A stretch of 64,000 bases of DNA from Diabrotica undecimpunctata (taxonomy: Eukaryota; Arthropoda; Insecta; Coleoptera; Chrysomelidae), in NCBI RefSeq assembly GCF_040954645.1, contig NC_092810.1, positions 68,694,660 through 68,758,659 of the forward strand, read 5' to 3'. Every line of letters begins with the position of its first letter. Within the stretch, counting starts at the first letter, position 1. A model generated the notes under the pieces. The model was given only the letters and a program-made list of their open reading frames with translations. It was not told the origin of the DNA and did no database searches. A program made the position numbers and the translations under genes. Below, piece by piece: positions 1 through 64,000 of this stretch.

Positions 1-1
1 A

Positions 2-1369
2 TATATCAGCCGATTTGGAGTGCCTTTGGAGATCCATAGTGACCAAGGCAGGAACTTCGAAAGCGATCTATTCCAAGGAATATGTGATAGACTAGGCATG
101 AAGAAAACAAGAACTACCGCGTATCATCCGCAATCGGATGGTATGGTAGAACGAATGAATAGGACAGTTGGCAAGTATTTGACAAAGATGGTGTCCGATC
201 ATCAGCGAGACTGGGACCAATACCTTCCGTTCTTCACAATGGCCTACAGATCTGCTGTTAACGAATCAACGGGCCAGACACCAGCCAGAGTCCTATTCGG
301 ACGCGAAATGCGACTACCTTGTGATCTAGAATTTGGGTGTCGACCTGGAGAAGATGTAGCAGGTGAAGATTATGTGATCGAATTACGAAGAAGAATGGAC
401 GATGTACATGAGTTGGTCCGTTCCCACCTTCAGATCGCTAGCGACCGAATGAAGAAACGGTACGATACACAAGCCGAAAAGGGTTGCTTTAAGAAGAACG
501 ACAAAGTATGGCTGTATAATCCCAAGAAGCGAAAAGGTTGTTCTCCCAAATTGCAGCAGTTTTGGGAAGGTCCATACCTCATCATGGAGAAGATCAACGA
601 TGTCATCTACCGAATAAGCAAGATTCCGAGGGGAAAGCCGATGATAGTACACCATAACCGGCTGGCGTCTTTCGAAGGTGACCACGAAGTAGATGAAGAA
701 GTGGAAGTAAACCAAGTCCAAGACGTGTCTGACCTCACGTTTGAGGAATTCATGGGTGCCTATGGAGGTACCGGTAAAGCAAGACATGGTGTTACCACTG
801 AAGAAAAGCAAGATCTACTCGCGCTCCCCGATGACTACTCGCTGGCCCTTACCATCCCGGCCAGTATCAAAGACGCACCAGGGTTGGCATCCGTCTTTCG
901 AAGGAAGTTTGGTCGAGTTGCAGAACTTCAATGCCAGGTGCCAGCTCCCGGTAAGACCTTGAAACTCCAAGATGCATCACGTTACCTTTTCTACCTGGTA
1001 ACAAAAGACACTGCCCGTGACCAACCTACCTACCGAGATGTGTGGGAAGCCTTACTTCAATTGAGAGAGCACGTACTAGAGTCCGACGTGCAAAAGTTAG
1101 CCATGCCAAAGTTGGAGTGCCGCCAATTAGATTGGAGGGTCATCCGAAATATGGTGGAGGAGATCTTTAAAGACACCGAAGTCCAGGTGTTAGTCTGTTG
1201 CAATCCGCATAGTTACTGGTGCGGAGAGAAAACCGTCCCTTGTCATTTTTATACAACTGGAAGTTGTAAAAGAGGGTCCAGTTGCCGATACCAGCATACA
1301 GTTCCGGTTTCAGTCCCGACAAGGTTCCAGGAGGAACCATCTTTTAAGAGGGGGGCAATGTTACGATAA
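2..1369 (+). CDS. Ty3/gypsy pol polyprotein, integrase C-terminal part (partial, open at the left edge)
   Basis: The frame is open from base 2, so the gene starts outside the window. Counting residues from base 20, the integrase core shows HSDQGRNF with catalytic D8 and HPQSDGMVER with E44. The 35 residues between them match the D35E spacing of retroviral-type integrases. The earlier D lies off the window. A GPY-like stretch follows (FWEGPYLI, about residues 183-190), then a tail of more than 200 residues ending in a CCCH finger: C408, C416, C422, H426 (spacing 7-5-3). The stop lies inside the 3' LTR. Integrase joins element cDNA to the host chromosome. There are no stops or frameshifts across about 1.37 kb, so this copy may be fairly young. 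The family assignment is strong; the role of the tail is unknown. Confidence 0.9.
   Translation, partial: YISRFGVPLEIHSDQGRNFESDLFQGICDRLGMKKTRTTAYHPQSDGMVERMNRTVGKYLTKMVSDHQRDWDQYLPFFTMAYRSAVNESTGQTPARVLFGREMRLPCDLEFGCRPGEDVAGEDYVIELRRRMDDVHELVRSHLQIASDRMKKRYDTQAEKGCFKKNDKVWLYNPKKRKGCSPKLQQFWEGPYLIMEKINDVIYRISKIPRGKPMIVHHNRLASFEGDHEVDEEVEVNQVQDVSDLTFEEFMGAYGGTGKARHGVTTEEKQDLLALPDDYSLALTIPASIKDAPGLASVFRRKFGRVAELQCQVPAPGKTLKLQDASRYLFYLVTKDTARDQPTYRDVWEALLQLREHVLESDVQKLAMPKLECRQLDWRVIRNMVEEIFKDTEVQVLVCCNPHSYWCGEKTVPCHFYTTGSCKRGSSCRYQHTVPVSVPTRFQEEPSFKRGAMLR
1346..1358 (+). promoter_or_regulatory. Polypurine tract before the 3' LTR
   Basis: A purine run AAGAGGGGGG sits just before the LTR start at TGTTACG. 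This is where plus-strand DNA synthesis is primed in LTR retrotransposons. It still lies within the pol reading frame. Confidence 0.6.
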
Positions 1370-1734
1370 TTATCCTGGCCTAAAATAACCGTATTATATT
1401 ATGACTAATGCTGTTCTGTTTTAGATTAGACGAGACATTTCGAATAGCTGGCATAAACTCCAAGTAATAAAAAAACTGGTTCCATTCGAATCTTCCGGAA
1501 TTAGGCCTGTCCATTCGAGGCGAAACCAGGTCAATTGAGGTCAAAATCCATGGGATTCTAGAGCAGCTGTTTTCGTATAAATATGAGGGAACTTTTATTT
1601 TGAAGACAGTTAATAAAGAAGATTCGCGCTCGTGGTATTATTGTTACGCTCGCCTACTAATAAATTATTGTATATGTAGTGATAAATAAACTTATATAAA
1701 TGATCGTGCCTTTTAATAAATTAAAGTAGGAACA
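1359..1734 (+). repeat. 3' LTR of the gypsy element (376 bp)
   Basis: The LTR begins TGTTACG and ends GGAACA, giving the short inverted ends TGTT/AACA. A TATA-like box TATAAATA lies at 1576-1583. A possible initiator CAGT follows about 27 bp later, and AATAAA at 1612-1617 can serve as the poly(A) signal. The pol stop codon is 11 bp inside. The right edge rests on the inverted ends alone, because the 5' LTR is outside the window. No target-site duplication can be checked. Confidence 0.75.
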
Positions 1735-1830
1735 ATATAATAAATTAGTAAAGACATTATAAATTAAAGACATAACAATTAATAAATTCACAACAATATG
1801 TTTTATTTGACAATATAAGAGGGATTTATG

Positions 1831-3884
<2,054 letters not shown>

Positions 3885-3887
3885 TAT

Positions 3888-3985
3888 TTCCAACTTCTTA
3901 TGGGACAATACACACAAATTAGAAACGTTTAGAAAGATTTTTAAAATCCCCGCCCATAGTGACGTCAGAATTTAGGTAGTCAATT
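3888..3985. repeat. About 98-bp repeat, copy 1 (copy 2 at 33510-33608)
   Basis: The segment from CAACTTCTTATGGGACA through GACGTCAGAATTTAGGTAG matches 33510-33608 with scattered substitutions and one small indel. Both copies lie to the right of a pogo element, outside its terminus: directly in this case, about 250 bp away in the other. It may be part of a larger interspersed repeat that pogo elements entered. Confidence 0.6.
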
Positions 3986-5405
3986 TGTAGTTTAGAAAAA
4001 CGTACTTATACAATCGAAAAGCGGTTTTAAAACATTTTGGATCGTTTGTAATGTGGAAGTTTAAATTCAGCATTTTTTAGGCATATTTCACATGCCTCAT
4101 ATTTGTTGTCAAAACTCAAAACCGAAATTTCATACTCCAGGTTTTGAAGATTAGGCTTTAACAATGGAAATTCCATAGTGACCGGTAAATGAAAGTCTTC
4201 TTCTTCTTCACTGGATTTACAACTCGGGGTGAGTCTTCGCCGCATCCACTATCGCCCTTCATCCTCTACGATCTTGCGCTTCTATTTCCCATTGTTGTAC
4301 CCCAATTCTAGATAAATCGGCTTCAACATCATCCTTCCATCTTTTCTCGGTCAGCCTACTGATCTTCTACCATCTGGTCTTTCAAAAAAAACACTGTCTT
4401 TAACACTCTGTCATCCTCTGATCGTACCACGTGACCTGCCCATCTTATTCGGTTTGCCTTGATATGTCTAACTATGTTTTCAGTTCGCTGCAGAGTCACC
4501 AATTTAGCATTGCGGCGTCTTCTCCAATCCCCTGTGAATTCATATCTTTGAGGGCCAAATATTATTCTGAGAACCTTTCTTTAAAATACTAGAAGCTTAA
4601 TGATTTCCCGCTGGTTGAGAGTCCATGTTTCACTGCCATATGTAATAATTGGGCGAATAATCGACTTGTACAGTGTTAATTTAAATTTTATTTTTAGCAG
4701 CTTCGATCTTAATAATGTTGAATGGAAGTATAATGGTCTATTTCCCGCAGCTATCCTTGCTGAGACCTCTTTTTCTATGTGGTTGTCCGCTGTGATTATC
4801 GACCCCAGGTATTTAAACTCTTTTACTACTTCGACGTTGTGATCATTAATACTGATATTCTGCCTAACTCTTGGTCTTGGATTTTTGGTTACTACCATGT
4901 ATTTCGTCTTTTCTTCATTTATTTGGAGACCCAGACTACCTGTTTCCTCCTCGAGCTGTGAAAACACCTCTCTCACGTCTCTTGTAGAATGCGTGACTGC
5001 ATCTATATCATCAGCAAAGGCCAGCAACAGTTTTGATCCTTGATCAGCAAATCCTCCTGTCAGCTCAGACGATAAATGGAAGTGGTAAATTTTATTGATC
5101 TCATAAGAACCGTAGTAATGGCAAAAATCGCGTAACGTTATTTATCTAACAGCTTTATAGAAACTGACTTCATTTGCGGCAAAATGCAAAAGTTGCATAC
5201 GAAAGTTGCACTTTTCACCTTTAAAACGCATTTTCTTGTTTAAAACATTTTTTTCTAGGACGTATAGATTCTTGGGGTAAATCGATGTTTATCGCCCCCC
5301 CCCCCGTGTCGAGGGGAGTTTTAGGGGGATCCCGGGGGTATGAGTGGCAAACTTTTTTGCATCTTTTTTGGGGTCCCAAAATTTGGCAAAAATATATTGG
5401 CTTCA
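3986..5405. mobile_element. Foldback (giant-hairpin) element, copy 1, half only
   Basis: 3986-4196 and 5073-5405 match the centre and right arm of the full palindromic element at 40535-42107. Shared landmarks are AAAACGTACTT, a stretch near GAAATTTCAT, the ATTTTATTGATCT segment and the end block around TTTTTTGGGGTCC. The left arm is missing. Within the right arm about 200 bp are deleted near 5230. An RTE-like LINE lies inside at 4197-5072. It has no coding capacity. Confidence 0.7.
4197..5072 (-). pseudogene. RTE-like LINE, 5'-truncated reverse transcriptase, inserted in foldback copy 1
   Basis: On the minus strand the relic starts just before the RT active site LLAFADDIDAV (near 5030). It continues through the RT thumb (FKYLGSIITAD, IIRPIITYGSETWTL) and, after frameshifts near 4580, through RWKDDVEADL and AAKTHPEL. 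That tail is usual for RTE-like endonuclease-RT proteins. It ends in a GAAGAAGAAGAAG tail at 4197-4209, the short tandem 3' tail of RTE elements. Flanks TAAATGAAAGT (4186-4196) and TAAATGGAAGT (5073-5083) are an 11-bp target-site duplication with one mismatch. The uninterrupted foldback copy at about 41535 confirms the empty site. Confidence 0.85.
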
Positions 5406-6011
5406 TTTATTTACAAATAAAATCAAATTATCGATTCCACTAACTTTAAATAATGTCTTAACTAACTAATTATTTGTAACACATCAATTTCGTAATAATT
5501 ACACTTGTTATTCTGAATCAATCCGAAAATCGTTTCATTGTTTTTAACGAGCCTATACAAGCCATAACGAGCCTCTTAGATACATACAGAGAAAAAAAAA
5601 TGAACAAAAGAATGTTTATTTTAAATTTATTTGACATGAACGGAAGATGTTAATTAAGCGCTGTTTGTATACAAACTCATGTTACATTTCTAAAGAAAAA
5701 CAGGTCGTATTTAAGAATGCACTTCCACTTTGTTGAACAGATGTGACGGAAATATTACAATTTCATGTAATAATAAGTCGGCTTCTTGTAAATACATCTG
5801 GAAGTTAGTAATTACTCCAATTATTGTGAAAAATGAGAAAAACAAAAAGAATAATACATATTGTTTATAAAAATTGTTTTTTTTTTGTCGAAAAGCATGC
5901 TCACAATACTGAATATTTTATTTTTGACGTTATTGTATGAAGTACTGACTTTCTTAGAAAAACAAAGGTTTAATGCTATTTCTACGTTATTTTGAACGTC
6001 AACTATTTATA
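5406..6011. other. No recognisable feature
   Basis: AT-rich sequence without an open reading frame or repeat that I can name. Confidence 0.5.
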
Positions 6012-7689
6012 CAGGTTGAGTCATAACTATTGGGACATAGACTAAGGACAGGTTATTTGGACCAAAATATGGCTATTGGGCCAAATATGCCTTAATAAAA
6101 TGTTGCTGAGAAAAAAGATACAGGGTGTTAAAGTTAATTTTTGTTTTTCGTTTTTTGCTAATAGTTTCCCTGTATATTTATAAATTGCTATCAAAATTGG
6201 CACAGAGGCATAATCTTAGACAAGAAATAGTATTTTATTTACAATTCCACTATCAAATACCAAACTAATAAACAAAGTTGCAACTAACGTAAGGTTTCCG
6301 TTTTGACGATAAATCAAAACTAAACACACTTTAACTTAAAAGAACTCACAAAAACTGAAACTAAATGTTCTACATAGTCTCCTCCGCTTTCTATGCCTTT
6401 TCTAATTCTTTTTATAAAGGATTTTCGGACGTTAAAAAAAATATTATTCTGTCCCCTTATAAGATTAGCTGCATTTTGAATGTATCTCCAAAGTTCGTCT
6501 CGTGTATTAATTTCATTGGCATCTCCATTTAAATTCGGAGGAAGAACATAAGGCCCTAGTAGTTGGTCGCCTATAATGCCACACCAAATATTCAATTTAA
6601 ACTCATGCACTTCTTCTTCCCAATAATGACTATTTCGCCAATTAAAAACCCCTCGTCTGGTAAAAGTTGCTTCTTCGGTGAACATAATATTCTTAATAAA
6701 GTGTCTGTCATTGCGATGTTTATTCAGAATACGTTGGCAAAACTGTAACCGTCGTGGAAGATCTGTTGGAAGTAAATTTTGAAGAGGATGGAGGTTCTTT
6801 TTTTTTAGAATTCTAACAATAGACGACTGACTTACTCCTGTTGCTGCTGATAGATGTCGTGAACTTATTTCAGGATTTCCATCTACTCGAACCAAAAGTT
6901 CATCTTCTTGATTAGGTGTGATTTGTTTCGGTCGACCACCCCGATTTTTAGTGTGAAATGACCCAGTTTCACCTAAACTACGATATTTGTGGTATTTTTG
7001 GTATTTTGTTGGTATATTCCATACCTTCTGGCTGCCGAGCGACCGCAAAAATTTTCTTGTCCGTATACGCAAATCATATCTCGCATTTCTTCATTAGTAA
7101 AATGATTGTGACGAGGCATTTCAATCAAAAAAAGTAATGATTACTTTTAAAAAATGCAACATTACACTACACTGTCACATCAAAAATAATTTACTCCAAA
7201 CACAGTCCAAAGCATACTTTTCATAAATGAAATAATATTTGAAATCCTTTTTTAAGACTCTAAGCAGTTCGACTGCGTTTTTATCGAAAACGTTTGAAAT
7301 TATCATGTTTAAACAAGAGTACCAATTTTACGCAAAAATGATGTTTACGTCATATTTTCTAATAGAAATTACTACAAAGTTTCATCAGAAAAAGTTTAGA
7401 CTCAATTTGATCATTAGGAATGATCCACGTGGCGCCCTCTATGACAAAACGTAAAATTGTAAATAAAATACTATTTCTTGTCTAAGATTATGCCTCTGTG
7501 CCAATTTTGATAGCAATTTATAAATATACAGGGAAACTATTAGCAAAAAACGAAAAACAAAAATTAACTTTAACACCCTGTATCTTTTTTCTCAGCAAAA
7601 TTTTATTAAGGCATATTTGGCCCAATAGCCATATTTTGGTCCAAATAACCTGTCCTTAGTCTATGTCCCAATAGTTATGACTCACCCTG
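6012..7689 (-). mobile_element. Mariner-like element with very long terminal inverted repeats
   Basis: The ends CAGG(T/G)TGAGTCATAAC are inverted copies flanked by TA (6010-6011 and 7690-7691). The inverted repeats run about 235 bp each (6012-6246 and 7456-7689) and differ at only a few bases. The element is 1678 bp and carries a broken transposase on the minus strand. TA duplication, size and protein place it in the IS630/Tc1/mariner superfamily. Confidence 0.9.
6320..7119 (-). pseudogene. Mariner-like transposase with internal deletion
   Basis: The likely native start is the ATG at 7119 (MPRHNHFTNEEMRDM), which shifts frame near 7010-7040 into the longer frame. The helix-turn-helix region reads RGGRPKQITPNQEDELL and ISSRHLSAATGVSQSSIVRIL. 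The first catalytic motif is MFTEEATF, with E where D is expected. After IWCGIIGDQLLGPYVLPPNLNGD the protein jumps straight to the C-terminal VRKSFIKRI block. The segment with the second and third catalytic acids (HDGAPAH and WPARSPDL in relatives) is missing. The protein is certainly inactive. Stop near 6320. Confidence 0.85.
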
Positions 7690-7929
7690 TATACAAGTAC
7701 CTCATTATTTTCGTCACTAGTTGTCGATTGCATTGTATTTTATTTCTTTCAATACAAATTAAACGGGATATAGATATAGATAATATGCACCAGAGTGATT
7801 CAGTTGCAGTAAAAAAGTCCCACTGATAATAAAAATTGAAGAGATCTCTAAAGAGGTCAACATTCTAAAAGATAAGAATACATATATGATTATAAATTGA
7901 CGCCTACTCAAATTTTCTCACCATTCCCA

Positions 7930-8455
7930 ACCTTGAAGGATAGGCTCTGCAGTTTATGGCACCAATTTACCACTCCTTTGGAATATGAAGACAAAACGAT
8001 AAAATTAATTAAAAGACCGAAGAAATATTTGTCTCTAAAATACGTCATACACGTATCTTAGTTAAGATGTACTTTACTGGAATTGAGATTACGGAAACAG
8101 AAGTTGAAAAATCACTCTCAGAATACAGAAAAAAATATAAGTGAAAAAAGCACCTAAATAAACAGTTTTAATTGAAAATCTAAGTGTTCAACTTGTGACG
8201 TAATAGACAGTATAAACCATTTCCTTATTGACTGTCCTAAATATGCCATTGAAAAACGTGTATATGGCATCCCAAAAACTTGCAAACTTAACTTGGAAAT
8301 AATTTTGACTACCGAAAACTAATAGGGTATCTATTATAAATATGTTGTATAAAATTCATTCATGTAAGTACAGTTAATCGCATTTAAATATACTCTATTC
8401 GTTATGTCGCTAATATCCTTCGGAAGGATGCGGTTTTTTGTTTTAAATAAAAAAA
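7930..8455 (+). pseudogene. I-clade LINE, C-terminal end and 3' UTR
   Basis: At about 8180-8240 one frame reads a CCHC knuckle, CSTCDVIDSINHFLIDC (C-x2-C-x7-H-x4-C), followed by PKYAIEK. This is the C-terminal zinc finger of I/R1-type LINE ORF2 proteins. Upstream, LKDRLCSLWHQF with KLIKR resembles the region between RNase H and the finger. Downstream GGAAGGATGCGGTTTTTT then AAATAAAAAAA at about 8450 looks like the 3' end. The rest of ORF2 is absent. It is joined directly to RTE-like sequence on its right. Confidence 0.5.
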
Positions 8456-8530
8456 TTTTTAATGTAAGAAACATCATACAAAACGCCAGAAAATATCAGA
8501 TCCCGACATTAATATGATGTGTTGATTATA
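8456..8530 (+). pseudogene. RTE-like LINE RT fragment, left part (right part at 10134-10275)
   Basis: The frame reads NVRNIIQNARKYQ, then CVDY at 8516-8528. It resumes across the Tc1 element as TKAFDTVRWEKL at 10134, so the RT motif DYTKAFD is cut exactly at the TA where the Tc1 element landed. There is one stop (TGA) just before CVDY. Confidence 0.75.
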
Positions 8531-10131
8531 CACTCGCGATCATAAAATCCGGGTCATCTTGAAAATTTCAAGTTTCTTCAATATTTTTGCCTCTGGTGCA
8601 GTAATAACCTTTTTTTTGGCTAATGTATTTTTTATTTGTCATCAATGTTTGTTTTGAAAGAAAAAAAATGGTTTTTTATTGTTTTTATTGAAAAAAAAAC
8701 AGAAAACAAATCAAATTGTTGATAAAACAGACATACGAAAAAATATGGAAAATACAGAATGTGGTAAAAAATCAGTGAAATTTCAATGACCAATATTGTG
8801 TGTTGCCTCCCCTTGCTCTAATAACCTCTTGCAGACGACGGGGCATACTCTCAATTTTTCTCCGGATTACATGTTGTGGTATGTTATTCCACTCACTCAC
8901 TAACAGATCCTTAAGCTCCTGTGCGTTGTTAGGAGGAGGTGTATGGGTTTGAATACGTTTTTTCAAATCGTCCCAGAGATGTTCGATGGGATTCAGGTCC
9001 GGAGACCTAGCTGGCCAGGCTACCCTCGTAATTACAACTTCGTCCAAGCATTATATACTGATCCTGGCAACGTGCGATCGCACGTTGTCCTGCATAAAAA
9101 CGGCGTTTTCTCCAAGACCTGCCATGTTGGGCATACCATGTTCTTCCGGAATCTCCGTAATGTACCTTCGTGCAGTTAGGGACCCATTTTCGATGAAGGG
9201 TAATTCTGTGTGGAAGTCGGAAGATATACCTCCCCAAGCCATGACCGAGCCTCCACCAAATGGCATTCTTGGAGCAATGCAAGCTTGTGAAAATCGTTCA
9301 CCGGTTCTCCTCCAAACTCTTCCACGTCCATCGGATCCAGTTAGTCAGAAACGGGATTCATCTGAGAATAACACTTTGCTACAATCGTTAATTTCCCAAT
9401 GCGCGTATTGTCGAGCAAAAGCTAGTCGTGCAACTCGAGGCACCCGGCGAAGTGGCGGTCCTCTAGCCATTACCCGAGAAAATAGTCAAGAAGAACGAAG
9501 TCTTCTTCTGACTGTTGCAACACTAAAATTGCGATTTCGTACTTACTCTAGACGATTTTAATGCATAACCGCTGTTGAGGTCCGGTTTTCTAAAGACTGA
9601 AACACAAGGAAACGGTCATCTAGTGCCGTGGTCGTTGTTCTTCGTCCAGAGCCAGGTCGCCTGGTTAGCAAACTTGCCTCCTGAAAGCGTTGAAGCACTC
9701 GTTGAACCGTAGAAAGGCTTACGCCAACAGTTCTTGCGACTTGCCGTTGGGTGTGACCGTCTTCCACAAGTGCAACAATTTGTGCCGTTTCAACAGTCAA
9801 AGGCATTTTTGTCAAAAAATAAACACTAATAATGGCACTAATAAACACTAATGGTGGCAATAATAAACGTTTGTCCGTTGAATTTTAACAGAAAGTCGAA
9901 GCACAAACGAGACATTTAAAACAAGCGGAGTTACAGGTAGCGTTCATTTTGGGAAGTGTGCACTTTACTGCGAAATTGGCACTATTGGAATTCTTTGTTA
10001 CAAAGGAAACCGCAACAATTCTCAGAAACATGCATTAGTTTGTATTTGTGTTATTATTATTTACGATAAAGCTCGTTAAAAATGAAATATCGGTGATTTT
10101 CAAGGTGACCCGGATTTTATGATCGCGAATG
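8531..10131 (-). mobile_element. Tc1-like DD34E transposon (1601 bp)
   Basis: The inverted ends CA(C/T)TCGCGATCATAAAATCC lie at 8531 and 10131 and are flanked by TA (8529-8530, 10132-10133). The ends stay similar for about 35 bp. One transposase gene runs on the minus strand. The insertion splits an RTE-like reverse transcriptase at its DYTKAFD motif, so it is younger than that LINE. Confidence 0.95.
8772..9806 (-). pseudogene. Tc1 transposase, full length with five in-frame stops
   Basis: A single frame from ATG 9806 to the stop at 8772 encodes 344 residues, the usual Tc1 length. It begins MPLTVETAQIVALVEDG. The paired helix-turn-helix domains include QRQVARTVGVSLSTVQRVL and GRRTTTTALDDRF. 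The catalytic motifs are VLFSDESRF (D1), FMQDNVRSH (D2) and NPIEHLWDDLKK (E), with 34 residues between D2 and E. Five nonsense codons interrupt it: after AVMH, after RLE, after RSS, after DESRF and after ARISI. I see no frameshift. Point mutation alone has inactivated it. Confidence 0.92.
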
Positions 10132-10133
10132 TA

Positions 10134-10275
10134 CAAAGGCCTTTGATACTGTTAGATGGGAGAAACTATGAAATATATTGACGACAGTAGGTGTACCTAA
10201 ACAGTTGACTCACCTTATTAGCAAAGTGTATCAAGATAAAGAGAATATCGTCCGCTCCATCCGCGAATCAAAATC
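10134..10275 (+). pseudogene. RTE-like LINE RT fragment, right part
   Basis: It continues the RT palm as TKAFDTVRWEKL, a stop, then LTTVGVPKQLTHLISKVYQ and ENIVR. It is the 3' partner of 8456-8530, separated by the Tc1 element. Homology fades after about 10275. Confidence 0.75.
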
Positions 10276-10401
10276 CCACTGTCAGAAATGTTCGCACCAA
10301 TTCCCGCTAACCCCCACTTCGAGATGATGTCGAAAGCTCGGCATAACGGGAATCAACGCTGTTCAACCTCGGAAAACTGCTGAGTTTAATATTCATTTTT
10401 G

Positions 10402-10403
<2 letters not shown>

Positions 10404-10488
<85 letters not shown>
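10404..10488. repeat. (TA)n microsatellite
   Basis: An uninterrupted TA dinucleotide run of about 42 units. Confidence 0.95.
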
Positions 10489-10490
<2 letters not shown>

Positions 10491-11339
10491 ATTATTATTA
10501 TATAGGATTAAACACAATATTCTTTTTGAAAAGTCATGTAAAAAAATCTTCAAAGGCATTTAGAAAAAAATCATATACTAAAATGTTATGCAAAACATCC
10601 TTTGATACAATCAGATCATAATTTTATATGTAAGCAGGTTAAAATTTATACCAAACTATCACTTGGTTGACTGAAAAAGTAAAAGTAAAAATTCTTCTAT
10701 GGACCTCGCGAAATAATTAGATTAACTCAGATAATAAAACAAAACAAACAAAACTTATATAATTGATTTTTATCGTCACTGGACAAATAGAAAGATGGTT
10801 ATGGTTCAACACCTTAAGCGTTTCAGTCATCTGTTTTGCTCTATTCATTAGTATTTATTGAAATGATTGCCTTGTTTAGAATATTGATCTCGTCTTTTTA
10901 TTATTGTATGGTGTGCAATTATTCTAAGATATCAGAGAAAGTGAAGGTGAAACCATACACCAGTTAAATTGCCATTACAATTGAACAGAGGCGTATCTCA
11001 GCTGGTCAATATGTAAGAAAAATGTCTGTCGTAGTATGGCAATAATTGATGTACTCGTTACGAAGAGTCATTGTACATGCGCCATCAGTCAATTTATATG
11101 AATTAAAGTCAAACGTATGTCATCGATATGGGAATTAGCATATGGCAAATTAATCAGAGGTTAGAATATTAATTGGAGTTTAGAATATTATTGTTTTTAC
11201 AGAAAATACTGTTATTTAGCAAATTTTACGTATCTTCGATAGTTTTGTACTTATTTTGAAAAAAAAAGATGGTATTTTTAAAAATTTCTAAAATCTTTTT
11301 TTCTGTAACTGTAACCATAATTTTTTTCAAAATTATTTA
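10489..11339. other. No recognisable feature
   Basis: AT-rich sequence, probably intronic. I see no coding frame, inverted ends or familiar repeat. Confidence 0.5.
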
Positions 11340-11344
11340 TTTCT

Positions 11345-11560
11345 AATTGTTTAATCTTTTGGATCCCATTCCTCCTCCTCTATCCTTTATCCATCGTAAG
11401 GATGTGGTGACGCTATGGTATTTGACGAATGGATGCTATCCATTCTTCTCTTTCCTGGGCCCGGTGTGCTACCTCAGACAGAGAGTAACCGGTAGCGCAC
11501 TTTATTTGGTCTGACCATCGGAGTGGCGTTCTTCATCGAGTTCTTTTATCATCTTTTACA
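11345..11560 (-). pseudogene. RTE-like LINE, C-terminal tail
   Basis: On the minus strand the frame gives LRWSDQIKCATGYSLSEVAH then RAQEREEWIASIRQI. This is the R-W-x-D...AQxRxxW pattern at the end of RTE-like endonuclease-RT proteins. Only this tail is present, with a purine-rich GAGGAGGAGGAATGG end near 11365. Confidence 0.55.
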
Positions 11561-13180
11561 GCGGAAAAACTAAAATCCAGATACTGTAACGATACGATCG
11601 TTAATAGTCTAACACTTCGAACATTAGCAAAACCTCTCAAATAATGAAACCGAATCCCTACATAGCTACTAATTCGCCGCCGTAAAAGTAGGCAATTTAT
11701 AATACAATTTATCGATTTACAATAGTATCGATTTCCTTGTCATTAAAGGGACAACGAATACTGGCCAGGGGCCATGTTCATTTTAGAACAGAACTTCAAG
11801 AAGTAATGAGTTAAGTTATCACGGCAGGCAGAACTTACGAGATATTGGAATAATTTTTAAGTTATTTATGGGTTTTTGGAAATGTGAAATTTGAGTTTGA
11901 ATAAGTATTTAGTTTATGTATCGTTTTATTTAGAAAATTACGTTGTTTTATGGGAAAATCACTCCGAGGTTCTGGTAAGTACTTTCAATACACGTACATC
12001 TTCCATTTAAACTTGCCAGTTCTCAATCATTTAAATCTTCTCACCTTATTATACCTATCCAAAAATCATTCTTATTTTTTTTTATATACATATATAAGTA
12101 AATTCCAGCATGGAAATATTAAATATTTCAGTCAAGGTCACTTAATGACCAATATATTCCAGTTTTTGTCATGTGAACAAAAACTATAAGTATATGAAGA
12201 CAGAACAAAAAGATTTTTTTTTCTGTTCTTTTATAGCCTGCCGGCTCCAATCATTGGATTTATCTTTGTATTTTTTGGGAGAAGAATATTTTTAATTTTG
12301 GATTTGGGAAGAAGACTTTATCTTGGGAAGAATTTTAGTTTGATTTTCTGGTTGGTCTACCGTCCGTGGCAGATAGAAAGAACATAGGCTAATCCATCCT
12401 AGAGCCCATCCACTACCTGGACCCTGGACAGCGGATTAGGGAACTGCCTTTCCAGCAAAAGGGTTACTAAGGGCATTTACTTTTTAGTTAAAGCTGTTAA
12501 TAATTCAAATTTAAATTTTTTTATATTACATATTATATCCTCGGATACTTAGGCCTTCAGCCTAAGTGGGTTACGAAACAGATTTGTGCACAATCCCTGG
12601 TTAGTACCCTCAACTATTTGAATCCTTTCAATTGCTTTAATTTTGTAATTCCTTATTTACTTTAAATTTATCTATTTATTAATATTTTATATTACACTTA
12701 ATAGATTGTCAGGATATATTATCCAATTTTATGGTAATTTGTATATACCCTCATGTATCAGGTTGATGTATGTATTGTTCTAGTGTCTTAACTGACTAGT
12801 CTCAGATTTTTGAACTGCCCTTTTTGTAACTTATATAAGTATTTAATTATTTTCTAATATTTTAATTACTATTTACTCCAAGTGAGTTATCCTAAACAGT
12901 AATCCCAGATCATTTTATCTCATTGTTAGAGAACTGAGTAGACCAATTTTTGTATATAATTATATTTTGGGTCATATTTTTAGGTAACTGTTTTTTTCTT
13001 GTGAATATGTACTTTGGGAATATATTTTAATAATTGTTTAGTATATATAAGTATAGGGTTGGGATAGTACATAAGATTGGAATATAGTGTATAAAGCATT
13101 TCTGATTTTTATTTGTTTCGTATCATTTATTTTTCAGTTAGTATATAATTACATATATCCCAAATTGGAGTGATATTCAA
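11561..13180. other. No firm feature; may hold an LTR ending near 13186
   Basis: I find no coding frame. If the primer-binding site at 13190 is real, an LTR should end at about CA 13186, but I cannot locate its start. Confidence 0.3.
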
Positions 13181-13189
13181 AATTCACCC

Positions 13190-13198
13190 TGGCGCCCA
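13190..13198 (+). promoter_or_regulatory. Possible tRNA-Lys primer-binding site of an LTR retrotransposon
   Basis: TGGCGCCCA sits 3 bp after a CA and matches the primer-binding site of lysine-tRNA-primed retroelements over nine bases, then diverges. No gag or pol follows; sequence after about 13500 is repeat and LINE. This is a weak call. Confidence 0.3.
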
Positions 13199-13505
13199 TC
13201 TCAAGATCATCTTAGGATTGATCTAACCTGAGGTTACTACAGGCAAGCAAACGTGCCAACCTCCTCTCTGAGCACTACTCTCATTCTCTTGAGCTAAGCC
13301 TATTCTATTGTAGTACTTCAAGTAAATTTTATATTTTCGTATTGGTTACATTCCCTGTTATTTAACCTTATTAAAATAATAATTAATTAATTTTAAATTT
13401 TATTTAACCATAAATCTTACATAGTTCCTAATATTGGCTTCACCATCTCAGGCTTTTCCCCTTTTAATTTGCAACAATTAGCTTTTACCTGTTTTCATCG
13501 GTAAC

Positions 13506-13564
13506 AATTCATACATACATCATCCATACATCATACATACATCATCATACATACATACATCATC
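13506..13564. repeat. (CATA)n/(CATC)n microsatellite
   Basis: Imperfect CATACATACATC repeats directly precede the LINE relic that starts at 13565. Confidence 0.85.
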
Positions 13565-14201
13565 CAGAAGCTGTGCGGCACAACATGGGGAGCATCGGCT
13601 TCCACCTTGCGATCATCCGCCCTGGGCCTTGTTTTCTCAACCGCAGAATACTGCTTTTCAGCCTGGCTTAACAGCCCACATATACACAAAGTAGATGCCC
13701 AATTGAACAGTATAATGAGAATGATTGCTGGCGTTATCAAATCCACCCCTTCGCAATGGCTCTCAGTACTGAGCCACATTCCACCACCCAAACTACGCCG
13801 CATACACTCCCTCACTAGTGAGTACAAAGATACTTAGTAACGAGATCCTGCCAATTCATCAAGATATAGATGCTGCCAACGGTAACCGTTTACGCTCCAG
13901 ACGACCGCCAATAAAAACATCACAGATTGCTGTGGAAAATGAGTTCAACTTAACAACCACTTGGACTCGAGAATGGATGGAACAACAAAATAGCAGCTTA
14001 CCCTGCATCACACAAAAACCACCAGGTTTTGACTTACCACGCAACACATGGACTATGCTGAACCGAATCAGAACCCAACACCGCAGATGCGGTTACATGA
14101 TGCACAAATGTGTATTTTATAAACATACATGTAATGTTTTATACCAAATATATGCAAATTTAAATGTAAATGTGTCAAGTACCACACGATAAATAAAATA
14201 A
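13565..14201 (+). pseudogene. LINE reverse transcriptase C-terminus, 5'-truncated
   Basis: The frame QKLCGTTWGASASTLRSSAL then LGLVFSTAEYCFSAWLN and MRMIAGVIKSTPSQWLSVLS is the region after the RT domain in jockey-like LINEs. A frameshift near 13830 leads into GFDLPRNTWTMLNRIRTQH and RCGYMMHKCVF, where the zinc-binding end should start. The expected last part is replaced by AT-rich sequence ending CGATAAATAAAATAAA at about 14185-14200, which looks like its 3' end. Confidence 0.7.
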
Positions 14202-14204
14202 ATT

Positions 14205-14437
14205 TTACCATCTACCTTGCCTTCAACCACCAACCTCTCCATGCCTTCCATTCGTCTGGTAATGTGTCCAAAGTACCTCAATATATTTTGGTTGATGATT
14301 GTGGTAAGCCTAGTATTGATGTCGAGTTCTGCCAATATTGAGACATTTGTGCGATATGCTATCCACCTAGTAGAGAAAGTGTACTGCTTGTCCAGAGTGG
14401 ACCAATAACAGTGAAGATTGTCACTCTGGTCGGTCAA
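14205..14437 (-). pseudogene. LINE C-terminal fragment, opposite orientation
   Basis: The minus-strand frame RWIAYRTNVSILAELDINTR then QNILRYFGHITRRMEGMERL and VVEGKVDGK matches the post-RT tail of insect endonuclease-RT LINEs. It stops at the junction with the neighbouring LINE's poly(A)-like end, so the plus-strand LINE probably entered this one. The usual RGR..RW segment after GKVDGK is not found. Confidence 0.6.
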
Positions 14438-16267
14438 TTACAACGAAGTTTATTATCTACGATTGTATTGGCCCTCCGACGTAAGATCGCTGCGCACATG
14501 CAACTAGGAAATGCATAAAAGCAGCCTACCTTCCGATCGGAGGGGAGGGATAAATCCACGATCCGAAAAGGAAGCGGTTCAATCAGTAGATGGTGCAGAA
14601 GCGGTACATCAAGAAAGAAGACTAAAATATCTTACGTTTGAAATATCTTCAGTGTGCAATGTTTAATATTATTAAGGCAATAAACGGTTTTATTTTTATT
14701 TTATTTTTATCGGAGGGGAGGCTAGTTCTTAATCTTGACCAAACAAGAAATATTTTGCCTGAGTAACCCGTTTTACGGGCTAAAAGTTTTAAATCTCACC
14801 TATATCAAAAATCATCGAAGTACGAGACTTCTTCACGAAGAACAGTTCCATATCTCTTTTAATTGCTGGGATAAATACAAGGTCTTATGACTTTGGGATT
14901 ATCACCACAATCAAAAGTGAAGGAATCCGGTTCGACTATCCTTTGTTCGAGATAAAGAAAAGTCTGGAAACGGACTTAGAATTACTTCACAAAGACTCAA
15001 ACAGCTGAGGAACCGCCATCTCTGTTAACAATCGAAGTGCCTTCTGTGCATAGAGTACTAATAAACCTTTCATGTAAGATATATACAATTAAATATAAGA
15101 AATTTTGAACTGATAAAGTACTCTACATTGCCAGTAACACCTTGTTGACAGCAGAGCTTCCGGCGAACCTCTCGTCGGTGTAAATCGAAAACATATTATT
15201 TCTCAACTAATCAGAGGATGGAACAGAAGAACCTTCGTTCATCTTCACGAGCGGCGGCTGGAAATCCAGGCAATATGGATGATGATCCAACCGTACGACC
15301 TGCTCAAGGAACGACATAATGAGAGAGGCTCAGATAAAAAATTTTAATGACGCTAGTCAAGCTCTTTAAAAAAAAGTTTATATACTTCATCCCTTCAATT
15401 ATCTCTTCATTTATTCAAATAAAAAAAACATGAGTTATCGCATACTATATTAAATGTATACTGTTATATACAATATATACCTTCCTTGTTATCTAAACCA
15501 CAAAAATAGTTAGGACAGTTTCAAAAAATTCTATATTACAATCCTGTGTCATCTATTCATTGTCTGTAACTTGTGAGTAGAGTTTGAATAAGAGATAAAA
15601 TAAAAATTAATGCTTAGAAAAGCGAGCGCAATGCATGTTTGAGACGAACAATTATCGTTATTTTTTATAATTATAGATATTGAATGATGCGTACGGGGTG
15701 TTTCCGCTTATAATCGCAGACATAAAATTATATTACAACTGCTCGACACGAGGTTTTATGATCTTTCATTACACTGTAACAGATGCAATTTATTATTGGT
15801 TTATTTACTTTGTTGATCTAAGATGTATATTAGAAACAGGATGTTGTATTGTTTAGAATCCAACATGTATTTATTCCGTTATATCGATTATCAGTTCGAA
15901 CGGTAAGTGATGAAAATTGATATCATAATGGTATTAAAAATGTTTCCTAACTTTTCATCCTACCGTCAAAACAGATTTTCCTCGTAAAGTGTAATATTGA
16001 AATATATTAGAGATATTCGTATGTTGTAAGAAATACATTAACCTTTTATGCTGTAAAAACCTTCCTTTAAGAATTTGAATCCAGAAATATCGACACAAAA
16101 GAACAGATTTATTCGTAGATGTTGTCATTGATAATGAAAAAGCCTCAACAAGATCAAACGTAATATTTTAAAAGAAGCCCTAGCTAAAAATACTCAAACA
16201 AACTCAAGAACCAAAAAAATAGCTATAATAGAATCAAAATAGAATTAAACGCACAGAAACGGAAAAT
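14438..16267. other. Mostly featureless; possible solo LTR at about 14465-14715
   Basis: Within it, TGTATTGGCCC (14465), a TATA-like ATAAAAG (about 14515) and CAATAAACGG (about 14679) are spaced like an LTR. No clean CA end or target duplication is visible. The rest shows no feature. Confidence 0.3.
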
Positions 16268-16452
16268 ATTATCATCATCATTCTCATCATTGTCATCATT
16301 ATCTTTATCACCATTATCATCATTATCATCATTACCATCATTCTCATTATCATTATTATCAATATATCATCATTATAATCATTATCATCATTATCAACAT
16401 TATCATCATAATCATAATTATACCATTATGATCAATATCATCATTATTGGTG
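16268..16452. repeat. Degenerate (TCATTA/TCATCA)n repeat
   Basis: About 185 bp of imperfect CAT/CATT/ATTATC repeats. The open frames over it are low-complexity artefacts. Confidence 0.9.
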
Positions 16453-16939
16453 CTGCGGTCTTACTTTGTAAACATACTTTATATACCCCATCCTTTCCTG
16501 TTAAATTTAGTCTATCTCTTCGAGGGTAGCTTTCAACTGCTTTGGCTAGACATTCTGCCTGTAGTAGGAGTCAATTTTTATTGCAGTAACTATATCCTAG
16601 TTTCAGTTATTTTTTTGTACTGTACAGCTCAAAGTTATATTGACAACGCCAGGTACCATTCTCTTATCCACAGTATTTTTCTGAAGACTTTTATATCGAA
16701 TATTAAAAGTCTGTTTTGTGTATTAGAAAGCACCCTTGTCTCAAATCCATCACGATCGAGATGTTAGATCTATGGTAGAGAATGTTTCTAAGGTATTTGC
16801 TATAATAACTCGTTTGTAAGAGTTATTCTTCGGATCAATATTTGTAAGTTTCTCTAGCGAGTATTAAAAAGGGTACACCAGCCCAACCCATGTCTCAATA
16901 CTCTGTTAATTACTTCACAGCAACTATTTCGGATTATTG
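16453..16939. other. No recognisable feature
   Basis: Nothing beyond short random frames. Confidence 0.5.
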
Positions 16940-16947
16940 CTTTATAC

Positions 16948-19043
16948 CAGTGGCGGCTTTTGAGGGTAGGCAAGATAGGCCGGGCCTACCCAATAATTTT
17001 AAGAGCTTTAACATTGAAAAACATATATTCAAAAATTATTTTAATGCATGTAAATAACTTTTAAACGTACTAAATCACTCAATACATTAGCTTCCGTTAA
17101 AACAACTATGTTATTATATTACCACAGAAAGCATCGAATCGTATTCAGGCATTTTAAATATCATTAATAGGCCCGATCGGAACTGGCCGACCCAACTCAC
17201 ATAAGATCCCCGTACAAAAAGCGTTTGAAGTTAAGCAGCTTGCCGGACAACGATTTATATTGTCGTGTTTATGCTTGCTGTTTAGGCACCAGACGATCGG
17301 GCCTACGTCGACCATCGTTGTTACTTCTAACGTAATTATCGAATTGTAATATAAATTTTCTTTTAAATTATGATAAAAAAATATGTAACATAATCTATAA
17401 TTGTAACATATTTTTAAACAAACAACACAATTGCAAACAAGTGTACGGTTGTCCAAATAAATTTAACAAAATTCGTAAAATTCGAAAAAAAAAACATTTG
17501 CATGATTTCTATATCGCCTGATTGTATGCAACTTATATATGGCAACACTGTCGCCGAGCATTAGTTAAATTTTCACTATTATCTGTTATTACTAGTTGCA
17601 CTAGTTGTTTGGCCGATGGTTGATTTTTTTAAAATCTTGTTGGAATAGTGAGATCGTTTTATAACTGATACATAAAAATGAGTTTTTCTGACGCTTTACC
17701 AGGTTGCAGTAATAGTAATGTTGATAGTGAGTGTTTGGACATTGTTGTTTCACTATTGGAATCGCCATTATCTAGAAGAACTGAAGTTGATAGAAAAAAA
17801 ATTATTATGAATGAAAGGCCTACTCCAACATTGCGTAATGACCAAAAAGATGGAAAAAAGTTGTGTACTTTTAATTGTTTTTGGTATGATGTCTATAAAT
17901 GGTTGTCTGGAAGTATTACGAAAAACAGACTATATTGTTGGCCGTGTTTGTTATTTTCTAATAAGAAATGTATATGGAATTGTGAAGGATACTTTGATTT
18001 AAAAAATATGTCTGCCTCCTTAAAAACATTCCATTTGCAAGGAACATGTAAGTAATTTTCTGTCCTTTAAGGATGTACAGAAGAGGGCGTTTTCTGTTCG
18101 CGATTTGCTAGATGAAAAATCAAAAATCGCAAAAATTATATACAACGCAGAAGTTAAAATGAACAGAGAAATCATTAAAAAATTAGTTTCTTTAACTTGT
18201 ACTTTAGCGAAACAGGAACTGGCTTTCCGTGGCCACCACGAATCCAATGATTCCCTAAATCCTGGAAATTTTAAAGCGATTTGGGAATTAATATTAAAAT
18301 CAACTCCAGAACTAAATGATCACTGACAGAAAAAAATATATTTCAGAGGTATCTCAAAAACGATACAAAACGAACTAATCGTTCTAGTGAAAGACGAAAT
18401 TCATATTTTTATCGAGAACGCCATAAATAACTCCACATTTTTTGCATGCATTCTTGATAAAACAACCGATATTACTGAAAGGGCACAACGTTCAATAGTA
18501 TGCAGATTAGTGGACACAAAAGGCGTTGTTCAAGAATATTTCTTAGGTTTTTTTGATCTAGGGGAAGACCGAAGTGCTCCAGCGTTACGTGACTTACTAT
18601 TTAGTGTAATTGGTAAATTTGACTGTAAAGCTAAATTAATTGCTCAAACCTACGATGGAGCTAGTGTTATGTCGGGACAACTTAATGGACTTCAAAAATT
18701 AGTGAGAGATTCTGCACCATTAGCAATATTTAGGCCAGGTACGATCCATCTGGTACGGTCTTTAGAAGACTCCCACTCGCACAAAAAAAAAATACACACA
18801 CTGGCGGCTACTGAAATTTTTTGGGGAGGTCATGGATCTTGAGGGTGATTACTTTTCTTTGAAGCAAGGTCACTTTTAGTCTTACCACCAATAGGATAAG
18901 TGGGTTTTCAAATATTTTTAAGCGGGGGGTCATGACTCCATGACCCCGTGACCCCTCCCTCTGGATCCGCAACTGATTACACATAGCTATATGTAATTTG
19001 CTGGCTTGGCCTATCCAAAATTTTGCCACACCAGCCGCCACTG
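16948..19043 (+). mobile_element. hAT transposon, internally deleted (2096 bp)
   Basis: Inverted ends CAGTGGCGGCT (16948) and AGCCGCCACTG (19043) are flanked by a perfect 8-bp duplication CTTTATAC (16940-16947 and 19044-19051), the hAT hallmark. Inside lie a broken ZMYM1/DUF4371-type transposase and, near the right end, a GACCCC-rich stretch. Within the left part a 12-bp inverted pair TAGGCCCGATCG (17168 and 17304) brackets 137 bp. Confidence 0.95.
17678..18842 (+). pseudogene. hAT (ZMYM1/DUF4371-type) transposase, truncated
   Basis: It begins MSFSDALPGCSNSNVDSECL. A TTF-type zinc finger region follows (YDVYKWLSG, NRLYCWPCLLFSNK, HLQGT). After a frameshift at about 18050, FLSFKDVQKRAFSVRDLL continues in frame to LNDH, then a stop at 18324. 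The DUF4371 core follows: ILDKTTDITERAQRS holds the first catalytic D, and AQTYDGASVMSGQLNGLQ a second. After FRPGTIHLVRSLEDSH (frameshifted from the usual cysteine/histidine motif) the rest is gone, including the hATC dimerisation domain. It is non-functional. Confidence 0.88.
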
Positions 19044-19089
19044 CTTTATACATATGTAACTCTTAACAATTTCGTCTCTACCAATATTA

Positions 19090-19555
19090 TCAAATTGAAA
19101 GGAATTATGAAGAAAATCGGGATACAAAATTGAATAGCGAAAATTAAAGATCCAGAAATAAGTGCTACAAGGTCAAGTAACTTTTATCACAAGTTATATT
19201 GTGTTTTATCTTATTGTGATCGATGTTTTAATCTATTTACCAAAGATTTAGTTTCACTGAGATTAATTATCAGATCTATTTTTCGGTTTCTCTACATACT
19301 TCTGCAAGCATAAATTCTAAATCTATTTTTACACCACCTATCAGAATTACATCGTCTACATATCATTGATTCAGGTATTATCCAGTTCTTTTAATACTTC
19401 GGTTTTCCTACTGTAGTTTCTTGAATACTTCATCCAACGACTGATTGAAAAATTTTGGTCTTTCTCTCTGCAGGTCTTAAATTAGTTGGTTCCATTCTTT
19501 CTCTTTTACTTTCAAGTGCCATCTCCGTTTCGGAGGTTGGCAATCATCATGGCGA
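19090..19555 (-). pseudogene. LINE reverse transcriptase fragment with YVDD box
   Basis: On the minus strand, NQSLDEVFKKL (about 19450) is followed by YVDDVILIGGVKIDLEF (about 19370) and INLSETKSL. These match the RT motifs before, at and after the catalytic D-D box in RTE-like LINEs, with several stops. The boundaries are approximate. Confidence 0.6.
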
Positions 19556-20400
19556 CACTAAGTGCTAGCTTTAGTTTCTTTTATTTTTCTTTATTTTGCT
19601 TATTATATTCATAGTTTTTCATTTTCACTCTATCATATCAGTAATATTAATCATCAAATTGGAAAAAAATAATTTGTAATAGGCGGAGCTAAGACAAGAG
19701 TATAGCATTAAAATAGTATCACATCAAACAATAGAAAAAATCAAGGTATGTGTGAGTCAAAAAGTTCTAATTCCAATATATCATTATGAAAGGCGTTTTT
19801 GCAAAATAAAAAATAATAATTATGCTTTCTAAATTATATAAATAAATCCACTACGTAATGAGACTCTAGTTTATGATTTTATTGTACAAGGTTCATTAAA
19901 ATATTAGTCTATAATAATTGAGCACAAATGGGTAATTGGAACGGCTCGGCTCCCAGAATACAGCATTGTCTACTTTCTGAATATGATGCATCTTTAACAA
20001 TTAACATTCTGAATGCATCAATGAAGATTATATTATATAATAGAGGTCTTATTTACATCATTTTGTTTCTAATGTAACTATACACAATTAAAAAATTATG
20101 ATTTCAAAATTAAATACAAGTGATAGCCACTTTTTACGGTATGTTAGAACGTAGAATAAAGAATATGTTTCAGTGATATTCGAATAAACCACACAATCGT
20201 TAGTTATTAAATCAATGCATGTTTATTGTTGTTTAGTGATTACATAAAAAAAACAGCACAAATGATAATTTAAGTAAAAGCATAATATTTATGATGGGTA
20301 TACACAAAACACCGTTCTGGTTGCAGTGAGAAAAATCTCTGTAAGACCAAATGACATAAATCACTGCATATATTAATGAAGCGATAAATAATATTGGATT
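19556..20400. other. No recognisable feature
   Basis: AT-rich sequence without coding or repeat signals that I can name. Confidence 0.45.
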
Positions 20401-20401
20401 T

Positions 20402-21285
20402 TCATCATCATCATCATCATTCTCAGCATATTCTACCGATTATGGTAAAGCCTCCCTTACATATTCATTCTTCATATCTGCCCACGATTGTCTAAAATTC
20501 GCTTTTCTGTGTCATGTTGTACCGGCTTGTTTCCTTATGTCATAGTCTCATCTTAAATTTGGACGTCTTTTTGGTCTCTTGATGCCTCTTGGATACCACA
20601 ATGTAATTCTAGTGGACCACCTATTGTCAGTTCTTCTCGCTAAATGTCCTGCTCACTGCCATTTTAAAGATTTAATTCTATCAATTACATTAATAACCTT
20701 GGTTTTCTGTGTGATCTATTCTTTTTCGATCTCTCTTTATTATATCTACCTAGCATGCATTGCTCCATTGACCTTTAAGTGACTTTGTTGTTTATTATTA
20801 CATCTTGGACATCCACTAGCTCGTTGTACATGGTTTTTGTTTTTGTCAAGTTCATTTTTAGGCCAACTTCATTGCTAGCTACATTTAGGTCACTTATAAG
20901 TTCTTGTAGTTCTGCAGGATTATTAGCAATCAGAACGATGTCGTCTGCAAATCTTAAATGGCTGAGGTATTCTCCATCAATGGATATTCCTTTTTTCTGC
21001 CAGTTCATTTTTCTGAATACATTTTCTAGAGTTCGGAGTGAAGAGCTTTGGTGATATTGCGTCTCCTTGTCGAACGCCTCTGGTAGTGGGAAATTCTGGA
21101 GTGTTTTCATAAATTTTTATCTTAGCTTTTGCTTGTCTGTATATATTTGCTAGTTTCTATGTACTGAATCCACTTCTGAAGCCAGCTTTTTCTCTCGGCT
21201 GTGCAGCATCTAATGCGTTTGTTAATCTGTTGATGATCTTTGTGAATCTGATCTTGTATACGATTGGTAGTAGACTTATACTATC
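20402..21285 (-). pseudogene. RTE-like LINE relic with (GAT)n 3' tail
   Basis: Reading leftwards, the RT fingers/palm give RLTNALDAAQPREKAGFRSG, a gap, then YENTPEFPTTRGVRQGDAIS. The frame continues FRKMNWQKKGISIDGEYLSH, LRFADDIVLIANN and VGLKMNLTKTKTM. After frame changes near 20780 the C-terminal tail (RWSTR, RPNLRWDDDIR, FRQSWADM) runs to a (GAT)n tail ATGATGATGATGATGA at 20402-20418. Short tandem tails are typical of RTE elements. The 5' part of ORF2 is missing and part of the palm is deleted. Confidence 0.8.
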
Positions 21286-22564
21286 TATTTAATTAATTCA
21301 TTTCTGGATTTCCAGTGTTTGTCGCGTTTATTTGTAATTTTACTTCAATTGATTGACAATACCCTTAAGCGAGCGCCATAACGAAATAATTTTAAGAATG
21401 TACACAACGTCGAAAATTCTAAAAACTAAATATGCTTGGAAAGATCTAGAAGTACTTCAAAGTCAATATCCAGATATTGTGAGAATTGAAATCTATTAGA
21501 AATAAAATATTTCTAAATTTATATAAAACAGATGTGCTGATTGCACATCTGTTGCCATTGCCTACATTTTTTTCTAATGTATTTTTTATGTTTTTTTTTC
21601 TAATCGGTGTTGATTATACCTACAATAACAATTATAACAAATATTGATCACAAAAGATTTTTTTAATCTTCCAATTATAGTTTGCAGCGAACTGTAACTG
21701 ATGCTCTAATAAACTTTTGTATGCTGTACTCAAACGTAACATTTGTCTTCCTACCTACTAAAATATCATTGTTCACATGACTGAACAAACGGTACATTGA
21801 TAGTTATTGCCAATGGAAACCTGACAAAAATTAACCGACATACCAAGTGGTTTAGGCGTAGCACATTAAGAATATCAATGAGGTAAATTACTCTTTATGC
21901 TTGTCGAGTGTTGTATCACTAGCTCACTAGCATAATTTGAAATAATGAGTAGGAATAAGTTACAGGTTGTTTGTTTAAATTTGTTTTATTAGGTTCATTC
22001 GATTTTTTTGCAGCTTTTTTAACCTGTCATAGCCTTCATGTTATTTTTATAGCCAAATCTTGTATCTTGTTCGTGTATATTATGCTATTTTCAGGTTACC
22101 GTAAGGCACCGCAACCTAAAGCCTTGTGATTTTTCGTTTCTTTTCCATTTCTTGTTACTCAAGGTCTCGACTTAATTGTTTTGAATATTCTTGGTACCCT
22201 GTATATATTGTACACTTTTTAATTTGTACGTCTTAAGTACTAGTTGTGCCAACTTCTTTCTTTGTACTAAGAATTGTATTATTTGTGTATATGTATTATA
22301 TATTTCTATTACAACTTTCTTATTTCAAATACAACACCCTACATATGATTCAATTTTTGTTTTCCCCAGAATATTCTAGATATATTTCATGCACAATCTC
22401 CTATACCTATCTTTAATTGTTTTGGAAATATTTAGTGTTTTTAGATTTAAGATATAAATTTGCTACAACACACTGAGAAACTAATTAGTGATATCGTTTA
22501 TTTCTTGGTACCTAATGCAAAAAAATATGAATGGGAATATAGGATATGTCTTGTCTACATCCTA
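21286..22564. other. No recognisable feature
   Basis: AT-rich sequence. The only open frames are short and low-complexity. Confidence 0.5.
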
Positions 22565-24110
22565 ATCTTAATCAGAAATTTCTACTAACGTTACTCAACA
22601 TCTTGGGCGTGACCGATCTAATCGCAAGCGTAATTCGTCTTTAAAGTCAGCTAAGTCCAGGGGTTTAGTTTTGTATACAATATTTTTCACACATCCCCAT
22701 AAGAAGAAGTCTAATAGCGTCAGATCAGGAGATCGTGCTGACCACTCTATCGATCCTCGTCTCCCTCTCCACTGATTTGGAAATATTCGGTTGAGTTACT
22801 GTCGAACATACTATTGAACGTGTCAAGGCTTTCACATATCTGAGCACAGAAATCAATCAGTGGAATTCCGTAAGTAGCGAAATTAATGCACGTATTTCCA
22901 GTGGAAATCGTACATACTATACTACTAAAAGATTTACGACATCGAATTATTAGACAAAAGAACCAAAATGCCTGTCTACAGAACTTTGATTAGACCCGTA
23001 GTAACCTATGGTTGTGAAACCTGGATAATTACGAAAAAAGATCAAGCCTAACTCAGGACATCTCAGGACTCAGACATCAGGACAACTAAATGAAGGGTAT
23101 GACATTGTAAGATTTGTGAAAAGTCAAACACTGTCATGGCTGGGACATGTCCAGCGACAAGAAGACACGAAAACGACGAAGAAAATGTTACAGTGGAAGC
23201 AGGTAGGAAGGCGGAAAAAAGGAAGGCCCAGGACGAGATGGTTGGATGACGTGGAAGACGACCTGAAAACCATGAATATAAGACAATGGGGGAGAAGGGC
23301 CCAAGAGAGATCTGAATGGAAGGACATAGCCAGAAGGCAAAGACCCATCCAGGGTTATGATGCCAAAAGAAGAAGAACTGCCGAATATTGATTTGGTAAT
23401 GGGGTGGTGCTCCATCTTACTGAAAGTATATCATATTTGATGGAACTTGCGGGATTGCTGGATCAGGATATAAGTTTGCTAAAGTTGGTATGACATTATT
23501 TTTTAGAAGCGCTACATAATCATCGCCATTCAAATTGCCATAAATGAAAAAGGGTCCTATAGACCAATAGCAATTCTGACGGCAATTCTGACGATTAGCA
23601 TGCCCGTGAACTGTAAAGGTAGACTCATCAGATAACAAAACATGTTCTAATAATAAGATTGTTATCTAACATTGTCATCATTTGTTCACAAAATACGTTC
23701 TCTTATCAAAGTTGACTTTCATTACTTCTTGAGTTGGGATCATATTATAGGAATGCATTTTATTTTGTTTTAATTTTCGAATACTCATGAATGGCTAACA
23801 TCAAACATTGGGGTCGTTTTTCGATTAGAAGTATGTGGGTTTTCCTTAAACTCAAGCACAATATGCAATTTGGTAATCTGCTATTGCATTGGCAGCTGCT
23901 TTTTTTATCTGCCTTACATGCCCAAGCTCACGAAAGTGCGTTTCTATTTTCCTAAAATTGTTCCTTGGGATACAGGCGGTAAATTTAGAAATGTTTTATG
24001 TTCGTATCATCCATTTGTGTTCGTATGATGTCTCCATAACCAATCATCTATAGAATTGTTATTTTGTGCATTTCTGTTAAATGAAACATTATTTTGATAT
24101 ACAATTACGA
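22565..24110 (-). pseudogene. Mariner-like transposase relic, split by a LINE
   Basis: On the minus strand the N-terminus (about 24090-23790) reads LTEMHKIT, MIGYGD, PVSQGTI-like, RNALS and NPHTSNRK-like pieces in changing frames. Then LSDESTFTVHGHANRQN holds catalytic D1 (about 23630), and YFIYGNLNGDDYVALLKNN-like and MIYFQ-stop-DGAPPHY hold D2 (about 23420). After the LINE at 22807-23376 it resumes as FPNQWRGRRGSIEWSARSPD, LTLLDFFLWGCVKN with D3, and ends near 22590. It belongs to the same broad family as the element at 6012 but is a different, older copy. I could not find its inverted ends. Confidence 0.8.
22807..23376 (+). pseudogene. RTE-like LINE tail inserted in the mariner relic
   Basis: The thumb region (VKAFTYLSTEINQWN, LIRPVVTYGCETWII) is frameshifted. 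It leads into an open stretch from 23116: LSWLGHVQRQEDT, WKQVGRRKKGRPRTRWLDDV, EDDLKTMNIRQWGRRAQERS. It ends in an AAAAGAAGAAGA tail. Flanks ACTGTCGAA (22798-22806) and ACTGCCGAA (23377-23385) are a 9-bp target duplication with one mismatch. The insertion cuts the transposase between its second and third catalytic acids. Confidence 0.88.
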
Positions 24111-24194
24111 AATTCAAACAACTGCCATGTTCAAATGAGTGACAACTATCGTACTATTATAAAAGTATTTTTGTTTTTTCATATCAGTAAAGAC

Positions 24195-24290
24195 ACGGTA
24201 CAGTAGCCGGTACTGTAGACTAGCGCGAAGCTTACTACTATGTTTTTTGTATTTTTAAATTTTAAATAATATTTTTAAAATTGAATAAAG
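24195..24290 (+). repeat. Direct repeat, outer copy (inner copy 24836-24920)
   Basis: CGGTACTGTAGACTAGCGCG and the AT-rich stretch after it recur at 24836-24920 as CGGTAGTGTAGACTAGCGCG, about 80 % alike by eye. One copy lies just outside the Helitron's 5' end and one inside it. Confidence 0.6.
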
Positions 24291-24309
24291 TAATTTTTAA
24301 ATTTAATTA

Positions 24310-25259
24310 TCTTATATACTAAAAGGCTAAGCCCTTTTCTTGAAAAAAAAAAAAAAATTTTAAAAATTCGAACCGTTTTAAAAATGGCGGCCATAAAATG
24401 AATTTTTCCCATAGTAAAGTATAGGAATTTTCACATCCACATAGGAACGGACGTTCCACTTAAGGAATGACCACTCAAAATCCGGGATCCTCCTGTCTCC
24501 GATTTTAATTTGTGGGTCTGTTTTACACTATCTGATGAGTTGGTATTTTTTTATTTTTATGTTTAGTTAGAAAGTATTCTGTTTCCAGCAAGTGCAGCGT
24601 GTGTGAGGTGTTGTGATTGATATTTAGAGATTTAGACTACGTTTTGAGTTTAATACTTGAAGAATTAAATAATGAGGTAAGCATTACTTTGTTTTTACTT
24701 TATTAGTTAGAAATATATGTTATTAATTTTGTTGGGAATAAGCCACAATTTTACTTTAAATTAGGTTTATTTTAAATAAATAAATTAAAAATAAACTTAT
24801 TATAAAGTAAAATTGTGGCGTATTCTCAAAAAAGTGGAACAGTAGGCGGTAGTGTAGACTAGCGCGGAGCATCATACTGTTTTCTGTATTTTTTAAATTT
24901 AAATAATATTTAAATATAAATTTAGTTAGTTAGTTAGTTAGAGTTTTCAAACCGACTTCTTTTTCCTAAACGTGGCATTTTACAATCTAAAATATGCAAA
25001 AAAAAGTTACTTCTGGTTTTACTTCCGTTTTTTATTTAAGAGGGGCGGAGTCTAACAATCATATTGTTTCCGTTTCCTGAAAATCCTAAAAAACTACTGT
25101 ATCGATTTTCAATTTAAAAAAATTAGCGTCGATACAGTTTATTTTTAGGATTTTTGGAATATTTACACCAGGCGACGGAAACGATGTATCGTTAGACTCC
25201 GCCCCTCTTAAATATTAGCAAAACTTACATCAAAACTCGATGTCGAGTTGGTCCGCTAG
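24310..25259 (+). mobile_element. Non-autonomous Helitron (about 950 bp)
   Basis: The 5' end starts TC after an A (TCTTATATACTAAAAGG). The 3' end has a hairpin AACTCGA-TG-TCGAGTT (25234-25249) 6 bp before CTAG, followed by T. This is the Helitron pattern: TC start, terminal hairpin, CTRR end, A/T target. No Rep-helicase is encoded. It holds two internal inverted repeats (24733-24828 and about 25040-25210) and a TTAG run at 24922-24942. Confidence 0.75.
24922..24942. repeat. (TTAG)n short tandem repeat
   Basis: Five TTAG units inside the Helitron. Confidence 0.9.
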
Positions 25260-25469
25260 TTAGTTTTTATTTTACGATCTTTTACATCATCGATTTACAC
25301 AGTTTATTTATTTATTTTAACAATTTTCTGTGTATTCGAAAATACATAAAATCCTGTTGATTAATATCCTTGTTATAGATTTTAATAAAGGTAGGCAGCC
25401 AATTTGCATAACATTTGAAACATAGCATGTTACATAGATTAATAGAAATTCCCATGTCACAAAATAACT

Positions 25470-26150
25470 TCGAGATAGAACTGAATAGCATTAAGTAAAT
25501 AACAGTAAACAGTGGGTACAACGAACACACAATAAATAAAATTTTAAATCTTAAACTACATAAGAAAGCCCTGAAATTAGTATTTCCACCACCAGAGAAA
25601 AACCCAGTACCTTCTGCTCAGTTATATATAGGTAAGATATCGACAAAAAGATAAAGATAAAAGATATCTAAATAGCCAAACACATAAAAAAAAGGAATAC
25701 CATCAGCTTTTAGAACCAACAACAACTTGGACAAATATATTAAGAACAAGATCCAAAAGAAAAAGCAATTACCCAGCGGTGTATACAAACTTAATGTGGC
25801 GACTGCCCAAAGACTTATATTGGTCAAACAGGTAGAACTTTTATAAAACGTATAGCAGAACATAAAAGGGCTTTCAATAATAGAAAACAGACTCTACCTA
25901 CGCACTTCACCTTTAATCATTCTTTTAATGACGAATTTCAAATTCTTCACATTCAAAATAAAGGCCTTAAGCTATCTATTAGAATCTATGGAAATAAACA
26001 AATTAAAAAATACAGACATAATTCTGAATGACCAACTTGAGATAAACAGTTCTCCCCTCCTCAACTTATTCAGTTAAAGACGTGTCAACACATACCAAAA
26101 ATAGATGACTTGAGAAAAGCACTCTGGCCGAAGCAGCTGTAGTGATAATA
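25470..26150 (+). pseudogene. Penelope-like element: RT end and GIY-YIG endonuclease
   Basis: The first part reads LNSIK, VNSGYNEHTINKIL, KLHKKALKLVFPPPEKNP, the linker after a Penelope-type RT. A frame-broken stretch leads to SGVYKLN (about 25780). After one frameshift, CGDCPKTYIGQTGRTFIKR then IAEHKRAFNNRKQT is the GIY-YIG nuclease core (here GVY...YIG, with R, H and K in place). The end reads FQILHIQNKGLKLSIRESME and INKLK. Penelope-like elements use this nuclease to nick target DNA for primed reverse transcription. The catalytic RT is not in this copy and the nuclease is frameshifted. Confidence 0.85.
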
Positions 26151-28650
26151 ATTTAAAATAAATTTTGTGGAAGTGTTGAAAACAAAAGTTTCCAGTGTTT
26201 TATTGTTAGATAAAATGAATTTCCATCAAGTAACGGTCGAATCCATCACTTATATATATATTTTAATATTTAATTTTAATATATTAGAATAAAGAAATAC
26301 TATTAAAAAAATGCGCTTCTTCCAGTTAATATCTTGTTTTGCTATATCATTCCTTAAACTAATTGTATACATATACGATTCTTCTCCGTAAGCTAGGTGC
26401 ATTTCTGCGTAGGCATCCACCGTTCATTGTGTTGTGTCAGATGAGATGTTAGGCAGTCAGGATCCAATTTTTTTATGTTTTGCACCAGAGCAAAGCATGT
26501 CATAACTATGGATTCGTACCCATTGGCAAATATTAGACAGCTCTTTTTACCTCCTACGTCTCACTTACCTATACCTTTCTTTTTAGTATTAGTTACTGAA
26601 AAGTACATCGTTTTCATCCTAATATATGTGCTCTAAGTATGCAATCATTTTTTTACTTATTCAAAAACTTATTTATATTCGAGATAATGCTTTCACTCGG
26701 TACATGCAAAGAAGAGGCCAAATGTAACACCTGTATATTGTATCTCAATATGAAATCAAATGTGCGATCGGTCAGAATAAAGTTTCAAGAAAGGATTTCA
26801 AGAAAGCATTTTATAGTAAAACTTGTTACACGATATTTACAGATAAATAAATCAATATATTGTTTTTTTTGTTAATAATTTCTTGCGTGATACCATTGAT
26901 TATAAACCACACTTGTGTGGTTTATAATCAATGGTGATACCTATGTGTACAATTGGTATAATGTACATCTATAAGAGATTGATTACACTTATAAATAATG
27001 TTAAATCTCTGTTAGTACTAAAACATAATGGATATTTGTAAATATCTTTAAGACATGTGATAACTATCGTTTTTCGGATTATCCATGTACCCAACTAAAC
27101 TCCGATCGGTATTTGGCACTAACCGGTATTTATGTATAAATATTTGACATTAGCCATTAGATGAACCACATATTGGTGAGTGTTTTTAAATTTTATTACA
27201 CATTTCTGGAAACTGCTTTTTTAAAGGTTTTTTTTTTTCATAAACTGGTTGAAATGCATTATGTTTTTAAATTGCTATTAATATGGTATTTTTTCAAGTC
27301 TAAAAAAATTGCACAAATTCACAAATCCGTAAAGCGTACAAGACATCTGATAAGGATATTATTATTCGAACAATATAGAAATATACAATGTGAAGTGTGT
27401 TAACTAACAGATAAATCTTTGAAATTCACTCGTATATTCAACCTGCATAATGTAAGTTGCGAACATAATGTGTTTCATATCCTCTTATGATTTATGCGGG
27501 CTCATTAGACGTAAACTAATTAATGTAAGTAGGTATCGACCATGTAGTAATGCTAAAATTAGCATATTATAGCTACAGGACGTATAAAAAAATCAATGAA
27601 TAGACACCATAAATATCGAGTCTTGGTAATTTTTAAGTCTACCAGTACGTTTTATATAATATCATCGCTCATTTACTGTCATGACAAAGAAAAACTAGGT
27701 GGTTTATGGCAGAACGGTGAAAGGAATGTTTTTAATTAGAGATCATTACTTACGCTTTGTAAAAACTCAAAAGTTTTCTGACCAATCTTGATTTTTATTT
27801 AGCCTTTAGATTAATTTCGCCACTAACTTTGGTTATTAGCTTATTAATCGTATTAACTTTGGGTATGACCATACTTATAACTATTTATAGATAATAAATT
27901 AAACTTGTAATCTATATTCTGATACAACAGACAACAATAATTATGGTAAAATTTAGTCATGCTGATTTTAAAAGGAGGAGCCACGGGCGCTAGACTGTCT
28001 GAATCTAAAAATCAATAACTAGATAAATACTTAGAAATATAGACAAGGCGAAAAGATGGAGTTAGTTCGGAAAAATATTCCCATAAAATTTTTTTGCATA
28101 ATCACTTTCCTGAGATACCCCAAAATAAGGTTCAAGAGGTCGCCCAGGCGAAAAGTTGTTTAAATGCATTCACTTTTTGAAGATATTGAAACCGTTTCAA
28201 TCCATTGTATGATATAAAACCATAGCTACCCAGGTTGAAAGTTAAGTCACCTGGATAACTCTTAAAAAATCTAATCAAAGCCTCGAAATATTTTGATAAA
28301 AGGTGACGGTTCGTGTAATCGATTTACGGAGTATGGAATGTGCCAGGTCTCTCAAAATAAATAAATAAATAAAAATATTAATATTATTATTAACTAAGGA
28401 CCTTAATATAAAAGCACTAATGTCGTCGCGTTAGCAGCGCCGCGTCGGCCCAACCAGACAGTGGTACTATCATGGAGTGAATTAAACGAACGACAATTTC
28501 GGCAATAAATGGCAAATGACAGACAACCAAAAAAATAATGATATTAACACCACACAAAAAAGAAAAAAACAAACGTTAAAACAAGCGTTAAAAAACAAAC
28601 TAACTGATTAAAAAAATAATATAAGTGAATATCTAAAAGTTTGGACTTAC
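26151..28650. other. Probable intron sequence with one perfect hairpin
   Basis: Apart from the palindrome at 26892-26935 I see no gene or named repeat. If the flanking exon calls are right, this is intron of the FAM107-like gene. Confidence 0.4.
26892..26935. repeat. Perfect 21-bp inverted repeat with 2-nt loop
   Basis: ACCATTGATTATAAACCAC and its exact complement meet around TT at 26913-26914. There are no mismatches over 21 bp. It could be a small MITE end-to-end palindrome. Confidence 0.9.
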
Positions 28651-28822
28651 ATTTTTTGATTAAATAATAGCTCCCTGTGAAGATTTTGTCGTTCAATGTT
28701 TTCCTTAACAGGATTTGGAAGTTTTTTGGGTATAATCAGTCCACCTTCGTTTAATATAGGTTCTGATGTTCGATCTGAATCGGGAATCATTGTGGATAGC
28801 TTTTCAAATTTTCTTAGTTTTA
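28651..28822 (-). CDS. FAM107/DUF1151-like protein, internal coding exon
   Basis: The minus-strand segment is bounded by a good acceptor (TTCTTATTTACAG, ending 28823) and donor (GTAAGTCC, starting 28650). It is open in one frame: KLRKFEKLSTMIPDSDRTSE, then GLIIPKKLPNPVKENIERQN and LHRELLFNQK. The segment PKKLxNPVK...LHRELLxNxK is the conserved core of FAM107 (DUF1151) proteins, small coiled-coil, actin-associated proteins in animals. Entry is after one base of a codon; exit is after two. Unlike its surroundings it has no stops or frameshifts, which argues for a live cellular gene. I could not find the next exon, expected to the left. Confidence 0.7.
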
Positions 28823-30229
28823 CTGTAAATAAGAAAGAAAGAATTAAAATAATAAAATTAAAAATTAAATAAAATAAATTTAAAGTAACAAATATAATGT
28901 CATAATTATGATTTCAGAAGAATAAAATAGTGTTAGGTACGTTGTTCTGTGGGTTTAGAGATTAAGTGAAGCACAACGTGGTTTAACTAACTTTATTTGA
29001 CTCAAAAACTCACTCAATTAATTACAAATATACTTTTGGACTCTTAGAACAGGAGTTATGATGATTTAAACAATGAAAATCTGGTTAGAACCTTCGGTTT
29101 TCCGGATATTTCGCCATTTTTTTAGCCGGTTTGTATTATATTTCTAGTTAAATTATTATTCAACTAACTTTTTTCTTTTTTTCAACCAAGTTGAACCATA
29201 GATTTGGCCCTGTGAACCACTTAGGCTAAGTAATATGAATCAAAAATTGCTCTTAATAAATAGAAATGTCTTGACATTTTTTTTTGCTCTTTTAACGATA
29301 TTTGAAGTCTGAAATATATTTTATCGTATGGAGATTATCGTTTCCACACATGATGAATTTCAGAAATCAATTTGAGAAAAAATATTTTCGATTTTTCGCT
29401 CTTTCGAAAAGTCTTTTAGTTCCGGGGCAGCAGTATTCAGTACTCAAAACAACTCAAAAATTAAGTTATATTTTTTTAGCGTTGATGAAGTATCTGACAG
29501 GTATTCAAACTAACATGAATTGAAAACTACAGTTGAGTTTATCTGAACTAACAAAATATTAAACATGTTCAATAACAATATAGTTATTTATTATAAGATT
29601 TGATAGCAATTTTTTACGTAACCAGAATATAATCAAATATCACCCTTTATTTCAGCAATTTTTTATTTATGTTTCAAATGTTTCAAGTTGATATTGATTG
29701 TTTTAATTTTTGTTGTATTTATTTATTGTAATTGTCTTCAATATTTAATAAATTAAAATAAAAAATTGCATTGTACCAATAGTTTCTTTGTTTCTATTAT
29801 AATTTTTTTTACCTGAGACAATTAAATTTTTTAAAATCTCGTTAAACTAGTAGATTGCGTACAAAGTTTTTTTTATTGCATATACTAGAAAGAAACACAT
29901 TCAAGTACATATTTCTAGGTAATTTCAAGACCTTTATTTCGGGCATATTTATAATTTAAAAAATAATTTTTAAGGAATGTTAAAGTGAGAAACAGCAATG
30001 TTAAAAGGGAGAGAAAGTTAAGACTTTTCATATTAGTATTTCGAGCTGAACCCCAATCAATTTCAATTATTCCATAATATGTAGGAATACTATAGTAAAT
30101 CACGTACATTACAGATGTTGAGACTTTAATACTTTAAATATTGTATGTAGCGTAGGTACACGCTATACTTTGCATGAGCGTTCAATGTACATATATATGT
30201 GTGATACTGTAAACTGTATGTGAGTAATA
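28823..30229. other. Probable intron; no recognisable feature
   Basis: AT-rich, no supported gene. Confidence 0.4.
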
Positions 30230-31072
30230 CACACTTTACACTACATGATTTATCATGTGATTTGGTCATGAAGTGAAATTTACATGTTTATACTGTGTGA
30301 TTTGTCATATGATTTTGTCTTTTGTCATAAGCACTGACATGCGGCTCGTCATAGCTTGTCACAGGAGAATAGGACGGTACCTATTCTGCATGATAAAATC
30401 ATATGATTTTCGGTATTAATACGGGTAACACCAACATATTTAAATATCGCCTTATTCTTATATCAATTCAGCAACATTCCCTTACCGAGAGACAACATTC
30501 TTTATTTATTTATTTATTGTTTGTTGCATTGATATTGAACCTATTATCTAATATGTGCTCGTATTTTTCTTTTATTATTTATTTAGCTTATTTTATTCTT
30601 AGTTTAGTGTTTTATAGTCTTCTTAGTCATAATTTTAGTTTAGTTTCTTTTTTAATTATTTTTAATTTGGTATAATATCAACACTAAATTTGATATACCT
30701 TGTCCACGATTTCTTCGTAAGAGCCACCTGCGAGCCCAAAGGCGTCTGATCTTTTTTTTCTTACTGCTGTACGCTGTACACAGTTGTTGCCGGTGTATTA
30801 TTATTAAAAGTCAGGAAGCCAATGCAATCAAAGATTTATTTTCCATTATAATGGTTACAAAATCTAATAGTTGATACCTATACTGTGTCTAATATCTCTA
30901 TGACCATAAACAAAAAGAAAAATCAATAAAACCTCACTCATTGTCACTCATATCATAAGTCATAACTTATCATGCAGTGTAAACACGATTTTTTAAAATA
31001 TCATAAAAACGAGGAATCATAACAAATCTCATATGATATTGTCATATGATAAAATCATATAGTGTAAAGTAT
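30230..31072. mobile_element. Non-autonomous TIR element (about 840 bp)
   Basis: ACTTTACACTACATGATTT near 30232 is answered in inverse at 31070 (outward CTTTACACTATATGATTTT). Both are followed inward by (T)ATCATRTGA motifs. There is no transposase. The target duplication is unclear, so the superfamily is open. Confidence 0.55.
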
Positions 31073-31263
31073 ACTTAAGCTCTTGTGCGAGACAAGAGCG
31101 AGTAGCTTGGCCCAGTGTTACCAGACCTAGGGAATTTTTCCTATACCTAGGGAAAAAGGAATTTTTATTCAATTCTATGAAAAATCTAGGGAATTCTTAA
31201 TATTTGACTAAGACTTTTTTAAAAAATCTGTTGGATTTAATAAACTTTCCAAAAATGTACATA

Positions 31264-33256
31264 CAGTAGAGCGTCTTATCAAATTGTTCGGATTATCGAA
31301 CATGTGTTCTAAATACAAAGCTCATAAACATAGTACATATGTACATACGTTTTAGTTACAAGGAATAAAACACCTGCATAATAAACAAATATATTGTATG
31401 TATTTCTGCATCCATCCATATGTATACATGAGAGATCAATAGATACATATGTAATAAGTTTAATTTGTTACATGAATATAATCTGAGATCTTTTTTTGAA
31501 CTACTGTGACTGCCCTTTTCTTTGCTGCCAAATCGCGGATTCTTTTCAGCACTAGCAACTGCGCCGAATTAGACTTAGGGTGGTTCTCGGACCACTTCAT
31601 AGCAGTTTCCAATGAGTTAAATGCATCGGAATGTGAAGGCTTTGGATCATCATTATCATTTTCATCGTCGCTTCGCTGCTATCCTCGTCGTTATCGTCAA
31701 CCATATTAGAAACGATATCGACAATTTCATCGTCCTCATAAATTTGATGTCCTTGTAGATTATGATCGAATTTGAGCCATTCATTAACATCCTGTTCGTC
31801 ACATTCTTCGAAACCAGGTATATTTTGACATATTGCAGCGATATCTGTCATATTTTCGCCCTGAACGCTTTCGATTTGTTTGTCATCTTGTATTTTCCAT
31901 AATTTATTCCATCCATTTTTTAAATTTTCATTAGTCAAACTGTCCCACGAGTCTATCTTCGTCTCGTTCAGCAATAAGCAAACGTTGTAACACTTGCTTT
32001 CGGTACAGTTTCTTACATTTAACAATGATTCCCTGATCCATGGATTGTAAAAGAGCCGTTATATTGGGAAAAAACATCACTACAAAATCTTCGTCAACTG
32101 CGTTTAAACGGTCTAATCCAGGATGAGTCGGCGGATTGTCAATAAGCAGTAATACTTTTCCCGTCTTCCCTTCTTTCTCCCTGTGTTTCTTTACTTCGGG
32201 TATAAACATCTTAGAAAATCACTCCATGAAGATTTCCGAATCCATTTAAGTACTTTTTTGTCCTCTATATGGGACAGGAAGACATGCGATGTTTTTGAAG
32301 CAACGCGGTTTCTTGCTTTTGCCTATTACCAGCAAATGAAGAGCATGCGTGCCACTTGCGTTTGAACATACCATGGCTGTAATTCTGTCCTTGCTTACTT
32401 TATAACCAGAAGCTTTTTTTCTCGACGAGATGCGAGGGATTTGCTTGGGAGCGCACGCCAATTTATAGATGTTTCCGTCTGCATTATAAACGTCATCCCT
32501 TGAATATTTTTAAGATATTACGAGCTCTCTGAATTTCATTTTAAATGCTTCTGCTGCACCACTGTCACCCGACAGATTTTCTCATTCAATTTTTAGTCCT
32601 CTAATGTCGTGCCGCATTTTAAAATTTTTTAACCATTCGGTACTTGCTTTGAAGTTGGTGGGCCCATTCAGCTTTTTATTTAATTGCAGGGCTTTTTCCC
32701 AGGAGTGGCCTAGATATTGGTTCGCCCAAACTACGCCTCTGAGTAAACCATAAATAAACAGAATCTTCCAACTTTATGTTTTGTGAAGTTTTTAGCGTTT
32801 TCCTACATTTTGGACCATCATCCGAATCGAGTTTTGTCGTATAATGTAGTATAGATGCCCGTTTGTTTTTAATATCGGTAATTGTCGCCTTCCCTACGCC
32901 ATATAACCTGGCCAGGTTTGATCCAGATTCTCCTTTTTCCAGTTAATTTAAAATCTCAATTTTTTTCAATCGTTAGGGTTGTACGTTTTCTTTTCCTGCT
33001 CACTGAGTCAGCCATTATGTATGTAGTACTTTTGCGATATCAAATCACATACACACACTCACGACACAACAAATGAAGCTTTCACAAATTTAACACGTGA
33101 ATCGTAATTTAACGATCGCAACGAGGTACGTTTGCAGTCGAGAATTGAATTTATTTAATTTCGGTCCTCGATCATATTTTTTAATTTTAAAATTTTTTTG
33201 CGTTCGAATTAGAGAAAGTTCGAATTACCAGGGTTCGGATTATCGACGCTCTACTG
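31264..33256 (-). mobile_element. pogo/jerky-like transposon, copy 2 (1993 bp)
   Basis: Perfect 12-bp inverted ends CAGTAGAGCGTC lie at 31264 and 33256 with TA on both sides (31262-31263, 33257-33258). Further inside, both ends share TTCGGATTATCGA. It carries a broken transposase on the minus strand. Confidence 0.93.
31597..33015 (-). pseudogene. pogo/jerky-like transposase, broken
   Basis: The ATG at 33015 gives MADSVSRKRKRTTLTIEK, then a stop in an A-rich run where the helix-turn-helix should continue. Later pieces are VYNADGNIYKLACAPKQIP (D1; G-N replaces the usual E-T), ITAMVCSNASGTHALHLLV, LLLIDNPPTHPGLDRLN (D2) and LLQSMDQGIIVKCKK (D3). The C-terminal part is acidic (EECDEQDVNEWLKFDHNL). 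Frames change near 32230 and 32030. It has the same domain order as the pogo gene at 1929-3465, but the two differ enough to be separate families. Confidence 0.85.
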
Positions 33257-33509
33257 TATATCATCTGCTTGGAAATCGTATTATTCAGGGAATCACTGAA
33301 TTCTGTTCATGTGATTCCCCGTATAGAGTGGTGATATTTCACGAACTACGAATTACGTCGGGGATCCACCTGGGCTAAAATATCTTAATACTTTGATATT
33401 CTTACCTCTTACCTCACAAATTCATGAACAACAAATAATACCAATCGCACAGAATGAACATTCATAACCAAAAGTCCTTATTTATTCTTCAAACAATTAA
33501 AAAACCAAT

Positions 33510-33608
33510 ATTTCTAACTTCTTATGAGACAAATACACACAAACTAGAAATGTTTGGAAAGGTTTTTAAAATGTCCACTCATTCTGGCGTCAGACTTGGG
33601 TAGTCCAT
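33510..33608. repeat. About 98-bp repeat, copy 2 (copy 1 at 3888-3985)
   Basis: TAACTTCTTATGAGACAAAT through GGCGTCAGACTTGGGTAGTC. It lies about 250 bp to the right of the second pogo element. CTAGGGAA motifs flank the pogo on both sides (31130-31200 and 33640-33690), suggesting a host repeat that the pogo split. Confidence 0.6.
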
Positions 33609-33656
33609 TCTAGGATTTTAGGCTAAATATGGTTGTCAAGTTGTTAGGCAAATCTA

Positions 33657-34199
33657 GGGAAATTTTGGCAAATATTCTAGGGAATTAAAAAAAATCATCT
33701 GGCTACCCTCGCTCTCGCTTGGCCTTGTGGGCGGAGCGTCAGAGGTTTGTGAGACACCGTAAGAGTAGCACCGCACTGTAGTATGTAATTAAGTATTGTA
33801 GGCAATAAAGCATCTTTATTATTGTAAATAAATAGAAGTGTTCTCAGTTTATTTCTCACCAACAGCAGATAAAGTGTTACTTGGTGACAATTTGTGGATC
33901 ATTTTCTGTCTTATTTTAAAAGACCCTGTTTTGTATTTTATTCTGAAGAATAAAGTAATCTGAAAATGCTTTTGTTTTTAACTACTGAAAATACGTGGCA
34001 ATATATTTTCAATATAAAATTTTTTTAATTTTGGCAATATTTGCTTCCAATATTTATTAGTCGGTGTAGTTTAGTATGCGCAGGTATCAGTATTAAGTAT
34101 ACGATAAATAACGATACATAAATAATAATAATAGTAATCATAAAAATATTGTTTGAATATCTTAAAAATTCTGACATGAAAAAAAAGTTTCTAGTACAT
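33657..34199. other. No firm feature; LTR-like pieces
   Basis: GCAATAAAGC (about 33801) and TTGGTGACAATTTGTGG (about 33881) resemble an LTR end and primer site, but no matching start is seen. Confidence 0.3.
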
Positions 34200-35720
34200 T
34201 TATAAACTAATGTAAATATGTACCTTATCAACAATAAAACCCATAGGTGTCCAAACAATAAAGTAGCAATATTTTTTCTGAGCTAGTGCTAGCTGCCCTT
34301 GAACTTGATAAAAATAATTATCGGTGTGTTTTAATTTAAAAGTATTTTCTTCGTGTGTTAGGTTTTTTTTTTTTAATTCAACAGCTTCTTCTGGGGTCAA
34401 CTTACAAGCTGAATAGGGACATTTTACTTCTACGATATGATCGTCATCAATAATTCCATCCGGACTCGCTGCAAGAAACGGATTTTCTGCAGAAATGAAT
34501 AATCCACATTCGCGTACTTTTAAATTATATTTTGCTTCAAATACCCACCTCAGCCTGAGGCTGTCAAACGATTGTGCCTGTATTCTTTCCACAAAAAATT
34601 TGTAGATTGGCCCCTGGTAGATTGTTCTATTTTTGCAATCTCTCCTCATTACTTTTTTGTAAGGATTCCAAAAAACTCTCTTTCTCGCTTGTTGGTATTT
34701 CTATATCTAATGCACCGTAATTTTTATCAGCTGGTGCAATTTTTCTTTTTTTCTATATTACTGGGTGTAATTCTCTACGCAGTCTTCTTTTGTTCCCTAC
34801 CCTTTTGATTTGATCTATGTATTTGTTTGTATATTTTCCTGGACTTTTCATGGTCATTTTCTTATGTAATTATGTAGGTCACTAAAGTAATGTTCTCTTT
34901 CATTGAATGATATCGCTGCAGCTTTACACCGTGTATCGTAGCTACCTCTCAAAATAAAATTAATTCTATTACCCCCAACAAACTTTGAAATCACAGAGCT
35001 ATATGTTTCTGCTGCATTATTATTCATATTCAACAATAAGCTATGAGTATGTTGAATTAGTCTGTTTCCACACGAGAGAATGTCATTCAATAATCCGCAT
35101 TCTTCTAATTTGATAACAAAGTTTATTTCGTTTTCTTTGGATCCTTTACAAAAATATTGATCGCAGTTTGTATGTTGTCCAAAGACATGGTACGGACAAT
35201 TTTTTATGTCTTTTATTAAGTTTTTCATTTGAATTTCTGTACTATTTGTTTCATTTCGTCTGTAGACTATCGCTGTTTTGATTCCTAGTCTTAATCTCAG
35301 TCTACTAGACAAACGTTTTCTTAGTTCTGGCGCCACAGGTTTCATTTTAGTTGAATTTTTTTTTGCTGCCAAATCTCTTAATTTACTGCAATAATTGCGT
35401 AAAAGGTGATTTATGCATTCAATTTTTTTTATTAAAATATTTGGACCATATGGTTTTTTAATGCATAATGAATTATATACACTACTATCTCCATCACCCA
35501 CTAACTGTATGTATTTTAATCGATGCATCTCCACACTTCTTTTAAAACCTTCAACTATAATATCAGTTTCCATGGACGTGGATGATCCTTCCCAATTTTT
35601 AGAACATGTATGGGATTTAACTGTTTCATTTTTTGTTGCAGCTCTCGCGCATATATTACAGTATTTATTTCTTGTAGCAACAAATAAAATCTTTCCAGTT
35701 TTGGCACCGACTACCTTTCC
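34200..35720 (-). pseudogene. Mutator-like transposase domain plus YqaJ-like nuclease
   Basis: Two long minus-strand frames. From about 35720 to 34854 the frame reads VVGAKTGKILFVATRNKYCN and ICARAATKN, then STSMETDIIVEGFKRSVEMH, LVGDGDSSVYN (likely catalytic D), KIECINHLLRNYCSKLRDL and SGNRLIQHTHSLL-like blocks. This resembles the Mutator-like transposase domain of insect element proteins. After a broken linker (CPGKYTNKYIDQIKRVGNKR in another frame), 34649-34200 carries a PD-(D/E)XK nuclease of YqaJ type: ENPFLAASPDGIIDDDHIVE, VKCPYSA (D...E-x-K) and FYQVQGQLALA (Q). The frame break between the parts suggests a pseudogene, though an intron is possible. The N-terminus is missing. Confidence 0.7.
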
Positions 35721-35744
35721 TTTCTACCTTTAATGGTCTATCCT

Positions 35745-36060
35745 TCTGAGGCTATGGGTAGTAATAGCGATGCTAGATATTAAAAATGCCTGTAATAGAG
35801 CAAATTGGGAAATGATAATCGAAAGAATGAAAGACATGAATATACTTACATATCTAATAAACATAAGGCATGACTATCTATCAAACAGAAAAATAAAAGG
35901 AATTGTTGTAGATAGCGTCGGAATTGCTCAGAAATCGGTGTTGTGACCGAATGTGGAACCTCATGTTAAACATTGTATTGGAGTTACAGTTTGGGGAAGG
36001 AGTCAAAGCAGTCGCTTTTAGAAACGAAATGAAAATTTGGATCTCTACAACTCTGAGGAT
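35745..36060 (+). pseudogene. R1/I-type LINE reverse transcriptase fragment
   Basis: The frame VVIAMLDIKNACNRANWEMI then LINIRHDYLSNRKIKGIVVD holds the first palm motif (D-x-x-N-A) and the YL..R block. GIAQKSVL stands where GVPQGSVL is expected. A frameshift gives WNLMLNIVLELQFGEGVKAV. It breaks off before the FADD box. Confidence 0.7.
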
Positions 36061-38199
36061 GCAGAATGTACATAGTGGTATAGTTGTAGTGTATTATTAA
36101 GTTTTAAAATCAGTGCTTTTATAACTTTCTTCCTCCTTTTATTTATAACTTATGTTTGTTTATATCGTTTTTTTGCTGCGATAAAGTGTGTTCTGTTAAA
36201 ATTATTTTTGTTCTCTCATAGAAAAAAACAACTTTTTATTTTGGTTGGTTTAACGAGGATGTGACACTCCTTCTGACTCTCCAACTTTTTGTAGTATAAA
36301 ATTGAATTAAAAATAGAAAGCCAATGGCATTAAACGTATATTTTTAAAGTTCGTTTAATATTCGTTTAGAAGATACAACAATTTTTATAACGATTAAAAC
36401 TTATTTTAACTCAATTAGATGCGGTGCATCAGACTACCGATTAAAAATCAATGATTTTACGCGTATAAGAAATGATCAGAAGACGAAACTGACTGAAAAT
36501 AATCGTAAAAATAATTTAACCTGTCTGGGTTCACTAAGCGCTAAGTGTCAAATAAAATACCCACAAATATGGAACGGGATCAGGTTATTTGTTGGGTTAA
36601 TTATTAGTCTTGACCTTACTTTGACATAAATTTATTGTAGAAAAAAATTGTTCATATTTTGATTTAACTGAAAATGAATAATTATAGCGTTTCTGAAATG
36701 ATTTGTATACATGTAGTCATAAGAATTATAGCTATGGAAAGAACGATTTTAGATATAGCGCAAGTCAATTTATATAGAAACAAGTGCAATAATAGTCAAT
36801 AATACAATAAATTTGGTTCTTAAATAACTGTCTTCCAAAATGAATTATGTTTACGTTGAATATTGTTAATTTTTATTATTGAATTTTTTTTTTAAATATA
36901 AGGTGTTAAAAAGGGCCATACACAATATAGTAAAAGTTTAAGGCTTTTATGGACTTTTACAGAGGCTTGTAAATCGAAATAAATAATTCGCATAACAAAG
37001 AGCTATCGCTAGTAACACAGCACGAATCATTTAGACGTTTTTACGTAGTCATGAATCCGTTATAAAAATTACTGAGGTCATAGTTTTTTCTTTAAATTTT
37101 ACTACATTTTCTTTCCAATAAGTTTAATTTACACAGAAATTAAAACAAAAAGATTACGCTGTAGACATGATTCGAATCTGTTCGGACAGAACACAATGAA
37201 TTTTAACCTCGATCTCTCTCTTAAAGCACTCAGACATTTTCAAGACTCGAATTTTATCATTTTCTTACATAAGTTTTAATGCTGACTCCCTATATTATCT
37301 GTAATCTATTTTTCTATATGTGTTGCAATTTTGGCTGCACTAAATCCGTTTTCTTATTTTTCAAAAATCTATCGCATCACAGCAAACACGACGCTTTACC
37401 ACCACCCTCTGGGGGAGGAGCAAAGGCCAATTTTAAAAAATTGAATGGAAAACTCCATTTTGTTATTGCAGATTCAGATTCTCAGATACTCAGATTTAGA
37501 TTCTACGTGAAAAAGTAAATAAGTTTTATCTGATTTTTTTTCTATTCACGATAGGTGGCGCTGTAATCGCAGAAAAAAAATACGGGGTCAGAAGTCTGTA
37601 CAGTATCAAATCTGCAAACTATTTTTTATGATACTGAATATATTTTTTACTAAATGAGTTGTGTTTTATTCCATTCGATAGGTTTTTGAAAAATATTAAA
37701 CACCTGTTTTTTGGTTTTTCATTTAACAGTGTATTTCTTGAGATATTAGACCGTATACGATAAATCGTATTTTTCCGATTATAGCGTCATCCACCAAAAA
37801 TTGGAGAAAATATTCCGGATAAGAGTTACTTATTTGTGCACAAGAAATCCAAATCAGCAATAAAAATTAGGGGTTCCCATTTAGGATTTCAAAGTTGTCC
37901 ACCGCCCCATCCGCATAAGGTGGGTTTAGGGTCATGTTTGGTGTCATTCTATTATTTTGTCATTCCATTTTTATTCTATTTATTTTGTCATTGTATCATT
38001 CTATCATTCTATTATTTTGCCATCTATTTTCGTTACTTCTAATACACCTTTGAGTAACTTGTAGTTTGGCTACTATTTCTTTATTTAGCGTTCTAGTTTG
38101 TCAAACATATTGCATGATTGCTAGTATCCACTGATCAAATACTCTTTTTTTTCAGGTTGGCAGAAAACTAAAACAATAGTAATCAGCAAATAACCAACC
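36061..38199. other. No gene; imperfect TCATTCTATTATTTTG repeats at 37945-38035
   Basis: The only structure I see is a short run of TCATTCTAT/TATTTTG units. The rest shows no coding signal. Confidence 0.4.
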
Positions 38200-38786
38200 G
38201 GATGTACAAAATATAAATTGATGGCATCAGTATTGAACAAATAATGGAAATAAAATACCTTGGAATTACACTGTCCAGCTATGGAGACCTAAACAAAGAA
38301 GTGAGAGATCAAATACAAAAAGCAAATAGACTGGCAGGATGCCTTAATAAAACTATATGGCGGAACAGACACTTTGACACTGAGAAGTCAAGAATTTATA
38401 AACGCCAGTGTAAGACCAATAATGACATATGCCTCAGAAAAAAGACCCGACACAGCTACAACACAAATGTTACTGGAAACGGCAGAGATGAGAGTACTGA
38501 GAAGAATTACAGGAAATACGATGAGAGATCGAAAGAGAAGTGAAGACATTAGAAGAAAATGTAACGTGTATAAATGAATCGACACAAAAAAGAAAAAAAG
38601 AACGGAATAACTACATAAGCAGAATGGGGGAGACCCGCGTCGTCAAAATAGCAAGAGGTAAGTCACCAATCGGCAGAAGAAGTATCGGAGGACCGCGCAA
38701 AAGATGGAGTGACAACCTTCTATATATAGAGGTATTAATCCCCCAATGAACAAGCAGAATTGCTTATAAAGATGAAGAAGAAGATT
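38200..38786 (+). pseudogene. RTE-like LINE, thumb and tail
   Basis: MEIKYLGITLSSYGDLNKEV, NRLAGCLNKTIWRN then ASVRPIMTYASEKRPDT and RVLRRITGNTMRDRKRSEDI follow with two frameshifts (near 38390 and 38545). The tail IARGKSPIGRRSIGGPRKRW is followed by SDNL and an AAGATGAAGAAGAAGA end at 38769-38784. It is 5'-truncated before the RT thumb. Confidence 0.8.
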
Positions 38787-40534
38787 GGTACTCTATCAAA
38801 TACTGCCCACGCTAATTTGTTTAAATGCAATAAACAAAAGACTTTCTACAGATAGGAAGATAAGATATATTTACGGACCTACTTTAACTTTCTCATCATG
38901 GCAAGGTTTTACAATAATATTTAAAACGATTTTCCTGTTAATAATTACGGTTCATTAAGTAAACAGTAATAAACCGATTTATTGGTCTGTGGAGATTTGT
39001 TTCCTTAACGTTTTTTTCGCAGTCAGATATTGTGTACACTTTAATTTCAGAGAGTTCAACATATGTATTCACACACAATTTTATGTCAAAACATGTATAT
39101 TCAAGCTGTAATCTTACCCCATATGTTTTCACCAGTAATAAGTAAATAGCTAAAGTGTGAAAAGGTACAGTACACGACTCGGCAGTAAATGACATACATA
39201 CGAACATAAAAACAATCCATCAATATATCAACACCATTGGCATATGTTTGATCTGATTTTATGAGGTTAGACCATAGTCGGATTTCAATACGAAGTTCAA
39301 CTACGATTATGCCTTTTTATGTACTGAAAATGCCAAATGAGATAAGCAAACAGAAAATAAAATTTAAAGTTGATCGTTTTCCGTGGTCGTTTTTCTGAAA
39401 ATCGAATTTTCCTCAGTTTCCACAACTTTTTCAAGTTAAAATTTTTCGTTCTCACGACCTGCCGTTACGCATTTTTTGCAGGTTCCCTATCGTAAAAACT
39501 AACAAATTTTCAAGTGACATGAAGGACAAAATCACGGACAGTTACATTCTATGTTTAAATATTAGGTTTCTTAGGTTTAGATACAAAATAGAATCAATAC
39601 CCCTCTATCGATTCATTAAATGGCATAAGGGGGAAAATAGTCGCGGCACATACGATTATCTGTACAAAAGAAAATTCCATTTTCACGCAGATTTCCCTAG
39701 GAAACCCCACAGTTTTCACATATTTTACTCTTCTTAATTTTATCTTTCGGTACTCTCAAAGATACAAGGGATAAAATCGTGGCTGAAATTCTTTTGAAAT
39801 CCGACGGTCTATTATTGTTTCCAGATCTTTCTGTTACACTTTTATTCTAAGTTCCACTTTTCACACTACCAAGTTTCGGATCTACTTTTTTCAAGTATTC
39901 TGGTAGAATCTGCATCTGTCCACGTCGTCAATTTTAGAGATATGATCTCTCAGTGAGAAATCTACAGTTAGAACAACTGTGATTACTCTGAAGTCAATTT
40001 TATGAAGCTCTAAGAGTATTTGCGCAGAGAACAGAAGGTTGTAATCACCCGTTTGCTTGCCTTCTAAAAAGAAAAAGTTCCTTTTACTATTTTCGGACAT
40101 CGTACACGATGTAGCATTTTTGATACCTATCAGAATTAAGATTCCGTAACTAATTTTACAGAAAACGGCGTATTACGTATCAGAATGCACGGAAAGCTGT
40201 CTTTTGTTACTCAAGCACTCTGTTCTTCTTCCAAGCTATATAGCTCGGCCTGTACTTAGTATCATCAGGTAGTGGTAGTAATCGAAGATAGACTCGGAGA
40301 GAAAAAAAGAGGATTCTTAACCCAATTTTCCACTTTATGGAGTGGGCACACTACTGCCATCTACTTTGGATAACAGAAAAGACAAACCACTATATAGTAT
40401 ATACATGGAAGAACATATAATAGGTATATACATGGAAGAACATACAATAGGTTATAGCTGTTTTATTGTGACATATTTTATATTATTAACTTTATTATTC
40501 GTTATATGTAAAAATAGTATACTTTCCAATATAC
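38787..40534. other. No gene; one 27-bp tandem duplication
   Basis: GTATATACATGGAAGAACAT begins a 27-bp unit at 40397-40423 that is repeated at 40424-40450 with one change. Otherwise there is nothing supported. Confidence 0.45.
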
Positions 40535-42107
40535 TCCAGTCGTCAGAGACGAAAATACCACTGAACCTCTAAAAACCATACGAACAAGCTGAATTTTGCT
40601 GAGCGTATTATTTTGAGTCGCCAAAAATATGCAAAAAAGTTTACTAATTTTACCCCCGCACTTTTAACACCCGTCGCAGGGGGGTAAAAACACGAAAAAA
40701 TCGATTTACCAAGAATCTATACTCCGTAGAAAAAAATGTTACAAATAAAAAATGTAGCTGAGATAATTTGAAATAAAAATGTTTATAACCATTTTTTGTG
40801 TAGAATGAACCGTTCTCTTAGAAACAACGCTTGAAACAACCGTCGATTTTACATATCAATTACGCGTGCCACATCAATGTTCAATAAAATTTGCATCAGC
40901 TCGACGGTAAAAATTCAATAACTTTTGATTCAAGTGACCTACCGACAAAAGTCAAGATGCGTTTTAAAGGTAAAGAGTTCAGATTTCGTATGCAGTTTTT
41001 TGTATTTTATTGAAAATAAAATCAGATTTTATATAGGTGTTAAATAAATAAACGTGGCCCGATTTTTGCATTTTTTATGATTCTCGTGAGATCAATATAA
41101 TATATCCCTTTTATTGACTAGCCACTATCAAGTTTCAATTACTAGAGCCTAACCTTAAAAACCTATAACATGAAATTTTAGTTTTAACTTTTGGCAAAAA
41201 ATGTGAGGCATTTGAAATATGCTTAAAAAACGCCGGATTTAAACTTTCACACAACAAACAATCTAAAACATTTAAAACTTTTTTTTTTAATAAAACTATT
41301 ATAGTACGTTTTTCAAAAGAATAAAACTTCTTCAATAAACTACACCCAAAACCGTCTTCTTAAATGCATTTGCCGTGACGTGTGATCTTTTTTAATGTAA
41401 ACCATTAAATTCTGCGTTTTTTATTCATATTTCAAATGCCTCATATTTGTTACCACAACTCAAAATTTGAAATTTCATGTCATAGGTTTTAAAGATTGAC
41501 GTCTAAAAATTGAAATTTTTTTACAACTGGTCAATGAAAGTTATCAATTTTATTGATCTTACGAGAATCATAAAAAATGGCAAAAATCGCGCCACGTTTA
41601 TTTATTTAACACGTATAAAATCTGAGTTTATTTGCAGCAAAATACAGAAACTGCATACAAAAGCTGACCTCTTTACCTTTAAAACGCATCATAATTTTTG
41701 CCTGTAAGTCAATCGAATCAAAAGTTATCAAATTTTTACCGTCGAGCTGATACAAATTTTATTGAACATTGATTTCACGCGCGTAACTGAAATGCAAAAT
41801 AGACGGTCGCTTCAAGCGTTGTTTCTAAGAGAACGGTTCATTCTACATAAAAAATGCTTATAAACATTTTTGTTTGAAATTATTTCAGCTACATTTTTTA
41901 TTTAAAACATTTTTTTCTACGGTATACAGATTCTTGGTAAATCGATTTGTTTGCGTTTTTACCCCCCTGCGAAGGGTGTTTTAGGCGAAAGCTCGGGAGT
42001 AAAAGTGGTAAACTTTTTTGCGTATTTTTTGGGGTCCTAAAATTAATATTCTCTGCAAAATTCAGCTGGTTCGTATGCTTTTTAGGGGTCAACTCTCTGA
42101 CGACTGG
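40535..42107. mobile_element. Giant foldback (hairpin) element, copy 2, most complete
   Basis: The ends TCCAGTCGTCAGAGA (40535) and TCTCTGACGACTGGA (42107) are inverses. The relation continues inward for about 780 bp per arm with a centre near 41320, so virtually the whole 1.57 kb is one imperfect hairpin. Matching landmarks are ACCATACGAACAAGCTGAAT with its inverse near 42075, GAACCGTTCTCTTAGAAAC (about 40810) with its inverse near 41835, and ATCAGCTCGACGGTAAAAAT (about 40895) with its inverse near 41745. By eye the arms are roughly 85 % alike. It has no coding capacity. Two other copies lie at 3986-5405 and 57640-58905. Confidence 0.88.
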
Positions 42108-42639
42108 ACTAATACCGCTCTGTAACATGGAATTCCAACTATCTATGAGAATCACATTTCTAAAATCGAAAGAATACTAAATACCTTCAAGATTTATCAT
42201 AAACACAGGTGTACATAATTATTTGATTGACAACTATATACTTCATCAGAATAATAATCAGTCTGAGGAAAGGAAGATAATCTTCTATATTTTAACGGCA
42301 TAATTGAATTGCTAATGTTACAATACTGTAAAAAGACATTCAAAATGAAATTCAGGTTTTTTTAAATATCAGTAAGTGCTAAATAAACCATTAGAGTTGT
42401 TTTGGCTATCTAATTTCCAATTAATTAAATTCAAAAATTTACTGATACATAAAGATTATAATATTGAGATTTTAAATTGTATTTTGTATTTTGGAGGTGC
42501 ACATTTGGACGACGTTACCGTTGAAAACTTAATTATTACAAAGAATTAATTTTAAAAGTATAATTTGATAATGATATTAAGCTAAATGCTACACCGAGTA
42601 CTTATGTTACACATAACCCTTAAATATAAAAAAAAATCA
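42108..42639. other. No recognisable feature
   Basis: AT-rich flank before the I-clade LINE. Confidence 0.4.
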
Positions 42640-43084
42640 ATGGAAGAGATTAAAAAAGGAAAAAATTCAGACTTTAAAAAACATGTAATATCTAATCCTC
42701 ATCTTGACTAATGCTCGTCTTGACCAACCTTGCTCATCTTGACCAACTAATACCTAATCTTCATCTTGAAACCTCATCACTAATGCCTCCTCTTAAAGAC
42801 TTAATAGAAAAAAGCACAAAACACATTAAGAAGAAGTCAAAAATTGATCCCACAGATAAATCCAAAATATCAGATGCATCAAAGCAAATAATCAAAGATC
42901 TTTATACCAACAACCTCAAAGCTTTTCTACGCCACAAGATTATCTCATAGCCTTTCTTGAGAACGCCCCGTCAAGTAGTAACCTCACAATAGAAGCCTAA
43001 CACATTACTTCTGTTGATACTTCGGACGATGATGACCCAACCGAACATTCACAATATTCTGAAAAATCCAATCACTAGCAACTT

Positions 43085-43385
43085 TCACACTTATTCAATC
43101 GAATTGTGACGTATTCTTTTGCCGCTTAGAAAGAATCCAACAACTTATCAGAGACACCAATCCAAATATAATATGCGTACAAGAAACCAATTTCAAACAA
43201 AATCATAATATTGATCTTAAGGGTTATGAAGAATATCAACACGTAAGAACAGAATGCCTCAGAGAAAGTGGAGGAACCTCAATTTTTGTCGAAAAAGACG
43301 TCTATTCAACACATTTGTTCTTTAGTTCCAAACCTAGAAGCAATCGCAGTAACAATATGGTGCCCTAAAATAATAACTATTTGCA

Positions 43386-43464
<79 letters not shown>

Positions 43465-43891
43465 ACCAAGTTACAATCCTACTAAAGCTGAACTGGTAGA
43501 CTTAATCTTTCAACTTCCAGCACCATTTGTAATTGTCGGAGACTTCAATGCCTACAATATTGCATGGGGTTCACAGACCACGTACGGCAGGGGAAAAGTT
43601 GTAGAGAACGTACTAAACATTACCGACACTTGTTTTCTAAATAATGGTTCCAACACTCATATCAATATTTCAACAGTAAGGTAAGTTTCTCCGCGATTGA
43701 CCTAAGTCTATGTGAATCCAAAATATATCCTTCTCTAACATGGAATGTTTTAGATGATCTATATGATAGTAACCATTTTTCCATCCTTATAACCAATAAT
43801 GAAGAAAAATCACCAGGAACAGTAATAAAGTGGAAGATTTCTAATGCTGACTGGGCAAGTTTCAGAACTGAAGTAGACCGGCAAATGGAAC
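43085..43891 (+). pseudogene. I-clade ORF2, AP endonuclease domain
   Basis: RLERIQQLIRDTNPNIICVQ then ETNFK carries the catalytic E. SGGTSIFVEKDV follows, then VPNLEAIAVTIWCPKIITIC. The TA-repeat-encoded (IY)n run precedes PPSYNPTKAELVDLIFQLP and FVIVGDFNAYNIAWGS (the D-x-N motif). The end is FSAIDLSLC and DSNHFSILI (S-D-H, here DSNH). A frameshift lies near 43330. The nuclease nicks target DNA to start reverse transcription. The stretch continues to KWKISNADWASFRTEVDRQM before the palindrome. Confidence 0.85.
43387..43461 (+). repeat. (TA)n microsatellite inside the endonuclease coding frame
   Basis: About 37 TA units encode alternating Ile-Tyr in frame, exactly where relatives have a short Y-I-P-P motif. 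The frame stays open through the repeat into PPSYN. Confidence 0.95.
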
Positions 43892-43969
43892 AAATTTTCT
43901 TCTAAAAAATTTTGAATAAAATCCTTTATAAAAAGGTATATAAAAAACCCAGTTGGGCTATGTTGCATT

Positions 43970-44009
43970 GACAAAACGTTTTCGGAATAAATATTCCATC
44001 ATCAGTGTC
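43970..44009 (-). ncRNA. Hammerhead ribozyme motif, left arm
   Basis: The minus-strand copy reads identically to the right-arm motif: GACA, CTGATGA, a GGAAT/ATTCC stem, GAAA, ACGTT, TTGTC. It is oriented away from the palindrome centre. Confidence 0.75.
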
Positions 44010-44341
44010 TAGTTAATACATGGATGTAGCCACTAAATATGTGGGTAAAAACCCTTTAAAAATTATTAAATAAGATTTGATTTACATTATGTCTAATTTA
44101 CAGTTAAGATGTTAAAGTTACCGTTGGATTGGTAACATGGCGACATATGACTCTACATTAGTTGCGAGCCCTGTCCTCAGGACTCGCAACTAATGTAGAG
44201 TCATATGTCGCCATGTTACCAATCCAACGGTAACTTTAACATCTTAACTGTAAATTAGACATAATGTAAATCAAATCTTATTTAATAATTTTTAAAGGGT
44301 TTTTACCCACATATTTAGTGGCTACATCCATGTATTAACTA

Positions 44342-44381
44342 GACACTGATGATGGAATATTTATTCCGAAAACGTTTTGTC
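44342..44381 (+). ncRNA. Hammerhead ribozyme motif, right arm
   Basis: The motif GACA-CTGATGA-T-GGAAT-ATTT-ATTCC-GAAA-ACGTT-TTGTC contains the two invariant cores CUGAUGA and GAAA. Stem II is GGAAU/AUUCC with an AUUU loop. Stem I is GACA paired with UGUC. Stem III is the very short, loopless AAC/GUU, with cleavage expected after UUU. Minimal stem III is described for Penelope-type hammerheads, which act best as dimers. Activity is not shown by sequence alone. Confidence 0.78.
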
Positions 44382-44510
44382 AATGCAACATAGCCCAACT
44401 GGGTTTTTTATATACCTTTTAATAAAGGATTTTATTCAAAAATTTTTTAATATATGGTATACAGCCAAATACAGGAACTTTGTTTCCTTGTGGATTTTAA
44501 ATTTTCTTCT

Positions 44511-45836
44511 CTGGAAATATAGGTAATGATGTAGATAATTTTAACAAATGCATTATATCCACTGCTGACATTTACGTAGGAAAAAGTATAATAAATTCCA
44601 CAAGAAAATTAACACCTTGGTGGAATGAACGTTGTGCAACTGCTGTAAAAGAATACAAAACTGCTCTTCATAAGTACCGCCGAAACAAAAGTGACGAAAA
44701 CTTGATTTGTTTTAAAAAACTTAGAGCCAAGGCGAAGTATATCTTAAAACAAAGTAAGAAACTCTAATGGAAAACCCACATTTCCACTCTAACTTATAAT
44801 ACTGTCCCTTCTCAAGTTTGGAAGAAAATTAATTAAATGCAGGGGAAAAATACGCACACAAGAATTTCAGTTCTTTTACATAAAAGTAATTTAGTAACCG
44901 ATGATCAACAAATCGTCAATGTAATCGCCGAAAATTTCTATCAACGATTTAAAAACAAGAATGTACTCAAAGAAACAAATCCCCCTGTATAATATCCTTC
45001 CCAATCTCACAAATTTGACTCTACTGTCTTAAACACTCCATTTAGGTACACTACAGGAACTCTTAATTCCAACTTGCAAGAATTCAGCTACAGGTTCGGA
45101 TAACATCCCCTTCATATTCCTCAAAAATCTTGTACAGTATAAACAAAAAAATTGCTTATACTGTACAACATAATATGGACCATTCAGAAATTTCCAATAT
45201 TATGGAGGAAATCTATCGTTATACCAATCAAGAAAAAGGACAAATCCCCGAATAATCCAAATTCCTACCGTCCTATTTCACTGACATGCACCTTGTGTGA
45301 GCTGCTAGAAAAACTAATAAACAAAAGACTTATGTGGTATCTAGAAAAACACATAATTTTAGACTCAGCTCAATCCGGATTCCGTCCATCACGAAGCACG
45401 GCTGACAACTTAGTAATGTTACAAACAGAGATCACACCCTCCTTTCAAAATAAGCAAGATTTAATAGCAACATGCAACATCATTTGACATCGAGAGCGCC
45501 TTCGACACTCTATTACGTTCTAATGTATTGACCAAATTAAAAGAATACAATATTACGGGAAACACATTATCTTTTATCGAACAGCTTCTTTCAAATTGCC
45601 GCTTCAAAGTATTAGTTAACGGAAAAGCTTCCTCAACCTACGTTCAGGAAAATGGGGTACCCCAAGGATCAGTTCTAAGCTCCACTTTATTTATAATAAC
45701 TATTAATGATATTTGCAAGAATATTCACAACCCACAGAAGTACAACTTATATGCTGACGACCTGATTTTATACACAGTAGCTAATGAACACAAGATACTG
45801 GATGTAATTTTTGATAGTCGACTAATATGAAAATCA
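44511..45836 (+). pseudogene. I-clade ORF2, reverse transcriptase domain
   Basis: The linker reads LTPWWNERCATAVKEYKTAL and FKKLRAKAKYILKQSKK. RT motifs follow in broken frames: WRKSIVIPIKKKDKSPNNPN then SYRPISLTCTLCELLEKLI, ILDSAQSGFRPSRSTADNLV, a damaged palm motif at about 45485 (FDIESAFDTLL-like in shifted frame), VPQGSVLSSTLFIITINDI and LYADDLILYTV (catalytic D-D, about 45755). It then loses about 200 bp before ending near 45836. Confidence 0.85.
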
Positions 45837-46157
45837 CATATTAAAAACTTCAAAGGTTATTGCTTGGTAAGATTAAATCTATTGAAATCTCTAGCAAACC
45901 ATCACTGGGGAGCTGATGAAGATATCCTAATTAAGGTATACAGATCTCTCATTTACTCTCGACTGGATTATAAATGCTTTGTATACATGTCAGCATCAAA
46001 GACTTAGTTAGGGACTCTTGACATTATTCAGAATACCGCATTACGAATATGTTTCGGAGCTTTCAGATGCAGTCCCGCCGAAAGTCTTCGGTGTGAAACA
46101 GGTGAACTTCCCTTTTCGCTTCGCAGGCAACAACTTCTTCTAACATACTTTGGTAGA

Positions 46158-46844
46158 GTGTCTTCGAATCAAAACAACCCTATATATAAGCTAATGTACC
46201 AGCCCTATAACTGTGAGACCGATAATAAATACCAGACTCAAATTTTACTTCCCCTTTCACGACCTGTTGATTTTTCAATAACAGATACTCATATACTGTC
46301 ATCAACACCTCCATGGATTGATAACATACCAAAAATTAACCTTTCGCTTAATAATTATCAGAAAAATGAAACCAATAGCCAAATTCTGACTCAATCTTTC
46401 CTAGAGCTGGTCAACACAAACTCATATGACGAGATTCTCTACACAAATGCATCTAAAACTGAGACAGGTGTCGGATATTCTGTAACAACTTCAAATAGTA
46501 TCATTCAGAAGTTCTGCCTTCCACAATCCACCTCTATCCATACAGGAGAGCTGTACGCCATCCTACAAGCATTAAAAGGCTTATGTAACCAAACTAAAGC
46601 CAAGAACACTGCAATATGTACAGATTCGATGTCCTCCATCGACTCGATTAAAAATATTTATTCCGAACATCCATTAGTTCATTCCATACATGAAGCAACA
46701 AACTGTCTCAAATCTTCTGGAACAAACACGACATTAATCTGGATTCCTTCACACGTTGGCATTTTAGATAATGAGACTGCTGATCCTGCTGCAGAAGAAG
46801 CAATTACAACCAAATCAGACATCAAATCTGTTCAACTAGCATAA
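46158..46844 (+). pseudogene. I-clade ORF2, RNase H domain
   Basis: YTNASKTETGVGYSV has N where the first catalytic D is usual. SIHTGELYAILQALKG holds the E. AICTDSMSSIDSIKNI holds the second D. LIWIPSHVGILDNETADPAA holds the H and last D. The first acid is lost, so the domain is likely inactive. It removes the RNA strand during element copying. Confidence 0.85.
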
Positions 46845-47090
46845 GATCTAAAACTACTTTTTAGATCCCAAACTAAAAAGTCCTGGCAAAACCAATGGAA
46901 GAATTCAACCTCGAAATTACATAAAATACAACCTACCATCGAAACCTTTCAGCTACCTAACTTAAGTAGAAGAGACAAATTAATCGTTCGAAGACTAAGA
47001 ATTGGTCACACGCGGGTGACACATGGACACCTGATGGATTCGGAGAAATCAGAGAAAAAAAAACATGTAATAAAGCTGAAATATATCAGT

Positions 47091-47456
47091 GATCAACAGA
47101 TTACAAGAAACTAAAAGATCTGTGGATGTAAAATATACGCAGTAACCGTTTCAGATGCTTCTTATGGTTAGTTGTTAGGTAGTTGTACTACCCGTTAAAA
47201 CAAAAAATGGTCGAGCACGGGCGTAGTGTGTGCATTGTGTATTTGATACATTAACAATCTAATAATAAAGCTACATAGAAATAATTAATTAATTCTAATT
47301 ATACAATAAATTTATATTTCAGTTTGTATAACGTATTTTTATATTTTGATGATGAATATTATAATTATTTTGATTTTATGACTTTCAGGTAAGCAAAATT
47401 ATTACTAAACTATTACTATGACTATACTAAATTACTATAACTAAACTATTGGTTGT
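47091..47456. other. No recognisable feature, perhaps LINE 3' UTR
   Basis: AT-rich region between two LINE tails. Confidence 0.35.
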
Positions 47457-50435
47457 TTAATCCATTAAATTTTGCATATAGCCGCGATCCAAATTGAGAA
47501 TACATTTTTTAAGTATTGATTTTATCATTACCAGTGAATTGAGAGTAGTTAGGTATATTTTATATTTATCAGTTAAGGCATTGAATATTCTTGGAGCTTG
47601 ATAAAGAGGAACCTTTGACCTAATCTTTTTTGCTACTTCCAGGTTTAAATCTTTATTGGTTTTATTGCGGATTTCATAGGGGTGGCATAGTTTATGAAGT
47701 ATATGTTTTCTGTTATATATGTTAACTAACATGGAATACATATATAGTTGTCTTGTATCCATTACTTTGGCTTCAATAAATAGAAGATGACTTGAGTAAG
47801 TACGTTGTTTATACATATATTATTTTTAGTATCCGCTTTTGTAAAATATCAACTTTTTTTAAGTATGTTTTTAATACATCACCCCAACCAAGTATTCCGT
47901 ATCTAATTCTGGACTTAACAAGAGAGCGATATAATATTTTTAAATATTTTACGTCATTTATTGATTTTATATATATTTGAATTTTGGAACTAAAGCTCTC
48001 AAGCATTTTGCTAGTTCATTCATATGCTTATCCCATCTTAGATGTGAGTCTACAGTTATGCTCAGATATTTTATATTAGAGGTTGTTTTTATGGTTATGT
48101 TACTTTCCATGCAGTTAATGTTTATATGATTAAATGAAGGTAGTGATACTTTGTTACTACAAAATGGAATAACAATCGTTTTTTCAAAGTTAATTTTCAA
48201 TCCTTTATAATTGAACCATTGAACTATCTTAAACATATCTACTTCAATTTTATTTTTTAAATCTTTCCATTTGTCTGCACTATACAAAATAGCAGTAGGG
48301 ACGGCGGTACTATTTACAATAGATCGATACAAGTCTTAGCATATGCTGATGACATTGACATAATAGGGCGTAGCAAGCGGGATGTTGAGCAATATCTCCT
48401 AGAATTGGAAACAGCGGCGAAACAGGTCGGTCTAGTCATCAACGAAGACAAAACCAAGAGTATGTTGGTTACAAAGGATCCGATAGCAAATGAGGAACGA
48501 GAAACAGTCTTTGGAAGTCATACCTTTGGACGTGTTGACAACTTCACATACCTTGGGTCGCTATTGACGGCTACCAATAAAACAAGCGAAGAAATCAAAA
48601 GACGAATAAATCTTACAAATAGGGCATACTATGGACTCCAAAAGCATTTCCACTCAAGAAATATTCAAAGAACTAAAATTATTATATACAAAACATTGCT
48701 GAGGCCGGTCCTCACATATGGAGCAGAAACGTGGACTCTAACGCAGAAAGATGAAAGACTTTTGGGAATATTTGAGCGTAAAATACTCCGCAAAATATTT
48801 GGAGCTATAAACGACCAAGGGCAGTGGCGCAGAAGATATAATTTTGAATTGTATCAGCTCTTTGATGAGCCAGATGGCATAACGTTCATTAAAACACAGC
48901 GACTTAGATGGGCTGGACACATAATACGAATGCCAGAAAATACGATTGCTAAAAAGCTAACCACAGGAACACCTGTAGGAAGAAGAAGCAAAGTCCGACC
49001 GCGAATTAGGTGGTTAGATGGAGTTGAAACCGACTTACGGATATTAAAAATCAGAAGATGGCAACATGTTGACAGAAACCGAACAAAATGGCGACGAATC
49101 TTAGAGCAGGCCAAGATCCACAGAGGATTGTCGAGCCAAAGATGATGATGATGATACAAAATAGCAGTGTCATCGGCAAAACTGATTAGTTTTCCTTCGG
49201 TGTTTATGTTATATAAGTTATTTACATGTACGTTAAATAATAGTGGACCTAAAACTGTCCTTGGGGTACATCATATTGTAGGATGAGCTGATCATTGTAA
49301 GTGTTATTTACCTTCACAATTTGTTGTCTTTTGTATAAATAACTTTGAATTAAATTATGTGAAATTCCGCGTACTCCACACGTTTCCAATGCTTCTAGCA
49401 GTTGCGGATGGCTGGCCGTATCAAATGCATTCGCTAAGTCTAGAAATACACAGGCAGTAGGTTTATGTTTGTCAACTCTATCATATATGTTATTAATAAG
49501 TTCTGTAATTGCATCACTTGTCGAAATAACTTTGCGAAAACCAAATTTTGAAGATAATATAATGTCATGTTTGTTGAAAAAAGTAGTTAGTCGGGTTTTA
49601 AATGACTTTTCAAATATTTTAGCTAGAGAAGTTATTAGTGAAATAGGTCTATAGCTAGATAAACTACGCTTATCACCCTTTTTAAAGATAGGAGTTATAA
49701 CAGTTTGTTTAAACTTATCCGGACACTCCCCTGTTTCAAATATTAGATTTATTAATTCAAATAATGATTTTTGATTTGTCCATTTATATTTATTATTGTT
49801 TGAGAGGTGATTTTGTCAATTCCCGAAGACTTCTTATTCTTTAAGTTGTGTATAATGCTTTCTATTTCACTTTCTGAGACCCGTGTGAAATATATTGACA
49901 CCATATTTCTCCAATTTCTGTGAAATAACAAACAAAAGTATTTGAGATAGTTGTATTGTCTTTAATACTAGTTTCATTTTCTGTAATTATTTCTAATTTT
50001 TAGATACATTTTTGTTTTTCAAAATCTGATTTCTGAAATAATCTCTTTTGGCGCTTTTTAATAATTTATTGAGCTGATTTCTGTAATTAAGATAGTTTTT
50101 TTATTTATATTATCTGGATCTTTGACGTATTTCTGATAGAGTAAGTTTTTGGTATTTATAGATTTCACCAATCCAGTTGTTATCCAAGATTGACGCATTA
50201 ATTCGCGTTTTTTGCATTTTCTAATATAGCTGTTCCTCTCTATAAGTTCACTAAGAATTTTACACAATAAGTTAAATTGGGCGTTCACATTTTTCAAATC
50301 ATTATATCCTTTACAGTGATAGTTTTCTAGATCATTATTTAATTTCTTGTAATCTATTACTTGATATTCTTTAGTTACGTTATTATCTATCCCAATTATA
50401 TCTGCAACTGTTATTACATATTGCCCCAAAATTAG
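47457..50435 (-). pseudogene. CR1/jockey-like LINE ORF2, split by an RTE-like insertion
   Basis: On the minus strand the piece at 50429-50058 reads IRKCKKRELMRQSWITTGLV, a linker before RT. 49860-49170 holds scattered RT motifs: fingers (about 49730), palm near 49440 and LISFADDTAILY at 49190-49154. After the inserted LINE it resumes at 48296 with SADKWKDLKNKI, then GLKINFEKT, IKYLSITVDSHLRWDKHMNE, VKSRIRYGILGWGDVLKTYL and a C-terminus ending near 47457. There is no RNase H, as in CR1/jockey types. Several stops and frame changes. Confidence 0.75.
48297..49153 (+). pseudogene. RTE-like LINE inserted in the FADD box of another LINE
   Basis: One open frame (48297-49145) starts RDGGTIYNRSIQVLAYADDI, so the copy is truncated just upstream of the catalytic D-D. 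It continues through LRPVLTYGAETWTLTQKD, FGAINDQGQWRRRYNFELYQ, RLRWAGHIIRMPENT, VRPRIRWLDGVETDLRILKI and the usual W...DRNRTKWRRI end. The tail is (GAT)n at 49141-49153. The 15-bp duplication ATACAAAATAGCAGT (48282-48296 and 49154-49168) is perfect. With no stops over 280 codons, it is a recent insertion. Confidence 0.95.
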
Positions 50436-53409
50436 TTCTTTTTTAAGTAGTCTTACAACAATTCACGAAAGCATACAGAGATCAGTTTGGAGACATACAT
50501 TAGACTCAAGTTCTTAATTTATTCGAGAAAGTTTTAAAATCTAATTCTTGATTTTTTATTAAAAAGTATTTTATTATTTTGTATCACTATTTTGTTTATC
50601 TCTTTTAATAAATGTATATTTTAACAAAAAATCCGTACTCTACTAACGGATTCATTTATCAGTCTTACATCAAACCTTTTTAATTTTCATCGCCCATAAT
50701 GTCAATGCCTCGATAATTAACGACTGCATCTGAAAATAGATTTCTACTAAGAAAGCTGTTAACTGTTTATACGTATGAGTAAAATAATTAGTTAAAATGT
50801 ATATTTGCGGAAGCATAATAAAACATCAAATATTATATTGTATAGTATTTTTCCATAAACCTACACCTGTTACGAAATAACAATTATCTTTATTTTGTGA
50901 TCTATGACAAATTGAGGAAAAAGAAATTAGAAAATTTTTTCGGAAAAAAATTATTATCAAATGAATTTTAATGAATGCGAAATGAATGAATTTTATGTTT
51001 CAGATTTGCCGTTCCAGGGATTCTGTTTGCCATGGAGCAGTAATTTTTGGATAAATAATTTGTTAGCTATACTTCGACCAGAAAGAAAGATCAGGCAGTA
51101 TCAGTCTTAGATAGGTGTGTGGACTATTTCCACCGAACATGGTTGTTATTTATTTATAGAGTGTGTTGACAACAACTAATCAATAAACTTCACTATCTTT
51201 TACATTTTTCTCCTTTTATTTACAAAAAGTTAAGTGGGGCCAATTTTCTATCTTTTTCTTCTTATCTATGGTAATTTTATCTTATCTATCTATCTACCTG
51301 GTGACCTTTCTAGCAACATTAAAAAAGGTTTACATTCGTATAAGATTACTTGTCTTTTCAATAGTATCGTCAACGGAAACCGAAGGCTGTTCCATTCTTA
51401 AGAAATTATAAACATTGCTTATAATTACTTTCCTATTAACCGATAATGCCTATATTTTTAAACGTTTATCAGGTATAAGCCTGGAACCACACTGCATTTT
51501 ATATATAATCACAACCAAATACTTCCTATTATAATACCAGCTAATTAAAATTCTCAAGAATAAATGAAGTCTTACTGATCAAAATACTAACTGGAATTGC
51601 CTGTATAATAAAAAAAATAAAGAAAATTTTGTTTTAACACTAATATTAACCGAGCTATATTTTATTATAGTTAGGCTCTTCTTCGCCGAATGATAAATTT
51701 TGGAGTTTCAAAGTCAAATGACGGGAAAACTATGCATTTTTCGAGGATAACCTAGAGAAACTAATAGTATTTAAAAAGACCTATCTTTAAAAACAAGTCT
51801 CTAGCACAAAAATCGAGTGACATAATGAAAAGAAAGTTAGTCCCTATTTTTTTCAGCGAGGAAGTGAACGGAAACAACCCCCTAATTACCACCCTAATTA
51901 AAATTAGTCGTTGCAATTGTTCAGTCTTCTTTATTTATGTATTATTAATACACTCTAATAGAAGTTTGACCAACTTATAATGATTAGTTGATATATAATG
52001 ATTATAGTTTAGTAAAAAATGCACTTTTCTTCAAAATAGAAAGTTTAGCATTAGAGATACGAAAAAAAAATTATATATATAATTGTAGTTTTTTTAATTT
52101 CCAAGAGTTTGATATGAGAAAATTTTTTGTACGGCAAAAATTGAGTGAGATATTGACAATTAAAACTTGTACTAACATGCAAAAACTACATTTACTAACC
52201 CTTTCAAAAGGGCCCTTTTGAAAATGAAGGTTTTAAAATGATTTAATGTTAACAGCGTTGTAGCTCTTGTAAAAACCTACAAAATGATTTTTTACAGAAC
52301 TTTCTAAGCAAAAAATAAAAAGTTATGGTTAAAAACCCATAAATATTTTTGGAAAAAATTGAGAAATCTAAACAGCTAAACGTTGTAACATCTGATGATG
52401 TGTTTACTTGTGTAAGTATCTTTTCGTTTTGGAGCAGTTCGCCAGTATTTTTCGAAAATCTAAAGACACTCCACGTTCTGCACCAATTTATCATAAATAG
52501 TTTAATTTTGTGTATTAAATCGTTGACAATAATGACAATATTTTTTTGGTTTTTGGTGAAAAATTGAAAATTGTGTTTTTACTTTGGTTTTCTTGAATTT
52601 AATAATAGTAAGATAAAAATTTTAGTAATAAGTAGTAAAAAATCATTATTCAATTCATGCTAACCAAATTTCACTGTTTACAAACTTTTTTGTAGTTCAG
52701 AATAAGGAATATTTTTCACCATTAAGTGTTAAAAAAACTATTTGGAGTATCAGATAATCATTATTTAATTCATCTGAACCAAGTTTCACGCAAATAAGAA
52801 GAAGCAGCACATCATCTTTCTTACAAAAGTTATAGCTCGTCAAAAAAGTGTCCCACCAGCTTTGTCGAGCACTGTATTTTTTCGATACCATTGTACAAAC
52901 TTTCTGTTATATTAAATTTATATTTTTTTCCTGTTCCTTTAAAAGCTTTTGATGAATTTGTCACGTTTTCATTTGAGTGTTCTTATTTACCGGTACTTAC
53001 AGTTATATTTTATTGTAAGTATGTCATAAACAACAAAAATAGTTGTTAACAATAATATATGGTCAAATGTTGCAATAAGGATATTTAAATCTTAGATTAG
53101 ATCTAAAATACCATTACGTAATTCTTGTACTTGTAATAGTGTTTCTTGTTTTTATTTATGTATATGTTACGTTAAATTCAGTATATGTTACGTGCGTGTT
53201 GACTACATTGGAAAAATAAGAAAGTAAACGTCGTAAAATAGTTGAAAGCTATTTTATTTGTAACAATATGTCAGTTTTGTAATATTTTCGGAAATAATTT
53301 AATTGAAGTAAGTTAAAGGATTATTTAATATTTCAGCTTTCACATTGGTAACTGTTGTCAAAATACAAAAAAAAAGATGATACTCCACATTTTTCCATGT
53401 GTGCTTCTG
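50436..53409. other. No gene; a weak direct repeat at 52643-52675 and 52754-52786
   Basis: The two copies share the pattern ATCATTATT(C/T)AATTCAT followed by ACCAA and TTTCAC. Otherwise AT-rich sequence, probably intron. Confidence 0.4.
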
Positions 53410-53825
53410 GCTACCATTAAAGTAGTCACCGTTCTATAGATTTTTGTTCTAACTTCTAATTCTAAGTAATCCTTGAGTTGAGTATTACCTCAAGATACTT
53501 TATTTCATTCACCAGATTTAGATGTGTACTATTCACGTTGCAAATTTGCTGTGCTAAGATGACCAGAGCATCCGCATAGCGCAGGACATAATATGTGTCG
53601 TTGCTAAGTCTACCTATAAACTCATGTATCAGTGGAATGGACTTGACTTTTTCCTGTCCGGTTTTACCAGGTTTGGGTATAAAAGCCGCCCTTATTAGCC
53701 TCTATGCTTTTGGAACATCCTTTAGTCCTTAGCTAGCATTTAGTGTCATAATTTTGTGTACATGTCATTTCCTTTCAGTAGAAATATTGGATAAATCCCG
53801 TCCGGACCGGGTAATTTATATGGCT
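53410..53825 (-). pseudogene. LINE reverse transcriptase relic
   Basis: The minus strand gives GPDGIYPIFLLKGNDM (about 53810), then RAAFIPKPGKTGQEK (about 53680), YYVLRYADALVILAQ (D-A where D-D is usual, about 53590) and NEIKYLEVILNSRI. The order matches R1/Loa/jockey-type RT with most of the palm deleted. Confidence 0.65.
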
Positions 53826-54150
53826 CAACTTAATTATATTATGAGTTTAAAATACTTGCGAAAAGCTCGCACATGTTCATTATTATTAGTATACACTAAT
53901 ATCATCATATAACATCATTACTTTAATTATCATTTGATACTTCAACGCCATTAATTTAATTAATGTAATTATTTCTTGTAAAACAAAAACTTACGATCGA
54001 AACAAACAAGATAAAAATTAATACTGAGTAGTTGGAAATTATGATTAGCTACACTAAAGCATATCTATCAGTGTATACAAGGCCAAAACCCTTTAAAAAA
54101 ATATATACACCTTAAATATATTTAAGTAAAATTTATTAAAAAAAACTTAC

Positions 54151-54229
54151 CAATATCATGACTTTCCAATTTGGTTCTCAGATGATCAATGCTGTTTGCC
54201 TTGATGTCGAGTTCGTCTTTTGTCAAATC
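54151..54229 (-). CDS. Probable coding exon of the FAM107-like host gene
   Basis: The acceptor TTTTCTTTTCAG ends at 54230 and the donor GTAAGTTTTT starts at 54150. Only one frame is open: DLTKDELDIKANSIDHLRTK then LESHDI plus a first base G. That leftover G joins the two-base start TA of exon 28651-28822 to give GTA (Val), so the phases agree. I do not recognise the peptide by itself. The link to the FAM107-like exon rests on strand, phase and clean coding. Confidence 0.55.
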
Positions 54230-55649
54230 CTGAAAAGAAAATAATATGTCGGTCATCGTTATTAATTAGCAACACAATTAAGGTTCTTTTATATTTGAAG
54301 AAAAGATAAAAATAGAAAACCATGATGCGATATTAATGGATTTAAAGAAGAAGCTCGGTTTCTAAATTAATTATTGATTCGAGTACAAGAAACATTTTTA
54401 TATTATAAAATACGAATTTGATATTTAGAGGTAGTGTAGTATGTTGCATAGATGTCATAGCATAGCATAGATACAACAGAGGAAGAAAAAATCGCAGAGG
54501 AGATGAAATGATGCACTTCAAAACATGCTGAAACACGATGAATATCCAACATCCTTATACCAAATATGTCCAAAAATGGACAGAATAAGGCAAGATTGAT
54601 AGATAAATAAATAGATAGATATATAGACTAGAAATATATCTGAAAACCTTATATGAATTATTTATACCAAGAAAACTTCAGACACATCATTATTTACAAC
54701 CTGAACAGGAAGCTCAAAAAAGATAAGATATTTATTAGTTTATTTAAATTCAGAAACAAAGAAAGAAAACAATTAATGAAGAATATTAAAAATTTTTCTA
54801 AAGTCATCTCATGCACTATGCCTATAAATACAAGGAAATAAGTTTACGACCACTTGCAACTATTGTCTACTTTTCCTCCATTAAATTCTGCAATATAATC
54901 CTTTATAATAGACGCCGTACTAGGAAAACAAAGTGCATTAAGTTTATTTGCATATATTATATTTTACTAAGTAACAGTTACTTAGGAATATACATGTCTT
55001 GAATTGGATATTAGATAACATCGTTATAATTACCTACGATTTGAAAGTATTCTCACTGCAATCAATACAATAGTGAAATCAATTCTGATTATATTGTTCT
55101 TTTTTTCAATTACTAATCCTGTTATGTAATTATTATATAAATCAAAGGGAATTTTAAACCAAACAATAAGATTTATTATTTTTCTCGTTAAACCTTAATT
55201 TTTTTATGAATATGAGGAAAGCATCCGAAACAATTGACTCTGTTGTGCTTGGTGTGAAGCTTCAAGGAATGAGTACTCAGTAATGACGTTAACTTGATCC
55301 TATCGTTGTACTAAACGATATTTTTTTGTAATAATTTACTTTAGAATAAAATAATATAATTGTAAAATTTTCAGATCAGAAGCCGTTTTTAAAATACAAA
55401 AGATTGTAATCTCTTACTTTGTTTTTAGGCATATTTTCATAAAAACTTTGGAAACTTGTTAAATATTCTATACACGTTAACACAAACTGTGTGTTCAGAT
55501 ATGGGCGCAAAAAATGCAATGATTTTATCTGGTGTTTACGTTATATGAATATAAAGTTTAATCAATCATGAGTAGTTATTTTATTCACCTAACATACAAT
55601 AATGTGGTAACAATCAACCATGTCATATTGCTAGTGTATTTTCTTATCA
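54230..55649. other. No recognisable feature; GATA-like repeats near 54600
   Basis: Short (AGATA)n tract at about 54598-54628; no gene. Confidence 0.4.
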
Positions 55650-56165
55650 GCTGCAATTATTGTAGATAATCTTCCGGTATTTTCTTTTACGGAGAGATTC
55701 TCCATGGAGTTGATTCAAAAAGGAGTAGGGAACGATCCGTTTGACTTTAACAGACTGTTTATCGACGATGAAATACTATCAATTATACTTCAAGAATCGA
55801 ATAAATGGCCGAGCAGAGTATGTTATATGGGATTGACAATGAAACAAAAAAAATTCTTTACTAACGTTATTGAAAGAAATGGGTTCTGATTAGATTCTAG
55901 TATTTTTAGGATATCTAAGGTGGATGGGATTAGAATATAAACTTAAATTGAAAGATTACTTTAGTAAAAATCTTCTATATACTAATGACGTTGGTTAATA
56001 CGTGGTTATGTCCAAAACTTAGATTTGAAAAGCCTTCTCTCTAATTTACACTCTTTGATAACAGTCTTACTACAGTTAATGAAAAACTTAAAAAAATTTA
56101 ACCTATGATACAGTTTAGAGGCTGGTTACATTTTTCGGCAATGTATTCCAGGAAAACGCAAAAAA
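55650..56165 (+). pseudogene. piggyBac-like transposase, N-terminal part
   Basis: MELIQKGVGNDPFDFNRLFI and DDEILSIILQESNKWPS match the piggyBac N-terminus. After frameshifts come FLGYLRWMGLEYKLKLKDYF and SKNLLYTND (about 55900-55985), then a region like LSNLH...DNS...VNEKLKKI (about 56025-56100). The order fits DDE_Tnp_1_7 proteins. The next part is cut by the LINE at 56283. Confidence 0.7.
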
Positions 56166-56282
56166 TACTGAATTAAATTGTTTAAACTGCGTAGTAATAA
56201 ATGATGCACGTACAATATAAAAATTTAGACAGGAAAATAAAATGTGACAGCAACTCCATCTTTGGAGACTCAAGTAGTATAT

Positions 56283-57262
56283 TAGAATAGAATATAAATA
56301 TGCTTTATTGTCACTGAAAATTGTACAATTTTATGGACAAAGCTTAGAAAAGTAAAAAAAAATAATAACACCAATTAAAATTTACTAAAATTACATAAAT
56401 CGTCAATATCACAGAATAAAACATAATAAAATATACAATCCATTGCAAAATTTCACTAAATTAATAATCACTAATTAAGCAAACAGTTTCTAGAATATAT
56501 AGAGAGGGAAGAGTTAAAATCCCGTGAATTTTGAAGTACCTTTTACAATGTGTTAATCTACTGAGGCCAAAAAGATACCGTATTGCTCTTTTTTGTAATT
56601 TAAAAATAACATTAGATTGGGCAGCTGTACTAGAACCCCAAAATGGAAGGCCACATCAAAGATGAGACTCGAACAAAGAAAAGTGTGTTATTTTGGAAGA
56701 TGCAAAATTCATTTCCTTCGAAACAGATCTTATTGCGTAGCAGGCTGAGGCTAGTTTCTTACTTAACAAATCGATATGAAGGGACCATTTAAGGTTGCTG
56801 TCTATAAAAATACCAAGAAATTTTACAGAATCAATTATACTGATCTGGCTGTTATTAAGAAGCAAGGGTTAAGGGCTCCTTTATAGGATAATGCTACTGT
56901 CTTAAACACGTTAAAAGAGAGTAAATAATTAGAGTCAGACCAGGTTTTTATTTTAATTAGATCAGAAGTTATAATTGCATGAAAAGTTGCAATATTAGAG
57001 TTCTTCCAGGTAATACTGGTATCATCAGCATAAAGAAAAATTTTTCCATCGATTTTTAAGTTAGTCATGTCATTTATAAAGATAAGGAAAAGTAGAGGAC
57101 CCAGTACTGAACCTTGTGGTACTCCACATACAATGCTTTTGTGACTAGAGCCAGTATCATTTGCTCTAACTAGTTGTTTCCTATTCCTCAAGTAAGATTG
57201 GAACCAATTCAAAGAAATACCTATAATTCCGTAGATATTTAGTTTTTTTATCAAAATGTATT
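56283..57262 (-). pseudogene. CR1/jockey-like LINE, 5'-truncated, inside the piggyBac relic
   Basis: The minus strand from about 57262 reads KLNIYGIIGISLNWFQSYLR, VCGVPQGSVLGPLLFLIFIN and IFLYADDTSITW (catalytic D-D). After a frame change near 56850 it reads VKFLGIFIDSNLKWSLHIDL. The 3' end has a poly(A)-like signal (GTGACAATAAAGC, about 56314) and ends ATTCTATTCTA at about 56285. The host protein resumes on the other side. Confidence 0.85.
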
Positions 57263-57289
57263 TTTGTATTATGTAGAATTTAAGAAACC

Positions 57290-57530
57290 TCTACTAAACT
57301 TAGGAAGAGCACTGATAATTTCTACACTAATGTAAATTTGTGTAATCGACCGTAATACTCATTTAGTAGGAACTCTCACATCCAAAAGGAAACATAATCT
57401 GCTGTAACAAAAGCACAACTCAAAAAGGGAGAATTAGGAAGAGACAGAGTAATACTAAGGTAGTGGTATGATAATGGCACGACAAGAGAAACGTTCTATT
57501 TCTGACAACACAGAATATTCTAGAAATGTT
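57290..57530 (+). pseudogene. piggyBac-like transposase, middle part
   Basis: TDNFYTNVNL (about 57310, in a shifted frame) is the third catalytic-acid motif of piggyBac transposases. It is followed by RNTHLVGTLTSKRKHN and KKGELGRDR. It aligns with the region after the DDE core. Confidence 0.75.
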
Positions 57531-57639
57531 CGATGAACAGGAAAAGGAATGGGAAAAAACTTCTAGTATTATAGATAATAGCATCAAATAATGTATCGCC
57601 GTGTCCGATCAAATGGTGTCATATTCCTCAACAGTTCGT

Positions 57640-58905
57640 CGCGGAAAGTGGCAGCCGGAATTTTACTGAAAATGTTAATTTTGGGACAACAAAAAAGCTT
57701 CCCCCAAACGAACCCTCGTAGGTAGGAGGGGGGAGGAGGGAATCGATTTGAATCCGTACGCCCTAGAAAAAAAAATTCAAATAAAAAATGTAGCTGAGAT
57801 AATTTTAAACAAATATGTTTATTAACACTTTTTGTGTAGAATGAACTATTCTCTCAGAAACAACACTTGAAGCGACCGGCGATTTTAAAGGTGAAGAGTG
57901 CTGTTTTCGTATACAATTTTTGTATTTTGCCATAAATGAAGTCCGTTTGTATAAAGGTGGTAAATAAATAAACGTTGCATGATTTTCCATTTTTATCACT
58001 TATCACTTTATTTATCACTTTATAACATTGACTGTTTGTAATGGTATTTCCATAGCTAGAACATGATTTTTAAAATCTATAACATGAAATTTCGATTTTG
58101 AGTTTTGGCAACAAATATGAGGCATTTGAAATATGCCCAAAAACGCAGAATTTAAACTTTTATATTCCAAACGATCGCATGTGACCGGAAATGCATCCAC
58201 GAAGACGGTATTGGGTGAAATTTGTAGCTGAAGTTCTGTAGTTTCGAAAAACGTACTTGTGCAATCGAAAAGAAGCCGTTTTCAGCATTTTTTAGGCGTA
58301 TTTAAAATGATTCCCATTTGTTGCCAAAACTCAAAAGAGGAATTTTATGCTATAGCTTTTGAAGATTAGGGTCTAACAATGAAAATTCCATAGTGGCCGT
58401 TCCATGAAAGTAATTCATTTTATCAATTGATCTCATGAGAATCATACAAATGACACCTATAAAGACTTTATTTGCGGAAAAATACAAAAATTACATACGA
58501 AAGCTGCATTCTTCACCTTTAAAACTCATTTTGATTTTTACCGATAGGACAATCTGATCAAAAGATATCGAATTTTTTTTTACCGTCAAGTTGATACAAA
58601 TTTTATTTAAAATTGATTAATATGCGTGACTGACATTGAAAATCGTCGGTCGCTTCAAGCGTTGTTTCTGGGAGAACGGTTCATTCTACACAAAAAAAGG
58701 TAATAAACATTTCTGTTCAAAATTTTAGCTACTTTTTTAGTTGAAACATTTTTTTCTATGGCGTACGTATTCTTGAAAAATTTTTTTTTTCCATTTTCCC
58801 CCTTACTAGGGGGAATATTATAATATTAGGATATTGAGGAACGCCGGGGGTAGGAGTAGTAAACTTTTTTGAATATTTTTGGGGTTCCAAAATTCTTACA
58901 ACCGT
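57640..58905. mobile_element. Foldback element, copy 3, left arm shortened
   Basis: The right arm (about 58270-58905) matches copy 2 through GAACGGTTCATTCTACA, the TACCGTCAAGTTGATAC stretch and TTTTTGGGGTTCC. The left arm (57690-57960) is its inverse but lacks about 150 bp around 57880. The element sits between the middle and last parts of the piggyBac relic. Confidence 0.8.
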
Positions 58906-58964
58906 CTAGCAGAAAAATGAGGAAATAGAACCAGAAAGGAGAAACACAACAGTACGGTGCGCAC

Positions 58965-59070
58965 CGTTAGCAAAAGAAATGGAAGAGCGTATGATATGAA
59001 GCATTCCAAGAGAGTAAAAACATCTTGCAAGTTATGTAGTGAAAAGTTTTTATGCAATGACTGTTTTTTG
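58965..59070 (+). pseudogene. piggyBac-like transposase, C-terminal cysteine-rich end
   Basis: The frame reads RAYDMKHSKRVKTSCKLCSE then KFLCNDCF, a C-x2-C...C-x2-C knuckle like the piggyBac C-terminal finger. With the parts at 55650 and 57290 it makes one element cut by two insertions. Possible terminal bases are CAGGGAGTTAA at about 59326 (TTAA target), unconfirmed. Confidence 0.6.
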
Positions 59071-59929
59071 TTGTAAATAGTTTTCAGGCACTAACTTTTG
59101 TTGCAAACCGTGTGTACCATATTTTGATATGATCTTTTGAATAAGTTTTTTTGCAAAATTACACATTTTGTAACTCTTCTAATACAATAATTTGACAAAA
59201 ATAATACATCTTAGTTTCAGTGAAATTTATAAAATATCTGCCTAATAGTATATAATATTATGTGACCATATAAATATGAGGTATAACGTGGTAAAACTTA
59301 CTGTGTACCACTTCTGGTAACAGGACTCAGGGAGTTAAAGTGTTAAAACCAAATTAAAATCAAGGCTTTTTAAAACGGCAAATAACGCGAAATTAATGTT
59401 ATATCAAACATTTGTTTTTAAACTTTGCAGTATATAACAGCCGAGAGGAAATTGTAAAATAACTCGCCATTGCTTGTTTAGTTTATTACCTTCATAAATA
59501 TACACTCCACATCTTGTAGTTGAAATCTAAACATAAACTATTTATAGAAAATCCTATCAAATATTCGGTACGGCTTTACAGTTGAGCCTGTTTCATAACA
59601 AACTGTGATAAAATGTAGGGTATCAAATAAACGGGGTCTTTCTTTAGCAAAACTTGCAATTACGCAGATGTTTGATGTAAATATTATGCATACTCAAGTG
59701 CTAAATTTAATTAACTTTAATAAGCATTTGTTATATTGAATATATCAAAATGCAATATACTAGAATTTATAGATATTTTAGTCCCAATATGATATTGGGA
59801 CACAATATATAAAAAGAGATAATATCAAGATGTACAATTAATTTTATTTACTTGTAGCGTTCTAGTAGATCAAATTTAGAATAAATATGTTGCCCTAATG
59901 TACAAATTTAACCGACGCGACGCTCAGGG
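59071..59929. other. No recognisable feature apart from possible piggyBac 3' flank
   Basis: AT-rich sequence, no gene. Confidence 0.4.
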
Positions 59930-60135
59930 GTATCTAGTAATTGACATAGAAGAAACAAAAATTTGGAAGAATTACGTAATAACATTTGAGGACAACAGAA
60001 ATCACACCACCATGCAGAAAACAAAAGCCATACCAAACCACCAATCATCGAAATAAAAGTAGAAGAAATAAAAAATATCAAGGAGTGTAAGGCTGCAAGC
60101 CCAGATGACTTTCATACTGAGTTCTTGAAGATTAT
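59930..60135 (+). pseudogene. RTE-like LINE fragment before the RT palm
   Basis: IDIEETKIWKNYVITFEDNR then, in another frame, PIIEIKVEEIKNIKECKAAS and PDDFHTEFLKI. This matches the W-K-x-Y and K-A-P-G-P-D-x-x-x-x-E-F-L-K blocks (here KAASPDDFHTEFLK) of RTE-like RTs. Confidence 0.65.
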
Positions 60136-60242
60136 GCTTTTATTATTTGTTAAAAAACGAATGAAATCATAATATACAAATATTTTCTTTTGACTGTCAC
60201 AAAAATCTTTCCTTACTAAAGCTTCCCGATCGCGCGGCTTAC

Positions 60243-60257
60243 CGAGAATTTCACCAT
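60243..60257 (-). CDS. Possible first coding exon of the FAM107-like gene (MVKFS)
   Basis: On the minus strand ATGGTGAAATTCTCG is followed at once by GTAAGC, a strong donor at 60242. Five codons end in phase 0, and the next candidate exon (54229-54151) begins in phase 0. The extent of 5' untranslated sequence is unknown. TTCGAATTTCCAG just upstream could be an acceptor. The segment is GC-richer (CGCGCG) than its surroundings. It is short, so chance is possible. Confidence 0.3.
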
Positions 60258-60363
60258 CGAGGCTGGAAATTCGAAATCCCACCGTTATCATCATTGAAAT
60301 GCTGTTACCTCTGCTGTACATGATACTCCAATAAAATTTAACTTTAAAAATCAAATCGAAAAA

Positions 60364-61032
60364 GTTCACCTATTTGCAGCTGGATATGGCGGAGAGAACA
60401 AAAATAGCACGATGATGTCTATGATAATCTACTGGTTGGTTTATGAAACAGCTGGTCACATCAAGGAAGTGGAGTTTACGTTTTCTGTTGTTGGTCATTC
60501 CTTTTTGCCACCAGATAGGATTTTCGGTCTGATACAAAGAGAGATAAAAAAGAAGAACGTTGTAATGAACAGAAAAGAATATGAAGATATAGTTGCAAAA
60601 CACTCAAAGGTGCTGAGACTTGGTAAAGACTGGCAGATATCAGACTGGAGAACGACGAGTGACGTTGTTGTTAAAAAGTTTCCCCAGTAGCATTTTAAAT
60701 GTAATGCATCGAAAAGATTTATATTTTCTAAAGCCAAAGATCATAAGGCCATCGTAAGGGAGGAAATATTTTATCATTCTGACATAGCGTTCAGCAAGTC
60801 TATAATACGAAAAGGGAAAAATATTTCTTTATTGAAACTTAAGTTAAAACAGATTGGATGTTTATTAAAAGGAGATAAATCGTCAATAGACACTATCCTT
60901 AGAAAACACATTGGTGAAAATTGGAGAGAACAGCCGGATCTCACATTTTATAAAATAATAGATACTGGCGTACGGACAAATAATAACGAGAGTGCTGCAG
61001 AAAATAATGGTATTGATGATGAGGACCCATAG
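60364..61032 (+). pseudogene. DUF7869-like element protein, C-terminal half, one stop
   Basis: The frame VHLFAAGYGGENKNSTMMSM then IIYWLVYETAGHIKEVEFTF and VVGHSFLPPDRIFGLIQREI resembles the DUF7869-type domain of insect transposon-related proteins (relatives have C-x-G-Q-N-K-N; here GYGGENKNS). It continues KKKNVVMNRKEYEDIV, then FPQ, TAG (60688), HFKCNASKRFIFSKAKDH, ENWREQPDLTFYKI and an acidic end NNGIDDEDP. A single nonsense codon breaks 223 codons. TATTTGCAG at 60371-60379 could be a splice acceptor for a missing 5' exon. The function is unknown. Confidence 0.55.
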
Positions 61033-61439
61033 GAACTTTAGGAATTAATATAAATATATACACATAATTTGTAAGACCTTTTGTACTTTGCTTTCTTCCT
61101 TATTCGTAACACACTGGGTTTGAAAAACAGACTAATCGAAGAACCACTAATATCGATAATAGTTGACTATTATCATGTATTTGCAAATGTTAGTTGCATA
61201 AATTTGTTTTTACATAGTTCACATACCTACAAAACTCGGTATATTCTTCCTTTCCAACAAACACAATAACTTTCAAGAAAAAAATCATTATATTTTACCT
61301 AATAAAGCAGTTATCGGTCACAAAAAAGTGCCATTTATTAAATCTAAGGTTTTTTGCAAAATTTACCTGTTTTTTGCAAATAATCCAGTTTGACTTACGG
61401 TAAATACTACAGTAAATACTAAATAAATAAAGTTTGACT
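61033..61439. other. No recognisable feature
   Basis: AT-rich, nothing supported. Confidence 0.4.
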
Positions 61440-61960
61440 CATATATGGTCATCAGTAAAAACAAAAATAACACCTGGACAACTGTTAGTCAACCAACAAA
61501 CAATAGAACGGGTCATTAATTACTGCTACCTGGGCATAAATTTGAATGATTGGTGGGAATACTCGACGGAGATAAAAGGTAAGGATTGAGAAGGCAAGAT
61601 CAGCATTCATCAAAATGCAAAAGATATTGAGTAATCACGATCTACAACTTCCAATTAAGGCCGCTTGCTGAAATGTTATGTTTTCTCCATTGTTTTGTAA
61701 GGAGCGGAATCATGGACCTTATCTGAGGCATCCATTAAGCGCCTTTCATTTGAAATGGGGTGCTACAGATACATACTGAGAATCTCTTAGAAAGACAGAG
61801 TTACTAATAATGAGGTCTTGCAAAGAATGAGAAAGGAACGCGAAAAATGCATAGTTATAAAACATCGCAAACAAACTATATGGGTCACGTAATGCGTCGG
61901 TACAGCATGCTTCAAATTATTCTACAGGGTAAGGTGCACACAGGTAGCGGGTAGATATAC
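61440..61960 (+). pseudogene. RTE-like LINE, post-FADD C-terminal piece
   Basis: INYCYLGINLNDWWEYSTEI then KVRIEKARSAFIKMQKILSN and HDLQLPIKAACWNVMFS matches the thumb region (YLG..., S/T-E-I-K-x-R-I, F-x-K-M). Later pieces (CKE, ILQGKVHT) appear in shifted frames. It ends abruptly at about 61940. Confidence 0.7.
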
Positions 61961-61984
61961 TTTACGATCTCGGTAAAGTTCCCG

Positions 61985-62220
61985 TTGAAAAGATCCCGGT
62001 AAAATTGGAAACTACAGACCTATCTATCAGCTTGTTATCTCATTTATATATCTCTGTAACAGACTGGGACGTAAGCTAGATTTTCACCAACCACTAGAAC
62101 AATCCGGATTTAGGAGTGGCTTTGGAACGAACGACCACCTACAAGTAATAAAATTCTTGATAGAGAAAGTTATAGATTACAACAAGACTCTCCAGTCCAC
62201 CATAGCTGTATGTTAAGAAC
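61985..62220 (+). pseudogene. LINE RT N-terminal piece from a different copy
   Basis: IGNYRPIYQLVISFIYLCNR then LDFHQPLEQSGFRSGFGTND and HLQVIKFLIEKVIDYNKTL is the RT fingers block (YRPIS..., Q-x-G-F-R). It lies after the C-terminal piece at 61440-61960, the reverse of normal order, so the two are separate insertions or a rearrangement. Confidence 0.7.
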
Positions 62221-62492
62221 TCTTACAGTGTGCAGTGTTGATCATAGGTACACAACTCTTCTTAGGGATATATATACACACAATCACCACGTATTTCAAA
62301 TCAATATTTATTTCTTTTGAAAAAACTTGTTATTGCGAAGAATAAAGGTTTTTATTGAAAATTAACAAACCGATCAAACAATCAGATAACACAGCTCGGT
62401 ACGTTATAGAATATTTGCTTTAGTTGTACATTAAATGAAAATAAATACTTACTTTTGCGTTCAAAAACGAAAATTTGCCTTATGTGGGGTTA

Positions 62493-63478
62493 ATGCAGGT
62501 GGAAAGGGGAAAGATTATTGGTCTTGTGGAATAAGAAATGTCTCAGAGGGACATAGCGGCAGTGGTTGACGTAACACAGGGCGTTGTATCAAAAACTTAT
62601 GCTAGGTATCAGGAATTAGTAACCCTTAAGAAAAGAACAAAACAAAGTGGCCAAAAAGTAACAATGGCTCGCCACGATCGTTTCATTGGCCAATTAACTA
62701 GATGAGACTCAACAATTTCTCACCTACAGCTCGAATGGCAACTTTTGGACGCTACAGGTTTAAGTGTTTCAGTTGAAATGATAAGAAAAAGACTTCTTAC
62801 CCAAGTACTATACAGCAGTAGACAGTTCTGGGTTCCCGAGTTATCCACACAGCTCAATATTGATTGCCTAAATTGGTGTCTTTAACACCAAAACTGGATC
62901 ATTAGAAATTTTAAGTCGGAACTAGGATTTGTGAAAAATCATATGATCGACGAATTCCTGTTCTTAGAGAGCGAACAAGACAAGCAAAAATAGAAATTAC
63001 CAGATCTGTTCACAGATATAAAGGAGAAAGTGTCATGTTCTGAGAAGGCATTATGACCAGTAAAAAAACTTACTTAATTTTCATCTAACCAATAACAGCT
63101 CGTAGGTATGTTGATTTAGTTCTAGAAACTGTAGTTAGGCTCTGAAGAGGTGCAATAGGAAAAAATTTAATTTTCATGCATAATAATGCGCCTGCAGATA
63201 CCAGAAGAGTGATTATAGACTTCTTTGAAGCAAAAGATATCACTGTTTTGGAATGACCTACTTGCTTACCCGACCTTAACCCTATAGAGCAAGTGTAGGA
63301 TATGCTTAAAAGAAGAATTAGAGCTTACCAGAAGAATTCACAAAACATTGCAGAACTAGTACAAGCTGCTCTTGAATGGAACAACCTGCCACAACACAAT
63401 ATTGACAATTTGTTTAGGAGCATGCCCACTCAAATTCAAGCTTGGATAAAGGTTAGGGGTGGTTCCACTGACTACTAA
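62493..63478 (+). pseudogene. Tc1-like transposase (DD34E), heavily decayed
   Basis: The N-terminal helix-turn-helix reads MQVERGKIIGLVE, stop, EMSQRDIAAVVDVTQGVVSK, and later ARHDRFIGQLTR and LSVSVEMIRKRLL. The first acidic motif is unrecognisable. The second reads FMHNNAPADTRRVIIDFFEA, with N in place of D. After 34 residues (with a stop) comes PDLNPIEQV, stop, DMLKRRIRAY with the E. The end is ALEWNNLPQHNIDNLFRSMP then IKVRGGSTDY. It has multiple stops and at least one frameshift. The ends of the element were not identified. Confidence 0.82.
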
Positions 63479-64000
63479 AAAAACACAAATAAATAAAAAA
63501 AAATTAAAGATTAGTCGTTTTACATTGAAAATGTTTATGTTAATAACCTTAAAGCAAGTGGTTTCAGTTTATTATTTCAAGAGTTTACCGTTTACTTTAA
63601 TTTTTATGTATTGGTGATTAAATTGCTTTAAAATAAATATTCTTTGACTTTGTATGTTTGACCCCGACATGAAATAGAGGAGGTTATTTGAAGGTGATGG
63701 GCTGTGAGGTTTTTGGTAAAAGTTTTAGCTGGATAAACGTTTTCATTTCGATCTTCACAGGGTTTTTGAACAAACCCCACATGTTTTACAAAAAAACAAA
63801 ATTCTAATGTGTGTAAAATGTTTTGAAAATTAAATGCAAGTATTTAAAAATAACACAATAACTACAAACAAAAACTAAAACTTACTAAATATATACGCAC
63901 AGTTTGTTTTTTTAAAGCTGCCATTATAATCATATATTCCTAGAGTCCATTTGATTTAACGGCCATTGTTTATATTTCTTATTTCACAACAACGTTCAGA
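63479..64000. other. No recognisable feature
   Basis: AT-rich flank of the Tc1 relic. AAATAAATATTCTTTG here may mirror CAATATTTATTTCTTTTG at about 62301, but no clean inverted end is seen. Confidence 0.4.

Follow-up and report, generated by a model that had tools for sequence, protein, structure and literature searches.

The window, by which we mean the whole 64-kb stretch of Diabrotica undecimpunctata DNA that was analysed, contains a palindromic insert at 43904-44498 bracketed by a 12-bp direct repeat, AAATTTTCTTCT. The insert consists of two arms of 270 nt each, which are inverted copies of one another with 3 mismatches and are separated by the spacer TCCT, followed by a 51-nt tail on the right arm only (Table 1). 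An earlier note made from these letters had described near-perfect inverse arms, a 12-bp target duplication and a one-sided 51-bp tail, all of which we found, the arms being slightly longer than the 265 bp given there. The insert is hosted by a LINE-like copy (43600-46844) with an RNase H domain at 46158-46844. When the insert and one copy of the repeat were removed in silico, the reading frame of the host LINE was restored, indicating a clean insertion. Elsewhere in the window, 239-nt terminal inverted repeats that are 99% alike (6008-7693) surround a reading frame at 6320-7072 with a weak HTH_32 match, under its cut-off, and this structure is probably a DNA transposon with long terminal inverted repeats. 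At 40666-41980, inverted repeat arms of 333 nt, 89% complementary, lie 649 nt apart and are accompanied by nested inverted repeats.

Table 1. Features of the palindromic insert and its target site (window positions)
Feature	Position	Strand	Basis
Target-site duplication, left copy (AAATTTTCTTCT)	43892..43903	.	sequence comparison
Left arm: inverted pLTR copy without tail; outer end is unit position 270, read as the inner RT start site	43904..44173	-	
Left-arm hammerhead-type motif (GACA...TGTC), predicted cut after 43974	43970..44009	-	descriptor; no Rfam match
Mirror of the splice junction in the left arm	44010/44009		
Palindrome centre TCCT; the first 34 nt or so of the usual RNA are missing from both arms here	44174..44177	.	
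Right arm: sense pLTR copy	44178..44447	+	
Outer stem I of the right-arm motif	44331-44336/44382-44387		fold
Splice junction in the bulge of stem I, where longer relatives have the GTAAGT...TTTTAG intron (89-90 nt)	44341..44342	+	
Right-arm hammerhead-type motif, predicted cut after 44377	44342..44381	+	descriptor; no Rfam match
One-sided tail; outer RT start site ...CTTGTGG (44490-44493) at its end, plus ATTTT	44448..44498	+	
Target-site duplication, right copy	44499..44510	.	

The ATTTT that follows GTGG in the tail may be derived from the target. Each arm carries one hammerhead-type motif, the two lying on opposite strands and each composed of CTGATGA, a GGAAT/ATTCC stem and GAAA with a GACA/TGTC stem, just as first reported. 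Stem II is 5-6 bp, stem I combines GACA/TGTC with an outer 6-bp helix in the predicted fold, and stem III is 2-3 bp. A descriptor for hammerheads with a short stem III, applied to both strands of the window, returned exactly these two matches with the core and three stems present, and gave 0 matches in 100 random 64-kb sequences generated with an order-2 Markov model. A covariance-model search, by which the earlier note had suggested checking the ribozymes, found no match to the Rfam 15 hammerhead models over the window at gathering scores, nor at E<=10 on the insert or on 44330-44400. Rfam hammerhead models expect a longer stem III. The putative assignment as a type I hammerhead with a minimal stem III, with predicted self-cleavage, is therefore based on the descriptor and the Penelope context described below.

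The Rfam matches that did appear were mostly to miRNA hairpin models, all below gathering scores, as the insert is a near-perfect palindromic hairpin, and we rejected miRNA precursors as an explanation. A coding start right after the ribozyme was rejected as well, with the frame broken by A/T-run indels in several copies and its ATG missing from one subfamily. A blastn search of a phage collection gave no match, and neither did an exact search of viral and prokaryote contigs with the 26-nt ribozyme core. When the whole insert was folded, the predicted minimum-energy structure (-450.5 kcal/mol versus -50.5 kcal/mol for one arm alone) paired 39 of the 39 tested positions across the right ribozyme with the left arm, and a read-through transcript would hold the entire motif in this modelled hairpin. 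The idea that a hairpin hides the right ribozyme thus holds as a fold prediction, while a use for it found no support, the locking being a by-product of the palindrome. None of the copies read ends exactly at the predicted cut (unit 200/201), the nearest ends being those of left arms that begin at unit 191 and 197.

The affiliation of the insert was provided by a relative (L069 together with L066), the one copy among those read that has the same pseudo-LTR (pLTR) and tail as the window unit and encodes a reverse transcriptase (RT) and a GIY-YIG domain. It is an inverted pair with a 12-bp duplication, and its left arm, which has no tail, ends at the inner position (unit 264). The Pfam matches of its protein, RVT_1 with E 1.5e-5 and GIY-YIG with E 0.0041, are both below the curated cut-offs; the protein aligns across both domains with a 780-aa ORF at another locus (L048; 28% identity, E 8e-20), which passes the cut-offs for both RT and GIY-YIG. 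Because a relative with the same pLTR and tail encodes Penelope-like RT and GIY-YIG domains, the window insert can be identified as an ordinary, non-autonomous solo-pLTR pair of a Penelope-like element (PLE), in agreement with the original suggestion of head-to-head pseudo-LTRs with no gene between. Other PLE traits are present in the copies read, namely inverted pLTRs with a tail at one end, a short target-site duplication (TSD) and a GT-AG intron in the 5' region (an 89-90 nt segment, measured in 3 copies). A spliceosomal intron in the 5' region is also a trait of the Penelope element of Drosophila virilis. A genome search with GIY-YIG revealed at least 8 places with minus-then-plus neighbours by hand count, among the best 150 of 6686 candidates scored, and one of these 8 places (L070) is itself a palindrome with arms of at least 542 nt, indicating that the head-to-head geometry recurs in another PLE family.

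The genome searched comprises 1.74 Gb. A query made of the right arm plus tail matched at least 64 places (best 40 of 1815 candidates scored), a 33-nt tail piece ending at GTGG has 339 exact matches with none for the reversed control, and a 41-nt arm-end pattern was found at 1376 places at up to 3 mismatches. From these we read 70 copies in two sets. Set A comprises 40 copies, the window copy and the 39 further best-scoring ones, selected for their resemblance to the complete spliced right arm. The 30 copies of set B were chosen by the exact tail only (20 out of 44 listed for C1, 10 out of 33 listed for C2), in listed order and skipping copies already included. The tail recurs, one of two features whose constancy had been proposed for checking, and the other, the duplication length, is not constant: it is 12 bp in 24 of the 41 copies measured and ranges from 8 to 20 bp. 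The window insert belongs to a young, abundant family in which a short RNA is copied nearly end to end. Since a single stretch of 600 bp shows the two ends, the centre and the duplication of such an insert as well as its source haplotype, competing models of insertion can be compared by counting.

We then asked what kind of RNA served as the template. Longer copies have an 89-90 nt GTAAGT...TTTTAG segment exactly where short copies read AACT(T/A)GACACTGATGA, at a position that falls in the bulge of ribozyme stem I and adjoins the GACA strand. Among the 70 copies, 54 are spliced, 10 keep the intron as judged by the presence of the 3' splice junction, and 6 are uninformative. The ratio in the tail-defined set B (14 spliced, 10 unspliced and 6 uninformative) is the fairer one, because 40 of the 54 spliced copies had been chosen with a spliced query. 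The 10 intron-keeping copies all belong to set B, and several of them extend upstream of the usual 5' end; in one, L066, the reading frame with RT motifs and GIY-YIG lies in this upstream part. The absence from 54 of 70 copies of a GT-AG intron kept by longer relatives indicates that the template is a spliced sense RNA. In set A, 28 of the 40 right arms begin no more than 4 nt from the A of TCAGTTGC, which we take to resemble the arthropod initiator. The template RNA would thus be about 350 nt long, running from the initiator-like TCAGTTGC, its inferred 5' end, to GTGG and bearing the hammerhead-type motif. The window copy, one of hundreds, is itself probably inert, because the initiator-like stretch is lost in both arms.

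We next compared the palindromes of the copies. The centres contain different fillers, and the left arms are truncated differently among copies. Left arms are sometimes short at their inner side, and their outer end lies near unit 258-283, with one at 249; even left arms beginning at unit 37, 86, 119, 191 or 197 still end at 258-277. Measured from the other side, the left arm starts 44-58 nt inside the tail end (GTGG), with a median of 50 nt (33 placed of 42 tried). In one copy (L037, C8:82299000-82305000), about 170 bp of foreign sequence lies between the arms at the palindrome centre. We could judge the left end and the duplication in 61 of the 70 copies, the other nine, all in set B, being L049, L050, L060, L061, L065, L071, L074, L075 and L078. 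In 18 of these 61, a left arm that extends to the inner site is missing. Because the centres, fillers and left-arm truncations vary and these 18 copies have no such left arm, the palindrome is made anew at insertion, and the earlier proposal that it is mobilised as a unit found no support.

The presence of the left arm is coupled to the duplication. In a table assembled by hand for the 61 copies, in which class and duplication of L021, L053 and L077 were settled by hand where the script had misplaced the left edge, a duplication of at least 10 bp is present in 41 of the 43 copies with a left arm reaching the inner site versus 3 of the 18 without (Fisher p 1.4e-9), and a 10-bp match arises by chance in 0.2% of cases with swapped flanks. 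The exceptions among copies with the left arm are L029, without duplication, and L073, with only 8 bp; those among copies without it are L021, L051 and L059, with at least 10 bp, and L056 and L079, with 8-9 bp. At the 33 placed left junctions, the left target end shows microhomology to the RNA of 2.5 nt on average versus 0.79 nt for swapped targets, although it is absent at 7 of them. The left ends and the microhomology fall within an A/T run, which makes their placement less secure.

Each palindrome examined has a single tail. Among the 100 places listed out of the 1376 arm-end matches, we counted by eye at least 14 head-to-head pairs with an exact tail and 12 without an exact tail nearby. 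Ten of these 12 were examined. In all ten (10/10) there is just a single tail, with slight mutations, and the duplication measures 12-13 bp, in one case with a mismatch (by eye, 13 bp with one mismatch in L085/L086 and 12 bp in L093/L094). No two-tail insertion was found among 100 exact tails listed. Just one pair of tails in that set, L081/L082, lies head to head at a distance of up to 5 kb; this candidate was rejected, as it is an inverted duplication that includes the flank. It should be noted that the flanks are inverted duplicates also at L060/L061 (C1:82151-82155 kb), as at L081/L082 (C3:73110-73112 kb), which may mean that these palindromes extend into the target or that the assembly produced the pattern.

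The two arms of a palindrome also share their source haplotype. Across 15 diagnostic positions in 39 palindromes, counted without L060, L061, L066 and left arms shorter than 60 nt, the arms agree in 459 of 464 cells, whereas 2000 re-pairings of arms between copies gave a mean agreement of 76% and a maximum of 86%. The divergence between arms is 0.6% within a copy versus 2.0% between copies.

Based on these results, we propose that each of the two ends of the cut target primes reverse transcription on a single spliced sense RNA, at two neighbouring sites, and we put the probability of this reading at roughly 0.6. The GIY-YIG/RT protein of the element would cut both target strands about 12 nt apart. 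One target 3' end would prime at the outer start site (GTGG) of the RNA, and the other would prime at AAAAATTTTTT, which lies about 50 nt inward of that site in this same RNA, with both cDNAs running toward the RNA 5' end. Host repair would then join the cDNAs head to head with small templated fillers, and fill-in of the two 12-nt overhangs would give rise to the duplication. If the second end were left unprimed, its overhang would be trimmed and no duplication would form. We infer this order of priming, the joining by the host and the double use of one RNA molecule from the copies described above. The use of the same molecule is the simplest reading of the arm concordance and the one-tail rule, while two RNAs of one source copy, or gene conversion between arms, could also account for the concordance. 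Cleavage by the ribozyme is not needed for the proposed route. That no end of the copies read falls exactly at the predicted cut agrees with the report on an Anolis PLE, in which insertion did not require cleavage (PMC11167929).

The best of the alternatives, which we nevertheless regard as unlikely, is that two separate RNAs of the same source copy are held in a dimeric complex, one primed at the outer and one at the inner site. The Anolis protein has been modelled as a dimer (PMC11167929), and arm concordance cannot separate one RNA from two siblings. Alignment of L069 (about 293-690) with L066 showed that about 308 bp, including the initiator-like site and the first exon, are missing from the left arm of this pair. 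Canonical splicing was rejected as the cause of this gap, the edges of which are not GT-AG. Such a difference between arms would fit two RNAs, whereas a single shared RNA requires a template jump or a later deletion to explain it. With independent priming, however, one tail in 10 of 10 pairs and no two-tail insertion among the 100 listed are unexpected.

A less probable alternative is a snap-back, in which the first cDNA folds at its 3' end and copies itself before the product is joined to the other target end. Identical arms are predicted by such a route, matching the concordance, and three copies (L052, L016 and L072) look like short snap-backs. Short inverted fillers or mini-hairpins were also found at the 5' ends of 10 of the 18 copies without a full left arm versus 34 of 179 control flanks. 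A snap-back predicts neither a left arm with a near-constant outer end and a variable inner end nor a missing duplication in copies without the long left arm. The inverted fillers point to a closing step by fold-back or by templated end joining.

Self-priming on an antisense transcript, a route put forward for Penelope elements of rotifers (PMC3846280), would likewise yield head-to-head pairs with palindromic junctions, but we consider it very improbable here, because 54 of 70 copies are without the GT-AG intron, which implies a spliced sense template, and because the near-constant inner site is left unexplained. A fold-back DNA transposon moving as a palindromic unit, to which the near-perfect inverted repeats and the duplication might point, is scarcely credible given that the centres differ, the ends are asymmetric with one tail, the intron is removed and some copies have only one arm.

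Whether PLEs in general integrate by paired target-primed reverse transcription, with one RNA molecule used at two fixed neighbouring sites and the duplication marking the second priming, is in our view an even bet. If so, inverted pLTRs, tails and TSDs would all have one cause. The insertion mode of PLEs is an open question in the literature (PMC3846280, PMC11167929), and sister copies such as those read here suggest how mirror-image insertions form.

The layout itself is already known. The earlier note had considered that it may be undescribed, yet PMC8969392 and PMC3846280 already report pLTRs inverted head to head, one of the two being tailed, together with TSDs and palindromic junctions. 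The latter, a 2013 study of the rotifer Adineta vaga, presents Pen2a_Av, a PLE of the Penelope/Poseidon type, with head-to-head inverted pLTRs, palindromic junctions, RT and GIY-YIG, an optional 31-bp tail on one pLTR and an inverted copy 37 bp shorter than full pLTRs. It also covers solo pLTRs, an intron in one family, and TSDs of 8-10 bp in the cases described. Its authors leaned toward antisense self-priming, kept a sense template possible and left the origin of the inverted pairs undecided. Elements of the Pen2a_Av type and the window family thus have in common the inverted head-to-head pLTRs, the optional one-sided tail, the short TSD, the palindromic junctions, and RT plus GIY-YIG. In contrast to Pen2a_Av, the window insert is a single pLTR pair without an ORF, the TSD of the family is mostly 12 bp and the intron is removed in 54 of 70 copies; a term search of PMC3846280 met no mention of the hammerhead.

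A biochemical parallel is given by Poseidon PAc of Anolis carolinensis (Frangieh et al. 2024, PMC11167929), the protein of which cuts and extends both strands in vitro. According to the sections of that report used here, two adjacent internal start sites on the RNA bound the tail, hammerhead cleavage is not needed for insertion, A/T-rich targets are preferred, and the later insertion steps are yet to be validated. The PAc start sites lie inside the ORF and are alike on both strands in the Anolis assay, whereas in the family described here the two palindrome ends use different start sites, the outer one at one end and the inner one at the other. Head-to-head pairs, microhomology and TSDs are not mentioned in PMC11167929 as covered by a term search. 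The coupling of duplication and left arm together with the concordance of the arms was not found in a limited search of the literature, including parts of PMC11167929, PMC3846280, PMC8969392, PMC7229834 and PMC5718144, and this mechanistic evidence from a population of copies, which we consider moderately interesting, is the part worth passing on.

Finally, the family resembles animal retrozymes (Cervera and de la Pena 2020, PMC7229834), which are short and non-coding, with RNAs of about 170-400 nt and type I hammerheads, and which are proposed to be moved by PLEs. Both are short non-coding units with a hammerhead-type motif and a PLE as the proposed mover. Retrozymes are described there as tandem repeats with canonical hammerheads and circular RNA, whereas the units of the window family are head to head or single, with a minimal stem III and the intron spliced out; tandem head-to-tail repeats are absent among the copies read. 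A further motif was observed in the element with the 780-aa ORF (L048), where CTGAAGA...GAAA with a possible stem II lies near the 3' end and may represent the diverged remnant of a hammerhead in a second PLE family.
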